DNA of 64,000 nucleotides, from NCBI RefSeq assembly GCF_900215515.1, contig NZ_OBEI01000002.1:62001-126000 (forward strand). The letters run 5' to 3'. Source of the stretch: Persephonella hydrogeniphila. Its GTDB lineage: Bacteria > Aquificota > Aquificia > Aquificales > Hydrogenothermaceae. Below the pieces are notes generated by a model. It searched no databases. It was given only the letters and a program-made list of their open reading frames with translations, and had not been told where the DNA came from. The translations under genes and the position numbers were made by a program. Of this stretch, positions 1-64,000 are shown one piece after another (position 1 is the first letter of the stretch; every line of letters begins with the position of its first letter).

Positions 1-300
1 ACATCGCAGCCAAACTGTAATGCATGTCATAACACAGGCTCTGGAATATATCCGAGAAAACTCTGGAGAATAGGGGCAAATCTGATGGATGACCACCCTG
101 TTTCCATATCATATCCTACCCCTGACCAGGACCCTGATTTTAATATTCCCCCTGATCCACAAAAAGGATGGCCTGACATAAAACTGTTTAACGGTAAAGT
201 GGAATGTCCAACATGCCATGACCCCCATAACGGACAGCCTTTATTCCTTAGAAAACCCAATGAGTACAGTCAGTTATGTTTTACATGTCATAAAAAATAA
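1..300 (+). CDS. Multihaem c-type cytochrome, C-terminal part (5' end outside window)
   Basis: The frame is open from base 1 to a TAA at 298-300, so the gene begins outside the window. The visible 99 residues carry three CXXCH haem-attachment motifs: CNACH (bases 16-30), CPTCH and CFTCH. This marks a periplasmic or exported multihaem electron-transfer protein. The spacing of the last two motifs and the DPHNG segment after CPTCH resemble doubled-CXXCH domain cytochromes found in thermophilic chemolithoautotrophs. The electron donor and acceptor cannot be told from this fragment. The stop codon directly abuts the end of the convergent hydrolase gene, with no gap and no visible terminator. Confidence 0.85.
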   Translation, partial: TSQPNCNACHNTGSGIYPRKLWRIGANLMDDHPVSISYPTPDQDPDFNIPPDPQKGWPDIKLFNGKVECPTCHDPHNGQPLFLRKPNEYSQLCFTCHKK

Positions 301-2382
301 TCAGTTATTGAGATACCAGTCATAAAACAGGTATATATATTCCAAATTTTTGCTCTCTGTGAGAAATCTTCTTTTTCTCTCATCCTGTACATAGTTCAAT
401 AAAAAACTGTTTATCTTTTCTTGTGGAAAGATATCTGTATACCAGTTGAACATCTCAGATACCATAACAGCATTCTCTTCGGGGTATATAAGGACTTCAG
501 AGCTTCCTACAAAATCCTTTACAGCTTTTTTTATCTCTAAATCAGGATTTTCCGGCTGGATATACCTTAAAGGGGGAGACGACTGGGTTCCTCTAACCAG
601 AGAAATTATAAGCTCTTCTCTGTTTTCAAACTCTTTAAGAATGTTCTCTATATCTGTTAATGAGTAATTCTTACCGTTTATATTGTACTTTATTTTTGTA
701 AAGAAACCTTCAACTTCCTTTACAGTTCTTTTGATTTTCATTTTCAGTATAAAATCAATAACCATCATATTGTAAATGTTCACCCAGAAAGATTTTCTCT
801 CTGATTCTTTCAAAGATGACAGATCAAACTTTTGGAGCTTACCTGCTATATTCTGAAACAGTTTGTATTCTGGAGACAGTTTTATCCTTCTATAATCTAC
901 AGAACCGTTTTTCACATATTTCTCAAGTATCTCTTTTGTTAAGTAGTTAAATTCCTTAAATATTTCCGGTGGAGATTTTATTGATATACCATTCTTGTCA
1001 GGATTAACAACAATCTCATCTGCTACCGTATTTATATATATACCTATATTTTTTCTCAGGTTATTTGATTTTATGTAATCGTAGTATAGATCTATAAAAA
1101 GAGCAGCTGTCCAAGAAAAATCCTCAGTTCCGTACCCTGTTCCATATCTTGAATCAAAATATTCATAAAATCCGAATCTAACAGGAAGTTCAAGTATTGT
1201 TTTTTCAAGATGTTCTGCTTTTTGTTTAAACCTGTACCTCTTCAACCCCTGAAACAGCATCCAGTTTATATTTATCCAGACGGGCCCCCTCCAGTAATTT
1301 TTCGTACTGAAATCTTTTTTTGTTTTGTCATAATTAGGTATAGCAAAACAGTTCTCTTCGTGAATTTCACAGAAGCTTGCAGAGTTCATGTACTCAAGGA
1401 GTTTTAATGCCTGAGAGTGGGATGCAACTCCACCGAAAAGAGGCATAAATCCGGCAGACGTTTCAACCTTTATCTGCTTTTTTTCTATATAGTCATAAGC
1501 ATAAAATATACCTTTATTCCCATCATAAAGGGTATCTCTCATTGATCTTGCTGTAGATAAATACCACTCTTCAGCCTGTTTGTAATCTTCTCCTAATATG
1601 TCTGCTATTTTAATGAGAGCTTCATTTGACGCAGAAAGTACAGAGTTAAAAAGGGGATCTATAACTATAAAAGGACACTCATGGAATATTTTTCTTTCTT
1701 CATATCTGTTTTTTCTAAAAAGATCTACAAGATATATATACCTTTTGTAATCTTCGTCTTTAGGTCTTTGTTCAGGATTTATTATTTTATCGTCTTTTCT
1801 GATAAAGTCTGGAACTTTTACCTGTGAGAGATCTATTTTCTCAAGAACAGGATCCCACATAGGTGAATTATCCATACCAGATTCCCAAGGATGTCTTATG
1901 TAAATAAGCCCATTATCGTCTGGATTCCTTTCAAGGTAAAAGTATCTGTGCAGTTTCATAAGTCTCGGAAATAGCCATCTTAAAAAATCTTTTACTTTTC
2001 CCTTATCAGATGAGTTTTCGTAAATTTTTAATGCTGCAAATGCATGTATTGGAGGTTGGGTTATTCCTGATGTAAGGTGGTTTTCTGGAGAGTATTTGGA
2101 AATCTCTGTTTTCCAGAAATCCGGTTCAGGAAAGTATTTCCCAAGGTTATTTTTATCAAAAACTATATGTGGAAGCATCCCGTTCTTCCACTGGGCATCA
2201 AAGAGAGATTTTAACTCCTGGATAGCTCTATCTGTATTATAACGGGAATAACCTATAGCTATAAATCCAGAATCCCAGTTCCACTGGTGAGGATAGAGAT
2301 TAACAGACGGAACTGTATATCTACCATTCCAGTTTTTATCAAGCACTCTTTTTGCTTTCTGTATATACTGCTTTAAGGGCAT
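301..2382 (-). CDS. GH63-type glycoside hydrolase (mannosylglycerate/glucosylglycerate hydrolase-like) fused to a DUF547 domain
   Basis: This is a 693-residue protein with two parts. Residues about 1-440 look like the (alpha/alpha)6-barrel of GH63 enzymes of the mannosylglycerate/glucosylglycerate hydrolase group: NWDSG near residue 35, SGMDNSPMWD around Asp171 and TEDFSWTAAL around Glu420. Asp171 and Glu420 fit the acid/base pair known from the Thermus enzyme (Asp182/Glu419). Residues about 471-693 look like DUF547, with FWVNIYN, RGTQSSPPLR and the Trp-Tyr near the C-terminus. Persephonella is known to make glucosylglycerate, so turnover of this compatible solute is a sensible inference. No signal peptide is seen, so the protein is probably cytoplasmic. 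The fusion is unusual. Start ATG at 2382 is close to the next gene upstream (purM, gap 19 nt), suggesting one operon. Confidence 0.75.
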   Translation of the reverse strand: MPLKQYIQKAKRVLDKNWNGRYTVPSVNLYPHQWNWDSGFIAIGYSRYNTDRAIQELKSLFDAQWKNGMLPHIVFDKNNLGKYFPEPDFWKTEISKYSPENHLTSGITQPPIHAFAALKIYENSSDKGKVKDFLRWLFPRLMKLHRYFYLERNPDDNGLIYIRHPWESGMDNSPMWDPVLEKIDLSQVKVPDFIRKDDKIINPEQRPKDEDYKRYIYLVDLFRKNRYEERKIFHECPFIVIDPLFNSVLSASNEALIKIADILGEDYKQAEEWYLSTARSMRDTLYDGNKGIFYAYDYIEKKQIKVETSAGFMPLFGGVASHSQALKLLEYMNSASFCEIHEENCFAIPNYDKTKKDFSTKNYWRGPVWININWMLFQGLKRYRFKQKAEHLEKTILELPVRFGFYEYFDSRYGTGYGTEDFSWTAALFIDLYYDYIKSNNLRKNIGIYINTVADEIVVNPDKNGISIKSPPEIFKEFNYLTKEILEKYVKNGSVDYRRIKLSPEYKLFQNIAGKLQKFDLSSLKESERKSFWVNIYNMMVIDFILKMKIKRTVKEVEGFFTKIKYNINGKNYSLTDIENILKEFENREELIISLVRGTQSSPPLRYIQPENPDLEIKKAVKDFVGSSEVLIYPEENAVMVSEMFNWYTDIFPQEKINSFLLNYVQDERKRRFLTESKNLEYIYLFYDWYLNN

Positions 2383-2401
2383 AGCTCCTTACCTGAGAGG
2401 T

Positions 2402-3424
2402 TTATACTATGTTTACCGACCTCTCTCCCCTTTCGATTCTTCCTATTACATAAGCCTTTTCGCCTGTATCTTTTATTATGTTTAGGGCTTTTTCTTTTTC
2501 TTTTCCAGGAAGAATCAGTATCATTCCTATGCCCATATTAAATGTTCTGTACATCTCCTCTTTAGAAATATTTCCTTCCTTCTGAATCCATTTGAAAACA
2601 GGTGGAACTTCCCAGCTTCCTTCTTCTATGACCGCCTTCGTTTCAGGATTTAACACTCTTATTAGATTACCTGGAATTCCCCCTCCTGTAATATGAGCTA
2701 TGCCATGGAGTTTTACTTTTTCTGAAAGTTTTAAGACTGTTTTAACATATATTTTTGTAGGTATTAAAAGCTCCTCTCCTATCTTTTTCCCAAACTCTTC
2801 TACATAGTCGTTATAAGAGTAACCTTTTATCTCTACAAGTTTTCTTACAAGGGAGTATCCATTACTGTGAACACCAGAAGAAGCTATTCCTATCAGAACA
2901 TCTCCTTCTTCTGTTTTTGAACCATCAAGCATTTTTTCTCTTTCCACAACACCAATAGCAAAACCTGCGAGATCGTATTCTCCCTCTCCATACATTCCCG
3001 GCATCTCTGCCGTTTCTCCTCCTATTAATGCACACTCAGCCTGTTTACACCCTTCAGCTATTCCTTTAACAACATCTATAGCAACTTCTGTTTTTAGTTT
3101 TCCTGTAGCAAAGTAATCAAGGAAAAAAATTGGTTTTGACGTTGTTGTCACAAGGTCATTGACGCACATAGCCACCAGATCTATTCCTATCGTGTCATGC
3201 TTATCCATTATCTGTGCTACTTTTAGTTTAGTTCCTACCCCATCTGTAGAAGATGTAATTACAGGTTCTTTATAGTTTGCGATCTCTAAAAGATACGCCC
3301 CTGCAAATCCACCTATTGGAGTGATTACATTCTTGTTAAATGTTTCTTTTATAAAACCTTTTATCTGATTTACGAATCTGTCGGCCTTTTCTATGTCTAC
3401 ACCTGCATCTTTATAACTCAGCAT
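2402..3424 (-). CDS. purM: Phosphoribosylformylglycinamidine cyclo-ligase (AIR synthetase)
   Basis: The protein has 340 residues, the usual PurM length. It converts formylglycinamidine ribonucleotide plus ATP to aminoimidazole ribonucleotide in de novo purine synthesis, in the cytoplasm. Recognisable family features are the opening SYKDAGVDIEKAD, the TDGVGTKLKVA nucleotide-binding segment near residue 60, the VNDLV motif, GGETAEMPGMY in the middle and HITGGGIPGN near residue 245. The ATG is preceded by an AGGAGAAG ribosome binding site. It lies 9 nt downstream of the L,D-transpeptidase gene and reads into the hydrolase gene, so the four minus-strand genes from pgpA onward look co-transcribed, although their functions are unrelated. 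Confidence 0.96.
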   Translation of the reverse strand: MLSYKDAGVDIEKADRFVNQIKGFIKETFNKNVITPIGGFAGAYLLEIANYKEPVITSSTDGVGTKLKVAQIMDKHDTIGIDLVAMCVNDLVTTTSKPIFFLDYFATGKLKTEVAIDVVKGIAEGCKQAECALIGGETAEMPGMYGEGEYDLAGFAIGVVEREKMLDGSKTEEGDVLIGIASSGVHSNGYSLVRKLVEIKGYSYNDYVEEFGKKIGEELLIPTKIYVKTVLKLSEKVKLHGIAHITGGGIPGNLIRVLNPETKAVIEEGSWEVPPVFKWIQKEGNISKEEMYRTFNMGIGMILILPGKEKEKALNIIKDTGEKAYVIGRIERGERSVNIV

Positions 3425-3433
3425 CTTCTTCTC

Positions 3434-4327
3434 CTAAAAATTTTCTTCAGTGAGAATCTTCATACTATCTGCAGATAAATATATTACCTTTTTTGCGGTT
3501 CTTATTTCATCCCCAGATAAAAATCCTATCTGCGTATAAACAGCAAAATACTCTTTTCCATTTTTCCTCTTGTCAATAAATGCCATACTGTTTACAAACT
3601 GCACAAAAGGTTTATTTCCCCCTACAGAATACAGATTTTTTTTGTATATCTGTAGCTGGTCGTATCTGGTACCGTATTTAGAATAAAAGTGAGGGGAGTA
3701 CAGGTTGTAAAGAACTTCTGTATCTCCATTGTACAGTTTTAGGAGAGCATCCTTCCATTTTTCTAAAAAATCTAATACTTTTTTCTGGTATTTCTTATAC
3801 TCAGAAACAGGAAGTCTAAGGAATCTCTCCTGTATAATAACAGGGGTTTTCTTCAGAAATATATAGTTGGACAATTTTTTAAGATCTCCATTTTTTAGTA
3901 TCACACATCCTTTTGAGCTAAAAAAGAGAAGTTCTTTCTTTTCCGAACCGTGTATCCATATTCCTGTACCAGTTCTGCGGAGTATATATTTATCAAGGGC
4001 ATTAGGATAATTAAGGGGGAAAGCTCCTTCTCCATAATAGGAGGGAAGAGTATACCCAGGCTTGAAAGAAACTGGAAAATAAACACCAGAAGGCGTCCTC
4101 ATATCTCCTTTCTGTATCTTATCTCCGAATCTCAAGCCTGTGATAGACACCATCTCATCTAAAACGACAGGATATCCCTCTTTTAGCTGGACAACTATCA
4201 GTTTCTGGTGGGATTTACTTACAATGATAGCTTTAAGATGGGAGGGAAGCATAAGAACATTGCTGTACACATACTCTTCAGAAAAGGCTATCTTAAAAAG
4301 TAGTAAAAGTAATAAAAAAGCTCTCAT
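3434..4327 (-). CDS. Periplasmic L,D-transpeptidase (YkuD domain) with NTF2-like C-terminal domain
   Basis: The 297-residue protein starts with a Sec signal peptide (about residues 1-16). It then has a YkuD catalytic domain: the GIWIHGS segment supplies the catalytic histidine, and SKGCVILKNGD supplies the nucleophilic cysteine (SKGC in place of the commoner SHGC). The segment after about residue 180 (VLDFLEKWKDALLKLYNGD) resembles the NTF2-like domain of the Cds6 branch of L,D-transpeptidases. It should form 3-3 peptidoglycan cross-links or attach proteins to peptidoglycan. The start codon overlaps the pgpA stop (ATGA), indicating translational coupling. Confidence 0.85.
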   Translation of the reverse strand: MRAFLLLLLLFKIAFSEEYVYSNVLMLPSHLKAIIVSKSHQKLIVVQLKEGYPVVLDEMVSITGLRFGDKIQKGDMRTPSGVYFPVSFKPGYTLPSYYGEGAFPLNYPNALDKYILRRTGTGIWIHGSEKKELLFFSSKGCVILKNGDLKKLSNYIFLKKTPVIIQERFLRLPVSEYKKYQKKVLDFLEKWKDALLKLYNGDTEVLYNLYSPHFYSKYGTRYDQLQIYKKNLYSVGGNKPFVQFVNSMAFIDKRKNGKEYFAVYTQIGFLSGDEIRTAKKVIYLSADSMKILTEENF

Positions 4328-4842
4328 ATCCCAAAGAACTTAACAGCTATAAACATAACAATCCATGTATAAATCCCAGCAACAATATCATCAGCCATAA
4401 CCCCAAATCCAGAAGGTAGTTTTTCAAACATCCTTATAGGAGGAGGTTTGAGAATGTCAAAAAATCTGAAAACAACAAAGGCAAGAAGAAGGTGCTGCCA
4501 TGTTGGTTCAAAACCTATCATAGCCACCATATATCCTGCTATCTCATCTATAACAACATATTCAGGATCTTTATCTTTAAATGTTTCAACGACGACAGTT
4601 GAAGCCCATATACCTATAAGGAAAACTGCAAGAGTGATAGATATCTGATTGATAAGCTGGTACTGACCTCCCTTTGTCCAGTATATAAGAATGGGAAAGA
4701 TACCGACGAGAGTTCCTATTGTTCCGGGAGCTACAGGAATCTTTCCTACAAATAGACCTGTCGAGAGGGTAAAGGCAATCATTGTTTTGAAACTTTCTTC
4801 TTTCCTTTCTTCACCAGTTCCATTTTTCTGTGAATCTTCCAA
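4324..4842 (-). CDS. pgpA: Phosphatidylglycerophosphatase A
   Basis: This is a 172-residue integral membrane protein that should dephosphorylate phosphatidylglycerophosphate to phosphatidylglycerol. Family landmarks are PVAPGTIGTLVG near residue 37, DEIAGYMVA in the middle and the C-terminal FDILKPPP...GFGVMADDIVAG segment with its acidic residues. The start is a TTG, supported by AAGGAG 8 nt upstream; an N-terminal hydrophilic tail of about 20 residues precedes the conserved part. It is the first gene of the minus-strand run and is divergent from nuoCD, with 115 nt between them. Confidence 0.93.
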   Translation of the reverse strand: MEDSQKNGTGEERKEESFKTMIAFTLSTGLFVGKIPVAPGTIGTLVGIFPILIYWTKGGQYQLINQISITLAVFLIGIWASTVVVETFKDKDPEYVVIDEIAGYMVAMIGFEPTWQHLLLAFVVFRFFDILKPPPIRMFEKLPSGFGVMADDIVAGIYTWIVMFIAVKFFGI

Positions 4843-4893
4843 TAAAAACTCCTTTATAGCCTTTATTTTGAATAATTAATTATACTCAAAAAG

Positions 4894-4922
4894 TTGATAA
4901 AAAATAATTTAACCTTTAAAAT
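4894..4922 (+). promoter_or_regulatory. Predicted sigma-70-type promoter of nuoCD
   Basis: TTGATA (4894-4899), a 17-nt spacer and TAAAAT (4917-4922) match the housekeeping consensus well. The predicted transcription start is near 4929, about 29 nt before the nuoCD start codon. This is a by-eye prediction. Confidence 0.6.
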
Positions 4923-4940
4923 TTATAACACTGTTATAAA
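4922..4940. promoter_or_regulatory. Perfect 19-bp palindrome over the nuoCD transcription start (putative operator)
   Basis: TTTATAACA-C-TGTTATAAA is a perfect 9-1-9 inverted repeat. It begins at the last base of the predicted -10 box and spans the predicted start of transcription, the usual place for a repressor site. The regulator is unknown: the sequence is not an obvious FNR, CRP or Rex site. Confidence 0.5.
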
Positions 4941-4957
4941 AAATATGGAGAGGCGAT

Positions 4958-6694
4958 ATGTCCTGGATAACTCTGGATAAGATAAACAAACTTAAAGAAA
5001 GATTTGATTATGTTCAAGTAAATGAAAATGACAAAGGATTTCATTCCGTAGAAGTTCCTAAAGAAAATCTAAAACAGTTCCTTAAGTTTCTAAAAGAAGA
5101 TCCAGATTACCAGTTTAAAATGTTTATAGACTGGACAATTATCGATCATGGAGAAAAAGCCGATCCAAGATTTCAAGGTGTTCTGATACTTTTCTCTCCT
5201 GAGTATAAAGAAAGAATTATAGTAAAAACTTGGGCTACAGATGAAACATTACCTACATTAACGGATATATGGCCAGGTGCTAAATGGGCTGAAAGAGAAG
5301 CCTGGGATATGTTCGGTATTAAGTTCGAGGGACATGAAAATCTTGTCAGAATGTTTCTGTGGGAGACTTACCAGTACCATCCCCTCAGAAAGGATTTTCC
5401 CTTAAGAGGTCATGAAGAGGTAGAGCTACCTTCTTTAAATGAGAAAGAGAGAATGGATCAGTTGGAAGGTCTCCAGAACTACTCAAGGATGCATACAGCC
5501 CTTCCAACGCTGGAAGATCTTGAAATAACACAGAGAAAAAGAATGCCTAATAAAAAATCTCAGGTCGTTCTAAACTGGGGACCTTTACATCCAGGAACCC
5601 ACGGAACTATATGGTTTTTATTTGATATGGAAAGTGAATATGTACAGGAATGTGATATTATCATCGGTCAGCTCCACAGAGGAGTAGAAAAGTTAGCGGA
5701 GAATCTCAACGTACAGCAGATACTTCCATATACAGACAGAATGGACTATATAGCCTCTATGAATGAAAATCACTCTGTATGTGTTGCAGCTGAAAAACTG
5801 CTTGGCATACACGAAAAGATCCCAGAAAAAGCAAAATATATAAGAACTATGCTTGCAGAGTTATCAAGGATAAATTCTCATCTCCTCTGGCTTGGAACAT
5901 ATGCCCTTGATCTTGGTGCTCTTACAATGTTCCTTTACACGTTCAGGGAAAGAGAAAAAATAATGGATATATTTGAAGGAATATCCGGAGCAAGATTTAC
6001 TATTAATTACTTCAGAGTAGGAGGTGTTTACGCAGATCTACCTTACGGAGCTCTTGATGCCATTGAGCATTTTATAAAAGATTTCCCTGCAAGACTTGGT
6101 GATTATGAAAATCTCCTTACAAGAAATAGGATATGGCTCAGCAGAAATGTTGATGTTGGAATTATAACAGAACAGGACGTTTACGATTACGGATTGACAG
6201 GGGCTGTTGCAAGAGCTTCTGGAGTTCCTTATGATCTGAGAATTATAGATAAATACGATGCTTACGGTGAGGTTGAGTTTGATGTTCCTGTAGGGGAAAA
6301 GGGTGATTCCTACGACAGATACCTTGTAAGAATAGAAGAGATGAAACAGTCGGCAAGAATAGTAAAACAGTGCGTAGAAAAGCTGAGAAAGATGTCGAAG
6401 AATGATCCATTCTTCTTTGAACCTGAAGACAAAAAAATGAAAATAACAATAGACGGAAGAGGTACAAAACTGTTTAAAGGTGAAGTTTATGCAGGTGCAG
6501 ATAATCCAAGGGGAGAACTTGGTGTATACATTTACATGCCAAAAGATGGAATAAAACCCTACAGATTTAGACTAAGATCAGGAGCTTTTTATAATCTCCA
6601 GATATTCTCAAAAATTATCGTAGGAAGACCTATAGCAGATGCTATAACAATTCTTTCAACTATTGACCCTGTCGTTGGGGAAACAGACAGATAG
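4958..6694 (+). CDS. nuoCD: NADH-quinone oxidoreductase, fused subunits C and D
   Basis: This 578-residue protein joins NuoC (about residues 1-165, ending in the HPLRKDFPLRGHEE signature) to NuoD (about 190-578, starting at NWGPLHPGTHG). It forms the hydrophilic connecting arm of complex I and lines the quinone site next to cluster N2. The HPGTHG histidines, the HRGVEKL segment and PYTDRMDY are conserved. Arg261 in PYTDRMDY aligns with the arginine of the mitochondrial 49-kDa subunit that is dimethylated by NDUFAF7. The ATG has GGAGAGG upstream. Only C/D and I are encoded here; the remaining nuo genes are not in this window. It is followed by nuoI after 9 nt. Confidence 0.96.
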   Translation: MSWITLDKINKLKERFDYVQVNENDKGFHSVEVPKENLKQFLKFLKEDPDYQFKMFIDWTIIDHGEKADPRFQGVLILFSPEYKERIIVKTWATDETLPTLTDIWPGAKWAEREAWDMFGIKFEGHENLVRMFLWETYQYHPLRKDFPLRGHEEVELPSLNEKERMDQLEGLQNYSRMHTALPTLEDLEITQRKRMPNKKSQVVLNWGPLHPGTHGTIWFLFDMESEYVQECDIIIGQLHRGVEKLAENLNVQQILPYTDRMDYIASMNENHSVCVAAEKLLGIHEKIPEKAKYIRTMLAELSRINSHLLWLGTYALDLGALTMFLYTFREREKIMDIFEGISGARFTINYFRVGGVYADLPYGALDAIEHFIKDFPARLGDYENLLTRNRIWLSRNVDVGIITEQDVYDYGLTGAVARASGVPYDLRIIDKYDAYGEVEFDVPVGEKGDSYDRYLVRIEEMKQSARIVKQCVEKLRKMSKNDPFFFEPEDKKMKITIDGRGTKLFKGEVYAGADNPRGELGVYIYMPKDGIKPYRFRLRSGAFYNLQIFSKIIVGRPIADAITILSTIDPVVGETDR

Positions 6695-6703
6695 GAGGAA
6701 AAG

Positions 6704-7405
6704 ATGGGCATAAAAAAAGTTGGCTTAAATAGAAATATACAGCCCCAGTCCCTTACAGAAAAAATATTCTTCCTCGATTTTATGAAGGGGCTAAAAACAA
6801 CTATAAAACACCTCTTTAAAAAAGTGATCACGGTAGATTTTCCTTTTGAGCTTGTAGAACCTGCTCCAAGATTCAGAGGAGTCCACGGTCTGAGGAATGT
6901 AGACGGGACAGAAAAAGATGACTTTCAGGCATGGGTTAAAAAGCTGAAAATAAAACCTCCTGAAATGGGAGAAACAAGATGTATAGCATGTAAGTTCTGT
7001 CAGGCAGCATGTCCTGTCCCTGAAATTTTCATAATTAAGGCAGATAAACTTGATGTTCCTGAGGATCATCCCCACCATGGTCTGAAAGTACTTTCCCAGT
7101 TTGATATGGATCTGTCAAAATGTATGTTCTGTGGTTTATGTACACTGGCCTGCCCAACTGTATGTATAATACATACAGATATTTATGATCTGTCTTCATA
7201 CACAAGGAGAGGATGGGTTTTAAACAAAGAAACCCTATCAAAAATAGCTGATGATTTTATAGCAAGAAGAGGAAAGGAAAAGTATGACGAAAAATCACAC
7301 TGGCCTGATTACCAAAAAATATGGAATGATGCAGATGCAGCAAGGGCAAAAGCATGGGATAATAATCCTCCAAAATTAGGTCCAAACTACGCAGACCAGC
7401 AGTAA
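6704..7405 (+). CDS. nuoI: NADH-quinone oxidoreductase subunit I
   Basis: The 233-residue protein has two 4Fe-4S ferredoxin motifs: Cys93/96/99/103 (CIACKFCQAACP) and Cys140/143/146/150 (CMFCGLCTLACP). These bind clusters N6a and N6b, which pass electrons toward N2. An N-terminal stretch of about 60 residues precedes the clusters and includes the membrane-associating helix (LKTTIKHLFKK). A C-terminal tail of about 60 residues extends past the second motif, somewhat longer than in short NuoI proteins. AGGAGG lies just before the ATG, and the gene is clearly co-transcribed with nuoCD. Confidence 0.95.
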   Translation: MGIKKVGLNRNIQPQSLTEKIFFLDFMKGLKTTIKHLFKKVITVDFPFELVEPAPRFRGVHGLRNVDGTEKDDFQAWVKKLKIKPPEMGETRCIACKFCQAACPVPEIFIIKADKLDVPEDHPHHGLKVLSQFDMDLSKCMFCGLCTLACPTVCIIHTDIYDLSSYTRRGWVLNKETLSKIADDFIARRGKEKYDEKSHWPDYQKIWNDADAARAKAWDNNPPKLGPNYADQQ

Positions 7406-7412
7406 TCAGATA

Positions 7413-7432
7413 GAGGCACCTTAAGGTGCCTC
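7413..7432 (+). terminator. Hairpin downstream of nuoI (weak terminator or processing site)
   Basis: GAGGCACC-TTAA-GGTGCCTC forms a perfect 8-bp stem with a 4-nt loop, 7 nt after the nuoI stop. There is no T-run on either strand, so it is not a typical intrinsic terminator. It may attenuate read-through to midA or protect the 3' end. Confidence 0.4.
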
Positions 7433-7489
7433 CCAGAATCAAAATTCGGTTTATAATATTTTCTGCAAAATTTGTGTCTGGTGGCTTCT

Positions 7490-8644
7490 ATGAAAATCAC
7501 AGGAAAGAAAGAGCTTATCTCTGTAATAAAAGATCGTATAAAAAGAGAAGGAGAGATATCCTTTAGGGATTTTATGGATATGGCTCTGTACTATCCAGAG
7601 TTAGGTTATTACACCTCTCCACAGGAAAAAATAGGAGGTTTTGGTGACTTTTATACAGCTTCAGAGCTTGATAGAGCATTTGGAGAGCTTATCGGAAAGC
7701 AGTTTGTTGAGATATATGAAAAAGTAAAGGAAAACCCTTTCCAGATTGTTGAGATAGGAGCAGGAAAAGGATATCTTGCCTACGACATACTCAATTTCTT
7801 AAAAAAGGAACACCCTGAAGTGTACGGAAATACAGAGTATATAATAATAGAGAAATCACCGTACCATATAAAAATACAAAAAGAGATACTCTCTGACTTT
7901 GAGATAGTCAGGTGGGTACAGGATATTATAGATTTTGAAGATGAGAGCATAAACGGCGTTATTTTTTCCAACGAGCTATTTGATGCTTTTCCTGTACACC
8001 TGATAAGAAAAGTAAAAGGAAAGATATTTGAAGTATTTATAACTATAGATGAAGAAGATAATATCAGAGAAATTCTGAAAGAAGCATCTGAAGATATTCT
8101 GAGGTATATAAAAGAGCTGAACTTACAAATACCTGAGGGTATGCAGACAGAGATAAATCTTGATGCCTCCGAGTATATACAAAAAATAGGAAAAAAATTA
8201 AAGAAAGGATATGTGATAACAGTAGATTACGGGTATCCATCTTCAGAACTGTATAAACCTTACAGAATGAGAGGAACCCTACTGTGCTATTACAGGCACA
8301 GATATTCGGAAAACTTTTACGAAAATGTAGGAATGCAGGATATAACATCCCATGTTAATTTTTCAGCCTTAAAGTACTATGGTATGCTGGCAGGACTTGA
8401 TTTTACAGGCTTTACAGATCAGGCCCATTTCCTGACAAATCTGGGACTTATGGAAATACTTCAAGAACTGCAGGAAAAAAATGATTATGAATCATTTGAA
8501 AGACTGAACAGACTTAAAACACTTGTTCTCCCTAAAGGAATGGGGGAAAAATTCAAAGTTCTTGTTCAGCATAAAAATATAGATAATCCATCTATAAAAG
8601 GTCTGGATATGCTACCCTATATGAGCGACAGGTACAGGCTTTAA
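7490..8644 (+). CDS. midA: MidA/NDUFAF7-family SAM-dependent protein arginine methyltransferase
   Basis: The 384-residue protein belongs to the SAM-dependent methyltransferase family (DUF185) that includes mitochondrial NDUFAF7/MidA. Landmarks are FRDFMDMALYYPELGYYT near the N-terminus, the SAM-binding VEIGAGKGYLAYDIL, SNELFDAFPVH, and VDYGYPSSELY near residue 240. NDUFAF7 dimethylates an arginine of the complex I 49-kDa (NuoD-like) subunit, and here the gene directly follows nuoCD-nuoI. I chose the ATG at 7490, preceded by GGTGG, over an upstream TTG at 7472, because the conserved part begins right after the ATG. A TATAAT at 7452-7457 may supply a local promoter. Confidence 0.85.
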   Translation: MKITGKKELISVIKDRIKREGEISFRDFMDMALYYPELGYYTSPQEKIGGFGDFYTASELDRAFGELIGKQFVEIYEKVKENPFQIVEIGAGKGYLAYDILNFLKKEHPEVYGNTEYIIIEKSPYHIKIQKEILSDFEIVRWVQDIIDFEDESINGVIFSNELFDAFPVHLIRKVKGKIFEVFITIDEEDNIREILKEASEDILRYIKELNLQIPEGMQTEINLDASEYIQKIGKKLKKGYVITVDYGYPSSELYKPYRMRGTLLCYYRHRYSENFYENVGMQDITSHVNFSALKYYGMLAGLDFTGFTDQAHFLTNLGLMEILQELQEKNDYESFERLNRLKTLVLPKGMGEKFKVLVQHKNIDNPSIKGLDMLPYMSDRYRL

Positions 8645-8655
8645 AGGAGTTAGGA

Positions 8656-9033
8656 ATGATAGAAACCCTGCTTATGTCAGTTGTTATCTTGCTTATAGGA
8701 AGTTTTTCTCTGTGGTATGCAGGAAGACTTGCCCTGATAAGGAGCATGACTCTAAAAAAAGCCTTTTTAATAACCCTCATAGGCTATGTTGGAATCGGTG
8801 CTGCAAGAACTATCCTTGTTTATCTCGGATATTACAGACCGGGGATGCTGTGGCTTCCTATCCTGATAGGTCTCCTGATAGAAACAGTTCTTGTTTATCA
8901 GATTTTCAGAGAAAACATATGGAAAACTATTATAGCAGTAATAGCAGGTTTCATAATAACTGTTGTTCTTCTCCTTCCTGTTTTTGTTATGGCAGGTGGA
9001 TTGTGGGCTTATCTCAATCTTCCGAAAGGTTGA
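8656..9033 (+). CDS. Small integral membrane protein, unknown function
   Basis: This 125-residue protein has about four hydrophobic helices (roughly residues 3-22, 38-60, 66-84 and 90-115) and few charged residues apart from a short Arg/Lys turn near residue 30. AAGGAG precedes the ATG, 11 nt after midA, so it is probably in the same transcript. I do not recognise a family. It has no cysteines or clear metal-binding motif. Its position after a complex I methyltransferase could mean a link to respiration, but nothing in the sequence shows this. Confidence 0.7.
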   Translation: MIETLLMSVVILLIGSFSLWYAGRLALIRSMTLKKAFLITLIGYVGIGAARTILVYLGYYRPGMLWLPILIGLLIETVLVYQIFRENIWKTIIAVIAGFIITVVLLLPVFVMAGGLWAYLNLPKG

Positions 9034-9090
9034 AATATCCCTGACTTTCCATATTATATTGGCAAAAAATAAAAAATTAGAGTGGGAGCC

Positions 9091-10203
9091 ATGATTTTAG
9101 AGCTAAAAGAAAAATTAAATGAGCTTTCAAATAGGTTCAAAAACATAAAAGATATAATGAAACCTGATGAGCTTGAAAAAGAGCTTAAAAGATTAGATGA
9201 AGAAATGGGAAAGCCTGATTTCTGGAACGACCAGAAAAAAGCTCAGGAGATTGCAAGCAGGAGAAACAGTATAGCCAACAAATTAGAAGAGATCAGGTCT
9301 GTAGAAAAAAGATTAAATGATATAGATGAGTATATCCAATTACTCGAAATGGAGTATGACGAAGACACAGAAAAAGAGCTAAAAGAAGAGATAGAAAATG
9401 TAGAAAAAGAGATAAACAGGCTTGAAACTGCAAGCCTTCTTTCTGAGGAGTACGATTTTAAAAATGCCATTTTAACGCTTCAGGCAGGATCGGGAGGTGT
9501 AGAAGCCTGTGACTGGACAGAAATGCTACTTAGAATGTATCTGAGATGGGCAGAAAAAAACGGGTTTGAGATTGAGATGGTGGATTACCAGCCTGACGAT
9601 GTTGCTGGTATTAAAAGTGCAACAGTAATAGTAAAAGGACCCTATGCATACGGATATCTCAAAGGAGAGCAGGGTGTTCATAGACTTGTAAGAATATCCC
9701 CTTTCGATGCAAACAAGAGAAGACATACTTCCTTCTCCGCTGTGTCTGTCATTCCAGAGATAGGAGAAGAAGTAAAAGTCGAGATAAAAGAGGAAGATCT
9801 GAGAATTGATACATTTAGAGCTTCCGGAGCAGGAGGACAGCACGTTAACACAACAGATTCTGCAGTAAGGATCGTCCACATACCTACAGGAATAACAGTA
9901 TCCTGCCAGAGCGAAAGATCCCAGATACAGAACAGAGCAAAAGCTCTACAGATGCTCAAAGCAAAACTTTACCAGTACGAACTTGAAAAACAAAAAGAAA
10001 AGCAGAAAGAATTAGAAGGAGAAAAGAAAGATATCTCATGGGGAAGTCAGATAAGATCCTACGTTTTCCAACCCTATCAGATGGTAAAAGATCTGAGAAC
10101 TGGTTTCGAAACAGGAAATATTGAAGCTGTTATGGATGGAGAGATAGATGGATTTATTGAAAGCTACTTAAAATGGCGTGCCACTGAAAAACAGCAGAAC
10201 TAA
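9091..10203 (+). CDS. prfB: Peptide chain release factor 2
   Basis: The protein is 370 residues from the ATG at 9091. It recognises UGA/UAA stop codons and triggers peptide release. The SPF anticodon-like tripeptide lies in [13 protein letters not shown], and the GGQ catalytic motif in SGAGGQHVN. The N-terminal helical domain is rich in charged coiled-coil sequence. Unlike most bacterial prfB genes there is no in-frame UGA near codon 25, so autoregulatory +1 frameshifting is absent. A GTG nine bases upstream is an alternative start; GGGAG sits very close to the ATG. The M23 peptidase gene follows after 2 nt. Confidence 0.95.
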
Positions 10204-10205
10204 TC

Positions 10206-11132
10206 ATGCGGGACAAATTTACAATAACCATTCATGATGTTAACGGGGTTAAACAGTATACACTAAAACAGATAGTTAAAAAATATTTTCTCTATTTTGT
10301 GATTTTTTTAGTTTTTTTCATACTGCTCAGCACAGGAATAATCTACTATCTATCAAAAGAAGTAAAAGAACTATCAGAAAAAAAAGAAAAACTTACGGAG
10401 CAAAATGTAAAACTTTTGAGAGAAAAGGCACAATTAAAAAAGAGCATACAGGAAAAAAGCTCAGAGCTAAAATCACTCTCAGAGAAAGTAAAAAATATAG
10501 AAGAGATGATAGGACTGAAACCAGAAGAAAGTTTAGATTTCTCAGAGAGAATAAATAAACTATCACTGACGTCAGGACAGATATACCATATGTTCATAAA
10601 TATACCAAACGGCTCTCCTCTAAGAAAAACTATAATAACAAGTAGGTTTGGTTACAGAAAGCACCCTGTTAACGGACAAAGGGATTTTCATCCAGGAGTA
10701 GATCTACGGGCAAAAATTGGAACTCCAGTTTACTCAACAGCCAACGGGATAGTAGAGTATGCAGGAAAAAAAGGAGCTTATGGAAAATTAGTGATAATAC
10801 AGCACAACTATGGATTTAAAACCATATACGGACATCTGAGCAAGATAAAAGTCAAAACAGGAGATTTTGTTGAAAAAGGGCAGATAATTGGATATTCTGG
10901 GAATACAGGATTGATAAACGGTCCCCATCTTCATTATGAAGTCAGATACTTGCAAAGACCTCTTAATCCTGTCAATTTTATAAGATGGAAAAAACTCAAT
11001 TACACAGAAATATTTAAAAAAGAGAGGCATGTACGATGGGAATCTTTAATAAAGGGGATAACATTAAACCTTCTACCAACAGTTCAGGAACAACAATCAT
11101 CAGCGAAGGCTCCCGCATCTCAGGAGAACTGA
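10206..11132 (+). CDS. Membrane-anchored M23 (LytM) peptidoglycan endopeptidase
   Basis: The 308-residue protein has a cytoplasmic N-terminus, one membrane helix (about 27-49), a Lys/Glu-rich coiled coil (about 50-100) and a periplasmic M23 domain. Zinc ligands His162 and Asp166 (HPGVDL) and the HLHYE motif (His241, His243) are all present, so it should be an active endopeptidase rather than a degenerate activator. The final about 32 residues are encoded in the same bases as the start of the bactofilin gene. Pairing of an M23 enzyme with a bactofilin is known from curved and helical bacteria, where the pair shapes the cell wall. Confidence 0.88.
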   Translation: MRDKFTITIHDVNGVKQYTLKQIVKKYFLYFVIFLVFFILLSTGIIYYLSKEVKELSEKKEKLTEQNVKLLREKAQLKKSIQEKSSELKSLSEKVKNIEEMIGLKPEESLDFSERINKLSLTSGQIYHMFINIPNGSPLRKTIITSRFGYRKHPVNGQRDFHPGVDLRAKIGTPVYSTANGIVEYAGKKGAYGKLVIIQHNYGFKTIYGHLSKIKVKTGDFVEKGQIIGYSGNTGLINGPHLHYEVRYLQRPLNPVNFIRWKKLNYTEIFKKERHVRWESLIKGITLNLLPTVQEQQSSAKAPASQEN

Positions 11133-11446
11133 GATTTAACGGTTCAGTACACATAGACGGAGATGTAGAAGGAAATATATTCTGTGAAAAAGTAGTGACA
11201 GTAGGTAAAAAAGGTAAGGTAAAAGGAAAAATAACAGCAGAAAAAATTATAATAAATGGCTACGCAGAAGGAGAAGCAGATTGCAGTTATGTTGAGATAC
11301 TGTCAGGTGGAAAGTTTGTAGGTGAAATAACGTATAATGAGATAACTATTGAACCTCAAGGGGTTTTTGAGGGAAATTTAAAACTAAAAACAGGAAAAAT
11401 TAAAAACATAAAAGAGGTAAAAACCGGGAATGAAACAGGAAAGTAA
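11036..11446 (+). CDS. Bactofilin (polymer-forming cytoskeletal protein)
   Basis: This 136-residue protein has the bactofilin (DUF583) right-handed beta-helix: repeating Gly/Val/Ile turns such as GSVHIDGDVEGNI, GKVKGKITAEKI and GKFVGEITYNEI, between about residues 20 and 115. Short disordered tails flank it, with TIISEGS at the start of the core. Bactofilins form nucleotide-independent filaments and position cell-wall enzymes. The ATG has GAGAGG 8 nt upstream, inside the M23 gene. The first 97 nt overlap that gene in another frame, and the last 17 nt overlap queC. Confidence 0.92.
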   Translation: MGIFNKGDNIKPSTNSSGTTIISEGSRISGELRFNGSVHIDGDVEGNIFCEKVVTVGKKGKVKGKITAEKIIINGYAEGEADCSYVEILSGGKFVGEITYNEITIEPQGVFEGNLKLKTGKIKNIKEVKTGNETGK

Positions 11447-12116
11447 GATTATAGTTCTTGTTTCCGGAGGAATGGATAGTGCCACACTTCTGTGGCTTGC
11501 AAAAGAAAAATTTAGTAAAGTATACGCAATATCATTTGATTACGGACAGAAGCATAAAATAGAGCTTGATTTTGCAAAACAGCTTACAGAAGAAGCAGGT
11601 GTAGAAAAACATTTTATAGTTGATGTTCCGCATCTTAAAGGTATTGAAGGTTCAGCTCTGACAGACGAAAAAATCGAAGTTCCATCTGAAGAGTACCCTG
11701 AAGGACCCCCAATAACAACAGTTCCAATGAGAAATCTAAACTTTCTTGCCATAGCAGCCTCATTTGCAGATGTTTATGAGATAGAAAATATAGGGATAGG
11801 AATTCATTCTGTAGACAGCCCTTATCCAGACTGCAGGGCTGAATTTGCATCATCAGCAGAAGCTGCAATAAATGCTTCTTCTGTAATGGTTGCAAAAAAG
11901 AAAAACAGGATTACTGTATGGACGCCATTTCTCGGGATGACAAAAGCTGAAGTTCTAAAAACCGGATTAAGATTAGGGGTACCTTATGAAAAAACATACT
12001 CATGTTACAGAGGCACCATACCCCCCTGTGGTGAATGTGCAACATGCAGACAGAGGGAGGAAGCTTTTAAAGAAGCAGGAATAGAAGACCCAACAAAAAA
12101 GTTAGAAGGTAGGTAA
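11430..12116 (+). CDS. queC: 7-cyano-7-deazaguanine (preQ0) synthase
   Basis: The 228-residue enzyme makes preQ0 from 7-carboxy-7-deazaguanine, ATP and ammonia on the way to queuosine in tRNA. The N-type ATP-pyrophosphatase loop is VSGGMDSATLLWLA. The zinc site is the C-terminal cysteine cluster in SCYRG...CGECATCRQRE. HSVDSPYPDCR in the middle is typical of the family. The start overlaps the bactofilin end by 17 nt. topA follows immediately after the stop codon. Confidence 0.95.
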   Translation: MKQESKIIVLVSGGMDSATLLWLAKEKFSKVYAISFDYGQKHKIELDFAKQLTEEAGVEKHFIVDVPHLKGIEGSALTDEKIEVPSEEYPEGPPITTVPMRNLNFLAIAASFADVYEIENIGIGIHSVDSPYPDCRAEFASSAEAAINASSVMVAKKKNRITVWTPFLGMTKAEVLKTGLRLGVPYEKTYSCYRGTIPPCGECATCRQREEAFKEAGIEDPTKKLEGR

Positions 12117-14156
12117 ATGGGAGAAAAAACAAAAAAGATAGTTATTGTAGAGTCTCCAAAAAAAGCAAGGGAGATACAAAAATTTTTAGGCAAGGACTTT
12201 TCTGTTAAAGCAACTGTAGGGCATTTTAAGGACTTACCGGAAAAGGAAATGGGAGTAGATCTTAAAAGTTTCAAACCAAAATTTGTTATCAAATCCCCCA
12301 ACCATAAAAAGATGCTATCCCAGATAAAAAAACTTGCAGAGAATGCCGAAGTTTACATAGCAACAGACCCTGATAGAGAGGGATACGCCATCGGTTATTT
12401 TATGTACGATGAACTTAAGAAAAAAGCAAAAGAGATCAAAAGAGCAGAATTTCATGAGATAACACCTAAGCATATAAAAGAGGTGATTAAAAAAGCCCCT
12501 AAGTTTGAGGAAACAAACTTTGGACTCTTTGATGCATTCTTAGGAAGAAGAGTCGGTGACAGAATTGTCGGTTATATCCTTTCACCAATAGCCTCAAAAG
12601 AGATAGGAGGAAGGTTCAGCGTTGGTAGAGTTCAATCTCCAGCTGTAAGACTTGTTGTTGAAAGGGAAAGAGAGATACAGAGTTTTAAACCGACACCTTA
12701 TTACGTCCTATCAGCAACTCTAAAAAAAGACAATATAGAATTTCTCTCTTTTTATGAAAAACAGAGAATAGAAGATCAAGAGCTTGCACAAAAAATTTAT
12801 AATGATATAAAAGATGAAACAACTGCCACAGTCATAGATATCCAGAAAAAACAGGTTAAACAATCACCAAAACCACCTTTTACAACTTCTGTTTTACAGC
12901 AAACAGCAAACTCACAGCTTAGATTCTCCCCAGAAAAAACAATGATGCTTGCACAGGATCTATTTGAGAATGGTCTGATCACCTACCACAGAACAGATAG
13001 TGTAAGGATATCAGATGAAGCTATAAAAAAGATAAGGGATTTTATAAAGAAAGAGTTTGGAAATGATTATCTTCCTCCACGGGCAAAAAAATACAAATCA
13101 AAAAACACACAGGCAGATGCTCACGAAGCAATAAGAATAACAAATTTTGTTTCTTTAGAGGAACAAAAAAAACTCCTACAGGAAAAAGGTCTTTCAGAAG
13201 ATCACTTCAAGCTACTTAAACTTATATACCAGAGAACCATAGCTTCCCAGATGAAAGAGGCAGTTTACGAAAGGACAACAGCCTTCTTTGATATAAAAGG
13301 ATACAGATTCAAGACAACAGGCTCTGTTCTTGTATTTGACGGTTATAAAAAAGTGTACAACATAGAAGACAAAGAGGAAACTCAGAAAATTCCCCCTCTC
13401 AAAAAGGGAGAAACAGTCCAAAAAGTAGACCAGAAGCTCGAAGAAAAATGGACAAAACCTCCCCCAAGGTATACAGAGGGTTCCCTCGTGAAAAAACTTG
13501 AAGAATTAGGAATAGGAAGACCATCAACATACGCAACAATAATGAAAACAATAAAAGATAGAGGGTACGTTGTAAAAGAAGGAAATGCTCTTAAACCAAC
13601 AGAAGCAGCCTATGAACTTATAGACTACTTAGATAAAAAATACAACTGGGTTGTTGATTACGACTTTACAAAAAGAATGGAAGAGTTTCTTGATTATGTC
13701 GAGCAGAAAAAAAAGAACTGGAAAGAGTTTGTTAAACAGCTGTACGAAAAAACCCAATCATCTACAAAATCTGTTATATCTAAAAAGATGTTAGATTATG
13801 CCCTTGATCTGGCAAAAAAACATGGAAAGGACATATCAGATATAATAGACAACCCTGAAAAACTAAAACAGTTTATAGACCAGCACAAAGAAACAAAACC
13901 AACAGATAAACAGATAGCTTATGCAAGATCCCTTTCAGAAAAAACAGGATTAGAACTACCTGAAGATGTTCTGCAGGATAAAGAGAAAATAAAAAAATGG
14001 ATCAACAAAGCAAAAAAAGAAGCTATGAAAAACTACCAGCTCTCAGAAAAACAGAAAGCTGTTCTTATAAAAAACGGTAAAGAAGAACTTATAAGTCAGC
14101 CTGAAAAAGCATTAAAATGGCTTAATTCTTACTTTAGAAAAAGGAGAAAAAAATAA
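12117..14156 (+). CDS. topA: DNA topoisomerase I (type IA), without zinc ribbons
   Basis: The 679-residue enzyme relaxes negative supercoils by a type IA mechanism. The Toprim domain opens with IVESPKKAREI and has the acidic triad Asp84-x-Asp86-x-Glu88 in ATDPDREGY. The residue two after the last acid, usually Glu (DREGE), is Tyr90. The active-site tyrosine is Tyr290 in GLITYHRTDS. The core ends near residue 540. The C-terminus has no Cys4 zinc fingers. It has instead a Lys-rich helical tail with PTDKQIAYARSLSEKTGLEL and a repeated-looking segment (QLSEKQKAVLIKNG). The ATG directly abuts the queC stop, so translation is probably coupled. Confidence 0.93.
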   Translation: MGEKTKKIVIVESPKKAREIQKFLGKDFSVKATVGHFKDLPEKEMGVDLKSFKPKFVIKSPNHKKMLSQIKKLAENAEVYIATDPDREGYAIGYFMYDELKKKAKEIKRAEFHEITPKHIKEVIKKAPKFEETNFGLFDAFLGRRVGDRIVGYILSPIASKEIGGRFSVGRVQSPAVRLVVEREREIQSFKPTPYYVLSATLKKDNIEFLSFYEKQRIEDQELAQKIYNDIKDETTATVIDIQKKQVKQSPKPPFTTSVLQQTANSQLRFSPEKTMMLAQDLFENGLITYHRTDSVRISDEAIKKIRDFIKKEFGNDYLPPRAKKYKSKNTQADAHEAIRITNFVSLEEQKKLLQEKGLSEDHFKLLKLIYQRTIASQMKEAVYERTTAFFDIKGYRFKTTGSVLVFDGYKKVYNIEDKEETQKIPPLKKGETVQKVDQKLEEKWTKPPPRYTEGSLVKKLEELGIGRPSTYATIMKTIKDRGYVVKEGNALKPTEAAYELIDYLDKKYNWVVDYDFTKRMEEFLDYVEQKKKNWKEFVKQLYEKTQSSTKSVISKKMLDYALDLAKKHGKDISDIIDNPEKLKQFIDQHKETKPTDKQIAYARSLSEKTGLELPEDVLQDKEKIKKWINKAKKEAMKNYQLSEKQKAVLIKNGKEELISQPEKALKWLNSYFRKRRKK

Positions 14157-14178
14157 AAAGGCGGGTCTTGCGACCCGC
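14157..14178 (-). terminator. Hairpin with T-run on the minus strand
   Basis: GCGGGTC-TTGC-GACCCGC (14161-14178) is a 7-bp GC-rich stem. On the minus strand it is followed by CTTTTTATTTTTTT, a good intrinsic terminator. On the plus strand it closes the topA transcript without a T-run. It may act bidirectionally. Confidence 0.5.
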
Positions 14179-14184
14179 AGGAAA

Positions 14185-14204
14185 TGGAGGGGGAGGGAGG
14201 GGGA
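14185..14204 (+). repeat. Purine-rich G tract (possible G-quadruplex; C/U-rich on the minus strand)
   Basis: The tract is made of runs of 2 to 5 G separated by single A, directly after the hairpin, with a further GGG near 14215. On the minus strand it is a C/U-rich run that contains repeated matches to anti-Shine-Dalgarno CCUCC. The rest of the 243-nt gap to gatC (14205-14399) is AT-rich, with no gene seen. Confidence 0.5.
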
Positions 14205-14399
14205 TGCTAACTTAGGGTAGTTATAATTTATTACATATATTTCTTATTAGGAATGATTTTTATCATATAAATCAGTTAATAAGTATTTAATTTTGCAATT
14301 TCCTTATTTTCCAAATACTTACATAAACAAAAGGCTGGTTTAAAAAGCTGAATAATGGTAAAATTATACCTGTCGAAAAAATATAAACGGAGATAAAAA

Positions 14400-14690
14400 A
14401 TGATAGACAAACAAACAGTTATTAAAGTGGCCGAACTTTCAAAGCTAAAACTTACAGAAGAAGAAATAGAGATGTTCTCGAAGCAATTATCTGAGATATT
14501 AGGATTTATAGAAAAACTTGAAGAATTAGATACTGAAAATATATTACCATTCTATGAATTAAATCAGCAGGAAACCCCTATGAGGGACGATATACCACAG
14601 GAAGGACTTACAAATGAAGAGGCTTTATCAAATGCCCCTCAGTCTGAAAATGGATTTTTTGTAGTCCCAAGGGTTGTTTCTGCTGAGTAA
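14400..14690 (+). CDS. gatC: Asp-tRNA(Asn)/Glu-tRNA(Gln) amidotransferase subunit C
   Basis: The 96-residue protein is the small stabilising subunit of the GatCAB amidotransferase, which amidates mischarged Asp-tRNA(Asn) and Glu-tRNA(Gln). The N-terminal helix pair (VAELSKLKLTEEEIEMFSKQLSEIL) and the C-terminal PMRDD...EEALSNAP...FFVVPRVV segment are diagnostic. gatA and gatB are not in the window, as is common in Aquificota, where the subunits are scattered. It is followed by recA after 18 nt with AGGAGG between. Confidence 0.94.
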   Translation: MIDKQTVIKVAELSKLKLTEEEIEMFSKQLSEILGFIEKLEELDTENILPFYELNQQETPMRDDIPQEGLTNEEALSNAPQSENGFFVVPRVVSAE

Positions 14691-14708
14691 AAAGGAGGAA
14701 TTCTTTAG

Positions 14709-15725
14709 ATGAGTGAAGCTTTAGATCAGAAAGAGTTAGAAGCAAAAAGAAAAGCGTTAGAAAGTGCCCTTTCCCAGATAGAAAAGAGATTCGGGAAAGG
14801 TTCTGTTATGACACTGAGCTCGGAAGCCATAAAATCTGTTGAGGCAATCCCTTCAGGGTCTTTAACACTTGACCTTGCAACAGGTATCGGAGGAATACCA
14901 AGAGGAAGAGTAACAGAAATTTTTGGACCTGAATCTTCAGGAAAAACAACACTTACTTTGCATCTAATAGCCGAAGCTCAGAAAATGGGAGGAAAGGCTG
15001 TATTTATTGATGCAGAACATGCCTTCGATCCTAAGTATGCAAAAGCTATAGGTGTTAATATAGAAGATCTTATTGTTTCACAGCCTGATTATGGAGAGCA
15101 GGCGCTTGAGATAGCAGAAACCCTCATAAGAAGCGGTGCTGTCGATGTAGTTATCATAGACTCTGTTGCAGCTCTTGTTCCAAAGGCTGAGCTGGAAGGA
15201 GACATAGAAGATTCCAACGTCGGTTTACACGCAAGACTTATGTCTAAAGCAATGAGGGTTCTAAAGGGTGCTGTAAATAAATCAAATACAGCCCTTGTTT
15301 TGATCAATCAGATTAGAGAAAAAGTAGGAGTGATGTTCGGTAATCCAGAAACAACAACAGGTGGTAGAGCTATCAAATTTTTCGCAGATATGAGACTTGA
15401 AGTAAGAAAAAAAGATATAAAAGATTCTGGAGAAAAAGTAGGAAGCAGAGTAAAGGTCAAAGTAGTTAAAAATAAACTTGCTCCTCCGTTTAAAGAGGCT
15501 GAGTTTGATGTTATATACGGAGAGGGAATATCAAAAGAAGGTGAAATTCTTGATCTGGGAGAAGAATTAGGAATAATAAACAAAAGCGGAGCATGGTACT
15601 CCTACGGCGATATGAAAATAGGACAGGGAAGAGAAAAGGCAAGGGAGTTCTTAAAACAAAACCCAGAAATAAGGGAGGAGATAGAACAAAAAATAAGGGA
15701 GGCTATCACAGGTGGAATTAAATGA
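14709..15725 (+). CDS. recA: Recombinase A
   Basis: The 338-residue RecA forms the ATP-dependent strand-exchange filament and is the co-protease of the SOS response. The Walker A motif is GPESSGKTT and Walker B is [12 protein letters not shown]. Loop L1 lies near [17 protein letters not shown] and L2 near [13 protein letters not shown]. The C-terminal acidic tail is short, as in many thermophiles. No LexA-type box is visible upstream; the gene appears to be read from the gatC transcript. Its last 14 nt overlap the start of pilT. Confidence 0.98.
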
Positions 15726-16833
15726 GATTTTAACTGATGCTGTTAATATGAATGCAACAGATATACATCTGAAGATAGGGAGACACCCTGTCTTCAGAAT
15801 AAACAGGAAACTGACAGACATAGAAAAGTACGGAAAAATAAAAGAACATGACATAGTAAACTTTATAAACGCTGTTATAAAAAGTGAAAACAAAAAGGCA
15901 GAGCTTATAAGAAAAGGAGAGATAGATATCTCCTATTCTATACCGGGGGTCAGCAGATTCAGGGTAAATGTTTATAGACAGAGGGGAACTTACGCATTTG
16001 CATTCAGAATACTCAAAACGAAAATCCCTTCCTTTGAGCAGTTGAATCTTCCAATAAAGTTAGCTGATATTGCCCTTGAGAAAAGAGGTCTTGTACTTGT
16101 TACAGGACCAACAGGTTCAGGTAAATCTACAACACTTGCTGCTATGATTGATCACAGAAATCAAAAAATGGAAGATGTGATAATAACAATTGAAGACCCT
16201 ATAGAATACCTTTTCCACGACAAAAAATGCTATATAGCCCAGAGGGAGATCGGTCTCGACTCAACAACTTTTGCAACCGCTTTAAGGGCAGCATTGAGGG
16301 AAGACCCTGATGTAATCATGGTTGGTGAGATGAGGGATATTGAAACTGTAGAAACAGCCCTGAGAGCTGCAGAAACAGGACATCTTGTTTTCTCTACACT
16401 TCATACACAGGATGCAAAAGATACCTTAAACAGGATTATAGATATGTTTCCCCTTGAAGCACAGAACCATATCAGAATAATGCTTGCATCCACATTAAGA
16501 GCAGTTATTTCCCAGAGGCTTATCCCAAGAAAAGATCAGGAAGGAATTGTTCCTGCAGTGGAAATTCTGATAAATACAGGAGCTGTTTTTGATGCTATAA
16601 TTGACCCTGAGAAGTTTGAAACAATCACGGATCTTATGGAAAAAGGAAAGTCCGAATATGGTATGCAAACATTCGATATGGCAATCTTGGAACTGTACAA
16701 CAAAGGAATGATATCTTACGAAGATGCCCTTGCCTATGCAACAAATCCTGCAGACTTAGATCTGAAAATCAAAGGAGTTTCTTCTGGAGAATACGACGCA
16801 GGCATGTACGGACTTGATAATCCCCAGTACTGA
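15712..16833 (+). CDS. pilT: Type IV pilus retraction ATPase
   Basis: The 373-residue ATPase powers retraction of type IV pili for twitching and DNA uptake. The Walker A motif is GPTGSGKST. The Asp box and Walker B lie in [15 protein letters not shown], and the His box in [12 protein letters not shown]. The start is GTG at 15712, supported by AGGGAGG 9 nt upstream inside recA. The C-terminus ends with a short Gly/Tyr-rich tail. No other pilus gene is nearby. The gene sits between recA and recX with overlaps on both sides, so the three are surely co-transcribed. Confidence 0.94.
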
Positions 16834-17249
16834 TGGAAAAAGCAAAATCATACGCATTAAGACTTCTTTCAAAAAGGGATTATTTTGAAGAAGAGCTGAG
16901 GAGAAAGCTCCTTCAAAAAGGTTTTCAGGAAGAAGATATACATCAGGTCATCGAATATCTGAAAAAAGAAAACCTGATAAACGATGACAAACTCCTTGAA
17001 AGATACAAGGAAATAAATCTCCAGAAAGGAAAAAGCCCCCTGTACATAAAAAACAAACTGTACAGAAAAGGTGTAAAAAATATAGATTTTTCTTACGAAG
17101 AAGAGTTAGACGCAGCCCTTTATCTACTAAAATTTAAATTCAGGAGAGAAAAAAATTACACTGATATAGTAAAATTTTTAAGGAATAGGGGCTTTTCCTA
17201 CACAGTTATACAGGAGGCTGCGAATAAATTCTTAAATGGAGAAGAATGA
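16833..17249 (+). CDS. recX: Regulatory protein RecX
   Basis: The 138-residue protein looks like RecX, an inhibitor of RecA filaments. It is built of helical repeats: AKSYALRLLSKRDYFEEELRRKLLQKGF, then VIEYLKKENLINDDKLLERY, typical of the family. The start overlaps the pilT stop (TGATG), and its end overlaps ribF (ATGA). Its presence one gene away from recA supports the call. Confidence 0.88.
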   Translation: MEKAKSYALRLLSKRDYFEEELRRKLLQKGFQEEDIHQVIEYLKKENLINDDKLLERYKEINLQKGKSPLYIKNKLYRKGVKNIDFSYEEELDAALYLLKFKFRREKNYTDIVKFLRNRGFSYTVIQEAANKFLNGEE

Positions 17250-18166
17250 AAGTTCTCAAAAAAGAAGATCTTCCTTTAAATGAAGAGACTGTATGTACAA
17301 TAGGGAATTTTGACGGTTTCCATAAAGGACACGCCTATATTCTTCACAGAGTAAAAGAGACAGCAGAACAAGAGAGAAAAAAATCTGTTGTTATCACATT
17401 TGAACCACATCCTAAAAAAATACTTTTTCCAGAAAAAGCACCCTGCAGGATCACAGGATTGGAAACGAAGATTGATCTTCTTGGAACAAAAGGTATAGAT
17501 TACCTGTACATCGTCCACTTTGATAAAAAATTTGCAGAGAAATCCCCTGAAGAGTTTATCAAATTTCTCTCTAATCAACTGAAATGCAAAAAACTTATAG
17601 TAGGCCATGACTGGAAGTTTGGATACAGGGGAGAAGGAGATATACAAAAAGCCAGAGAACTTGGAGAAAAATACAACCTGCTCGTAGAAGTTATACCTCC
17701 TATTAAATCAAATAATGAGAGAATAAGTAGCACAAAAATAAGGAAGCTACTAAAAGAAGGAAAAGTTGAAGAAGTTGCAAATCTATTAGGTAGAATGTAC
17801 TGTATAAAAGGAAAAATAGAAAAAGGACACCAGCTTGGCAAAAAAATCGGTTTCCCCACGATAAATATAAAACCTCCAGAAGACCTATGCTTGAAAAAAG
17901 GCGTTTATTCAGGCTATGTTTCTTTCAATGGAAAGATGTATCCTGCTGTTATAAACTACGGTAATAGACCTACAGTAGATGGAAAAGAACTGTTTATTGA
18001 AGCCCATATTATCGACAGGAAGATAGACATCTCAGAGAAAGAAGAAGTAAAAATATTTTTTAAAAGATTTATAAGAGATGAGAAAAAATTTGACAGTATA
18101 GAACAGTTAAAAAAGCAGATACAGTCTGATATAAAAAACGCAAGGAAGGCTTTAGAGGTCAGATAA
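17246..18166 (+). CDS. ribF: Bifunctional riboflavin kinase / FAD synthetase
   Basis: The 306-residue protein makes FMN and FAD from riboflavin. The N-terminal adenylyltransferase part has the nucleotidyltransferase motif GNFDGFHKGH near residue 22 and ISSTKIRKLL near 160. The C-terminal kinase part begins at GRMYCIKGKIEKGHQLGKKIGFPTINI, with the PTxN-type motif. FMN and FAD are the substrates for flavinylation by the ApbE encoded at 32-33 kb, although the genes are not linked. It overlaps recX upstream and the TPR gene downstream by a few bases. Confidence 0.95.
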   Translation: MKVLKKEDLPLNEETVCTIGNFDGFHKGHAYILHRVKETAEQERKKSVVITFEPHPKKILFPEKAPCRITGLETKIDLLGTKGIDYLYIVHFDKKFAEKSPEEFIKFLSNQLKCKKLIVGHDWKFGYRGEGDIQKARELGEKYNLLVEVIPPIKSNNERISSTKIRKLLKEGKVEEVANLLGRMYCIKGKIEKGHQLGKKIGFPTINIKPPEDLCLKKGVYSGYVSFNGKMYPAVINYGNRPTVDGKELFIEAHIIDRKIDISEKEEVKIFFKRFIRDEKKFDSIEQLKKQIQSDIKNARKALEVR

Positions 18167-20958
18167 TGAGAAGATTTTTTGTTTTAATTTTTATGCTTAT
18201 TTTTACCGGAGCATACACTCAGGAAATAAAAGTTCCTGAAGTGACATTTCCTATAGAAATAATAGCAATAAAACAGGAAAAAAAACCATTTTTATCCCCA
18301 CCTGACAGGATAGAGCTAAAGGAAAAAGTAAAGATAAAGCTATTTGTAGAAGAGGTAAAGCCTATTCCCCCTTATGATGTAAAACCTCCGGTAATCCATT
18401 TTGAAAAACCATCTTCATTTTTGGGAATTCCTGAAGAAAATGCTCTTATGTCTGGAGCTATAGACGATTTTCTAAACAAAAGATACCTGTATGCCAAAGA
18501 AAAGCTGGAAAAACTTATAAGAAAGTATCCAAATGTATCTTTTATAGCTGACGCTTACTATCTTTTAGGTCTTGTGTACAGTTCCCTTGGAGAAAGCAAA
18601 AAGGCAGTAGACACTTTCACAAAAGGATGTAACCTTCCTGTTACAGGACAATCAAAAGATTACTCATGTATATCGGCAGCAGTAATAAACCTCAAATTCC
18701 AGAATATAGATAAAGCAGAAGAGACATTAAAAAAAGCTGAAAACACCGATGAAAACTACCTGTTCTGGCATGGCGTTATATTTGCTCACCTTCTAAAACC
18801 TCAACAGGCTTATGAACTTATCAAAGATATAAAATGTGAAAATTTAGATATTAACTTTATCAACTACTGTAAATATATGAAAGGATATATACTTTTTGCA
18901 AAAAGTGAGTTTGAAAAAGCCCTTCCTGTTCTGAACAGTATAGACACCCCTGCCTACTACAAACATACTCTCCTTTTAAAAGGTTTTTCCTACCTAAATA
19001 CAGGCAGATACCCTGAAGCAAAAGCTTATTTTCAAAAATTTTTAGAAGGGTATAGCTCTGTAGAAAAAATATCAGACTACGCAATCTACGGTCTTGGAAT
19101 AATAGATATCCACTATGATCGGATTAAAGACGCTTTAGAAAAAGCAGGGATATTAGAATCGAGAAACAAAGAGCTTGCCCAGAATCTGTACATAAAAATA
19201 GCAGAAAACCTTACAGATAAAGGAGATTTTAAAACAGCATTTGTGATACTACAGAGATCAGCAAAAACAGGAAATAAATACATAGATTACCTCCGCAAAA
19301 AGATAGCTGTTACTGCATACAATACAGGAAACTACAGATACGCTTTTCTTATGTTTAAAGATATTGATACTCCCCTTTTTAATCTTTACGCCGGTTATGC
19401 CCTCCTAAAAATGAAAAAAACTGTTGAGGCAAAAGACTATTTCGAAAAAGCATTAAAGCTTGCAGAAACAGAAAGTATAAAAGAACAGGCATTAAAATAT
19501 CTATCTGATATATATTTCCAGCTTAGAGATTTTAAAGATTATCTACAAACAGTTAAAAAGCTGAAAATTTACGACCCTGATTATGCTGCAGATCTGCTTG
19601 GGTGGTACTTTTTCTACAAAAAAGAGTATAAAAAAGCATTTATGGCCTTCAAAGACCCTTATATGAAAGCAGTTTCTGCATTTAATGGTGATACGCTAAC
19701 AGAAGCTTACAGTATAGTAAAAGACAGAAAAGATAGAAAAAGTAGATTTTTGCTTGCATATATATATCTGAAAAAGGGAGATTTAGATAAAGCCAGAAAA
19801 GTTCTGAAAGAGCTTGCTCTGACTGATGATAAGATCGGTAAAGAAGCGGGTTATCTTTATGCCTACTCGTACTTCTCAGAAGGTAACTACAGGAAAGCTG
19901 CACAGGAGTTCTGGAAATACGCCAAAAAATACAGGGAAACACCCCTTGGAAGAAAAGCTATTTTAAGGATGGCAGACAGTTATTACAATCTGGGAGATAT
20001 AGAAAGAGCCAGACAGATTTATAAAGCATTTATACAGAAATACGCGAACTCACCTGAGGCTATAGATGCAGCCTACCAGCTAACGATACTTGAGATGAAA
20101 GGATCTGAAGGAAATGTAGCCCAGCAGATAGAAAGTTTTATTAAAAAATACCCTAACTATCCTTTTGTAAACCTGCTGAAAGTCCAGCTGGGAGATTATT
20201 ATCTTGAGCACAAAGAGTTTGATAAGGCAGAAAAGATATACACAGAGATTGTACAGAGCGACGTAAAAGAGTCAGATTACGCATTTTACAAATTAGGATA
20301 CCTGTACTATGAAAAAGGACAGTTGGAAAAAGCTGTTCAGATCCTTGAGAAATACACAGAAAATTTCCCTAAAGGAGAATTTCTTGTACCAGTAAAAACG
20401 CTACTTGTAAAGATATATCAAGAAACAGGAGATCTTGATAAGGCGATATCTGTTTTAAAAACCTTGCCTGATACAGATGAAAACAGATACAAATTAGCAG
20501 TTCTTTATTACAAAAAAGGAGATCTCGTTCAGGCAAAAAATTATTTTGAAGATATATATACAAGATTTCCAAAATACAGAAATGATATAGCGTACTACTT
20601 AGGAAAGATACAGTTAGAACAGGGATACACAGATATGGCTCTAAAATATTTTGAGGAAGCTATCGGTGGTTCTGATTACTACCATGTAGCCGAAAGCTAT
20701 TTCTTAATGGGAGTCATCTACCAGAAAAATGGAGAAACTGAAAATGCCCTGAATAACTTTATAAATGTTATATACCTTTATCCGGAAGCAAAAGAATTTG
20801 TTATAAAGGCAAGGCTCAAGGCAGCCGAAATAATGAAAGAAAGCGGGCAGAAGAAAGAAGCATCATGTATGCTTAAACCTCTTTTAAAGGAAGAGCTTGA
20901 AAAAAATCTCAAAGAAAAGCTTCAGGAGCTCATAAAAGGGCTTCCTGAATGTAGATAA
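18166..20958 (+). CDS. Large exported TPR-repeat protein
   Basis: The 930-residue protein has a signal peptide (about residues 1-18) followed by a Pro/Lys-rich stretch up to about residue 90. The rest is almost entirely tetratricopeptide repeats, recognisable as repeated A-Y-Y-L-G-x-x-Y units such as ADAYYLLGLVYSSLGE, AFYKLGYLYYEKGQLEKA and AESYFLMGVIYQKNGE. It should be a periplasmic scaffold. It lies 11 nt before exbB/exbD and may work with that proton channel, as TPR and YbgF-type proteins do with Tol or Ton systems. No catalytic domain is seen. Confidence 0.8.
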   Translation: MRRFFVLIFMLIFTGAYTQEIKVPEVTFPIEIIAIKQEKKPFLSPPDRIELKEKVKIKLFVEEVKPIPPYDVKPPVIHFEKPSSFLGIPEENALMSGAIDDFLNKRYLYAKEKLEKLIRKYPNVSFIADAYYLLGLVYSSLGESKKAVDTFTKGCNLPVTGQSKDYSCISAAVINLKFQNIDKAEETLKKAENTDENYLFWHGVIFAHLLKPQQAYELIKDIKCENLDINFINYCKYMKGYILFAKSEFEKALPVLNSIDTPAYYKHTLLLKGFSYLNTGRYPEAKAYFQKFLEGYSSVEKISDYAIYGLGIIDIHYDRIKDALEKAGILESRNKELAQNLYIKIAENLTDKGDFKTAFVILQRSAKTGNKYIDYLRKKIAVTAYNTGNYRYAFLMFKDIDTPLFNLYAGYALLKMKKTVEAKDYFEKALKLAETESIKEQALKYLSDIYFQLRDFKDYLQTVKKLKIYDPDYAADLLGWYFFYKKEYKKAFMAFKDPYMKAVSAFNGDTLTEAYSIVKDRKDRKSRFLLAYIYLKKGDLDKARKVLKELALTDDKIGKEAGYLYAYSYFSEGNYRKAAQEFWKYAKKYRETPLGRKAILRMADSYYNLGDIERARQIYKAFIQKYANSPEAIDAAYQLTILEMKGSEGNVAQQIESFIKKYPNYPFVNLLKVQLGDYYLEHKEFDKAEKIYTEIVQSDVKESDYAFYKLGYLYYEKGQLEKAVQILEKYTENFPKGEFLVPVKTLLVKIYQETGDLDKAISVLKTLPDTDENRYKLAVLYYKKGDLVQAKNYFEDIYTRFPKYRNDIAYYLGKIQLEQGYTDMALKYFEEAIGGSDYYHVAESYFLMGVIYQKNGETENALNNFINVIYLYPEAKEFVIKARLKAAEIMKESGQKKEASCMLKPLLKEELEKNLKEKLQELIKGLPECR

Positions 20959-20969
20959 GGAGGATATAG

Positions 20970-21605
20970 ATGGAATATATAATACAGATCTTCCAAAAAG
21001 GCGGACCTTTAATGTATCCTCTGCTCTTTTTAGGGGTTCTTGCTATCGCCTTTATCATAGAAAGACTGTACTCCCTATCTTTTAGAAAGACATTCCCTGT
21101 AAAAAAAATTGAGGAGGTATCATTTTTTATACAGGAGAATAGGATAGCAGAAGCTATAACAATTGCACGAAATACAAACTCTGTTGCCACAAATCTCATA
21201 GCTGGTGTACTGGAAGCTTATATGAAAGGCAGAAAATCTAAAGAAGAACTGAAAACAGCTGCAGAAGAGATAGCAAGAGCAGAGATACCGAAACTTGAAG
21301 GTTACGTAAACGCACTTGGGGCAATAGCTGCCATTGCCCCACTTCTTGGTTTTCTCGGTACAGTAACAGGTATGATACAGGTGTTTGAAGCTCTTTCTGT
21401 AGAGGGTCTGGGGCATCCAGAGGTCTTGTCTGCAGGTATATCACAGGCTCTAATAACAACAGCATTTGGTCTTTCTATAGCTATACCAACTCTTGCCGCT
21501 TACTGGTACTTCAGGTCAAAACTTTCCTTTATAGTTTCACAGCTTGAAAATCTTGCGATAGAGCTTGTTTACCAGTTAACAGAAACAAAAGAAGAAGGAA
21601 AGTAA
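20970..21605 (+). CDS. exbB: ExbB/TolQ-type proton channel subunit
   Basis: The 211-residue inner-membrane protein has three membrane helices: about 12-32, and two in the C-terminal half, with the conserved ALGAIAAIAPLLGFLGTVTGMIQVF and GISQALITTAFGLSIAIPTL segments. With ExbD it converts proton motive force into work on an outer-membrane or periplasmic partner. AGGAGG precedes the ATG. Sequence alone does not separate ExbB from TolQ; no tonB, tolA or pal is in the window. Confidence 0.9.
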   Translation: MEYIIQIFQKGGPLMYPLLFLGVLAIAFIIERLYSLSFRKTFPVKKIEEVSFFIQENRIAEAITIARNTNSVATNLIAGVLEAYMKGRKSKEELKTAAEEIARAEIPKLEGYVNALGAIAAIAPLLGFLGTVTGMIQVFEALSVEGLGHPEVLSAGISQALITTAFGLSIAIPTLAAYWYFRSKLSFIVSQLENLAIELVYQLTETKEEGK

Positions 21606-21606
21606 G

Positions 21607-22002
21607 ATGAACTTCAGGAAGTATCTGAAAACAGAAGATAGAGGGTTTGTCGTTGATATGACAGCCCTTGTAGATATAGCTTTTATTATAATACTATTTC
21701 TTGGAATAGTAAGTACCCTTGCTCCTATATCCTCAATAAATGTAGAACTTCCTAAAGCTACAGCTGAAAAAACGACTGTAGAACCTGTAAAAATATTTGT
21801 TGATAAGGACGGAAATTACTATGTAGGAAGGAAAAAAGCTACCGATGAAGATATCCTCCAGTATATAAAAAGCAAAAATGCAAAAGCTGTTGTTGTTGTT
21901 GCAGATAGAAGAGTGGAATACGGAAAAGTTGTTCATGTAATGGATGTAGCTAAAAAAGCAGGTGTAGAAGAGATAAATATAGCTACAAGAAGAGGAGAGT
22001 AG
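21607..22002 (+). CDS. exbD: ExbD/TolR-type proton channel subunit
   Basis: The 131-residue protein has a short cytoplasmic N-terminus, one membrane helix with the essential aspartate (MTALVDIAFIIILFL) and a periplasmic domain ending in VMDVAKKAGVEEINIAT, typical of ExbD/TolR. It partners the ExbB encoded 1 nt upstream. The stop codon overlaps an in-frame GTG of rimM. Confidence 0.9.
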   Translation: MNFRKYLKTEDRGFVVDMTALVDIAFIIILFLGIVSTLAPISSINVELPKATAEKTTVEPVKIFVDKDGNYYVGRKKATDEDILQYIKSKNAKAVVVVADRRVEYGKVVHVMDVAKKAGVEEINIATRRGE

Positions 22003-22004
22003 TG

Positions 22005-22511
22005 ATGACCGTAAAAGAAGAGATGGTCATCGCAGGAAAGATACACGGGACTCATGGGGTAAGAGGAGATCTGAAAATAGAGGTTTTTCCTCCAAATTTT
22101 AAACTCCCGAATATTTTATACATAAAAGATAAAGAAGGAAATTTTATACCTCTTGAAGTTGAAGCCTACTCAAAGAAAAAAGGTCTCATAAAGTTTAAAG
22201 GATACGATGATCTGGAAAAGGCAAAAAAGCTGAAACACAGATACTTTTATGTAGAGGCATCTAAACTCCCGAAATTAGGAAAAGACACATTTTACGAATA
22301 CCAGATTATAGATTCAGATGTTATTTACAACGATAAAGTTGTAGGAAAAGTAGTAAAAATAGATGACAGACTATCTACAGCTTATCTGATTATTAAATGT
22401 ACAGATGACAAAATAAGGCATCTACCTTTTATAAAAGAGTTTGTAAAAAATATAGATGTAGAAAACAAAAAGGTTTACATACATCCTCCAGAAGGATGGT
22501 TTTCTCTGTAG
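22005..22511 (+). CDS. rimM: Ribosome maturation factor RimM
   Basis: The 168-residue protein assists assembly of the 30S subunit head by binding S19. The N-terminal beta-barrel begins IAGKIHGTHGVRGDLKIEVF, and the C-terminal PRC-barrel starts near FYEYQIIDSDV and ends LPFIKEFVKNIDVENKKVYIHPPEGW. I prefer ATG 22005 (GAGGAG 7 nt upstream) to the GTG at 22002. Neighbouring phoH and ybeY are also ribosome- and RNA-related. Confidence 0.93.
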   Translation: MTVKEEMVIAGKIHGTHGVRGDLKIEVFPPNFKLPNILYIKDKEGNFIPLEVEAYSKKKGLIKFKGYDDLEKAKKLKHRYFYVEASKLPKLGKDTFYEYQIIDSDVIYNDKVVGKVVKIDDRLSTAYLIIKCTDDKIRHLPFIKEFVKNIDVENKKVYIHPPEGWFSL

Positions 22512-22560
22512 TTGAAAATTTTTAAAATTGAATAAATTATCACCGTAAATAAAAAGAAAA

Positions 22561-22577
22561 AGGAGGAGAGAAAGATT
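22561..22577 (+). promoter_or_regulatory. Ribosome binding site and AUU initiation codon of phoH
   Basis: AGGAGGAG, a 6-nt spacer (AGAAAG) and ATT. This is the only plausible initiation signal for the full-length protein. AUU starts are known for infC (and pcnB) in Escherichia coli, where IF3 discriminates against them. Confidence 0.75.
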
Positions 22578-23552
22578 TTAAAATTAGAAATTCAGATACC
22601 ACAGGAAGCTTTCTGGAGTATAGTAGGAAGCAAAGATGAAAATATAAGATACTTTGAAGATATATTTGGGATAGATATATTTGCCAGAGGAACAAATCTG
22701 ATAGCAGAAGGTTCAGAGGAGTCTTTAGATAGATTTGAGGATTTTATGCAAAAAGTAGCCTCTTATTTTGAAGGGGGACACCATCTCTCGCCTAAAGATG
22801 TAAGAGACCTTGCCGTAGGGTACAAAAACGAAACACCACAGGAAAAAGTTGTTGGAAACTACGAGGCTATCCTCTTTACCCACAGAAAAAAACCGATTAT
22901 GGCGAAGACCCCTTCACAGAAAATATACATAGATACAATCAAAAAAAATGATATTACCTTTGGAGTAGGCCCTGCAGGAACAGGTAAAACTTATCTTGCG
23001 ATGGCAATGGCAGTCTCTTACCTGAAACAACAGAAGGTAAACAGGATTATACTCACAAGACCTGCTGTTGAAGCTGGAGAAAAATTAGGATTTCTTCCAG
23101 GAACACTGACAGAAAAAGTAGATCCATACCTTAGACCCCTTTATGACGCTCTTTATGAGATGGTAGATCCTGAGAAAATAAAGGATATGCTTGAGAAAAA
23201 TATTATAGAGATAGCGCCTCTTGCTTTTATGAGAGGAAGAACACTTAATGATGCATTTATTATATTAGACGAAGCACAGAACACAACAAAAGAGCAGATG
23301 AAGATGTTCCTTACAAGAATAGGATTTGGCTCAAAAGCTGTTATAACAGGAGATATAACACAGATTGACCTTCCAAAGGTTTCCCAGTCAGGTCTGGTAG
23401 AAGCTTTAAAAGTACTGAAAGATGTAAAAGGAATAGGGATATGTGAGTTTTCTGAAAAAGATGTTGTCAGACACCCTGTTGTCCAGAGGATAATAACAGC
23501 TTACGACAGGTACGAAAAGGAAAAAGAAAATGAACAGAATTCTGATAAGTAA
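22575..23552 (+). CDS. phoH: PhoH-family ATPase, apparent AUU start codon
   Basis: From ATT at 22575 the protein is 325 residues, the normal PhoH length. The first about 70 residues (LKLEIQIPQEAFWSIVG...ENIRYFEDIFGIDIFARG) match the KH-like N-terminal domain of PhoH proteins, so the first in-frame ATG at 22746 is too late. AGGAGGAG at 22561-22568 sits 6 nt before the ATT, and no ATG, GTG or TTG lies in frame between the upstream TAA (22533) and 22575. The ATPase part has Walker A GPAGTGKTY and Walker B AFIILDEAQNT. PhoH is thought to act with YbeY in RNA metabolism; ybeY overlaps by 23 nt. Confidence 0.9.
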   Translation: MLKLEIQIPQEAFWSIVGSKDENIRYFEDIFGIDIFARGTNLIAEGSEESLDRFEDFMQKVASYFEGGHHLSPKDVRDLAVGYKNETPQEKVVGNYEAILFTHRKKPIMAKTPSQKIYIDTIKKNDITFGVGPAGTGKTYLAMAMAVSYLKQQKVNRIILTRPAVEAGEKLGFLPGTLTEKVDPYLRPLYDALYEMVDPEKIKDMLEKNIIEIAPLAFMRGRTLNDAFIILDEAQNTTKEQMKMFLTRIGFGSKAVITGDITQIDLPKVSQSGLVEALKVLKDVKGIGICEFSEKDVVRHPVVQRIITAYDRYEKEKENEQNSDK

Positions 23553-23991
23553 AGATATATACGACAGGAATATAACAAAAAAGTTTGTAAAAGAAACTGC
23601 AGAAAAGATACTAAAAGAGCTAACACTTGACAATGTAGAACTGAGTATTACACTGACAGATAATGAAACAATAAAACAGATAAACAAGCAGTGGAGAAAT
23701 AAAGATAAACCGACTGATGTTTTATCCTTTCCAATAGATGAAAAACCTGCAGGATACAGATACAGAGTTTTAGGTGATGTCGTAATATCACTCCCTTACG
23801 CAAAAAAGCAAGCTGAAGAGATAGGTATCCCCTATAAAAACGAAATAGTAAGGCTTCTAACCCACGGTATTCTCCATTTACTTGGATACGACCATGAAGT
23901 CTGCCCTGCAGAAGCAAAAAAAATGTTTGATCTGCAGGACAGGATATTTGAAAAAATTACTTCCAGCCATATTCAACAGGGAAATTCTTAG
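23530..23991 (+). CDS. ybeY: Endoribonuclease / rRNA maturation factor YbeY
   Basis: The 153-residue protein is a zinc-dependent RNase involved in 16S rRNA 3' end maturation and ribosome quality control. The zinc motif is HGILHLLGYDH near residues 117-127, preceded by the conserved LSITLTDNETIKQINKQWRNKDKPTDVLSFP region and LGDVVIS. It overlaps phoH by 23 nt. Its last 35 nt overlap the end of the convergent rhodanese gene. Confidence 0.95.
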   Translation: MNRILISKDIYDRNITKKFVKETAEKILKELTLDNVELSITLTDNETIKQINKQWRNKDKPTDVLSFPIDEKPAGYRYRVLGDVVISLPYAKKQAEEIGIPYKNEIVRLLTHGILHLLGYDHEVCPAEAKKMFDLQDRIFEKITSSHIQQGNS

Positions 23992-24346
23992 ATTTCCACT
24001 CTAATATTCCACCTTTAAGGTTGTATACATTTTTAACACCCATCTGTTCTAAAATCCTGCTTGCCGTTACACTTCTATTTCCACTTCTGCAATAAACAAG
24101 AACTTTTTTATCCCTCAATCCAGGAAGGTATATATACCTGAAAACCTGAACAGGTATGAGATTAGCCCCTTTTATATGCCCGTCTTTATCATACTCCTGT
24201 GGAGTTCTAACATCTAATATAACAACATTTTTATCCTTCATTAATCTTTTAAACTCTTCAGCAGAAACGTCTGTATAGGCAAGTACCTTTCCTGTAAATA
24301 AAACAAGAAAAACCACTAAAAATTTCTTCATTTCTCCTCCTGTCAT
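23957..24346 (-). CDS. Periplasmic single-domain rhodanese
   Basis: The 129-residue protein has a signal peptide (about residues 1-18) and one rhodanese domain. The catalytic loop is CRSGNRS, with the active cysteine followed by six loop residues as in sulfurtransferases. The conserved ILDVRTPQEYDKDGHIKGA segment lies near the N-terminus. It probably handles persulfide sulfur in the periplasm, fitting a sulfur-oxidising lifestyle (inference). The start overlaps the ankyrin gene stop. Its 3' end overlaps ybeY by 35 nt. Confidence 0.88.
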   Translation of the reverse strand: MTGGEMKKFLVVFLVLFTGKVLAYTDVSAEEFKRLMKDKNVVILDVRTPQEYDKDGHIKGANLIPVQVFRYIYLPGLRDKKVLVYCRSGNRSVTASRILEQMGVKNVYNLKGGILEWKSKNFPVEYGWK

Positions 24347-24822
24347 GTAAGAATTTTTATCATCTTCTCATCGTTTAGTTCCATAGCAACATCTAAAGGT
24401 GTCTTTCCAAAATTGTTTTTTATATTTGGGTCTGCACCGTTTTTCAAAAGTTCATATGCAATATCTGCAGAGCTTGCTATAACTGCAAGATGAAGAGGGG
24501 TGTTACCCTCATTACTCTGAGCATTAGGGTCTGCACCTGCTTCAAGAAGAACGTCAACTATATCTGGATAAACCCTATCTACAGCTATATGGAGAGGTGT
24601 TTCTCCAAATGCTCCTTTTACATTAGGATCTGCACCTTTATCGATAAGATACTTAACGAGTTCTGTATCTCCTTCCTTAACAGCAACATGAAGTGGAGAT
24701 CCCTCATACTCATAGGATTTATTCAAGTCTACATTTACAACCTCAACAAGTCTGTACACTTCATCATAATCCCCTTCCCTTATAGCTGTTATCAATTTTT
24801 TCAAAAGTCTTACTTTTTCCAT
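24343..24822 (-). CDS. Ankyrin-repeat protein
   Basis: The 159-residue cytoplasmic protein contains about four ankyrin repeats of about 33 residues, each with GxTPLHxAV and LLxxGADPN (for example GSPLHVAVKEGD, GETPLHIAVDR, GNTPLHLAVIAS, GKTPLDVAMEL). The repeats start near residue 38. Such proteins mediate protein contacts; the partner is unknown. It is part of the mtaB minus-strand operon, with GGAGGGA upstream of the start. Confidence 0.85.
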   Translation of the reverse strand: MEKVRLLKKLITAIREGDYDEVYRLVEVVNVDLNKSYEYEGSPLHVAVKEGDTELVKYLIDKGADPNVKGAFGETPLHIAVDRVYPDIVDVLLEAGADPNAQSNEGNTPLHLAVIASSADIAYELLKNGADPNIKNNFGKTPLDVAMELNDEKMIKILT

Positions 24823-24859
24823 AATTATTTCCCTCCTTGTTATATTCTAATATATTAAT

Positions 24860-25129
24860 CTATACAACTCTTCCTGTTATAACAGTCTTTAACTTACCGT
24901 CTTTGTTAATAACCTGTGCAACGGTATATATCTCTACTTCCTCTTGAGAATCATTTTCTACAGCTCTTATTGAGCTTACCTTTCCTTTTCTTACAACAAC
25001 AGGCCTGTCTGTAGGGGTATATCCTTTGTCTTTAAAAGTATCCATAAGGATATCTGTAAGTTCATCTTCAGGGACATTTTCTATATCTATACCATCAAGA
25101 ACAATCATTATCTGTTTTACCTGTTCCAC
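24860..25129 (-). CDS. Small conserved-looking hypothetical protein
   Basis: The 89-residue protein has no signal peptide, no cysteine and no motif I recognise. It is acidic in its first third (DGIDIENVPEDELTDILMDTF) and beta-strand-rich in the second half, ending in VITGRVV. It sits 3 nt after the cysteine-free thioredoxin-fold gene and before the ankyrin gene, so it is co-transcribed. The pattern suggests a small alpha/beta domain; no function is offered. Confidence 0.65.
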   Translation of the reverse strand: MEQVKQIMIVLDGIDIENVPEDELTDILMDTFKDKGYTPTDRPVVVRKGKVSSIRAVENDSQEEVEIYTVAQVINKDGKLKTVITGRVV

Positions 25130-25132
25130 CCT

Positions 25133-25699
25133 TTACTCCTTGATAATCTCTTTTATATATCTGTCAATTATTTTTATACTCTGGGATATCCTCCCTTCTA
25201 TACTCTCTTTTTTCTGGAGATTTTTCTCCGGAGGATAAATCTCTTCAGCTGTAGACTCAGGTCTGGCAATCACATTCGTTATAAGTCCGTTTCTGTCTAC
25301 AAACAGTATAAGAGGAACATCTACCTTTCTTATTCCATAGTTTATGATTGCATCTCTATAACCTAAATAAACAGGGATTTTTAAAGGAAGCATTTTTTTT
25401 AGCTTTTTTACCTCTTCAGGGTTTGATCTGCTGAGGAGAACAGCCATAAAAACAACCTTATCTTTATATTTTTCATAAAGCTTATTCATATTAGGCAAAA
25501 ACTTGAATGTTCCCGGTTGATCTCCAATGGCGAAAAATATGATAACTGCCGGTTTATGGTCTACTATCTGGGAAGCTTTAACCTCATTTCCCTTCTCATC
25601 AATAGAAGTAAAATCTTTAAACTCCTTTCCTACTATAAATGTATCAAACCCAAAGCTGAATGAAAAAATAAGCATAAAAACACCGATCAGTGCCCTCAT
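25133..25699 (-). CDS. Exported thioredoxin-fold (TlpA/AhpC-like) protein lacking all cysteines
   Basis: The 188-residue protein has a signal peptide (about residues 1-17) and a TlpA/peroxiredoxin-like fold. IVDHKPAVIIFFAIGDQPGTFKFLPNMNKLYEKY matches the segment that normally carries CxxC, and VPLILFVDRNGLI is the cis-Pro region. GDQPG replaces the active-site cysteines, and the whole protein has no Cys. It therefore cannot act as a disulfide oxidoreductase; a binding or structural role is likely. The C-terminal about 30 residues are a charged helix. It lies 1 nt after mtaB. Confidence 0.8.
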   Translation of the reverse strand: MRALIGVFMLIFSFSFGFDTFIVGKEFKDFTSIDEKGNEVKASQIVDHKPAVIIFFAIGDQPGTFKFLPNMNKLYEKYKDKVVFMAVLLSRSNPEEVKKLKKMLPLKIPVYLGYRDAIINYGIRKVDVPLILFVDRNGLITNVIARPESTAEEIYPPEKNLQKKESIEGRISQSIKIIDRYIKEIIKE

Positions 25700-25700
25700 T

Positions 25701-27005
25701 TTAGATCTCCTTTCCAGTATTATTTTCCCTCTCCTGTCCTACCCCAGTTAGAATAACTTTTGTTATACTGTTAACAGGCTTATCTGAATCAAATTTTATA
25801 TGAATATAATTTCCCGTCAGTCCTATTTTTTTACCTTCTTTTTCAGATATAACCAGAACCTCAAGCTCTTTACCTAAATACTTCTCTCTGAAAAACCTGT
25901 TTTTCTCTTCAGATATCTGACGGATAATCTGTGTTCTTCTTTTTTTCTCCTGAGGATTCACCCTGTCTCCTAACTTTTCAGCATAGGTTCCCTTTCTTAA
26001 AGAGTATGTAAAAACATGGATATACGCGAAAGGAATATCTCTGACTACTTTTACTGTGTTTTCAAACGCCCTTTTATCTTCTGTAGGAAAACCTGTTATA
26101 AGATCTGTTCCTATTGCTGTATCCGGCCTTCTTTTTACTATTTCGTTTACTACACTTTCATACTGGGAAACTGTGTAATTCCTTTTCATATCTTTTAAGA
26201 CCTTATCATCTCCTGACTGGAGGGAAAGATGGAAATGGGGAGCTATTTTTTCTTCTGTTGTTATCATGTCTAAAAGTCTGTCGTCTATCTCGTTTATTCC
26301 CATCGAAGAAAGCCTTATTCTGTAAAGTCCATCTATCTTAATCAGTTCTTCAAGAAGATCTGATAAAAACCCTTTTTGATGATCATACCCAAACTGGGAT
26401 AGCTGTGTTCCTGTAAGAACTATCTCTTTAAATCCCCTGTCAACAAGTATTTCTGCCTGCTGTACAATCTGTTGTACAGGCGCACTTCTTACTTTTCCCC
26501 TTGCAAAGGGTATTATACAGAATGAGCAGAAGCTGTTACATCCTTCCTGAACTTTCAGTATAGGCCTTGAACCTTCATAAAACGTACTTATCTGGAATGT
26601 CTCGAAATCATTTTTCCTGAAAATGTTATCTATAAAAATCTTATCCCGTCTTTTTTCATTTATATACTGCTCTACAATCTCTAAAACAGCAGTTTTATGG
26701 GAGTTTCCTATAACAAGATCGACTTCTTCCATTTTTGAGAGTTCTTCAGGAGATACCTGTGCATAGCATCCAGTTGCAACAACAACAGCATCAGGATTTC
26801 TTCTTTTTGCCTGTCTTATTGTTTTTCTTGAGGTTCTGTCTGCATCATTTGTTACCGTACAGGTGTTTATCACATATATATCTGCTTTATCTGTGAATTC
26901 AGATAGTATATAACCTCTATTCTCAAACTCCTCTTCTATTGCAGAACTTTCGAAATGGTTCATTCTGCATCCAAGAGTCGAAAACGCTACCTTCAGTTTT
27001 TTCAT
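25701..27005 (-). CDS. mtaB: tRNA (N6-threonylcarbamoyladenosine-37) methylthiotransferase MtaB
   Basis: The 434-residue radical SAM enzyme converts t6A37 to ms2t6A37 in tRNA. The N-terminal methylthiotransferase domain has Cys13 (TLGCRMN), Cys49 (NTCTVTN) and Cys80 (ATGCYAQ) for the auxiliary cluster. The radical SAM motif is Cys156/160/163 (CNSFCSFC), followed by IIPFARG. A TRAM domain occupies the C-terminal about 65 residues. I chose the ATG at 27005, which has AAGGTG upstream; a TTG at 27035 has no ribosome binding site. It leads the minus-strand operon down to the rhodanese. Confidence 0.93.
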   Translation of the reverse strand: MKKLKVAFSTLGCRMNHFESSAIEEEFENRGYILSEFTDKADIYVINTCTVTNDADRTSRKTIRQAKRRNPDAVVVATGCYAQVSPEELSKMEEVDLVIGNSHKTAVLEIVEQYINEKRRDKIFIDNIFRKNDFETFQISTFYEGSRPILKVQEGCNSFCSFCIIPFARGKVRSAPVQQIVQQAEILVDRGFKEIVLTGTQLSQFGYDHQKGFLSDLLEELIKIDGLYRIRLSSMGINEIDDRLLDMITTEEKIAPHFHLSLQSGDDKVLKDMKRNYTVSQYESVVNEIVKRRPDTAIGTDLITGFPTEDKRAFENTVKVVRDIPFAYIHVFTYSLRKGTYAEKLGDRVNPQEKKRRTQIIRQISEEKNRFFREKYLGKELEVLVISEKEGKKIGLTGNYIHIKFDSDKPVNSITKVILTGVGQERENNTGKEI

Positions 27006-27078
27006 TTTCACCTTGTAATAATTTTTTCTACACAATAATTTTATACAGTTTTTATGAAAATCAAATGAAATTAATCAG

Positions 27079-27100
27079 AAAAAAGCCCTCGAAAGAGGGC
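27079..27100 (-). terminator. Intrinsic terminator of the dihaem lipoprotein gene
   Basis: On the minus strand, GCCCTC-TTTC-GAGGGC is followed by a T-run (TTTTTTC). It is 26 nt downstream of the stop codon at 27126. A G-poor C/U-rich stretch (around 27101-27120) lies between the stop codon and the hairpin. Confidence 0.8.
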
Positions 27101-27125
27101 AGAGGTAGTGGTTGGGGGAGAAAAA

Positions 27126-29126
27126 TCAAAAATCAAGTAATGTCCTGAACACAGCTATCAGACCTTTCTCTTCAAATCCAGGTCCTGAAAGCTTCATACT
27201 GTAGAAATCTTCCCCCTCAAGGGAGTTTCCTCCATCTTTTGTTCCAAACGCCTTACCAAAAAGATCTCTTCCGTAAACAAACTGCTGTGATAAAACAACC
27301 TGAATATACCGTCCATTAAGGACATAAGCTCTTTCTCTTGAAGGTAAAAATAAAGACTGTTTTATAGATCCATCTGAATTCAGATAGCCTATCAAAGTAC
27401 TGTCTGTAAGGATATTAATATTAGAGGTGATCTTAATATAGTCTGAAGCAACAGAAAAATCCAAAGAGTTATTGTTACTGTCTTTACAGCTGTCTGTAGA
27501 GACATCATAGATCTCATATCCTAAAATTCTACATACACCTTCCCTGTTACTTCTAAAATGGTCTATACCATTGGATAAAGTAAAGTAGAACTGGTATTCT
27601 CCGTAATCCTCAGGTCTGTACTTCCCGTAAATGTTTCCAAGATAAAAAGAAGCATCTGTATCTTCAATATCATTTATCTTTTCTGCCCAGTATTTAAGAT
27701 CATAAACATCTCTGGAAAATCCGTAATCTGTATCTTTCCAGCCGGCAGATTTTGGAAGTTTTCTCCAGAAAGAAAATGTATTATCAACAGTACCGCTTAT
27801 TGCACCATGGCATGCCATACAAAAAGCCATTTCTTCTTCTGTTTGGGGTCTGAGATTTCCATCACTGTCTTCTATCCATCCCCCCATTAACCATGTATCA
27901 GGATCATTTGGCATAAGACCATTATCATAAGCTTTGTAAGCTACACTCTCCTCTTCTTCCCCTTCTGAAGAGCTTAAATTCTGCATATTTAATTTTTTCA
28001 TATATCTGAACTCTTTTAGATGTCCTGTTTTTCCTCCCAGTGAAGCCCTTGTATTCCAGTCTGGATCTATGTAATAGACTGGATGTCCAAGCTCTGTTCC
28101 CACCGGATAAAGACCTATTTTCGTAAATCCTTTCCCGATCTGCCATACATCTACATCTGAAGCATCTCCTATATACTTATCAGGAACAACAACAAACCTT
28201 ACACCATCAGAAAGAGTCTGGTACTGTATCCTGTACCTGTCCAATATAGCTGTATCTAACGGCTCAACATCACAGTTCTGTGTTATCTGTTTTACAGCAC
28301 ACTCTAAGATTGATAGATTTATTTTGTAAACCTCTTTACTGTAAGAGCCATTTTCCTTTCTGAACTTTTCGGGGAGTCTTATCATCGCAGAATCAAGCCT
28401 GCCATTTGTCGGAAAAAATCCCGGAAAATGTTTCCAGTCATAAACCCTCCACCATGTGTTTGTTGAGTTTGTATGTAATGTTTCTGATGTATATATAAAA
28501 CCTTCACTATCTACGAACCCAGTCCTTACAAAATCAGTTCCATTCCATCTGTAAAGGGGAGGTACATCCAACCTATATTTTCCAAGACCCAAAGGAGAAC
28601 TGCCCCCTATATAACTACCACTCAGATATGCTTTCTCCCAGTTGTTCTGTCTTATCCAGTCATCTATGCTGGTAGTCTTACCACTCTTGTTATCTTTCAC
28701 TGTTTTCGATACAACATCAAACTCCGTCCATCTCTTCCCGTTATTCAGCAGCTTTTCAAATGTTTTTTCTGGAGCTACAGCGTTTAGCCATGGATTATCA
28801 TTTGATGGAAATCTCAACCAGTCTATCTGATTCTGCCAGTCCCCTGCATTATCTACAGGAGTATTGCCTCCGTTATGGCACACATAACATGGGTTTGCAA
28901 AAGCCTCTCCTGTCTTCAGTTTTCCTGTATCTGTGTAACACTCAAGAGGAATGTAGGCTGTTGGATTTTTGTACTTTGTAAACCAGGGAAACCCTGCAAC
29001 AATCTTTGGAGAGTCATCTTTTTGGGAGTCGTACTCTCCAATAGGGTCAGAAATGTCTGTTCCTCCAATATTGCAACCAACAAAAAATGGCAAAGAAAAT
29101 ATCAAGAACACAAACCCTCTACCCAT
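27126..29126 (-). CDS. Dihaem c-type cytochrome lipoprotein, unknown family
   Basis: From the ATG at 29126 (AAGGAGG upstream) the protein has 666 residues. It begins with a lipoprotein signal, lipobox FFVGC with Cys18, so it is membrane-anchored outside the cytoplasm. Two haem motifs are visible: CYVCH at about 80-84 and CMACH at about 437-441. The long segments between them are rich in Trp, Tyr and Asp and do not resemble any cytochrome I know. An earlier TTG at 29144 would only add six residues ahead of the signal peptide. It lies downstream of the porin gene on the same strand and has its own terminator. An extracellular or periplasmic redox role is likely. Confidence 0.8.
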   Translation of the reverse strand: MGRGFVFLIFSLPFFVGCNIGGTDISDPIGEYDSQKDDSPKIVAGFPWFTKYKNPTAYIPLECYTDTGKLKTGEAFANPCYVCHNGGNTPVDNAGDWQNQIDWLRFPSNDNPWLNAVAPEKTFEKLLNNGKRWTEFDVVSKTVKDNKSGKTTSIDDWIRQNNWEKAYLSGSYIGGSSPLGLGKYRLDVPPLYRWNGTDFVRTGFVDSEGFIYTSETLHTNSTNTWWRVYDWKHFPGFFPTNGRLDSAMIRLPEKFRKENGSYSKEVYKINLSILECAVKQITQNCDVEPLDTAILDRYRIQYQTLSDGVRFVVVPDKYIGDASDVDVWQIGKGFTKIGLYPVGTELGHPVYYIDPDWNTRASLGGKTGHLKEFRYMKKLNMQNLSSSEGEEEESVAYKAYDNGLMPNDPDTWLMGGWIEDSDGNLRPQTEEEMAFCMACHGAISGTVDNTFSFWRKLPKSAGWKDTDYGFSRDVYDLKYWAEKINDIEDTDASFYLGNIYGKYRPEDYGEYQFYFTLSNGIDHFRSNREGVCRILGYEIYDVSTDSCKDSNNNSLDFSVASDYIKITSNINILTDSTLIGYLNSDGSIKQSLFLPSRERAYVLNGRYIQVVLSQQFVYGRDLFGKAFGTKDGGNSLEGEDFYSMKLSGPGFEEKGLIAVFRTLLDF

Positions 29127-29318
29127 CTTCACCCTCCTTATCAAATCTGTAGAAACTACACTCCTCCCGGTCTTTACATCTCAAACAATGATCTAAAACC
29201 TTTTTAAAACTGCTTATACTGCTTTGATGGCATAGAAATAGGGGTATTCCCCTCTCTTTAGAAACCTTTTTTGCGACTTTTGCTGAGTTATGGTTTATAT
29301 ACTCTCATGACGACCCCC

Positions 29319-30557
29319 TTAGAATATAAATCCAACTCCCAGCTCAAAAATATCAGACTCGTTATAAGCTTTGTTATCCCTGAACTGGTAATCTGCCTTT
29401 AACACAACATTTGGATGTGGCTTAAAGTTCAAACCTACAGTCCATATAGTTTTGTCATACTGGTCGTCTTTTGGAAATCCTGCAGGAACTTTCTCCTGTG
29501 TGTTGTATCTTTCGTATCTGACAAAAAGAGGCAGAGAGAAAGAGCTGTCCTTTTTTATAAAAGGCATTATATCGTAAGCTGTATTCAGATAGTAACCATA
29601 TACCTCTTTTCCTACAGTCTGTCCAACAGCAAGGGATATCCTGTCTGCATCAGACAAAAATCCCTTTACATACAAACCTGTAATTTCCAGCTGTTTATAT
29701 GAGTATCTAAAATGGAAATCAAAAAGAGAAACTCTTCCATCAAAACCATCACCCTGACCTGAATTTCCTGTATAACCAGATATACCAATCATAAGACCAT
29801 CCATACCTGTATAATCTACCCTGCCTACAACGGCAAAATCTTCAGCGTAAGCCTTTGCACCACCCTGTTTACCACCTTTCACCCAGCTTTCTGAAGAAAA
29901 ACCGTTATAATCAAATCCGTTTACTACCCCGATACTATAGTTCCAGTCCTCAAGATTACTGAAAACAAGTACTCCATTCTCATTCCATGTAGTCGGTATT
30001 ATCTTTGTTTCAACCTCAGGTCTATTAACAGAGTTGAAGAATATAGGCTCATGTAAAAGGTTTGTGATACCTACAGGGATCAGATAACTTCCTACCCTCA
30101 GATTAATCCATTTATTAAAAAGAAAATCTATGTAGGCAAACTCAATCTTTACTTCTCCACCTCTGTCCGGATTGGCACCGTGCTCAAACTCAATCTCAGA
30201 GTTCAGTATTATCCAGTCTGTAAATTTGTATCCTATATAGGGAATAAATCTGTATATGTCTGTAATATCTTTTCTTGAAGATTTTTCAAAATTCTGGTAG
30301 ATGATCTCACCATAACCGCCTATAGAAAGACCTCCAGGGGTAAAGTAAACCTTTGATGCTGCATATCCCATTCCAGAAAACTGTTTCTGCCCCAGTTCTG
30401 GTATTGCTACCTGCTGTTTCAGGTCTGCAATTTCCTCTATAAGCTGCTGATTCTGTTCTTCAAGGCTTTTTAGCCTTTTTTCTATCTCCTTAAGATCTGT
30501 TGCAAAAGATACAGAAAAAACGCCTGTTATCAGGGCAAAAGAGATTATCTTTCTCAT
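29319..30557 (-). CDS. OprO/OprP-like outer-membrane porin
   Basis: From the ATG at 30557 (AAGGAGAGG upstream) the protein has 412 residues. After a signal peptide (about 1-18) comes a short coiled coil (LKEIEKRLKSLEEQNQQLIEEIADLKQQ), typical of trimeric phosphate-type porins, then alternating beta strands and the C-terminal FELGVGFIF ending in Phe. The barrel should sit in the outer membrane. The substrate is unknown; the family includes phosphate and pyrophosphate channels. It is divergent from the FMN-binding gene, and a 190-nt gap separates it from the dihaem lipoprotein gene on the same strand. Confidence 0.85.
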   Translation of the reverse strand: MRKIISFALITGVFSVSFATDLKEIEKRLKSLEEQNQQLIEEIADLKQQVAIPELGQKQFSGMGYAASKVYFTPGGLSIGGYGEIIYQNFEKSSRKDITDIYRFIPYIGYKFTDWIILNSEIEFEHGANPDRGGEVKIEFAYIDFLFNKWINLRVGSYLIPVGITNLLHEPIFFNSVNRPEVETKIIPTTWNENGVLVFSNLEDWNYSIGVVNGFDYNGFSSESWVKGGKQGGAKAYAEDFAVVGRVDYTGMDGLMIGISGYTGNSGQGDGFDGRVSLFDFHFRYSYKQLEITGLYVKGFLSDADRISLAVGQTVGKEVYGYYLNTAYDIMPFIKKDSSFSLPLFVRYERYNTQEKVPAGFPKDDQYDKTIWTVGLNFKPHPNVVLKADYQFRDNKAYNESDIFELGVGFIF

Positions 30558-30630
30558 CTTCTCCTCTCCTTTGAAATTGAGATTTATTTTCATTTAAAAT
30601 AACAGAGAAAGAAACAAAATTTTTATGACT

Positions 30631-30665
30631 TTTTGGTTTTTTTATCATATTTATAAAAACCAAAA
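30631..30665. promoter_or_regulatory. 11-bp inverted repeat between the porin and FMN-binding genes
   Basis: TTTTGGTTTTT (30631-30641) and AAAAACCAAAA (30655-30665) are perfect complements around a 13-nt AT-rich centre. The element ends 17 nt before the ribosome binding site of the FMN-binding gene. It may be an operator or a leader hairpin. Confidence 0.45.
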
Positions 30666-30693
30666 TAAAATAGATTTTAAACAGGAGGAAATG

Positions 30694-31215
30694 ATGCATA
30701 TACTGATTTTTTTACTTATCTTCAGCTTTTCATACGGTGGACTTCTGATAAAACCTGAAGAAGCTATTAAAAAAATCTTTCCTGATTACAGCTTTGAGAA
30801 AAAAAGTTTCATGATAGACAGAAAGACAAAATCACTGATACAAAAAAAGTTCAGAACCAAGCTAAAAAGCTCAATATTCAGGGTTTATCTGATAAAAAAA
30901 GGAAGCGAAATAAAAGCTTACGGCTTATTACACTCCCATAGAGTAAGAACAAAAAAAGAGACCATTCTGATAGTCATGGACAAAAACTGTAGTGTATTAG
31001 ACATTGAAGTAATAGCATTCTACGAACCTCCAGAGTATATACCTCCTGAAAAATGGATAAAAAATCTAAAAGGAAAAAATCCTGAAACTCCTCCTGTTAT
31101 AAAAAAGAACATCCCCAATATAACTGGAGCTACTCTATCATCAAGGGCAATAGCTGATGCAACAAGACAGGCTATAGGAATATGTGAGTTTTATCTAAAG
31201 GAGAGGTTCAGATGA
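30694..31215 (+). CDS. Exported FMN-binding domain protein (target of ApbE flavinylation)
   Basis: The 173-residue protein has a signal peptide (about 1-15) and one FMN-binding domain of the RnfG/NosR type. The flavinylation motif is Thr144-Gly-Ala-Thr147 (NITGATLSS), matching the [S/T]GAT consensus in which the last Thr carries FMN. I chose the second of two adjacent ATGs (30694), with AGGAGG 5 nt upstream. The next gene starts 4 nt before its stop, and apbE, which attaches the FMN, is the third gene downstream on the other strand. It should be a periplasmic electron carrier. Confidence 0.88.
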   Translation: MHILIFLLIFSFSYGGLLIKPEEAIKKIFPDYSFEKKSFMIDRKTKSLIQKKFRTKLKSSIFRVYLIKKGSEIKAYGLLHSHRVRTKKETILIVMDKNCSVLDIEVIAFYEPPEYIPPEKWIKNLKGKNPETPPVIKKNIPNITGATLSSRAIADATRQAIGICEFYLKERFR

Positions 31216-31688
31216 GATATGTAATACAGCATAAAAAAAGTTTTTATATAACTTTCCTTATCTTATTATTCTCTGTATCTCTTTATTTCTTTATACTTTC
31301 TTTTGGAGCTTACAAATATCTCTCTGAAGAGTTTTTTCCTGAAGATATAAAGGTAGCTCTCCTTGGAAATCCTGAGGAATTTTTGGAAGGTAAAACTGTT
31401 CTCCAGATTGTTGAGACTATCCATATAGAGATATTTCTTATTCTTGTTGTTCTTCTGACTGTTTTTTCAGTAAATCTGAGAGTATTAATGAAAGAAAGTA
31501 TAAGATATCTGTTGATCGGCATAGGTTTTATATCCGGTATTGTCTACAGTTTATCTCCTTTTGTTGTGAAATTTATCTCTCCCATTTTTTCTTTTGTCCA
31601 GTCTATTTCTCTATCTCTTTTTTTACTGACAACACTTTTTGTCAATAGCCTTAATATATATGCTTTCCTGAGGGGAAAAGTAAGATGA
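31212..31688 (+). CDS. Four-helix membrane protein of the flavinylation module (copy 1)
   Basis: The 158-residue protein has about four membrane helices (around 11-32, 66-86, 97-118 and 125-147). Between helices 1 and 2 lies an extracytoplasmic loop with LLGNPEEFLEGKTVLQIVETIHIEIF. The next gene has the same layout with GNPEKF...GLLEIHFPHFF, so the two are diverged paralogues. It overlaps both neighbours by 4 nt. It may pass electrons between the quinone pool and the FMN-binding protein; the single helix-2 His could be a haem ligand but this is not shown. I recall similar proteins in Campylobacterota, without a named function. Confidence 0.75.
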   Translation: MRYVIQHKKSFYITFLILLFSVSLYFFILSFGAYKYLSEEFFPEDIKVALLGNPEEFLEGKTVLQIVETIHIEIFLILVVLLTVFSVNLRVLMKESIRYLLIGIGFISGIVYSLSPFVVKFISPIFSFVQSISLSLFLLTTLFVNSLNIYAFLRGKVR

Positions 31689-32140
31689 AGCCGGCTTTTC
31701 TGATATTTTTCTTTGCCGGTATACTGTTTCTGTTAGAGATCTCTACAGGAGCTTATCTGTTTCTTGAGAAGTACGGTTTTTCTGTAGATAAAGCTACAGA
31801 GTATATAACAGGAAATCCAGAAAAATTTATACCTAAAAAAAGTATACACGGACTTTTAGAGATACATTTTCCCCACTTCTTTGCTGTTTTTATCTCTATT
31901 TTCGTTATTCTGCACTTTTTTTACTTTTTCAAAATAAGAGCTATATATTTTTTTCTATCCTTTTTTCTGTTTATTTTTGGCTTCTTGAATATAATCTCTC
32001 CTTTTCTAATTCTCTACAATGCAGGTTTCAGTATACTGAAAATAATCTCATTCTCTGTTTTCTTTTTCCTGTTCACCTTTACCGTCATAATTCTCATTAT
32101 CCTTACAGTAAACAGGCTGATAGAAAAATGTCAGATCTGA
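31685..32140 (+). CDS. Four-helix membrane protein of the flavinylation module (copy 2)
   Basis: The 151-residue protein has about four membrane helices and a very Phe-rich sequence. The loop after helix 1 carries ITGNPEKFIPKK, and helix 2 begins GLLEIHFPHFFAVF and ends ILHFFYFF, giving three histidines on or near one helix. Such histidines could bind haem b or a metal (inference). It overlaps the preceding paralogue by 4 nt. Its last 93 nt are antisense to the end of apbE. ATG start; AGGGGAAAAGTAAG precedes it. Confidence 0.75.
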   Translation: MKPAFLIFFFAGILFLLEISTGAYLFLEKYGFSVDKATEYITGNPEKFIPKKSIHGLLEIHFPHFFAVFISIFVILHFFYFFKIRAIYFFLSFFLFIFGFLNIISPFLILYNAGFSILKIISFSVFFFLFTFTVIILIILTVNRLIEKCQI

Positions 32141-33010
32141 GATGTATAAACTGTTATATTTTCCCTGAATTACACACCCTTTCTTAATAATAAAAAAGCC
32201 CAACTTTTTAGAGTTTAAAAATTCAACAGTTTTTTTTGTAGGCATCACAGAAACAGCCGTTGAGTATCCGTCTATAGAAGCGCTGTCAATACTTCCGAAA
32301 ACTGTGATAGAAAGTACGCCGGAAGATCTTCCTGTTTTTGGATTAATAAGATGGTTATTATCTGTACTTCCGATAAATCTTTCATAAACACCACTTGTAG
32401 AAACAGCAGTTTCTCTCATTTTTGTTTTGAAACACAGAAAGACACCTTCTCCCACAGGATTTTTCACACATATACTGCATTTTCCAAGACATCTTATATC
32501 TCCAGATGCCTTAATAACACTATCTAATCCATTTTTCCTGAAAATCTCAGAAGCTCGGTCAATAGCATATCCTTTAGCTATACCTCCAAAATCGAGGGAT
32601 ACACCGTTTTTCAGGTAAACCGTATTCCCATCTATACGTATATTCTCCATACCTGTTGTATCTGTCTTTCTGAAATCACAACTGTATATCCATTCTCCAT
32701 ATTTGTAGGTAATATTTCCCAGAGATATATCAAAATATCCATCTGTCTCTTTGTTTATATCTATTGAAAGCAATAGAAGTTCAAGAAAAAAACTGTCAGC
32801 TTCTAATTTTTTTTCTTTATTGAGTTTACATGTAAAGCTGTCATTTCTATAAATAGAAAAATAACGGTCTACCTTTTTAAAAATATCAAAGGCTTCCTCA
32901 GGAATTTCTTCTGCAGATATAGAAACAGGAACTCCCATTATATATTTTGTTCTCTCTATAGAAAAAGCGATTCCAAATAATGTAAGAAGTACAAAGATTA
33001 TTCTGGTCAT
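32048..33010 (-). CDS. apbE: FAD:protein FMN transferase ApbE
   Basis: The 320-residue periplasmic enzyme uses FAD to attach FMN to a Thr/Ser of partner proteins. It has a signal peptide (about 1-17), the LDFGGIAKGYAIDRA flavin-binding segment (about 139-153), KASGDIRCLG, STSGVYERF, HLINPKTG (about 220-227) and the metal-binding Asp in SIDGYSTAVS (Asp248). The obvious substrate is the FMN-binding protein at 30.7 kb. The last about 20 residues are a charged tail beyond the usual domain end, and the last 30 are encoded antisense to the preceding membrane-protein gene. No ribosome binding site precedes the ATG; see the promoter entry. Confidence 0.92.
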   Translation of the reverse strand: MTRIIFVLLTLFGIAFSIERTKYIMGVPVSISAEEIPEEAFDIFKKVDRYFSIYRNDSFTCKLNKEKKLEADSFFLELLLLSIDINKETDGYFDISLGNITYKYGEWIYSCDFRKTDTTGMENIRIDGNTVYLKNGVSLDFGGIAKGYAIDRASEIFRKNGLDSVIKASGDIRCLGKCSICVKNPVGEGVFLCFKTKMRETAVSTSGVYERFIGSTDNNHLINPKTGRSSGVLSITVFGSIDSASIDGYSTAVSVMPTKKTVEFLNSKKLGFFIIKKGCVIQGKYNSLYISDLTFFYQPVYCKDNENYDGKGEQEKENRE

Positions 33011-33044
33011 AGTTATAGTATATGGATGAGAGAGGAGTTGACAA
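33011..33044 (-). promoter_or_regulatory. Predicted apbE promoter giving a leaderless mRNA
   Basis: On the minus strand, TTGTCA (33044-33039), a 16-nt spacer and TATACT (33022-33017) lie only 6 nt before the apbE ATG (33010). Transcription should therefore start at or within a base or two of the ATG. No Shine-Dalgarno is present. Confidence 0.6.
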
Positions 33045-33066
33045 GATAGATTTTTTGTTTTAATCT
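33038..33066 (+). promoter_or_regulatory. Predicted promoter of the 66-aa protein and Cys-anchored porin
   Basis: TTGACA (33038-33043), a 17-nt spacer and TAATCT (33061-33066). Its -35 box is the same DNA as the -35 box of the divergent apbE promoter, shifted by one base, so polymerase cannot occupy both at once. Confidence 0.65.
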
Positions 33067-33068
33067 TA

Positions 33069-33087
33069 ATTGAGATTAATTCTCAAT
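33069..33087. promoter_or_regulatory. Perfect palindrome resembling a Fur-family operator
   Basis: ATTGAGA-TTAAT-TCTCAAT is a perfect 7-5-7 inverted repeat covering the predicted transcription start. The TGAGA/TCTCA halves in an AT-rich core resemble ferric uptake regulator boxes. AAGGAGAGG follows 3 nt later. The regulator itself is not in the window. Confidence 0.55.
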
Positions 33088-33103
33088 CACAAGGAGAGGC
33101 AAA

Positions 33104-33304
33104 ATGGGAGTTAAAGAGATAGAAAAAAATGTTGAAAACATATCCAAATACTACTGTGAACTGCTGTGCAAGACAAAAAACAGTGACGAAAAAGAAAAAT
33201 TATTCAAAACATTTTACGAAAGTATTATCCTTATACAGCAGATAAAAATAGATGAGATATGTAGAGAAATAAAAGACAGGAGAATTCTATCTGCTTTGAG
33301 GTGA
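33104..33304 (+). CDS. Small helical hypothetical protein under the Fur-like operator
   Basis: The 66-residue protein is predicted to be all-helical, highly charged and soluble, with two cysteines four residues apart (YYCELLCK, Cys18 and Cys22). AAGGAGAGG lies just upstream of the ATG. It is the first gene behind the operator and ends 3 nt before the Cys-anchored porin. I do not recognise a family. The Cys pair could bind a metal, but that is a guess. Confidence 0.7.
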   Translation: MGVKEIEKNVENISKYYCELLCKTKNSDEKEKLFKTFYESIILIQQIKIDEICREIKDRRILSALR

Positions 33305-33307
33305 AAA

Positions 33308-34390
33308 ATGCTTGACCTGATTGCTGTACTTTCTGTTGCCGTCGCTCTGTTTTTTGTAATAAAAAGCCTGAGAAAAAGAAAAAATGGTAAATGTGACAAA
33401 TGCACATCTGCATTACTATCTTTTCTGATTCTAAGCTCTGTTCAGGCACAGGAAGTCCAGAAACCTTTTATTCTTGAACATAAACTGCATAAACACAGAG
33501 TAGATTTTGTTAACTCAACTGTTTATCAGCAGATAAAAGAGTACGGCACAGTTTACAACACTTCCCATATATTCCTCACAGTAGATTTTTCAGAAACCGA
33601 TGAGATTTTTATAAATGGCTCTGTTTCCTTTGGAAATGGCCTGAAGAAAAAACTCCAGCAGAGAGAATATTCTATTTCAACAACAGCAGATGATCTTGAA
33701 GAATATCTGAAAGACATAAATGGAACAGGAAGAAAATATCTCCTTGAGATGTTTTACCAGAAAAAAATAAAAAATCTGCTCATCATAGGAGGACTGATAG
33801 ACGCTGCTTCATTTACAGATGCCAATAGATACGCAAATGATGAGCACACCCAGTTTTTAAACGATATGTTCGTAAACAATCCGATAGCTTCCATTCCCTC
33901 TTATAACTTTGGAAGCTATATCAGATACAACCTTGACGGCAAAATAGGTTTATCTGGTGTGTACATACAGAACAAACCAGACAAAGGAAATACCGGAATT
34001 TTAGAGATAGAATTTGAAACAGAGAATTTTTCTGTAAGACCTTATTACTTTTATGTTTTCGGAGGAGAAGAGTTCAAAGGATTTGGTATATCGGCAGATT
34101 ATGCCTTTAATGAGAATTTTGGTATATTTTTCAGAGGAGGAAACTCAAACAGAGATTACAACTACTTCGTATCTGCAGGATTTGAGAAAAAAAGGATAAT
34201 CACACAGGACAAAATAGGAGTGGGTATAGGCCAGATGAAAGGAAAATCAGGAGTTAAAGATATTTCTGCCTGCGAGTGTTATTATACTGTAGCAGTTGAT
34301 AAGCATCTTTCAATTTCTGGAGACATACAGTACATAAAAGAAAAAAAAGAAGATATAGTCTTCGGAGGTAGAATCTTCTTTTCCTATTAG
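33308..34390 (+). CDS. Porin-like outer-membrane protein preceded by a Cys-rich membrane segment
   Basis: The 360-residue protein starts with a hydrophobic helix (residues 2-20), a basic stretch KSLRKRKNGK and a CxxC (Cys34/Cys37 in GKCDKCT). This looks like FeoB-associated Cys-rich membrane proteins. A second hydrophobic stretch ending VQAQE follows, like an ordinary signal peptide cleaved near residue 54. The remainder is beta-strand-rich with alternating aromatic residues and ends RIFFSY, a porin-type C-terminus. There is no alternative ATG, GTG or TTG between the two parts, and GAGGTGA precedes the ATG, so the joined form is probably real. It lies behind the Fur-like operator, suggesting iron regulation. 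Confidence 0.75.
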   Translation: MLDLIAVLSVAVALFFVIKSLRKRKNGKCDKCTSALLSFLILSSVQAQEVQKPFILEHKLHKHRVDFVNSTVYQQIKEYGTVYNTSHIFLTVDFSETDEIFINGSVSFGNGLKKKLQQREYSISTTADDLEEYLKDINGTGRKYLLEMFYQKKIKNLLIIGGLIDAASFTDANRYANDEHTQFLNDMFVNNPIASIPSYNFGSYIRYNLDGKIGLSGVYIQNKPDKGNTGILEIEFETENFSVRPYYFYVFGGEEFKGFGISADYAFNENFGIFFRGGNSNRDYNYFVSAGFEKKRIITQDKIGVGIGQMKGKSGVKDISACECYYTVAVDKHLSISGDIQYIKEKKEDIVFGGRIFFSY

Positions 34391-34393
34391 TTT

Positions 34394-34564
34394 CTATCCG
34401 AAGATTTTCAGTTCTACAACTCTTTTTTTGCATCTCTTACACTTTGCATCAAGAATACCAACGTTTCTGGAGACGATGATCACTTCATTTTGAAGATTTT
34501 TACACCTTGGACACTCTACTCTGACAGTCTCAAATCTGATGTCAATCTCTTTTGTCTTTTCCAA
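34394..34564 (-). CDS. 56-residue zinc-ribbon microprotein
   Basis: On the minus strand, TTG at 34564 opens a 56-codon frame ending TAG at 34394. It has two CxxC knuckles, Cys18-Pro-Arg-Cys21 and Cys42-Lys-Arg-Cys45, 20 residues apart, in a beta-rich basic context: a classic zinc ribbon. AAGGAGGTG lies 6 nt before the TTG and is an almost perfect Shine-Dalgarno. The gene is downstream of the flavodoxin gene on the same strand (84 nt away) and converges with the porin (3 nt gap). A nucleic-acid or protein-contact role is likely. Confidence 0.8.
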   Translation of the reverse strand: MEKTKEIDIRFETVRVECPRCKNLQNEVIIVSRNVGILDAKCKRCKKRVVELKIFG

Positions 34565-34567
34565 TCT

Positions 34568-34615
34568 ACTCACCTCCTTTAATTTTATTTTCTACCTATA
34601 TCTTAGGAGGTGAGT
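34568..34615 (-). promoter_or_regulatory. Leader stem-loop that would sequester the zinc-ribbon ribosome binding site
   Basis: On the minus strand, ACTCACCTCCT (34615-34605) is perfectly complementary to AGGAGGTGAGT (34578-34568), which contains the Shine-Dalgarno of the zinc-ribbon gene. The loop is 26 nt and AT-rich. A TATTAT at 34627-34622 could place a transcription start at the very 5' arm. This looks like an on/off translational switch, such as an RNA thermometer or a ligand- or protein-responsive leader. Confidence 0.6.
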
Positions 34616-34648
34616 GTTAAGATAATATGAAGATTCAGTTAAGTTATT

Positions 34649-35179
34649 TTAATCTTTTAGCTTTTCTCTATACTCTTTCTTCCCATCAACATATATAAGA
34701 ACCCACTGGGCGAGCCTTTCCCCTAATCTCTCACATGCTTTTATCTCTTCTTCTTTTCTCGGCTCCCCTGCACAAACCGCTCCATAATGCAATGTAAACT
34801 TATCTCCTGTATAATCGGTAACTCCAAAAACAAGAAATCCATAATTCATAAGCATCGTTAAAATAGACATACAGGCAACCTCATTTCCTCCTCCCCATCC
34901 GCCTGATGATGAAAAGGCACATCCTATTTTTCCGTCTATCTCTCCCCACAGATCAACAATACTATCCCAGAATTTTTTCATCTTCCACGACATCACACCA
35001 AGGTATGTAGGACTTCCTACAGCTATCCCATCACACCAGAGGATATCCTCCTTTGAGGCTTCATCAACAGATTTAAGCCTGACCTCAACAGGAAATTTTG
35101 AGGCTCCTTTTGCTACATACTCTGCCATTTTTTTAGTGTGCCCTGTTTCCGAATCATACAGAACAAGAACTTTTCCCAT
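34649..35179 (-). CDS. Flavodoxin-fold NAD(P)H-dependent oxidoreductase / flavodoxin (WrbA-like)
   Basis: The 176-residue cytoplasmic protein has the flavodoxin FMN-phosphate loop YDSETGHTKKMA at residues 8-19. Other flavodoxin features are AVGSPTYLGVMSWKMKKFWD and FSSSGGWGGGNE around the isoalloxazine-binding loops. It resembles the WrbA/flavodoxin group of quinone reductases or electron carriers. GGGAGGG precedes the start. Its neighbours (zinc ribbon, flavin module) do not fix the role. Confidence 0.85.
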   Translation of the reverse strand: MGKVLVLYDSETGHTKKMAEYVAKGASKFPVEVRLKSVDEASKEDILWCDGIAVGSPTYLGVMSWKMKKFWDSIVDLWGEIDGKIGCAFSSSGGWGGGNEVACMSILTMLMNYGFLVFGVTDYTGDKFTLHYGAVCAGEPRKEEEIKACERLGERLAQWVLIYVDGKKEYREKLKD

Positions 35180-35348
35180 ATTTACCCTCCCTATAAAAAT
35201 TTATTGTCAAATAGTTATAAGAATATAAATTTATTATATATACCTGAAGAGGTAAATTAAATGCTCAAAAACTCCACATCATCTTTAATCTTATCATTAC
35301 AGTTCCAAAATCATCAAAATTCAAAAATCATAAACAGGAGGAATATAA

Positions 35349-37793
35349 ATGGAAAAGAAACTTGTAGTATGGCTTAAAGAGGTAACAATGGACGACGTTC
35401 CTCTGGTGGGAGGGAAGAACGCATCCCTTGGTGAGATGATGAATGCTCTTTCATCTAAAGGCGTAAATGTTCCTGATGGTTTTGCTACTACATCTGAAGC
35501 GTACTGGTATTTTCTCGATCACAACAATCTAAGGGAAAAAATCAAAGAAGCCTTAAAAGATCTAAATGTCAATGATGTTGAGAATCTCCATAAACATGGG
35601 ATAAAGGTAAGAAATCTTATAAGAAGTGGAGAATTTCCCCCTGACTTGAAAGAAAAAATTCTTGATTACTACCATCAACTAAGCAAAGAGTACGGACAAG
35701 AATATGTAGACGTTGCAATACGTTCCTCAGCAACAGCAGAAGATACAGAAGAAGCATCCTTTGCAGGGCAGCAGGAAACATACCTAAACATAAAAGGAGA
35801 TGAAGCTGTTTTAGATGCAATAAAAAGATGTTATGCATCTTTATTCACAGATAGGGCTATTTCTTATAGAGAGACCTTTGGATTTGATCATTTTTCAGTT
35901 GCACTTTCAGCAACTGTTCAAAAAATGGTTCGCTCCGATAAAGGATCTTCAGGTGTTATGTTTACTCTGGACACAGAAAGCGGCTTCAAAGATGTAGTTC
36001 TTATAACAAGTATTTTTGGTCTTGGAGAGCTGATTGTCGGTGGTGTGGTAACTCCAGATGAGTTTTTAGTGTTTAAACCTACATTGAAAAAAGGATACAG
36101 GGCAATTATCGAAAAAAAGTTAGGACACAAAGATAAAAAAATGGTTTACGGAGAGGGAGAAGAGGAAACAAAAATAGTCAATGTTCCCCTTGAACAGCAA
36201 AAGAAATTTTCTCTTACAGATGAAGAGGTTTTAAAACTTGCAAATTGGGGAGTTCTTATTGAACAGCACTACTCAGAAAGAAACGGGAGATGGACTCCGA
36301 TGGACATAGAATGGGCAAAGGATGGTGAATTAGATGAACTTTTCGTTGTACAGGCAAGACCTGAAACAGTACATTCAAGACAGGACAGGACAAAAATCAA
36401 AGTGTACAAAATCACAGAACCTGTAGAAGAAAGAAAAAAGAAAATCCTGATAACAGGTATTGCTGTAGGCAGTAAAATTGCATCAGGAAATGTAAAGATC
36501 TTAATGTCCCCAGAAGAAGGTGAAAAATTCAAAGAAGGAGATGTGTTAGTTACAGATATGACAGATCCAGACTGGGAACCTATTATGAAAAAAGCGTCTG
36601 CCATTGTTACAAACAGAGGAGGAAGAACCTGCCATGCAGCTATTGTTGCAAGAGAGTTAGGTGTTCCGGCAGTTGTTGGAACACAAAAGGCCACCGAAGT
36701 ATTAAAAAATGGGCAACTTGTTACTGTTTCCTGTGCAGAAGGAAATACAGGGTATGTTTATGATGGAAAAATAGATTATGAAGAAGAAGAATTTGACCTT
36801 ACTAAACTTCCAAAAACAAAAACTCCAATCATGATGAATATAGCAACACCAGAAAATGCATTCAATTACTCATTTTTCCCAAATAGCGGAGTTGGACTTG
36901 CAAGGGAAGAGTTCATTATAAATAACTATATAGGAATACACCCTAATGCTTTAATTCATTTCGATGAAATAAAAGAAAAAGATCCCCATCTTGCAAGAGA
37001 AATAGAGGTAAGAACATTTGGTTATGACAGCTGTACACAGTTTTATGTAGATAAACTATCTTACGGAATTGCAAAAATAGCAGCTGCATTCTACCCAAAA
37101 CCTGTTATAGTCAGATTTTCAGACTTTAAATCAAACGAGTATGCAAATCTTTTAGGCGGTAAATATTTTGAGCCTAAGGAAGAAAACCCTATGCTTGGAT
37201 GGAGGGGAGCTTCGAGATACTATTCCCCACAATTTAAAGAGGCTTTTGGTCTTGAATGTAAGGCCATAAAAAAAGTCAGAGAAGAGATGGGACTTGACAA
37301 TGTAATAACTATGATACCTTTCTGCAGGACAATTGATGAAGGAAGGAAAGTTGAAGAAGTGATGAATGAGTACGGACTGAAAAGAGGAGAAAACGGACTT
37401 CAAGTTTATGTAATGACAGAAATCCCTTCAAATGTCATACTACTTGAAAAATTTGCTCAATTTTTTGATGGATTTTCAATCGGTTCAAACGACCTAACAC
37501 AGCTAACCCTTGGACTTGATAGGGATTCTGACCTTGTTGCCCATCTTTACGACGAGAGAAATGAAGCTATTGAAGAGCTTGTCTCTATGGCTATACATAA
37601 AGCTAAAAAAGTAGGCAGAAAAATAGGAATATGTGGACAGGCACCATCTGATCATCCAGATTTTGCACAGTTCCTTGTAGAACAGGGAATAGACACTATT
37701 TCTATAAACCCGGATGCAATAATAACGACAACAATGGCTATATATGAGATAGAGAAAAAGCTGGGTCTTCATAAGGAGGATAAAAATGCTTAA
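35349..37793 (+). CDS. ppsA: Phosphoenolpyruvate synthase (pyruvate, water dikinase)
   Basis: The 814-residue enzyme makes PEP from pyruvate and ATP, an entry step to gluconeogenesis in autotrophs using the reductive TCA cycle. The N-terminal ATP-grasp part has VGGKNASLGEM and RSSATAEDTEEASFAGQQETYLN. The swivelling domain has the phospho-His motif GGRTCHAAIVARELGVPAVVG. The C-terminal PEP/pyruvate domain has the IGSNDLTQLTLGLDRDS motif and GICGQAPSDHP with the catalytic Cys. AGGAGG precedes the ATG. The gene overlaps the aldolase gene by 8 nt. Confidence 0.97.
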   Translation: MEKKLVVWLKEVTMDDVPLVGGKNASLGEMMNALSSKGVNVPDGFATTSEAYWYFLDHNNLREKIKEALKDLNVNDVENLHKHGIKVRNLIRSGEFPPDLKEKILDYYHQLSKEYGQEYVDVAIRSSATAEDTEEASFAGQQETYLNIKGDEAVLDAIKRCYASLFTDRAISYRETFGFDHFSVALSATVQKMVRSDKGSSGVMFTLDTESGFKDVVLITSIFGLGELIVGGVVTPDEFLVFKPTLKKGYRAIIEKKLGHKDKKMVYGEGEEETKIVNVPLEQQKKFSLTDEEVLKLANWGVLIEQHYSERNGRWTPMDIEWAKDGELDELFVVQARPETVHSRQDRTKIKVYKITEPVEERKKKILITGIAVGSKIASGNVKILMSPEEGEKFKEGDVLVTDMTDPDWEPIMKKASAIVTNRGGRTCHAAIVARELGVPAVVGTQKATEVLKNGQLVTVSCAEGNTGYVYDGKIDYEEEEFDLTKLPKTKTPIMMNIATPENAFNYSFFPNSGVGLAREEFIINNYIGIHPNALIHFDEIKEKDPHLAREIEVRTFGYDSCTQFYVDKLSYGIAKIAAAFYPKPVIVRFSDFKSNEYANLLGGKYFEPKEENPMLGWRGASRYYSPQFKEAFGLECKAIKKVREEMGLDNVITMIPFCRTIDEGRKVEEVMNEYGLKRGENGLQVYVMTEIPSNVILLEKFAQFFDGFSIGSNDLTQLTLGLDRDSDLVAHLYDERNEAIEELVSMAIHKAKKVGRKIGICGQAPSDHPDFAQFLVEQGIDTISINPDAIITTTMAIYEIEKKLGLHKEDKNA

Positions 37794-38700
37794 TTTTGAA
37801 ATTCCAGCGGATGTTCCTGAAGAAAAAATCGATGAATATATAAAAAATATGAATGAGATTACAGGGGGAACTGGCAGACTTATGCTATTTGCAGGAGACC
37901 AAAAGGTTGAACATCTAAATGATGATTTTTACGGAGAAGGAATACCTTTAGATGACGCACATCCTGAACATCTTTTTAGAATTGCTTCCCTTGCAAAAAT
38001 AGGAGTCTTTGCAACTCAGATGGGATTAATTGCAAGGTATGGAAGGAAATACCCCACAATCCCTTACCTTGTGAAAATAAACTCAAAAACAAATCTTGTC
38101 CCTTATGAAATAAGAGACCCTATAAGCCTTGCTTGGTATAAGTTTGAACAGGTTTTAGATTTCAAGGAAAAATCTGGACTGAAGATATATGGAATAGGTT
38201 ATACAGTTTATCTAGGAAGCGAGTTTGAACATAAGATGTTAAAACAGGCAGCACAGCTTATATATGAAACACACCAGCAAGGGATGGTTGCTGTCTTATG
38301 GATGTATCCAAAAGGAAAAGCTATAAAAGATGAACACGACCCTCATCTGATAGCAGGAGCAGCAGGAGTTGCAAACTGTTTAGGTGCCGATTTTGTAAAA
38401 CTGAAAGTTCCTTACAAAGAAGGACACAAATCAGCAGAAGCTCTAAAAGAAGCAGTTTTAGCAGCAGGTAATACAGGTGTTCTCTGTGAAGGTGGGAAAA
38501 AAGAAGACCCAGAGCAGTTTTTAAGAGAATTATACGAACAGATACATATTGGAGGAGCCAGGGGAAATGGAACAGGTAGAAACATACATCAGAATACACT
38601 TGAAGCCGGCATAAAAATGGCAAACGCCATTTATGCGATAACAGTTGAAAACAAAACAGTAGAGGAAGCATTAAAGATATTAAAAGAGGAGATTCTATAA
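37786..38700 (+). CDS. Class I-type aldolase (DeoC/FbaB family), probable fructose-bisphosphate aldolase
   Basis: The 304-residue protein has the TIM-barrel of the DeoC/LacD/archaeal-type class I aldolase family. AGDQKVEHLND near residue 37 and GADFVKLKVPYKEG around residue 205, with the likely Schiff-base lysine, support this. GGARGNGTGRNIHQ near residue 262 fits the phosphate-binding end of the barrel. Coupled directly behind ppsA (8-nt overlap), it most likely works in gluconeogenesis. The exact substrate is inferred from context. AAGGAGG lies just before the ATG. Confidence 0.8.
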   Translation: MLNFEIPADVPEEKIDEYIKNMNEITGGTGRLMLFAGDQKVEHLNDDFYGEGIPLDDAHPEHLFRIASLAKIGVFATQMGLIARYGRKYPTIPYLVKINSKTNLVPYEIRDPISLAWYKFEQVLDFKEKSGLKIYGIGYTVYLGSEFEHKMLKQAAQLIYETHQQGMVAVLWMYPKGKAIKDEHDPHLIAGAAGVANCLGADFVKLKVPYKEGHKSAEALKEAVLAAGNTGVLCEGGKKEDPEQFLRELYEQIHIGGARGNGTGRNIHQNTLEAGIKMANAIYAITVENKTVEEALKILKEEIL

Positions 38701-38726
38701 AAGAAAGTTTATGTAGGAGAAAAGCC

Positions 38727-38855
38727 ATGTGTGAAAAAGATATTCTGTTCTGTATTTTTTACTACTTAGGGTATATTGCTATCGCTGGAGCTTTAGTAGC
38801 AGGATTCTTCATATTCTTAGACTGGAAAAAAAGAAAAGAGCAGGAGGAAAAATAA
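38727..38855 (+). CDS. 42-residue single-helix membrane protein upstream of the P3A ATPase
   Basis: ATG at 38727 (AGGAG 8 nt upstream) to TAA at 38855 encodes 42 residues. They form a short acidic N-terminus (CEKD), one hydrophobic helix (about residues 6-31) and a strongly charged basic C-terminal tail (DWKKRKEQEEK). The stop codon directly abuts the ATPase start codon, and the ATPase ribosome binding site lies inside this gene, so the two are coupled. Size and layout recall the PMP1/PMP2 proteolipids of yeast plasma-membrane proton ATPase and KdpF of the Kdp pump. This is an analogy, not homology. Confidence 0.75.
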   Translation: MCEKDILFCIFYYLGYIAIAGALVAGFFIFLDWKKRKEQEEK

Positions 38856-41519
38856 ATGGCTTCTGTTGACGAGTTTAAAAATAAACCTATAGATGAAGTT
38901 CTGAAAGAGCTCCAGACAGATATCCAGAAAGGACTTTCAGAAGATGAAGTTAAAGAGAGACTAAAAAAATACGGACTGAATGAAATTCCGGAAAAAGAAG
39001 AACCTATCTGGCACAGAATTTTCCGCCGTTTCTGGGGTCCCATTCCGTGGATGATTGAGATTGCAGCTATCCTTTCTGCATCTGTCCAAAAATGGGAAGA
39101 TTTTACAATCATAATGATTCTCCTTTTTGTTAATGCCGGAGTTGATTTCTGGCAGGAGCACAAAGCCCTTTCTGCTCTAAAAGTTTTAAAAGAAAAACTT
39201 GCAAAAAAAACAGTTGTTTTGAGGAATGGTGTATGGGAAGAGATTGATGCAAGGTATATTGTTCCCGGGGATGTTATAAAGCTGAAAATCGGTGATATTA
39301 TCCCTGCCGATGTTAAACTCATTCAGGGAGATTTTATACTTGTTGATCAATCAGCGCTTACAGGAGAATCTTTACCTGTGACTAAAAAAGCCGGTGATGT
39401 CGCTTACGCCAACTCTATTATAAAACAGGGAGAGATGATTGCCGTTGTTGTTGCAACAGGCCTTGATACCTATTTTGGTAAAACAGTTAAACTTGTTGCA
39501 AAGGCAGAAAAAGAAGAGCGTTCCCATTTTCAGGAAATGGTTATCAAAGTCGGAAACTTTCTTATTGTTCTAACTCTCATCATTGTTGCACTGATGATAC
39601 TCTTTGAGCTAAATAGAGGGGCAGACTGGAAAGAACTCCTAAGATTCTCACTTGTTTTAACAGTTGCTGCTATCCCTGTTGCATTACCAGCTGTTCTGAC
39701 AGTTACAATGGCTATAGGTGCTTTATACCTTGCAAAAAGACAGGTTATTGTCAGCAGACTTGCATCTATTGAAGAACTTGCCGGTGTAGATGTTCTCTGT
39801 TCAGATAAAACAGGAACACTTACTAAAAATCAGATGACTGTTTCAGTTCCTTTTACAGTTGATGGGTATAAAACAGAAGATTTAATGTTTTATGCGGCTC
39901 TTGCCTCTAAAGAGGAGAATAGAGACCCTATAGAAATTCCTATTTTTGACTGGTTAAAAGAGCACAAATTTTATGAAAAAATTAAAGAATGTAAACAGGA
40001 AAAGTTTATTCCTTTTGATCCCGTAAGAAAAAGGACTGAAGCAGTTGTCAGTTGCAATAATGAAAAATTAGTTGTAACAAAAGGTGCACCACAGGTAATA
40101 ATAGAACTTTGTGATGAAACTGAGTTTTCAAAAGAAGTGGCATACCAGAGGGTAGAAGAATTTGCCGAAAAAGGATTTAGAACACTTGGAGTGGCACATA
40201 AAAAACCTGATGAAGAAAAATTCCACTTTGTTGGTCTAATCCCGTTATTTGACCCTCCCCGTGAAGACTCAAAACCTGCTATCCAGGAGGCTAAAAGATA
40301 CGGTGTAGAAGTTAAAATGGTAACAGGTGACAATATCGCTGTTGCCAAATATATTGCAAAACTGCTTGGAATTGGAGATAAAATCTACAGTGCAAGGGAG
40401 CTGAGAGGAGAAACATACGAAGAGTATGTTGTTTTAGCAAAAGTTTTAACAAAAGCATTTCTCAGAGTTGAAGAGGGATTATCAGAAGAAGAAGCAGAAA
40501 AGAAAGCCCAAAAAATAGCAAAACTTGTAGAAAAAGAGCTTGAAGGAATAAAACTCCCTGCAGGGACAATTAAAAGACACGAATCAGAGATTATCAAAAT
40601 TATTGAAGAGGCGAACGGATTTGCAGAAGTATTCCCTGAAGACAAATACTTCATTGTTGACAAACTTCAGAAAGCAGATCATATCGTTGGAATGACTGGA
40701 GATGGCGTTAATGACGCTCCTGCTCTCAGGAAAGCAGACTGTGGCATAGCCGTCTCAAATGCAACAGATGCTGCAAGAGCAGCTGCAGCTCTCGTTCTTC
40801 TCGCACCGGGTCTAATGGTTATAGTAAAGGCTATTGAAATTGCCCGCCAGATATTCGGAAGAATGGAAGCTTATACAATCTATAGAATAGCCGAAACAAT
40901 CAGGGTTGTTTTCTTTATGGCACTTTCAATTATGATATTCCAGTTTTATCCTGTTACTGCACTGATGATTATTCTTTTAGCTCTACTAAACGATATTCCT
41001 ATCCTGTCCATAGCATACGATAATGCGAAGATATCTCCAAAACCTGTCCGATGGGATATGTACGAAATGAATATAATGGCTTTCTGGCTTGGAGTTGCAG
41101 GTGTTATTTCTTCCTTTACTCTGTTCTTCCTCCTTGTTGAATACTGGAAATTACCTGAGGATTTAATTCAGTCTATCATATTTACAAAACTTGTTGTTGC
41201 TGGACACGGAACCATATATAACACCCGTGTAAAAGACTGGTTCTGGAAAAAACCATGGCCTTCTCCTATTCTTTTTGTAGCAACCTTTGGAACTAGAATA
41301 ATTGGGACAATAATCGCTGTTTACGGATTTGGACTTATTACTCCTGTTGGATGGGGGTGGGCATTATTTATATGGGGTTATGCAATGGTATGGTTCCTGT
41401 TCAACGATGTTGTGAAAATGGCAATTCTTAAAATGTACTGGGCTAAAAAATTCTTCTTTGCTCCAGGACATTTTACATGGCTAAAAAAAGAGATGGGAGA
41501 AAAGGTAAAACAGGGATAG
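38856..41519 (+). CDS. P3A-type (plasma-membrane type) proton-pumping ATPase
   Basis: The 887-residue P-type ATPase resembles plasma-membrane proton pumps of fungi, plants and some archaea and acid-tolerant bacteria. It has the N-terminal cation-ATPase domain (GLSEDEVKERLKKYGLNEI), LTGES, AAIPVALPAVL in helix 4, the phosphorylation site CSDKTGTLTKN near residue 315, and MTGDGVNDAPALRKADCGIAV. The helix-6 segment LLNDIPILSIAYD fits P3A rather than heavy-metal or Kdp types. An extra Glu/Lys-rich helical stretch of about 60-70 residues (about 510-590) interrupts the usual short link before FAEVFPEDKY. It starts the ion-transport island. Confidence 0.88.
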   Translation: MASVDEFKNKPIDEVLKELQTDIQKGLSEDEVKERLKKYGLNEIPEKEEPIWHRIFRRFWGPIPWMIEIAAILSASVQKWEDFTIIMILLFVNAGVDFWQEHKALSALKVLKEKLAKKTVVLRNGVWEEIDARYIVPGDVIKLKIGDIIPADVKLIQGDFILVDQSALTGESLPVTKKAGDVAYANSIIKQGEMIAVVVATGLDTYFGKTVKLVAKAEKEERSHFQEMVIKVGNFLIVLTLIIVALMILFELNRGADWKELLRFSLVLTVAAIPVALPAVLTVTMAIGALYLAKRQVIVSRLASIEELAGVDVLCSDKTGTLTKNQMTVSVPFTVDGYKTEDLMFYAALASKEENRDPIEIPIFDWLKEHKFYEKIKECKQEKFIPFDPVRKRTEAVVSCNNEKLVVTKGAPQVIIELCDETEFSKEVAYQRVEEFAEKGFRTLGVAHKKPDEEKFHFVGLIPLFDPPREDSKPAIQEAKRYGVEVKMVTGDNIAVAKYIAKLLGIGDKIYSARELRGETYEEYVVLAKVLTKAFLRVEEGLSEEEAEKKAQKIAKLVEKELEGIKLPAGTIKRHESEIIKIIEEANGFAEVFPEDKYFIVDKLQKADHIVGMTGDGVNDAPALRKADCGIAVSNATDAARAAAALVLLAPGLMVIVKAIEIARQIFGRMEAYTIYRIAETIRVVFFMALSIMIFQFYPVTALMIILLALLNDIPILSIAYDNAKISPKPVRWDMYEMNIMAFWLGVAGVISSFTLFFLLVEYWKLPEDLIQSIIFTKLVVAGHGTIYNTRVKDWFWKKPWPSPILFVATFGTRIIGTIIAVYGFGLITPVGWGWALFIWGYAMVWFLFNDVVKMAILKMYWAKKFFFAPGHFTWLKKEMGEKVKQG

Positions 41520-41522
41520 AAG

Positions 41523-42743
41523 TTGAAAAATTCAGAAAAATTAAAAGAAAAGATAAAAAAATTAGGACCCGGAATAATAACCGGTGGGGCAGGTGATGAC
41601 CCTGCCGGCATTCTTACCTATACAATAGTTGGAGCAACAACAGGCTTTTCACAGCTGTGGCTTATGCTCCTTTCAACCCCAATGATGATAGCTGTTCAGG
41701 ACACAGCTGCAAAACTTGCCCTTATAACAGGAAAAAGTCTTCCTGAAATATTGAATATGTATTACTCAAAGAAACTCACATATCTCATCGTCTTGAGTCT
41801 TGCCACTGCAAACATACTTACAATAGGAGCAGACTTAAACGCAATAGCCACTATTTTTGAAATAACAACAGGAATAAAATCTATATACTTTTTAATTCCT
41901 GTTACCTTTTTAATAGCTTACCTTGTGATGTTTAAAGCTTATAAAACAGTTAAAAAAGTTCTGATTGGGCTTACATCCTTACTCGCTGTTTATATTATTT
42001 CTGCTATTTTAGCTAAACCTGATCTGAAACAGATTATAATAGACACCTTTATTCCCCACATACAGCCTGATCTTGCATTTGTCCTTGCTGCCCTTGGACT
42101 TCTTGGAACAACTATCTCTCCCTATATGATTTTCTGGCAGGCATCTGAAGAAAAAGAAGAACATGCAACGGTATCTCAAGCCAGAGTAATGACAATAGAT
42201 ACAGCTGCAGGGATGATTTACTCAAATGTTATTGCTTACGCAATTATTGTGTCTTCTGCCGTAATGCTTTTTGGGCATAAAGAAATTCAGACAATAGCAG
42301 ATGCAGCACTTGCTTTAAAGCCTGTCGCTGGAGAATATGCTTTTCTACTGTTTAGTATAGGTGTTATAGTAGCTGGTTTTTTAGCAATCCCTGTTTTAGC
42401 AGGCTCTTCCGCCTATGCTGTTGCAGATACATTTGGATGGCGGGAAGGTATGGATTATAAAGTCAGTGATGCAAAAGGATTTTATCTCATCTTTTTAGGT
42501 TCTTTGCTTGTAGGAGATTTAATAGATCTGTTTAATATATCTGCTGTTGATGCCCTCTATTACAGTCAGATATTTGATGGAATCTTACTCCCTGTTTTGA
42601 GTGGTTTACTTTTTGTTCTGGGAAATAACAAAAAAATATTGGGACAGCATATAAACAAAAAATTTAACAAGATATTTTTAGGAGTTACTTTTTTTACCTC
42701 TATATCTGCCACCATTTATATGTTTTACAGCCTAATTTTATAA
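41523..42743 (+). CDS. Nramp-family metal ion transporter relative
   Basis: The 406-residue protein has 11-12 membrane helices. Helix 1 contains GAGDDPAGILTYT, corresponding to the Nramp DPGN metal-binding motif but reading DPAG. The helix-6 region SPYMIFWQASEEKEEH lacks the canonical MPH pair. These changes are typical of Nramp-related proteins that may prefer other metals such as magnesium. TTG start at 41523, 3 nt after the ATPase stop; no other start lies before the conserved region. It is probably driven by protons, linking it to its pump neighbour. Confidence 0.8.
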   Translation: MKNSEKLKEKIKKLGPGIITGGAGDDPAGILTYTIVGATTGFSQLWLMLLSTPMMIAVQDTAAKLALITGKSLPEILNMYYSKKLTYLIVLSLATANILTIGADLNAIATIFEITTGIKSIYFLIPVTFLIAYLVMFKAYKTVKKVLIGLTSLLAVYIISAILAKPDLKQIIIDTFIPHIQPDLAFVLAALGLLGTTISPYMIFWQASEEKEEHATVSQARVMTIDTAAGMIYSNVIAYAIIVSSAVMLFGHKEIQTIADAALALKPVAGEYAFLLFSIGVIVAGFLAIPVLAGSSAYAVADTFGWREGMDYKVSDAKGFYLIFLGSLLVGDLIDLFNISAVDALYYSQIFDGILLPVLSGLLFVLGNNKKILGQHINKKFNKIFLGVTFFTSISATIYMFYSLIL

Positions 42744-42799
42744 ATTTGTTGCCTGAAGTAACGCCATATTTATAATTAAAATAACAGGAGGGTTTTTTA

Positions 42800-44083
42800 T
42801 TGACAGAAGCCCAGCTTGGTGAACTACTTTTAATCTTAGCTCTCTTGTTTGGTCTCAGTTATTTAACAGGGGGTCTTTTACTTAAATTTAGAATCCCTGT
42901 TATTTTAGGTGCTCTTTTTGTGGGAATGGGAATTCATTACACAACTGTTATTGATAGAATTCTTACAAATGGAGCCACAGCTACAGGTTTTAACTTTCTT
43001 GCCCAGCTTGGGGTTTTGTTTCTTCTATTTTACATAGGTCTTCAGATTGATTTTTCCGAAATAAAAAAACTCAGTAAAGATATAGTATGGGCTACTGTAT
43101 TAAATACGGCTTTTCCGTTTTTATTCGGTGTCCTTGTTATGCTTCTTTTAGGATACGGCTGGATGGTTGCTTTTGTAATAGGTCTTACAAGAATGCCAAC
43201 GGCAGAAGCTGTTATTGTTCCAATTCTTGATGAATTTAATCTTATCAAGACAAGGGTAGGAAGTTTTATAGTAGGTGCCGGAGTTTTAGATGATGTCATC
43301 GAAGTTTTTCTGGTTGCTGTTGTATCTATCTGGATAGCACAGGCAACAGGCGTTCATATGAGTACTGAGAGAGAAATCGGGGATGTTATTCTTGGGACAA
43401 TAATTTTCATAGTTGCAACTTATATCGTTTATAATTGGATAATAAAACCTATCTCAAAATGGGTAAAACCAAAACCTGCAAATCTTGTTCTTCTTTCTAT
43501 GTTTATTCTTCTTGCCTTTGGTGGATTCTCACAATACGCACAGCTCGGTCTTGTTGTAGGTGCAATCGTTGCAGGAATTATAATGAGACCTGCTCTAAAT
43601 TTGGCAAAGGAAATGGGAGAAGAAACTGTTCATGTTTTAAGGGCTATAAGCTATGGATTTTTTGGTGTTGTTTTCTTTTTATGGATAGGATTAAGTGTAG
43701 ATCTAACAGGTCTTTTTGAACATCCAGAACTTGCAATTTTACTTTTTCTTGCAGCATTTGTTGGTAAATTAGTTGGAATATTCTTAATGGTTCCAATGAA
43801 AAAAATTACTGTAAAAGAAGCCTGGACTATTGGAATTGGGCTAAATGCAAGACTTACAACAGAAATTATTGTTGCAAAACTTTTATACGATGCCCATTTA
43901 ATAGATGTAGAGCTTTTTACAGCACTTGTAGCCGCGTCTTCCGTTTCAACGGTTGTTGTTCCTCTTTTATTCACTCTTTTTGTAAAAATGTGGGGTAAAG
44001 AGCTTCAAGCTCCACCTGTTCTTGAAGTCAGCCAGCAGCACATAAAAACTAAAAAACTCCACGATTTTAAAGGTGAAGATTAA
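42800..44083 (+). CDS. CPA2-family cation:proton antiporter
   Basis: The 427-residue membrane protein has about 12 helices and resembles KefB/NapA-type monovalent cation:proton antiporters, with LKFRIPVILGALFVGMGIH at the start and ARLTTEIIVAKLLYDA near residue 355. It lacks a TrkA-N or KefC-type regulatory C-terminal domain. The start is TTG at 42800, with AGGAGGG 7 nt upstream. It has its own ribosome binding site after a 56-nt gap, and its stop overlaps the next ATPase start by one base. Confidence 0.85.
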   Translation: MTEAQLGELLLILALLFGLSYLTGGLLLKFRIPVILGALFVGMGIHYTTVIDRILTNGATATGFNFLAQLGVLFLLFYIGLQIDFSEIKKLSKDIVWATVLNTAFPFLFGVLVMLLLGYGWMVAFVIGLTRMPTAEAVIVPILDEFNLIKTRVGSFIVGAGVLDDVIEVFLVAVVSIWIAQATGVHMSTEREIGDVILGTIIFIVATYIVYNWIIKPISKWVKPKPANLVLLSMFILLAFGGFSQYAQLGLVVGAIVAGIIMRPALNLAKEMGEETVHVLRAISYGFFGVVFFLWIGLSVDLTGLFEHPELAILLFLAAFVGKLVGIFLMVPMKKITVKEAWTIGIGLNARLTTEIIVAKLLYDAHLIDVELFTALVAASSVSTVVVPLLFTLFVKMWGKELQAPPVLEVSQQHIKTKKLHDFKGED

Positions 44084-46785
44084 TGGCTAAAAAAAAGACC
44101 CTTGAAAACAAATACGATTGGGCTGCACTTAAAATAGAAGATGTCATTCAAACCTTAAAAACAGACCCTGAAAAAGGTCTTTCTTCAGAAGAAGCAGAAA
44201 AAAGGTTAAAAAAATATGGATTAAACCGGCTTCAAAAATATAAAAAAGTTAAATGGTATGAAGTTCTTATCAGGCAATTTGTTGATATTCTTATCATTAT
44301 TCTTCTAATAGCCGCTGGAATTGCTTTCGCAATAGGAGAAGTTGGAGATGCACTAACGATACTTGCCATTGTTGTCTTAAATGGAATACTTGGATTTGTT
44401 CAGGAGTGGAAAGCTGAAAAAGCGATAGAAGCTCTTCAAAAAATGCTTTCCCCAAAAGCCAAAGTTATTCGGGACGGAAAACAGATAGAGATAGACTCAA
44501 AATATATAGTTCCCGGGGATATTGTCGTTCTACAGATTGGAGACAAAGTTCCTGCAGACCTTAGACTGATTGAGGCAGTAAATTTAAAAGCTGACGAATC
44601 TCCTCTTACAGGAGAATCTGTTCCAGTTCACAAATCTGTTGAACCTGTTAAACCCGGAACACCTCTTGCAGCAAAATCTTCAATGGTATGGATGGGAACA
44701 AGTATAGTTAATGGAGTTGGAAAAGGCGTTGTAGTTGCCACAGGAATGGAAACAGAGTTCGGAAAAATAGCAAAACTTACCCAAACTGTAGAAATAAAAC
44801 CTACACCACTCCAGAGAAAACTTGCAGTATTAGGTAAACAGTTAGGTGCTATCTCAATAGCTATCTCAGTAATTGTTGCCGTAGTTGGCTGGATTGCTGG
44901 AAAACCTCTTTTAGAAATGTTTATGACTGGAGTTTCCCTTGCTGTTGCAGTTGTTCCAGAAGGATTACCTGCTGTTGTTACAATCACCCTTGCCCTCGGT
45001 GTAAAAGCAATGGTCAGAAGAAAAGTGCTTCTCAGAAGGCTTCAGGCAGCTGAAGCTCTTGGCTCTGCACAGGTAATCTGCACAGATAAAACAGGAACAC
45101 TTACAAAAAATGAGATGACTGTTAGAAAAATATGGCTTCCTTGCTGTGAGATAGAGGCAACAGGATACGGATATGATCCGGCAGGACATTTCGAAATAAA
45201 GGGCAAAAAGATTGATTATCACAAATATCCTGACCTTTTAGAGCTTTTGAAAACAGGAATGATATGTAATCATGCAAAGCTGATACACGATGAAAAAGGG
45301 TGGCATATTCAGGGAGAACCTACAGAGGCCGCTTTAATAGTTGCAGCATATAAAGCGTGGCTTTCTGTTCCAGACCTTAGACACTACACAGAGTTTTCAT
45401 TTAACTCAATAAGAAAAAGAATGACTGTTATTGTTGATGAAGATGGAAAAAAAGTTGCCTATACAAAAGGTGCACCAGAAGTAATCATAGAGAGATGTTC
45501 CAAAATTTTAGAAAATGGAAAAGAAAGACCTTTAACAGAGGAAGACAAACAAAGATTTATAAAAGCCTACAAACAAATGGCTGAAAACGGACTTAGAACT
45601 CTTGCCCTTGCAAAAAGAGTTCTTCCTGAGAATATAAAATTAACAGAAGACGAAGTTGAAAAAGACCTGACACTATTAGGTGTTGTAGGTATGATAGACC
45701 CACCGAGACCAGAAGTTCCACCTGCAATTGAGCTCGCCAAAAAAGCTGGAATAAAAGTAATAATGATAACAGGAGATGCCCCTGAAACAGCTTTAGCCAT
45801 CGCTAAAAAAATAGGATTACCTGCTAAAAAAGCAGTTTTAGGTGAAGATCTTAAAAGCATGTCAGATAAAGAGTTGAAAGAACTTCTAAAAGAAGACGTT
45901 ATATTTGCAAGAACTACCCCTGAAAATAAGCTAAGAATCGTCACAGTTCTTCAGAAGGAAGGTTTAATTGTTGGAATGACAGGAGATGGTGTTAACGATG
46001 CTCCAGCATTGAAAAAAGCTGATATTGGAATAGCGATGGGATTAAGAGGAACAGACGTTGCAAAAGAGGCAGCAGATGTGATTCTCCTCGACGACAACTT
46101 TGCTTCAATTATAGGTGGTGTAGAGGAAGGAAGAAGACAGTATGACAATATTCAAAAATTTGTTAGATACCTCCTATCTTCAAACACAGGTGAAGTAACA
46201 GCGATTTTTTTAAACGTTATAGTAGGAGGACCTTTAATCCTTCTGCCTGTTCAAATTCTATGGATGAACCTTATTACAGACGGAATGACAGCTGTTGCTC
46301 TGGGGGTAGAACCGGCTGAAAAAGGAATAATGGAAAGGCCTCCCCGTTCTCCGAAAGAACATATTCTTGACTGGAAAGGAATAGCGATGATTGTTTTCTT
46401 AGGTTCTTACATCGGACTGGCTACACTATGGCTTTTCCACCACTACCTTGAAAAAGGTGGAGCAGAAGCTGTCGCAACAGCTCAAACAGTAGCATTTACA
46501 GGAATAATAATCCTTGAAAAGATGAATGTTTTTAATTTTCGCTCACTTGTTGCACCAATGAAAGTGATAGGATTTCTCTCAAATCCTTGGCTTTTACTTG
46601 CGTGGACGGTCACAGTAGGTTCACAGGTTGCTGCCGTGTATGTTCCATTCTTACAGGATGCTCTCCATACTGTTCCACTAAAACTTGAAGACTGGGCTTT
46701 AATCTTTGCAGTAGCAGTTCCTATATTTTTGGTTGTAGAACTATACAAAATATTAAGATGGAGGAAAGCCAATAAAAATGCATAA
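44083..46785 (+). CDS. P2A-type (calcium-transporting type) P-type ATPase
   Basis: The 900-residue ATPase resembles bacterial Ca2+ pumps of the SERCA/PMR1 group. Features are GLSSEEAEKRLKKYGLN, LTGESVPV, the helix-4 VVPEGLPAVVT motif, the phosphorylation site CTDKTGTLTKN near residue 335, the KGAPEVI nucleotide-binding segment, MTGDGVNDAPALKKADIGIAM and helix-6 WMNLITDGMTAVALG, which bears calcium-liganding Asn/Asp residues. The C-terminal about 200 residues form the last four helices. Its ion is inferred from these motifs. It overlaps the antiporter by 1 nt and the permease by 8 nt. Confidence 0.9.
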   Translation: MAKKKTLENKYDWAALKIEDVIQTLKTDPEKGLSSEEAEKRLKKYGLNRLQKYKKVKWYEVLIRQFVDILIIILLIAAGIAFAIGEVGDALTILAIVVLNGILGFVQEWKAEKAIEALQKMLSPKAKVIRDGKQIEIDSKYIVPGDIVVLQIGDKVPADLRLIEAVNLKADESPLTGESVPVHKSVEPVKPGTPLAAKSSMVWMGTSIVNGVGKGVVVATGMETEFGKIAKLTQTVEIKPTPLQRKLAVLGKQLGAISIAISVIVAVVGWIAGKPLLEMFMTGVSLAVAVVPEGLPAVVTITLALGVKAMVRRKVLLRRLQAAEALGSAQVICTDKTGTLTKNEMTVRKIWLPCCEIEATGYGYDPAGHFEIKGKKIDYHKYPDLLELLKTGMICNHAKLIHDEKGWHIQGEPTEAALIVAAYKAWLSVPDLRHYTEFSFNSIRKRMTVIVDEDGKKVAYTKGAPEVIIERCSKILENGKERPLTEEDKQRFIKAYKQMAENGLRTLALAKRVLPENIKLTEDEVEKDLTLLGVVGMIDPPRPEVPPAIELAKKAGIKVIMITGDAPETALAIAKKIGLPAKKAVLGEDLKSMSDKELKELLKEDVIFARTTPENKLRIVTVLQKEGLIVGMTGDGVNDAPALKKADIGIAMGLRGTDVAKEAADVILLDDNFASIIGGVEEGRRQYDNIQKFVRYLLSSNTGEVTAIFLNVIVGGPLILLPVQILWMNLITDGMTAVALGVEPAEKGIMERPPRSPKEHILDWKGIAMIVFLGSYIGLATLWLFHHYLEKGGAEAVATAQTVAFTGIIILEKMNVFNFRSLVAPMKVIGFLSNPWLLLAWTVTVGSQVAAVYVPFLQDALHTVPLKLEDWALIFAVAVPIFLVVELYKILRWRKANKNA

Positions 46786-48376
46786 TAAAAAAATAGGTTT
46801 CTGGGAAGCTTACTCTATAGGTATCGGTGGAATGATTGGCGGGGGAATATTTGCTGTTTTAGGTCTTACTATTTTACTTTCAAGGGGTGCTGCACCTGTT
46901 GCTTTTATATTTGCCGGTATAATAGCGTTACTTACCTCTTACTCCTACGCAAAGCTCTCTGTTAGATATCCTTCAGAAGGTGGAACTGTTGAATATCTCG
47001 TTAGGGCTTTTGGAAACAATTTGATTACTGGATATCTGAATACTCTTTTACTTGCAGCCTATGTTATCATGCTTTCCCTATATTCTTATGCTTTTGGGAG
47101 TTATGCTTCTGCCCTTTTCTTAGGGTATGAATTAGAGTTGGCTAAAAAGCTTTTCATCGCTCTTGTAATCATATTCTTCACAGTTATAAATGCTCTTGGT
47201 GCGTATATTAGTGGGAAGGCAGAAGATATTATGGTTTTTATGAAGGTAGGTATTCTTCTTTTCTTTTCTGTTCTTGGATTTTTAACAGGTGATTTTTCAA
47301 AGCTATCACCGGAACACTGGGAAAGCATTATAAAAATCATGACAGGTGGTCTTATCATATTTCTTGCCTACGAAGGATTTGAACTTATAGCAAATACAGC
47401 ACAGGATGTGGAAGACCCTGAAAAAACACTTCCTAAAGCATTTTATGCTGCAGTAACAACGGTTATTTTTATTTATGTACTTGTTTCTACTGTTGCTGTT
47501 GCAAATCTTACCTATGAAGAAGTCCAAAAATATCAGGACTATGCCCTTGCCGTCGCTGCAAAACCTTTCTTAGGACAAGCCGGATTCGTACTGATAGGAA
47601 TCGCAGCTTTACTGTCTACAGCTTCTGCAATAAATGCCACTCTCTACGGTAGTGCAAGGGTAAGCTATCTGATAGCAAAGTTTGGTGCCCTCCCTAAGAA
47701 TATAACCAGACAGTTGTGGAAAAATGCAACGGAAGGTCTGGTAATCCTTGCTATTTTGACCATCATATTTGCAACCACTTTCAATCTGGAAAATATTTCT
47801 ATAGCCGGTAGTCTTGGATTTCTAATAATATTTGCAGGTGTCAATCTTGCAAACGTAAAACTTTCATACTACACAGATTCTAATAAACTTATATCTTTTA
47901 TTGCATTTCTCATGTGCGTAATATCCATATTTGTACTTATAGGATACAATCTAAAAACAAACCCCCATGCTCTTGAATCATCACTTGTTGTACTTGTTTT
48001 AACACTACTATTCGAAATATCTTACAGATTTTTTACAAAAATCAAACTACAAAAATTCATAGACTGGAGATTAGAAGAAAGGGAAAAATACATACAACAG
48101 GCAGAAAATTACATAAATAAAATTTCTACCGAAATAAAGAAAAACATTCCAGATGCAGAGGTATATCTTGCAGGAAATTTCCTCAAAAAGGGCAAATCAA
48201 AAGCAGGACATATAAATCTATACGTATTTTCAGAACAAAATAAAGATAAAATAGAACAGCATATACAAAATATAGAGAAAAAATTAAATCTTCCCTATTA
48301 CCATCCGTTCAACATAAAAATACTCCGCAAATCACAAAAAAACGAGCTTGAGAAGGAACACAAAAAGATAACCTGA
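46778..48376 (+). CDS. APC-superfamily amino acid/polyamine permease with extra C-terminal domain
   Basis: The 532-residue protein has the APC start signature FWEAYSIGIGGMIGGGIFAVLG and about 12 helices up to about residue 415. A cytoplasmic tail of about 115 residues follows: a charged helix, then a small alpha/beta-like domain (EVYLAGNFLKKGKSKAGHINLYVFSE). The domain layout recalls a minimal nucleotidyltransferase fold, but with the catalytic GS and DxD residues missing (inference). The substrate is unknown; decarboxylation-linked acid resistance would fit its proton-pump neighbours, but no decarboxylase is nearby. It ends the ion-transport island. Confidence 0.8.
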   Translation: MHNKKIGFWEAYSIGIGGMIGGGIFAVLGLTILLSRGAAPVAFIFAGIIALLTSYSYAKLSVRYPSEGGTVEYLVRAFGNNLITGYLNTLLLAAYVIMLSLYSYAFGSYASALFLGYELELAKKLFIALVIIFFTVINALGAYISGKAEDIMVFMKVGILLFFSVLGFLTGDFSKLSPEHWESIIKIMTGGLIIFLAYEGFELIANTAQDVEDPEKTLPKAFYAAVTTVIFIYVLVSTVAVANLTYEEVQKYQDYALAVAAKPFLGQAGFVLIGIAALLSTASAINATLYGSARVSYLIAKFGALPKNITRQLWKNATEGLVILAILTIIFATTFNLENISIAGSLGFLIIFAGVNLANVKLSYYTDSNKLISFIAFLMCVISIFVLIGYNLKTNPHALESSLVVLVLTLLFEISYRFFTKIKLQKFIDWRLEEREKYIQQAENYINKISTEIKKNIPDAEVYLAGNFLKKGKSKAGHINLYVFSEQNKDKIEQHIQNIEKKLNLPYYHPFNIKILRKSQKNELEKEHKKIT

Positions 48377-48412
48377 ACCGAAGAAAAATCATACTGCCAA
48401 GAAAATTTGTTA

Positions 48413-48420
48413 TGTATAAT
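48413..48420 (+). promoter_or_regulatory. Extended -10 promoter for the metal-efflux operon, likely leaderless
   Basis: TGTATAAT (48413-48420) is a strong extended -10 box. It ends 8 nt before the ATG of the 95-aa gene at 48429, and no Shine-Dalgarno is visible, so the transcript should start within one or two bases of the ATG. No clear -35 is seen. Confidence 0.5.
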
Positions 48421-48428
48421 TATTAATA

Positions 48429-48716
48429 ATGAGAAATTTTATTTTTTCTGTCTTGTTAATAGGTATTCTGTTTCAGGTCTCCCATGATTTTGTTTTTTAC
48501 AAAGTAGACCCGTGTATGAAACACATAGAAACAGCCTATCAGATAGATGATGGATACTGTGATATCCATGAAAACCTCCACATGCCTTATATATCACATA
48601 TCTTTTACATACCTATATCTCTTGATTTCATAGAGAAATACACATTTCTATACACCCTCGAATATTCCGACCCTTTCATATTAGAGATTTTCAAACCACC
48701 TAAACATCTCTCCTAA
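48429..48716 (+). CDS. Small exported protein at the head of the metal-efflux operon
   Basis: The 95-residue protein has a hydrophobic N-terminal signal (about residues 1-18, LLIGILFQVS) followed by HDFVFYKVDPCMKHIE and GYCDIHENLHMPY. Five histidines and two cysteines in the mature part, plus its place before an RND heavy-metal efflux system, suggest a periplasmic metal-binding protein. This is inference; I do not recognise a named family. Confidence 0.7.
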   Translation: MRNFIFSVLLIGILFQVSHDFVFYKVDPCMKHIETAYQIDDGYCDIHENLHMPYISHIFYIPISLDFIEKYTFLYTLEYSDPFILEIFKPPKHLS

Positions 48717-48758
48717 AAATTTTTACAGCCTTACTCTGCCTTTTTTCAGTAAAAATTT
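48717..48758. repeat. 10-bp inverted repeat before the TolC-type gene
   Basis: AAATTTTTAC (48717-48726) and GTAAAAATTT (48749-48758) are perfect complements around 22 nt. The second arm ends just before the AGGAGG of the next gene. It may form a leader hairpin or bind a regulator. Confidence 0.4.
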
Positions 48759-48770
48759 CAGGAGGAAAGT

Positions 48771-49958
48771 ATGATTTACAGAATTGTACTATTTTGCACT
48801 GTAGTTATTTTCTCTGTATCCTACAGTGAAACATTTGAGGAGATCTTAGACAGAGCCTTAAAAGAAAGTCCACAGCTAAAATCATACAGGTTTGAGACAC
48901 AAACAGTCGAAGGAGAGATAAAATCTGCACAGGCATTTCCGAATCCAGAACTTTTTGTTCAGTTTGGAAGACTTTACACCCAGACAGAAGAAAATGGTCT
49001 GAATATAACAGAGTTCTCAATCAACCAGCCATTGAAACTGTGGGGAACGCGAAAAAAAGCTATAGAAAAAGCTCTCCTTAAAAAGTCTGCTTTTGAGTCG
49101 CTTTTTGATCTTAAGAAAAGGGAGTTTACAGGAGAGCTTTACTCTGCCTTTTATTCTACCCTTTACCTAAAAGAAGTTCTACATATAAAAGAAAAAGAGT
49201 TCAAAATCACAAAAGGTATATACGAGTTTGTAAAAAAATCCTATGAGTTAGGGGAAGACACAAAACTTAACCTTTTTAGAGCTGAAAAAGATCTAAAAAT
49301 AGCACAGATAGAGCTTGAACAAGCCAAAACAGAATACACAATCAGTTTGCAGAAACTTTCAGCCCTTGCCGGATTTGAGATAAAAGACACAAAAGGAAGT
49401 CTGACTGAAATAAAACAGATAAAAGAGATCCCATTAGAAGAGCTTCCTGAGATAAGATACATACAGAAAACAATACAGTCTTTAGATAAAGAGATACAGC
49501 TACAGAAAGCCCTTGCAAAACCACAGATTGGTATAGAATTTTCTGCATCTGAAGACGAAGTGGATTTAGGTAAATATGAGTTTGGAATAGGCATAACAGC
49601 ATCGGTTCCTGTTTTTTACAGGAATCAAGGGGAGATTATATCTATACTTTATGAAAAAAAGAGATACCTCAGCCTTATAAAACAAAAAGAGATGGTCTAC
49701 TCAGTAAAAATAAAAAGCCTTAAAGAAAAATACTCCTTACTTACAAAACAGATAGAAGAGCTTGATAGAAAAGTAATCCCTTCTGTATCACAGGCTTTAG
49801 ATCTCGGTAAAAAGAGTTTCAAACTAAGGGAAATAACACTTTTTGAGCTTTCTGACATAAGAAAACAGTACATACAGGCATTAACATACAAAGCATCTTT
49901 ACTAAACGAATTACACCAGATTTACGGAGAATATATCAAGATAGGAGGACTGAGATGA
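48771..49958 (+). CDS. TolC/CusC-type outer-membrane efflux protein
   Basis: The 395-residue protein has a signal peptide (about 1-18) and two long helical halves typical of outer-membrane efflux channels: FEEILDRALKESPQLKSY...AQAFPNPEL and the second repeat ending in YIQALTYKASLLNELHQIYGEY. It forms the outer-membrane duct of a tripartite heavy-metal exporter. AGGAGG lies directly upstream of the ATG. The adaptor gene follows with a 4-nt overlap. Confidence 0.9.
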   Translation: MIYRIVLFCTVVIFSVSYSETFEEILDRALKESPQLKSYRFETQTVEGEIKSAQAFPNPELFVQFGRLYTQTEENGLNITEFSINQPLKLWGTRKKAIEKALLKKSAFESLFDLKKREFTGELYSAFYSTLYLKEVLHIKEKEFKITKGIYEFVKKSYELGEDTKLNLFRAEKDLKIAQIELEQAKTEYTISLQKLSALAGFEIKDTKGSLTEIKQIKEIPLEELPEIRYIQKTIQSLDKEIQLQKALAKPQIGIEFSASEDEVDLGKYEFGIGITASVPVFYRNQGEIISILYEKKRYLSLIKQKEMVYSVKIKSLKEKYSLLTKQIEELDRKVIPSVSQALDLGKKSFKLREITLFELSDIRKQYIQALTYKASLLNELHQIYGEYIKIGGLR

Positions 49959-51046
49959 GATTTTTAAGGACATTGCTGATAACATTTGCGATTTTATCAA
50001 TAAATGCCTTTGCAGGTGGAGAGCACGGACACGAAGGACATATGGAAGGAGAGTTTGAGCTTACTCCTGACATAGTTGAGAAGTTACACATTAAATGGGA
50101 AAAAGTATCTCAAAGAGAAGTATCGGTTCACAAAAAATATCCTGCAGTTGTAAAAGACGACCTCACCCTGTCTGAAGCAGTATACTCTCCTGTTGAAGGA
50201 ATCATAAAAAAACTGTTTGTAAAAGAAGGAGATAGAGTCAAAAAAGGACAAAAACTGGCAGTTGTGTACTCTCCAGAAATAAAAAGGTTAATAGCAGATA
50301 TACAGATGATGAAAGTGAAGGTAAAAAATCTGAAAGCTGTATACGAAAGGGAAAAACAGCTTTATGAAGCCGAGGTTATACCATACGGAAGATACTTTGA
50401 GGCAAAAATCAGTTATGAAAACGCCTTAGGTGAACTTAATGCTATGGAAGAATCCCTCAGAGCTTACGGAGATATAGAGGGTGTGAATCTTGTTCTGAAA
50501 TCCCATATCGACGGATATGTTGCCCAGCAAAATGTTGTATTAGGAGACAGTGTAGATCTATCTAAACAAATATTCAGGATACACTCCCACGAAAAGCTCT
50601 GGGTTGTTGCTATGGTTCCTGTCGCTGACGTTAGGCTTTTCAAAAAAGGAAAAAAAGTTTCAATCATATCTCCCCTTGGAAAAACAGAAGGAGTGGTAGA
50701 TTTCATAAGCCACAAAGTAGATCCAGAAACAAAAAGAAATGATGTGAGAATTATAGGGGACAACTCAAAAGATACACTCAAACCAAACATGTTTGTAGAT
50801 GTTCTCCTGAGTACACAAAAAGTAAGAGGTTTATTTATCCCTGAAAGGGCTATCGTCATTAAAGATGATAAGCAGTTTGTATTCTTGAAAGAAGGTGAAC
50901 ATGTAAAACCAGTAGAGGTTATCTTAGGAGAAAAAGTAGACGGGTATTACAGGATAATAGATGGGCTCCATGAAGGAGAAGAGATAATAACCGACGGTGT
51001 TTCCTTCCTCAAAAGTAGATTCCTCGCTGAAGTCGAAGGACATTAA
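49955..51046 (+). CDS. CusB/CzcB-type periplasmic adaptor of RND efflux
   Basis: The 363-residue membrane-fusion protein has a signal peptide (about 1-21) followed by a His-rich segment (EHGHEGHMEGE) likely to bind metal. It then has a lipoyl/barrel-sandwich domain (YSPVEGIIKKLFVKEGDRVKKGQKLAVVYSP), a helical hairpin and beta-barrel and membrane-proximal domains. It connects the inner-membrane pump to the TolC-type channel. GGAGG lies upstream of the ATG, and the pump gene follows after 11 nt. Confidence 0.92.
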   Translation: MRFLRTLLITFAILSINAFAGGEHGHEGHMEGEFELTPDIVEKLHIKWEKVSQREVSVHKKYPAVVKDDLTLSEAVYSPVEGIIKKLFVKEGDRVKKGQKLAVVYSPEIKRLIADIQMMKVKVKNLKAVYEREKQLYEAEVIPYGRYFEAKISYENALGELNAMEESLRAYGDIEGVNLVLKSHIDGYVAQQNVVLGDSVDLSKQIFRIHSHEKLWVVAMVPVADVRLFKKGKKVSIISPLGKTEGVVDFISHKVDPETKRNDVRIIGDNSKDTLKPNMFVDVLLSTQKVRGLFIPERAIVIKDDKQFVFLKEGEHVKPVEVILGEKVDGYYRIIDGLHEGEEIITDGVSFLKSRFLAEVEGH

Positions 51047-51057
51047 GGAGGAAAAAG

Positions 51058-54000
51058 ATGATTAAATGGATACTTCAGTATAGATTACTTGTCATATTTG
51101 CTCTTATCGGTATAGTCTCATACGGGTATTATGCCTTTAAAACAATTCCTGTTGATACATTTCCTGACCCGACACCTATTCAGGTAAACATATACACAGA
51201 GGCTCCTGGATACTCAGCTGAAGAAGTAGAAGCTCTGATAACAAAAAGAATAGAAACCGTTATGTCTGGCATAAAGGATGTTGAAAAAGTAAGAAGTATA
51301 TCTATTCCGGGTCTTTCCTATGTAGCTCTCTTTTTCAAAGATGGTACAGATATATACTTTGATAGAAGGCTTGTAATGGAAAAACTTCCAGAAGCCCAGA
51401 GCAAACTACCAGAAGGAATTGTTCCTATTATGGGTCCAAACTCCTCAGGACTTGGAAATGTAATGATTTATGCACTGACAACTGACAACCCAAATTACTC
51501 ACTAACAGACCTGAAAGCTATTCAGGAATGGCTTATAAGACCTATACTAAAATCTATAGATGGTGTAGAAGAGATAGTACAGTGGGGTCCTGAAAAAGCA
51601 TTTTTAATAAAGCCTTATCCAGAAAAACTGCTTAAATACAGCATAACACTGGAAGATATATTTGAAGCTGCAGAAAAAAACGGCGGTCTTGCTGGTGGAG
51701 GTTACACAAAAACCCCTGAAGGAGATCTTGTAATAAGAGCTGTTGCAAGTATAACAGATATAGATCAGATAAAAGAAATTCCTGTAAAAGTCCAGCACGG
51801 AACAGTCGTAAAAATAAAAGATGTTGCTTCTGTTGAGGAAGGGGAAGTTCCTCAAAGAAGGGGTGCTTTTACTCTCAATGGTAAAGAAGTTCAGGGAAAT
51901 ATAGTTGTAAAAAGAGTTCAGGTAAACACAAAAGAGCTTATTAAGAAACTAAAAAAGGAAATAGATAGAATAAACAGAGAAGTTCTACCTGAAGACATAA
52001 AGATAAAAATACTGTACGACCAGTCATACCTGACAGACAAAGCCTTATCTACAATAGAAAAAGCTCTTCTTGAGGGTATAATTCTCGTTTCTCTTGCAAT
52101 GATGATATACCTGTGGAATGTAAGAGCTGCGATTCTTGTTATCCTATCTATTCCATTTACGCTACTTATCGCTTTTGGAGTTATGAAAAACTTAGGTCTT
52201 ACAGCAGACCTTATGTCCTTAGGTGGACTTGCTATAGGTCTTGGTCTCTTTGCAGATGCCACTGTTGTCGTTATAGAAAATATATTCAGACATCTGAGTC
52301 ATAACAGAGAAAGAATAAAAGAAAAAGGATTTAAACTTGAAGTAATAAAACTTTCTGTTCAGGAGATAACAAGACCTGTATTTTTTGCAATCCTTATTAT
52401 AATGGTGGTGTTTCTCCCTATATTCAGTTTTGAGTCTGTAGAAGGAAAATACTTTAAGCCTCTTGCCCTGACAATCATTGTTGCCCTTGGAGCATCTCTT
52501 TTTGTTGCCTACGTTTTTATGCCTGTTCTTGCCTACTTTGGATTAAAACCAGGCAGTGAAAAAAGTTTTGTTATGGATTTTATAGAGAGGATATATCTAA
52601 AGCTTTTAAAAGGAGCGATGAAAATAGGTGTTGCTCTTTTTATTGCAACAGTTTTCCTTTTTGGAGGTTCACTGTATCTACTTACAAAAATCGGTACAGA
52701 GTTTACCCCAGAACTTGATGAAGGTGCAGTCCTATTAGAAGTATTTTTAGACACAAACATTTCAAGAGAAGAAGCCAAAAGGATAGCAAATGTAATAGAA
52801 GAAAGGGCAAAATCTTTTGATGTTGTAACAAATACTTACTCAACAGTCGGTAGGGCAGAAAAAGGAGAAGTAACAGATGTTTCATATATAGAAACATGGA
52901 TACTTTTAAAACCATACAAAGAGTGGAAAAGCTTTAAAACAAGAAAAGAGTTTGAACAGGCTCTGAGGGAAAAACTAAAAGATTTACCTGTGGCAGGTCT
53001 TGTTTTTACACAGCCTATAGCCATGAGAATAGAAGAGCTTCTTTCTGGTGTAAGGGCTACCATCGCTGTTAAAGTATTTGGTGATGATCTGAAAAAAATA
53101 AACGAAATTGCGATGAAAGTTGAAGAAATAGCAAAAAAAACAGAAGGCTCTGAAGATGTAGAAACAGAAATCCAGTCAGGTAGACTACAGCTACAGATAA
53201 TACCTAAATATGATCAGCTTTACAGATACGGATACAGTGTAGAAAGGCTTCTACATCTTGTAGGTAAGTTTATGGCTGGAGTGGAGGTAAATGAGTTCAG
53301 GGAAGGTCTTATCAGCTTTCCAGTTATGGTAAAAATACCAGATGAAGTAATGGACAATATAGAGAAGATAAAACAGCTTCCACTTCTAAGGAAGGATGAC
53401 GGAACACTTTTAAGACTTCAGGATGTAGCAGAGGTAAAAATAGTTCCGGGATTTTCAAAGATAAGACATGAAAACGGTCTGAGATATGCTCTCGTACAGA
53501 TGAACCTTGAAGGTAGAGATCTTGGAAGCTTCATAAAAGAGCTACGGAAAAACATAAAAGAAGATATAAAACTACCTGAAGGATATTTTATAGAGTTTGC
53601 AGGGCAGTTTGAAAACCAACAGAGAGCTATGGAAAGACTATCAATAGTAGTTCCTATAGCGATACTTCTTATTTTTATTCTTCTCTACATAAACTACAAC
53701 TCCATCAGAGACTCCCTCCTTATAATGCTAAATGTTCCTTTTGCCACTATAGGAGGAATACTTGCCCTTTATGTTTCAGGATTTAATCTATCTGTTCCTG
53801 CGGCTATAGGGTTTATAGCTGTATTCGGCATTGCAACACTAAACGGTGTTGTTCTGGTCTCTTATATCAGGCAGATGCTTGATGAGGGATTCGATATTGA
53901 GGAATCCATAAACAGGGCAACAAGACTCAGACTCAGACCAATACTTATCACAGCTACAGCTGCATCACTTGGACTTGTCCCTATACTGTTTACATACGAT

Positions 54001-54132
54001 ATAGGTTCAGAGATACAAAAACCTATAGCTGTTGTTGTTATCGGGGGAATATTCACATCTACATTCCTTACACTTATACTCCTTCCTATAGTCTACAAAT
54101 TTGTATGGAAGATAACTCATAGACAGACTTAA
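51058..54132 (+). CDS. CusA/CzcA-family heavy-metal RND efflux pump
   Basis: The 1024-residue inner-membrane pump has the RND architecture of 12 helices and two large periplasmic loops. It opens IVSYGYYAFKTIPVDTFPDPTPIQVNI, typical of the heavy-metal branch. The helix-4 signature is GGLAIGLGLFADATVVVIENIFRHL, with the proton-relay aspartate. The exact metal cannot be set: the helix-4 motif matches neither the standard CzcA (DFGIIVDGAVV) nor the standard CusA form exactly. AAGGAGG precedes the ATG. A strong terminator follows immediately, so this is the operon end. Confidence 0.93.
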   Translation: MIKWILQYRLLVIFALIGIVSYGYYAFKTIPVDTFPDPTPIQVNIYTEAPGYSAEEVEALITKRIETVMSGIKDVEKVRSISIPGLSYVALFFKDGTDIYFDRRLVMEKLPEAQSKLPEGIVPIMGPNSSGLGNVMIYALTTDNPNYSLTDLKAIQEWLIRPILKSIDGVEEIVQWGPEKAFLIKPYPEKLLKYSITLEDIFEAAEKNGGLAGGGYTKTPEGDLVIRAVASITDIDQIKEIPVKVQHGTVVKIKDVASVEEGEVPQRRGAFTLNGKEVQGNIVVKRVQVNTKELIKKLKKEIDRINREVLPEDIKIKILYDQSYLTDKALSTIEKALLEGIILVSLAMMIYLWNVRAAILVILSIPFTLLIAFGVMKNLGLTADLMSLGGLAIGLGLFADATVVVIENIFRHLSHNRERIKEKGFKLEVIKLSVQEITRPVFFAILIIMVVFLPIFSFESVEGKYFKPLALTIIVALGASLFVAYVFMPVLAYFGLKPGSEKSFVMDFIERIYLKLLKGAMKIGVALFIATVFLFGGSLYLLTKIGTEFTPELDEGAVLLEVFLDTNISREEAKRIANVIEERAKSFDVVTNTYSTVGRAEKGEVTDVSYIETWILLKPYKEWKSFKTRKEFEQALREKLKDLPVAGLVFTQPIAMRIEELLSGVRATIAVKVFGDDLKKINEIAMKVEEIAKKTEGSEDVETEIQSGRLQLQIIPKYDQLYRYGYSVERLLHLVGKFMAGVEVNEFREGLISFPVMVKIPDEVMDNIEKIKQLPLLRKDDGTLLRLQDVAEVKIVPGFSKIRHENGLRYALVQMNLEGRDLGSFIKELRKNIKEDIKLPEGYFIEFAGQFENQQRAMERLSIVVPIAILLIFILLYINYNSIRDSLLIMLNVPFATIGGILALYVSGFNLSVPAAIGFIAVFGIATLNGVVLVSYIRQMLDEGFDIEESINRATRLRLRPILITATAASLGLVPILFTYDIGSEIQKPIAVVVIGGIFTSTFLTLILLPIVYKFVWKITHRQT

Positions 54133-54135
54133 AAC

Positions 54136-54167
54136 AGATGCCCTTCGGGGCATCTTTATTTTTTTTA
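54136..54167 (+). terminator. Intrinsic terminator of the metal-efflux operon
   Basis: AGATGCCC-TTCG-GGGCATCT (54136-54155) has an 8-bp stem with a stable UUCG loop and is followed by a run of T (to about 54167). It starts 4 nt after the pump stop codon. Confidence 0.93.
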
Positions 54168-54212
54168 TTAAACAGACTAACTTAATTAAAAATTCTCAAA
54201 AAGGAGGAAATC

Positions 54213-54653
54213 ATGGAATTTTTAGGACAGTTCCACCCACCGGTAGTTCATTTTGCTATAGCACTTGTTATAACGGGCATTCTATTTGATATAGCAGGAT
54301 TTATACTGAAAAAAGATAGCCTGAAGCACGCAGGTCTGTGGACTATAACTGTAGGAGCATTAGCAGTATGGGCAGCAATGTTTACAGGACATTACGCAGA
54401 AGAAGCCGTTGAAGAGGCGATAAAGGGAAGTCCAGCATACAATATCCTTGAAGAGCACGAAGAAATAGGAGAAATTCTTCCATGGATTGTCTCATTTGTA
54501 GCAGCTTTTAGAGTATTCCTTAACTTTAGACCAAATAAAAAACTGTTTATTTTATATCTGATTGCAGGTGTTATAACAGCAGGGATTGTAGGCTTTCAGG
54601 GAAGATTGGGAGGAAAAATGGTTTATGAATACGGTGTAGGTGTTAAAAAATAA
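54213..54653 (+). CDS. DUF2231-type membrane protein
   Basis: The 146-residue protein has four membrane helices and opens with QFHPPVVHFAIALVITGILFD, the hallmark of DUF2231 (HPxxVHF). A second His pair occurs near the middle (GHYAEEAVEEA, LEEHEEIGEILPW). The conserved histidines suggest haem or metal binding, but no function is proven. AAGGAGG precedes the ATG. It lies between the efflux operon terminator and the thioredoxin-like gene. Confidence 0.85.
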   Translation: MEFLGQFHPPVVHFAIALVITGILFDIAGFILKKDSLKHAGLWTITVGALAVWAAMFTGHYAEEAVEEAIKGSPAYNILEEHEEIGEILPWIVSFVAAFRVFLNFRPNKKLFILYLIAGVITAGIVGFQGRLGGKMVYEYGVGVKK

Positions 54654-54670
54654 GTTTCATTTCATAAATA

Positions 54671-54719
54671 TATGTTATAAAATATTCTAATAATAGTTTA
54701 AATGGAATAATATAACATA
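54671..54719. repeat. 9-bp inverted repeat upstream of the thioredoxin-like gene
   Basis: TATGTTATA (54671-54679) and TATAACATA (54711-54719) are perfect complements with a 31-nt AT-rich spacer. This could be an operator; the gap (54654-54767) contains nothing else recognisable. Confidence 0.35.
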
Positions 54720-54767
54720 AATCATACCCTTTCCAGAATAAGAAATAAAACTTAAAAGAGGTAAAGG

Positions 54768-55082
54768 GTGGTGGTGAACGTGAATAAGGTCGTTATTGAG
54801 CTTCTTTACAAAAACGGATGTCCCGCATGTATTGATATAATTGAGATGGTGAAGAGTATTTTAGCTGAACTTGGAGACTACTCAGACAGCATAGATTTTG
54901 TCACACTTGATCTTTTTAAAGATAATGAAAGGGTTGTTGAACTTGGAATGTACAAATGCCCTTCCCTTGCAATAAACGGAACAGTTCATTACGTAGGAAC
55001 AAAACCGACAAAGGAAGAGCTTAAAAACCTTATTGTCTGTGAACTGTCAAAGCTACTTGATATTAAGGCTGAAAATAGGTAG
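54768..55082 (+). CDS. Small thioredoxin/glutaredoxin-like protein with CPAC motif
   Basis: The 104-residue cytoplasmic protein opens with a beta strand and the redox motif CPAC (YKNGCPACIDIIEMVKSIL, near residue 16). YKCPSLAINGTVHYVG carries the cis-proline position and fits a thioredoxin fold. It probably reduces disulfides or persulfides. The start is uncertain: several GTG codons follow (54768, 54771, 54774, 54780) around a GAGG and a GGGTGG. Its last 30 nt are antisense to the end of gspF. Confidence 0.8.
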   Translation: MVVNVNKVVIELLYKNGCPACIDIIEMVKSILAELGDYSDSIDFVTLDLFKDNERVVELGMYKCPSLAINGTVHYVGTKPTKEELKNLIVCELSKLLDIKAENR

Positions 55083-56246
55083 CAGTGTAGCAAAAACAAA
55101 AAAGCCTATAAAAACAGAAAGAACAATCAAAACAGCAGGTTCAAGATAACTCAAGAATACAGTTATCAATCTTTCTGTATGCTTTTTGTATATCTTAGAA
55201 ATCAGCTCTAACATTCTGTCTAACTGCCCTGTTTCTTCTCCTATTTTTATAAGCTGGATACTGTTTTCAGGAAGAAGTCTTTTTTCTGTTAAAAGGTCTG
55301 ACAGTGATTTTCCTTTCCTTACTTCTTCTATTATAAGATTAAATCTGTTTCTCAGAACACTGTTATCTAATGTTTTATTTGCGATATCTAATGCTTTATC
55401 TAAAGTTAATCCCCCTGATAGTAGAAGGCTTAAGGTATTACTCCAGTTAGAGTAATAAGAATAAATGCTTACCTTACTGAAAAATGGTATTTTCAGCTTT
55501 AGACTGTCTACTATTTCCCTCTTTATGATTTTTTTCCAACCTAAAAAAGACAAAACAAGCAAAAACGGTAGGATTTTAAAAAAAACAGTGAATACATCTG
55601 AAACAAAAATAATCATTCTGGTACTCAGCGGGAGTTCTCTGCCTAACTGGGAATAAATTTTTGTGATTGAAGGAACTACATATGTCATTATTATAGCTGT
55701 AGCTATAAACCCAACAAAAACAACAACAGAAGGGTATATCAGAGCATTTAACACCTTTCTTCTGAACTCTTCCTGTTCTTCTAAAAAACGAGATGCAGAC
55801 AAAAATATCTTATCCAGTGCTCCTGAGTGTTCTCCTGCTTCAACCATCTCAACTAAAAACTGGGGAAATACACCTGCTTTCCTGAAAGCATCAGATATTG
55901 AGCTTCCTTCCTGAACTGATGTTTTAATTGTTAAAAGGGCTTTTTTAAGCTCCTGATTGCTGGTTTGTCCAGCAAGAATTTCAAAGATCTGTGTAATATG
56001 TACATTTTTCTCCAGTAAGATCCCTATTTCATATAGCAAAAATGCTATCTCCTCCTGAGATACACCTTTTTTCCTGAAAAATTTTTTAAACTTACTATCC
56101 TTCCTACCTTCTATCTCTTCTATTTCTACAGGAATAAGACCCTTTGAAGAGAGAATACTTTTTAGATGAGATTTTGAAAGAGCCTCTTCTATAGCTGTAA
56201 TCTCTTTTCCTTCTTTTGAGACAGCTTTATATCTATAAAAAGGCAT
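55053..56246 (-). CDS. gspF: Type II secretion inner-membrane protein GspF
   Basis: The 397-residue protein has two tandem T2SSF cytoplasmic domains: PFYRYKAVSKEGKEITAIEEA at the start, VSQEEIAFLLYEIGILLEKNVHI and later SYYSNWSNTLSLLLSGGLTLDKAL. Three membrane helices lie near 170, 220 and the C-terminus. It is the polytopic platform protein of the type II secretion system (or pilus) assembly ATPase. It follows gspE by 1 nt and is the last gene of the operon. It converges with the thioredoxin-like gene. Confidence 0.93.
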   Translation of the reverse strand: MPFYRYKAVSKEGKEITAIEEALSKSHLKSILSSKGLIPVEIEEIEGRKDSKFKKFFRKKGVSQEEIAFLLYEIGILLEKNVHITQIFEILAGQTSNQELKKALLTIKTSVQEGSSISDAFRKAGVFPQFLVEMVEAGEHSGALDKIFLSASRFLEEQEEFRRKVLNALIYPSVVVFVGFIATAIIMTYVVPSITKIYSQLGRELPLSTRMIIFVSDVFTVFFKILPFLLVLSFLGWKKIIKREIVDSLKLKIPFFSKVSIYSYYSNWSNTLSLLLSGGLTLDKALDIANKTLDNSVLRNRFNLIIEEVRKGKSLSDLLTEKRLLPENSIQLIKIGEETGQLDRMLELISKIYKKHTERLITVFLSYLEPAVLIVLSVFIGFFVFATLLPIFSLNIK

Positions 56247-56247
56247 A

Positions 56248-57675
56248 TCACACCTTTGTTACCTGAAGAACTTCTTCCACAGTTGTTATTCCTTTTATAA
56301 CTTTTTCCATCCCATCCTGAATAAGAGTTTTCATTCCTCGGGACATAGCCTTATCCCTGAGATCTGAACTTTCAGGATTTTTAGAGATTGTACTCCTTAT
56401 ATCTTCTGTTATCTCCATTATCTCATAAATAGCTGTCCTTCCTTTATATCCTGTCCCAAGGCATTCTTCACAGCCTTTTCCTCTATAAAGAAATCTCAAT
56501 TTATCTACATTAATATACTTCTTAATCTCAGTAAGCTCTTTATCTGAAGGAGTATAACTTTCTTTACAGTTTTCACATATCTTTCTGACAAGTCTCTGGG
56601 CTACTATACCTTCTAAAGAAGATGATACTAAAAAAGGCTCAACTCCCATATCTACAAGCCTTGCAACAGCAGAAGGAGCATCATTTGTATGGAGTGTTGA
56701 CAAAACAAGATGGCCTGTGAGAGATGCATGGACAGCAATCTCTGCTGTTTCCCTATCTCTTATCTCCCCAACCATTACTATATCAGGATCTTGCCTGAGA
56801 ATACTTCTTAAACCATTTGCAAAAGTAAGGTCTATCTTTGGGTTTACCTGTATCTGACTGATGCCGTCTATCTGATACTCAACTGGATCTTCAATGGTTA
56901 TTATATTTTTCCTTGGTGTCTTCAGTTTAAGAAGGGAAGCGTAAAGTGTTGTTGTTTTTCCTGAACCTGTTGGACCGGTTATTAGAATAAGTCCGTATGG
57001 TTTTTCTATTATTCTTTCAAATTTTTTTAGATCTTCCTCTGAAAATCCAAGCTCCTCAAGTGTCAAAAGTCTGTCTGATCTGTCAAGAAGTCTTATAACA
57101 ACCCTTTCCCCAAAAACTGTAGGTAATGTCGAAACTCTCATATCTATTTTTTTGTTTCCTATTTTCACCTTTATCCTGCCATCCTGAGGCAGTCTCTTTT
57201 CTGCCACATTGAGCTTAGATATCACCTTTATTCTGGAAACCACCTGAGGATACATCTGTAAAGAAATATTTGAAACTTCATGCAAAACACCATCAAGTCT
57301 AAATCTGACAACAACTTTATCTGAGAAAGGTTCAAAATGAATATCACTTGCCCCTGACCTTATAGCCCTTAAAAAAAGGGAGTTAAGCATCTGGACAACA
57401 GGGGCATCCGAACCTGTTAAAAGGTCTTCAAAACTTTTTTCTACAGTTTCGCTCTCCTCTTCAAATCTATTTTCTATTTTTGATATGTACTCTTCAAGCT
57501 TTTCATTAAATTCTTCTTCTGAAACAAGTACAGTTTGAGGAAAACTTCCTGTAAAAAATCTTATATCCTCAACAGCATAAAAAGGTGTTTTCTCTGTTAT
57601 ATAAAACCTGTTTTCACCGTCAGGAACGATAAAATTCTCTTTCATAAACTCTAAAGGTATCTGATTAATTCTCAA
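56248..57675 (-). CDS. gspE: Type II secretion ATPase GspE
   Basis: The 475-residue ATPase powers pseudopilus assembly. It has an N1-type domain of about 100 residues, Walker [14 protein letters not shown], the Asp and Walker B region RQDPDIVMVGEIRDRETA, the His box STLHTNDA and the tetracysteine zinc site CENCKES...GCEECLGTGYKGR, which separates GspE from PilT. The gene overlaps nothing but is 2 nt from gspD and 1 nt from gspF. The start ATG begins MRINQIPLEF. Confidence 0.95.
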   Translation of the reverse strand: MRINQIPLEFMKENFIVPDGENRFYITEKTPFYAVEDIRFFTGSFPQTVLVSEEEFNEKLEEYISKIENRFEEESETVEKSFEDLLTGSDAPVVQMLNSLFLRAIRSGASDIHFEPFSDKVVVRFRLDGVLHEVSNISLQMYPQVVSRIKVISKLNVAEKRLPQDGRIKVKIGNKKIDMRVSTLPTVFGERVVIRLLDRSDRLLTLEELGFSEEDLKKFERIIEKPYGLILITGPTGSGKTTTLYASLLKLKTPRKNIITIEDPVEYQIDGISQIQVNPKIDLTFANGLRSILRQDPDIVMVGEIRDRETAEIAVHASLTGHLVLSTLHTNDAPSAVARLVDMGVEPFLVSSSLEGIVAQRLVRKICENCKESYTPSDKELTEIKKYINVDKLRFLYRGKGCEECLGTGYKGRTAIYEIMEITEDIRSTISKNPESSDLRDKAMSRGMKTLIQDGMEKVIKGITTVEEVLQVTKV

Positions 57676-57677
57676 CT

Positions 57678-59666
57678 TTATCCCCCAAAATACTCCCTGT
57701 ATTCCTCAAAAATATCTTTACTGTTTTTATTTTCAATCCTATTTTCTTTTTTCTTCTTAATATCTTTTTTCATTAAAAGCTCACTCATTTTTTTATGTTC
57801 TTCTGTTATCTTAGCTAAATCTTCTGGTTTTTCTATAATAAATGGAGTAATGAAAACAAACAGATTTGTTTTATTCATATCCTCGGAACGATACTTAAAG
57901 AGATTCCCTAAAACAGGTATAGAAGAAAAGAACGGAACACCTTCCATAGTTTTTATTGTCTTTTTAGATACAAGACCTCCTAAAACTATTGTTTTTCCAT
58001 TTTTTACAGTTATTGTAGTGTTCAACTCCCTTTTTGATGTTATCGGAACAACATAGCTTATTTCCCCTATCTGCGGTTTTTCAAATCCTATCACTTCGTT
58101 TACTTCCTGATGTATATCCATAACAACATTTTTTCCGGAAATATGTGGGGTCACTTTAAGTATCAACCCAACCTCTTTGTAGTCATAATTAATGATAGGA
58201 TTACCGTTTACATCAAACTTTACACTCTGTGCAAATGGTGTAACCTGAGAAACATTAATAGATGCTTCTATATTGTCCATTGTAAGAATTTTAGGAGAAG
58301 AAACGATATTAAAACCTGTCCCCCTTTCTAAAAGGGAGAAAAGAAACAGCAAATCGGGGAAAAATAGGTCATTTCCTCCTATATTTACTGTAGTTCCTGA
58401 TGTAGACAGAACACCTGCAACAAAGTTTGACGAACCAAGAAGGTTGTAAAAACCTTCTTTAGATATTCCTCCTTTGAATCCAGCTCCCCCTTGAGTTCCA
58501 AAAATCTGCCATCTCACACCTATCTCTCTCAATGCCTTTTCTGATACTTCAGCAACAAGAGCTGTAACCAGTACCTGCTTTTTCTCTCTATCCAAATTCT
58601 GAACAAGATCTCTTATTGCTTCATACTCTGTTTTGTTTGCATAAACAATAACAGCATTGGATACTTTATCTGCTACAACTTTTGGTTTTTCTTTGCTTTT
58701 ATAAACAGGAACTACCCGAGTTTTTTTCTTTTTAGATTTACCTTCTGAACTCAGAAGTGTTATATTTGCCAGCAGTTTATTGAGTATATCAGCCATATTT
58801 TCTGCTTTGGAATTTTTAAGATATATAGTCCAGAATCTTCTGTAGGAGGGATTTTCAACAGGTAAATCAAGCTGCTTAACTACAGAATCTATCTTTTCTA
58901 TCATACTTTCAGGCGCCTTCACAAGGACTATATTCTGTGTTTTTATATTAAATGTTTTAACTACAACACCCTTTTTACTGAGATCAGAGAAAAGGGAAGA
59001 AAGCGCCATATTAAGCTCTGATGAATCAGCATACTTAAGTCTGTAGATTTTTATCTTTAATCCTTCAGAAGGTGTATCTATCATACTGAGTATATTCTTA
59101 AGGTTTTCTACATTTGATTGAGTATCTGTTATAACAACTATACTCGCAGGATTATAAGATATAACCATTCCTCTGGGAGATTTAAGACTCCTAAGTATAT
59201 TCAGGATGTACGTTATATCTCCGTATTTCACTCTGTACACATAAGTAATAAGCTCATCAGATTTTTCTGTAGTTTTTTTTAGAGGAGGTGTTATATTCCT
59301 TGAGTATGCTACAGAGACAATCTCATAAAAAGAACCTCTGTTGACAAGAGAGTAATTCCTTGATTTTAAAATAGCCGTATATATATTCCATGCATCTTTT
59401 ATAGAAACTGGCTCTGAAAAAATAAGAGATGCCTCTCCTTTTATATCTGTTGTGATAACAATGTTTTTTCCTGTAAGCCCTGATATAAAATAGGTAAGGG
59501 TTTTAAGGTCTATCTTCTCAAAATTAAAATAAACCTTTCCTGTTTTCTTAAACTCCTCAGACAGTTTCATTACTTCCTGAAGAGTTACCTTCTGGGAAAA
59601 AGAGAAATTAATACAGAGTAGCAACAATAAGAAAATAAAAACTGACAAAAATTTACCTGATCTCAT
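57678..59666 (-). CDS. gspD: Type II secretion secretin GspD
   Basis: The 662-residue outer-membrane secretin has a signal peptide (about 1-24), N0 and three N domains (residues about 30-370), and the secretin core. The core includes VTALVAEVSEKALREIGVRWQIFG, LLERGTGFNIVSSPKILTMDN and VLGGLVSKKTIKTMEGVPFFSSIPVLGNLFKYRS. The last segment is the conserved secretin C-terminal signature. It forms the exit channel for folded substrates such as the nearby subtilase. It overlaps gspC by 14 nt. Confidence 0.95.
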   Translation of the reverse strand: MRSGKFLSVFIFLLLLLCINFSFSQKVTLQEVMKLSEEFKKTGKVYFNFEKIDLKTLTYFISGLTGKNIVITTDIKGEASLIFSEPVSIKDAWNIYTAILKSRNYSLVNRGSFYEIVSVAYSRNITPPLKKTTEKSDELITYVYRVKYGDITYILNILRSLKSPRGMVISYNPASIVVITDTQSNVENLKNILSMIDTPSEGLKIKIYRLKYADSSELNMALSSLFSDLSKKGVVVKTFNIKTQNIVLVKAPESMIEKIDSVVKQLDLPVENPSYRRFWTIYLKNSKAENMADILNKLLANITLLSSEGKSKKKKTRVVPVYKSKEKPKVVADKVSNAVIVYANKTEYEAIRDLVQNLDREKKQVLVTALVAEVSEKALREIGVRWQIFGTQGGAGFKGGISKEGFYNLLGSSNFVAGVLSTSGTTVNIGGNDLFFPDLLFLFSLLERGTGFNIVSSPKILTMDNIEASINVSQVTPFAQSVKFDVNGNPIINYDYKEVGLILKVTPHISGKNVVMDIHQEVNEVIGFEKPQIGEISYVVPITSKRELNTTITVKNGKTIVLGGLVSKKTIKTMEGVPFFSSIPVLGNLFKYRSEDMNKTNLFVFITPFIIEKPEDLAKITEEHKKMSELLMKKDIKKKKENRIENKNSKDIFEEYREYFGG

Positions 59667-60480
59667 AAGTAAGAACCTTCCTTTTTCCTCTTCTTTCTAT
59701 TACTACCTTTACATACTCCTCATTCCTTAACATATTATAAATCTTAAATGCCTCTTCTGCCGTTCTTACAGGCATATCATTAACACTTATAATCAGATCT
59801 CCAGACCTGAGCCCTAATCTGTAGAGAACACTTTTTGGTTTTATATATCTAAATCTAAAACCGATAGTTTCTCCATTTTTTATTTCTGGAACAAGAAGAA
59901 CATCCTTAAGTAGATTCCCTATATCAGCTGTTTTCTCCTGTATAAATCTTCTATCAACTTTTACAATCTCTTCAGACATCATACTTTTCACAGACCTGCC
60001 TGTATCTGACAGTTTTATCTCTGCTGGCTCCAGTGTAATGATGTATTCTTCAGTGCCTGACTGTAAGACAACATCCCTTTTTCTGATATGCTTAACCTTG
60101 TAACCGTCTATGCTATCACCTTCCTTTACAGGTACAACACCACTTTTTGATTTTAAGAAAGCCACTTTACTGTTTTTGGCGATTACAACACCTAATAGTT
60201 TTAAGTCTGTTGAGTCTGAACGATTCAGACTATCGGCAGACACAGAACTTACGATCTGTTTTTTTCTAATTTTTTCAGGAAACAGGTAATAAAGTCCTCT
60301 GTAATCCTTTGTAAGTTTTTCTGATTTCTTACTGTTCTCTATATCTTTTATATCAGGAAGAGAAAAAAAGTAAGAGGAGAGATAACTGTTTACTGTATAT
60401 GCAGCAGAAAAACCTGCCACGCATATTAATAGAACTAAAAAAAGCTTATCTACTTTAATCTTATCAACTAATACTTCCAT
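59653..60480 (-). CDS. gspC: Type II secretion protein GspC with PDZ domain
   Basis: The 275-residue inner-membrane protein has a short cytoplasmic N-terminus, one helix (about 13-33), an HR domain (LKLLGVVIAKNSKVAFLKSKSGVVPVKEGDSIDGYKV) that contacts GspD, and a C-terminal PDZ domain (YIKPKSVLYRLGLRSGDLIISVNDMPVRTAEEAFKIY) implicated in substrate choice. It overlaps the subtilase gene by 17 nt and gspD by 14 nt. Confidence 0.92.
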   Translation of the reverse strand: MEVLVDKIKVDKLFLVLLICVAGFSAAYTVNSYLSSYFFSLPDIKDIENSKKSEKLTKDYRGLYYLFPEKIRKKQIVSSVSADSLNRSDSTDLKLLGVVIAKNSKVAFLKSKSGVVPVKEGDSIDGYKVKHIRKRDVVLQSGTEEYIITLEPAEIKLSDTGRSVKSMMSEEIVKVDRRFIQEKTADIGNLLKDVLLVPEIKNGETIGFRFRYIKPKSVLYRLGLRSGDLIISVNDMPVRTAEEAFKIYNMLRNEEYVKVVIERRGKRKVLTYEIR

Positions 60481-62170
60481 ATCTACCTATCATATATCGT
60501 ATTATAAAAACAGCAATAACTATAAGATATATCTGAAAACCTGAAACAGAGCCTGTACTGCATCCTCCACCTCCAGAGCTATCAGAAGAAGATGGAACCG
60601 GATTATTTACCAAAACACCCTCACCCTGAACAGCTATCTCAACGCTGTTGTTATTCCCGTAGTTTATGATTATACCACCTGTAAAATCTCCAGCTTTATC
60701 GGGAATAAAACTCACATCTATACTGCACGTATTCCCTGAATTTATAGTATTTCCTGTACAGTTTTCTGAAACAGTAAACTGGGGAAGAAAAGAGTTAACG
60801 GAAATAATAGAAAGAGGCTGTAATCCTGCACTTCTAACAGTAAAAGAAACAGAGGATTTTTCTCCTACATTAACCTGACCAAAATTATAAGACAGTCTAT
60901 CAAGACATATTTTCTGGTTGTTGTCAGGAACAAGCATACTATAAAGATTAAGAACATTACAGGAAAAGGATTCACCTGAAAGGTTCTCTGGATAATTACT
61001 TCCTGAATAGATAATCCTCTCTTTGATCTGTGAAACTGTCATACCTGAATCATAAATATATAAAAGACCTACAGCTCCTGTAACAAAAGGAGTTGCCTGC
61101 GAAGTTCCTGAAGCATAAGCAAAACCACTTCCAAGATAGGTACTCTGTATATCTAAGCCAGGGGCAAATATCTTTACATTCTTAAAACCGTAATTTGACG
61201 ATAGGTAGGTTGTAAATTCTGCCCTTCTGTTGTTTTTATCTGAAGCTCCAACACATATCTGGTTTGGAAGGTCATACACACAAGGGCTAAAATCAATAAC
61301 ATCAACATTATCCCCGTTATTTCCTGCAGCAGATACAAATACAGTGTTTGACAGTTGAGCTATCTTTGTTTTTTCAATATTAGAGTAGTAATAGCCTCCA
61401 TAACTGGCGTTTATCGCAATTATATCAAGACCACTGCTTATCAGACTTCTTATATAATCAAGACATATAAACTCTCCTTCGGTCGTACCATTTCCGTTTC
61501 CATCAAGGAATTTACACGGCACTATTTTTACTCTGTTCCACAGAATTCCCGGTACACCTATCCCGTTATCTGTTACAGCTCCTATTATCCCTGAAACATG
61601 TGTTCCGTGTCCGTCTTCATCAAAAGCATCCGGTCTGTTACAGCCGGCATTATTAGGATTATAAACAATATCACCGTTTCCATCGTAGTTATAACAGATA
61701 GCATTTATACCGTAACAATCGTCTATATAGCCGTTATTATCATCATCACTGTTGTTTTCACATCCATCATCTATACCGTTGTTATCAGTATCTGTACCTG
61801 ATATCTCCCCCTGATTCACCCACAGATTATCCTTTAGATCTGGATGTGTATAGTCTACCCCAGTATCCAGGACTGCTACATAAACAGTTGTATTAGATGG
61901 AATAAGATCCCAGCTTTGAGGTGCATTTACAGTGAGCCACCACCACTGAGGGTTTAGAAGACTATCACGGTAAAATGGATCGTTTGGATCTGCTGTTTTC
62001 CTTACTGTATAAATCGGTTCTATATAAATATAATCTTCATTTATGCCTGTAAGCATGCTCTGTCTTACTTTTTTGATAACCGGGATGCCGTTTTTTTCCG
62101 ACAGGACAAGAAATTCTCCGGAAAAACTGAAAGAAAACAGCAGTAAAAAAACTACCAGAATACATCTCAT
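60464..62170 (-). CDS. Secreted S8 (subtilisin-like) protease with C-terminal Gly-Cys anchor, inside the T2SS operon
   Basis: The 568-residue protein has a signal peptide (about 1-17). Its subtilase domain has the catalytic triad Asp102 (VLDTGVDYTHPDL), His188 (DGHGTHVSG) and Ser357 (GTSQATP), with Asn284. Between Asp and His is an insert with several Asp/Asn-rich loops (DTDNNGIDDG, DDDNNGYIDD), likely Ca2+ sites as in thrombospondin type 3 repeats. After about residue 420 an Ig-like ASH/choice-of-anchor D domain follows. The C-terminus is Ser/Gly-rich with GGGGCSTG (Cys537), one hydrophobic helix and Arg residues, like Cys-containing sorting tails. It lies between gspN and gspC, so it is probably a dedicated T2SS substrate. 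Confidence 0.9.
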   Translation of the reverse strand: MRCILVVFLLLFSFSFSGEFLVLSEKNGIPVIKKVRQSMLTGINEDYIYIEPIYTVRKTADPNDPFYRDSLLNPQWWWLTVNAPQSWDLIPSNTTVYVAVLDTGVDYTHPDLKDNLWVNQGEISGTDTDNNGIDDGCENNSDDDNNGYIDDCYGINAICYNYDGNGDIVYNPNNAGCNRPDAFDEDGHGTHVSGIIGAVTDNGIGVPGILWNRVKIVPCKFLDGNGNGTTEGEFICLDYIRSLISSGLDIIAINASYGGYYYSNIEKTKIAQLSNTVFVSAAGNNGDNVDVIDFSPCVYDLPNQICVGASDKNNRRAEFTTYLSSNYGFKNVKIFAPGLDIQSTYLGSGFAYASGTSQATPFVTGAVGLLYIYDSGMTVSQIKERIIYSGSNYPENLSGESFSCNVLNLYSMLVPDNNQKICLDRLSYNFGQVNVGEKSSVSFTVRSAGLQPLSIISVNSFLPQFTVSENCTGNTINSGNTCSIDVSFIPDKAGDFTGGIIINYGNNNSVEIAVQGEGVLVNNPVPSSSDSSGGGGCSTGSVSGFQIYLIVIAVFIIRYMIGRYGSIS

Positions 62171-62172
62171 CT

Positions 62173-62805
62173 TCAGAACCTGAAAAATATATTTTGTTTG
62201 ACCTTTTTTTCTAACATTTCTCCTTTAAAAAACCCTTTTATGTATCCCTTTTTTATAGATACAGGAAGAAATAATTCTCCAGAAAAATCCCCCTGAACTA
62301 TACTGCTTTTTATCTGGGCTTTTATTTTATTTTTTTTACCTTCTTTTATATCGTAGCTTATATGAATATCTTTTAGCATATACTCAGGGTAATTTTCAAT
62401 ATAGATATCACCCTTACCTTTTACATATACATTATCTTCAACAAGCCTTAAATAATTCTCACCTGTTATCTTACCTTTTATACCTTTAACAGCTTTATCT
62501 ATATCAAATCTGTCAAAAAGCAGATAAACAGATCTATTCAAAGGACTAAAAGAAGCTATTTTTTCCTTATCTATGTAAAACTCAATAAGTAACAGGAGGT
62601 TCTTTATACTCAGACTGTTTATATAAACCTTTCCTATACTAAAATCAGTTATTTTTATACTGAAAATATCACCTTCAACATCTGTGTATCCTATATCAGC
62701 TTTTTTCAGATAATAAGAAATAACCCTATCTGCAGGAAATGTGTAAATCAAACCTGAAAGAAAAGAAAACAAAAATAAAAAAATGTAAAAAATCTTTTTA
62801 TTCAT
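62173..62805 (-). CDS. gspN: Type II secretion protein N-like (GspN)
   Basis: The 210-residue protein has one N-terminal helix (about 5-22) and a beta-rich periplasmic part. TFPADRVISYYLKKADIGYTDVEGDIFSIKITDFSIGKVYINSL matches the GspN/AsmA-like start pattern. GspN is an accessory protein present in some T2SS operons. Its start overlaps gspM (ATGA). The subtilase start follows after 2 nt. Confidence 0.75.
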   Translation of the reverse strand: MNKKIFYIFLFLFSFLSGLIYTFPADRVISYYLKKADIGYTDVEGDIFSIKITDFSIGKVYINSLSIKNLLLLIEFYIDKEKIASFSPLNRSVYLLFDRFDIDKAVKGIKGKITGENYLRLVEDNVYVKGKGDIYIENYPEYMLKDIHISYDIKEGKKNKIKAQIKSSIVQGDFSGELFLPVSIKKGYIKGFFKGEMLEKKVKQNIFFRF

Positions 62806-63272
62806 CTCCCACTCTCAATCACAGTCCGAACATTAAGTTTTTTATTACCTTTAGGATCATTTATACTGATAGAGCTTACAGAAAACCCTTTCTTCTTTAT
62901 TTCTTTTAAAAAATCAAAAAGCTTTTCAGGTTCTGTTTTTTCCATAACAACCTCAATTCCTCTGTCTACAGGCTTAATAGAAACCACAAATTCCCTTACT
63001 CCTGATTTTCCGGCTATTTTATCTATAACAGATAAAGACAAGGTGTACCTTTCTTTAGGTTTTATATTTTTATACCTGTTTACAATTTTCTGAAGTTGAA
63101 TATACCTTTTTTCTTCAATCTTTATTCTTTTTTCTAAAGTCTCTATCTTTTTAAACAGATAACCTGCAGGTAAAACAAAGAAAACAACAACTATCACAAA
63201 ATATACACCTGTAATCAAAACAATCCTTTCTCTGTTTTCTAAAGATTCAAAAAACAGCAGTATCCTGTTCAT
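62802..63272 (-). CDS. gspM: Type II secretion protein M-like (GspM)
   Basis: The 156-residue protein has a short cytoplasmic tail, one helix (about 18-37), a coiled-coil stretch (KKIETLEKRIKIEEKRYIQLQKIVNRYKN) and a ferredoxin-like periplasmic domain ending PKGNKKLNVRTVIESG. This is the GspM/PilO layout. It pairs with GspL, encoded 4 nt upstream, to anchor GspE at the membrane. Assignment rests on architecture and position as sequence conservation in this family is low. Confidence 0.78.
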   Translation of the reverse strand: MNRILLFFESLENRERIVLITGVYFVIVVVFFVLPAGYLFKKIETLEKRIKIEEKRYIQLQKIVNRYKNIKPKERYTLSLSVIDKIAGKSGVREFVVSIKPVDRGIEVVMEKTEPEKLFDFLKEIKKKGFSVSSISINDPKGNKKLNVRTVIESGR

Positions 63273-64000
63273 AAACCTTCTCCAGATACAATAAAGCGTA
63301 TATCCCCTTCTGGTGTAGTAACTGTCTCTTCAATTTTTGCTTTAAATTTTTTTGAGAGAATGTTTTTAAACTTTTCAACATCAGATACAGTTTTAGCCAT
63401 ACCTTTTATTCTGAATTTTCCTTCGGTAATACTTATTGAGTATATTTTATACACCGAGGTATTTTTTACACTTCTTCCTATAAAATCAAGAAGCTCTACA
63501 GCATCATTCTGTGGATAACTTTCTTTTTCTATCATCAATATTTTGCTTTTTGCCTGTTCTAAAGGGTCAAAAACCTCACCTGTGTAGTTAAAAGCCTTTA
63601 TAAACAACTCTTTTTCTTTCTCTTTTATCTTTCTTAACTGGTCTTCAAGCGTATAGCTTCTGTAGAAAAGAGCACTGTTTAAAATAATTCCAGAAAGAAG
63701 AAGGTAAAATGCCCCCTTTAACAGGCTTTCTACATAGTTTTTACCGGAACTCCCAGAAAGATCAACACCCGCACCAAAAATACCCCTGAGCAACATACCG
63801 TAGCAGACATTAAGCTCTGTATCTATATTTTCCACTTTTAGCTTTCTGTAAGCAGAAAATTTTTGAGGAATTTTCCCTGAGAGGATAAAATCTTCAGGTA
63901 TATTGTCAATATCTGGCATGACCTTCACGTGGTCTATAAAACTATTTTTTATTGAAAGTTGGAGTACATACCCTTCAGAGAAATGAACAACATCACAGTT
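63269..64000 (-). CDS. gspL: Type II secretion protein L-like (GspL), 5' end outside window
   Basis: The frame is open to the window edge: 24 codons before the GTG at 63928 contain no stop (…FSEGYVLQLSIKNSFIDHV…), so the gene continues beyond base 64000. The visible part has the end of an actin-like cytoplasmic domain (IPEDFILSGKIPQKF...LNVCYGMLLRGIFG), one membrane helix (FYLLLSGIILNSALF), a coiled coil and a ferredoxin-like periplasmic domain with KFRIKGMAKTVSDVEKFKNIL. This is the GspL layout. It overlaps gspM by 4 nt. Confidence 0.8.
   Translation of the reverse strand, partial: NCDVVHFSEGYVLQLSIKNSFIDHVKVMPDIDNIPEDFILSGKIPQKFSAYRKLKVENIDTELNVCYGMLLRGIFGAGVDLSGSSGKNYVESLLKGAFYLLLSGIILNSALFYRSYTLEDQLRKIKEKEKELFIKAFNYTGEVFDPLEQAKSKILMIEKESYPQNDAVELLDFIGRSVKNTSVYKIYSISITEGKFRIKGMAKTVSDVEKFKNILSKKFKAKIEETVTTPEGDIRFIVSGEGL

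What the first reader, a model, noticed from the sequence alone, without database searches (positions are those of the whole stretch)
34394..34627. Zinc-ribbon microprotein with a leader that exactly hides its Shine-Dalgarno
The leader segment ACTCACCTCCT is a perfect 11-nt complement of AGGAGGTGAGT, which holds the ribosome binding site, with a 26-nt AT-rich loop. Chance occurrence at this place is unlikely. The layout fits an RNA thermometer or a protein- or metal-responsive translational switch, possibly autoregulated by the zinc-ribbon protein. The gene was missed by a 60-residue cutoff.
Basis: seen in the sequence. Interest (0 to 1): 0.65.

Follow-up and report, generated by a model that had tools for sequence, protein, structure and literature searches.

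The report
Hairpin silencing read-through of phosphate-promoter gene
In a heat-loving Persephonella-like bacterium, a tiny zinc-binding-protein gene seems to be insulated from its upstream neighbour: RNA running in from next door folds up and hides the ribosome site, while RNA from the gene's own phosphate-starvation promoter starts too late to contain the blocking half.

Summary
On the minus strand, ACTCACCTCCT (34615-34605) is a perfect 11-nt complement of AGGAGGTGAGT (34578-34568), which contains the Shine-Dalgarno (SD) of a 56-residue zinc ribbon. The hairpin is found in five genomes of the genus (this one included) and three of another genus, with compensatory changes.

The thermometer or metal-switch interpretation is not supported. 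Directly upstream is a triple 11-bp Pho-box-type promoter with a -10 exactly 10 nt downstream. The 5' arm is that spacer plus the first base of the -10. RNA from this promoter should start inside the loop and lack the 5' arm. Only RNA reading through from the abutting flavodoxin gene carries both arms. Predicted SD accessibility at 70 C is about 0.2-2% in read-through RNA and about 96% in own-promoter RNA. The hairpin does not melt by 80 C.

Across the protein family, 8 of 9 loci whose upstream co-directional gene abuts the promoter have the strong hairpin. None of 22 with a divergent or distant neighbour has it. The arm's register differs between the genera, suggesting independent origins.

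Best reading: a read-through-insulating, SD-hiding hairpin built into a phosphate promoter, working like phage T4 gene e or Bacillus sigG. No transcript data exist here.

The parts
34394..34564 (-). Zinc-ribbon microprotein gene (TTG start at 34564, 56 aa, stop 34396-34394); GTG at 34573 is a less likely alternative start
   Evidence: homologues with ATG at the aligned position; predicted 4-strand fold, mean pLDDT 91
34568..34578 (-). 3' arm AGGAGGTGAGT containing the Shine-Dalgarno
34579..34604 (-). 26-nt loop; contains the rest of the -10 and the predicted transcription start (about 34594-34592, inferred)
34605..34615 (-). 5' arm ACTCACCTCCT: equals the 10-nt promoter spacer plus the first T of the -10
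34600..34605 (-). -10 element TAAGAT (TANNNT in homologues)
34616..34643 (-). Pho-box-like triple 11-bp direct repeat CTTAACTGAAT CTTCATATTAT CTTAAC
   Evidence: zero-mismatch match; 36 hits in 41 family genomes against 0 backwards controls
34649..35179 (-). Upstream co-directional flavodoxin / WrbA-like gene, stop 5 nt before the Pho box; presumed source of read-through RNA
   Evidence: no terminator found between it and the microprotein gene

Best explanation
The inverted repeat is a read-through insulator. The zinc-ribbon gene has its own phosphate-starvation promoter: three 11-bp Pho-box repeats, a 10-nt spacer, then the -10. This promoter is squeezed against the stop codon of a flavodoxin gene, with no room for a terminator. 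The spacer has been shaped into an exact complement of the gene's SD. RNA polymerase running on from the flavodoxin gene makes a long RNA in which the spacer pairs with the SD and translation is blocked. When phosphate is scarce, a PhoB-like regulator starts transcription inside the hairpin loop. That short RNA lacks the 5' arm and is translated. Shown by sequence: arms, conservation, covariation, promoter geometry, and association with an abutting upstream gene. Computed: SD accessibility of the two RNAs. Inferred: the transcription start, the read-through, phosphate control, and the translational block itself.
For: (1) The Pho-box/-10 pattern matches with 0 mismatches here. One of the two next best sites in the genome, at 1 mismatch, heads a porin-like gene followed by pstS-pstC-pstA-pstB-phoU-like genes and a histidine kinase. 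(2) The same pattern gives 36 hits and 0 control hits in 41 family genomes, 12 of them before this gene and 7 before porin-like genes. The -10 sits 10 nt after the box in 17 homologues, with or without a hairpin. (3) In all 8 hairpin genomes the 5' arm lies in that spacer, in one genus also overlapping the last Pho repeat, so the promoter's RNA would lack it. (4) Covariation. (5) Strong hairpin in 8 of 9 loci with an upstream co-directional stop -5 to +5 nt from the box, and in 0 of 22 others; nominal Fisher p = 1.1e-6, or 4e-4 for Pho-box loci only. (6) The upstream gene differs between genera (flavodoxin or OmpH-like), and the arm register relative to the box differs by 4 nt, suggesting two origins. 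(7) Folding: read-through RNA 0.2-2% accessible, own-promoter RNA 96% at 70 C. (8) No terminator between the genes. (9) Phage T4 gene e and B. subtilis sigG have the same layout.
Against: No RNA data: neither the start site nor read-through was observed. The Pho box is recognised by sequence only, and the best PhoB-like regulator scores below the PhoB cut-off. One abutting locus (G022, L094) lacks the hairpin. The 8 positives belong to two genera, so the p-values ignore shared ancestry. One distant-neighbour locus (G063) still folds to 1.3% SD accessibility through a wobble-containing helix. In the second genus the modelled short RNA is only 48-68% accessible at 70 C.
Confidence: 0.74

Rival explanations
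1. RNA thermometer: the leader hairpin melts on warming and exposes the SD.
For: The SD is fully paired in an RNA containing both arms.
Against: The helix stays closed from 37 to 80 C (0.6-4% accessible). The 5' arm lies upstream of the predicted start. The hairpin is missing from relatives without an abutting upstream gene.
Confidence: 0.03
2. Metal- or protein-responsive translational switch, possibly autoregulated by the zinc ribbon.
For: The protein is predicted to bind zinc, and small RNA-binding proteins can autoregulate (general knowledge).
Against: The helix is plain and perfect with a non-conserved loop (13-26 nt within the genus), and no Rfam family matches above gathering. Most relatives of the protein, including the paralogue in the same genome, lack the hairpin.
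Confidence: 0.06
3. DNA-level operator: the inverted repeat binds a repressor or second regulator overlapping the promoter.
For: Arms flank the -10 and predicted start site; compensatory changes also preserve a palindrome.
Against: Arm spacing varies (loops of 13, 25 and 26 nt within one genus). Outer pairs differ between close relatives, unlike a fixed operator. The 3' half always coincides with the SD.
Confidence: 0.08
4. The hairpin mainly serves the upstream gene, as an mRNA 3'-end stabiliser or Rho-type stop, and hides the SD incidentally.
For: It is tied to an abutting upstream gene and lies within about 40 nt of that gene's stop codon.
Against: No U-tract follows and no terminator is called there. 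It would be a coincidence that the helix always pairs exactly with the SD.
Confidence: 0.08

Closest known systems
Bacteriophage T4 gene e (also soc, 49, I-TevI) early/late transcript control (PMC3014915)
   Same: Long upstream-initiated RNAs fold to hide the ribosome site; the gene's own promoter lies within the region encoding the 5' strand, so its RNA escapes.
   Different: Phage late promoter rather than a Pho-box promoter; demonstrated experimentally there (about 100-fold), only inferred here.
Bacillus subtilis sigG large read-through hairpin (PMC5942855, citing Masuda et al. 1988)
   Same: Chromosomal gene; the hairpin is proposed to block translation of read-through from the upstream spoIIG operon and cannot form in own-promoter RNA.
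   Different: Helix of more than 20 bp and sporulation promoter; here 11 bp, phosphate-type promoter, and recurrence tied to gene adjacency across genera.
IS10 transposase protection from outside transcription (from memory; not checked in a paper here)
   Same: Read-through RNA folds to hide the transposase ribosome site; RNA from the inner promoter does not.
   Different: Mobile element end; not a host gene with a phosphate-type promoter.

Membership tests
Read-through-specific SD occlusion (T4 gene e / sigG type) | Upstream RNA can form a helix covering the SD | tested here: met
Read-through-specific SD occlusion (T4 gene e / sigG type) | The gene's own promoter starts RNA inside the structure, so its RNA lacks the 5' arm | tested here: inconclusive
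   Promoter geometry says so, but no start site was mapped.
Read-through-specific SD occlusion (T4 gene e / sigG type) | A co-directional upstream gene without a terminator in between | tested here: met
Read-through-specific SD occlusion (T4 gene e / sigG type) | The long RNA is made but not translated | not testable with these tools
   Needs RNA and reporter data.
RNA thermometer | Helix melts within the physiological temperature range | tested here: not met
   In silico, 2-4% SD accessibility at 70-80 C
Pho regulon member | Tandem 11-bp direct repeats shared with phosphate-uptake genes | tested here: met
   11-nt repeat definition from PMC4415409
Pho regulon member | Binding by a PhoB-type regulator and induction by phosphate limitation | not testable with these tools
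   A PhoB-like regulator exists but scores below the PhoB cut-off.
Known curated RNA family (Rfam) | Match above the gathering score | tested here: not met

The most novel reading that the evidence does not exclude
Anti-Shine-Dalgarno sequences embedded in promoter spacers are a recurrent, selectable insulation device in compact genomes, arising repeatedly whenever a regulated promoter is pushed against an upstream gene with no room for a terminator.
Probability: 0.25. Interest if true: 0.6.

Novelty: new member of a known kind. Interest (0 to 1): 0.42.

Why it matters
If true, it shows how a compact thermophile keeps a phosphate-starvation gene silent despite transcription from next door, without a terminator: the promoter spacer doubles as an anti-Shine-Dalgarno. 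The presence or loss of the hairpin with gene adjacency makes a natural experiment for a mechanism known mainly from single cases in phages, insertion sequences and sigG. It also warns that a perfect SD-hiding hairpin in a genome need not be a switch on the gene's own mRNA.

Tried and rejected
Thermometer: rejected by stability from 37 to 80 C and promoter geometry. Known riboswitch or leader: Rfam gave no match above gathering (best a sub-threshold CRISPR-repeat hit). Intrinsic terminator: no U-tract; the only terminator-like call lies inside the flavodoxin coding sequence. A plus-strand gene using the complementary AGGAGGTGAGT: no conserved ORF seen by eye. Other CACCTCC...GGAGGTG sites in the family genomes mostly lie elsewhere or inside coding sequence and do not form a class. 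Alignment A1 was too diverse for the locus search, and a viral search found no relatives. Known protein family: only sub-threshold Pfam and NCBIfam zinc-ribbon hits; weak PDB matches (best by sequence E 0.008; best fold Tim15, E 0.28). Papers on Persephonella phosphate starvation: none held.

Full report
WHAT IS THERE. The gene lies on the minus strand. Reading 5' to 3': a flavodoxin/WrbA-like gene (35179-34649), five bases, a triple 11-bp repeat CTTAACTGAAT CTTCATATTAT CTTAAC (34643-34616), the 10-nt spacer ACTCACCTCC (34615-34606), a -10-like TAAGAT (34605-34600), an A+T-rich stretch, AGGAGGTGAGT (34578-34568), and a 56-residue zinc-ribbon ORF from TTG 34564 to stop 34394. The 5' arm is the promoter spacer plus the first base of the -10.

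CHANCE AND CONSERVATION. The exact repeat is unique in the 2-Mb genome. A shorter motif (CACCTCC...GGAGGTG) occurs once, and so does its backwards control, so the motif alone would not be convincing. Five genomes of the genus, this one included, have the helix (9-12 Watson-Crick pairs), as do three of a second genus (7-10). Named contigs matching two of the same-genus loci are Persephonella MAGs. In the eight-sequence alignment 95.3% of cells pair. Three pairs change on both sides (A-U to U-A; A-U, C-G, U-A and U-G; U-A to A-U). The covariation score of 0.240 exceeds all 500 shuffles (mean 0.068) and every slid control. Eight sequences from two genera is a small set.

THE PROMOTER. The pattern YTTMAY-N5-YTTMAY-N5-YTTMAY-N10-TANNNT matches here without mismatch. 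The next best sites in the genome have one mismatch; one of these (C1:398214) heads a porin-like gene followed by PstS-like, PstC, a second permease, ATPase, PhoU and a histidine kinase. The porin-like label is by eye; Pfam gave no match for that protein. Over 41 genomes of the taxonomic family, a slightly stricter pattern gives 36 hits against 0 for the reversed pattern. Downstream genes are the zinc ribbon (12), porin-like proteins (7), a pyruvate-kinase-like gene (2) and others. Pho boxes are tandem 11-nt repeats whose letters vary between species (PMC4415409), so this is a Pho-box-like promoter by sequence and by association. Regulator binding is inferred; the best PhoB-like regulator scores 246 bits against a cut-off of 296.

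WHY THE HAIRPIN IS NOT IN THE GENE'S OWN mRNA. With the -10 at 34605-34600, transcription should start near 34593, inside the loop. The 5' arm would then be absent. In all eight hairpin genomes the arm occupies the box-to--10 spacer; in the second genus it also takes in the last bases of the box. Relative to the box the core ACCTCC is shifted by 4 nt between the genera, which suggests that the hairpin arose twice. Modelled SD accessibility is 0.6% (37 C) and 2.4% (70 C) in RNA from upstream, but 88% and 96% in RNA from the predicted start. The helix remains closed at 80 C. That argues against a thermometer in an organism that (from general knowledge of Persephonella) grows near 70 C.

THE NATURAL EXPERIMENT. 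Among family members with enough sequence, the strong hairpin (SD accessibility 0.8% or less at 70 C) is present in 8 of 9 loci where a co-directional gene ends within about 5 nt of the promoter. It is absent in all 22 where the neighbour is divergent or at least 100 nt away (Fisher p = 1.1e-6, or 4e-4 for Pho-box loci only; both ignore shared ancestry). In the second genus, three species with the OmpH-like gene abutting have the hairpin. Three sister species with a 330-530-nt gap keep the Pho box and SD but have a decayed arm (ACCCTCTG, GCCTTCTG, ACCCTATG). One of those (G063) still folds to 1.3% accessibility through a wobble-containing helix. One abutting locus (G022) has no hairpin. The upstream genes differ between the genera, so the link is to adjacency, not to flavodoxin. 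The window genome's own paralogue (L118), with the same SD but a divergent neighbour, has no hairpin.

INTERPRETATION. The layout is that of read-through-specific SD occlusion. In phage T4 gene e, long early RNAs hide the ribosome site and late RNAs starting within the structure do not (PMC3014915). In B. subtilis sigG, a hairpin is proposed to block read-through from spoIIG and cannot form in own-promoter RNA (PMC5942855). Here it would keep a phosphate-starvation microprotein off while its neighbour is transcribed. Start site, read-through, phosphate control and translational block are inferred, not shown.

THE PROTEIN. It belongs to a family of 55-65-residue proteins found in 31 of 41 genomes of this taxonomic family and essentially nowhere else in the phylum (one marginal hit). 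Invariant residues include four cysteines. The predicted fold is four strands, pLDDT 91; the best fold match, the Tim15 zinc ribbon, is weak. Its biochemical role is unknown; a phosphate-starvation role is inferred from the promoter.

Noticed in passing
L027, L028, L105, L109, L110, L116-L118: A second paralogue of the zinc ribbon sits beside a divergent gene resembling S-adenosylmethionine decarboxylase (by eye) and carries a differently conserved leader (GGTTAATAAAAACTAACTAAAGGAGG in several genomes) with no Pho box.
   Followed up: partly
L068, L070 (position 1501): A Pho-box-like promoter precedes a pyruvate-kinase-like gene in another genus of the same family, an unusual candidate Pho regulon member.
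   Followed up: no
L092 (position 1501): A Pho-box-like promoter precedes a 174-residue protein; its first 110 residues gave no Pfam match.
   Followed up: no
window 33308-34390 (+): A porin-like gene (OprB Pfam match) ends only a few bases from the microprotein gene, convergently; the pairing is kept in the genus.
   Followed up: no
L050 (match at 1501): Another SD-hiding repeat (CACCTCCTAAAAACTTCCTTAGGAGGTG) directly precedes the start of a 300-residue ORF in genome G023; its upstream neighbour was not examined.
   Followed up: no
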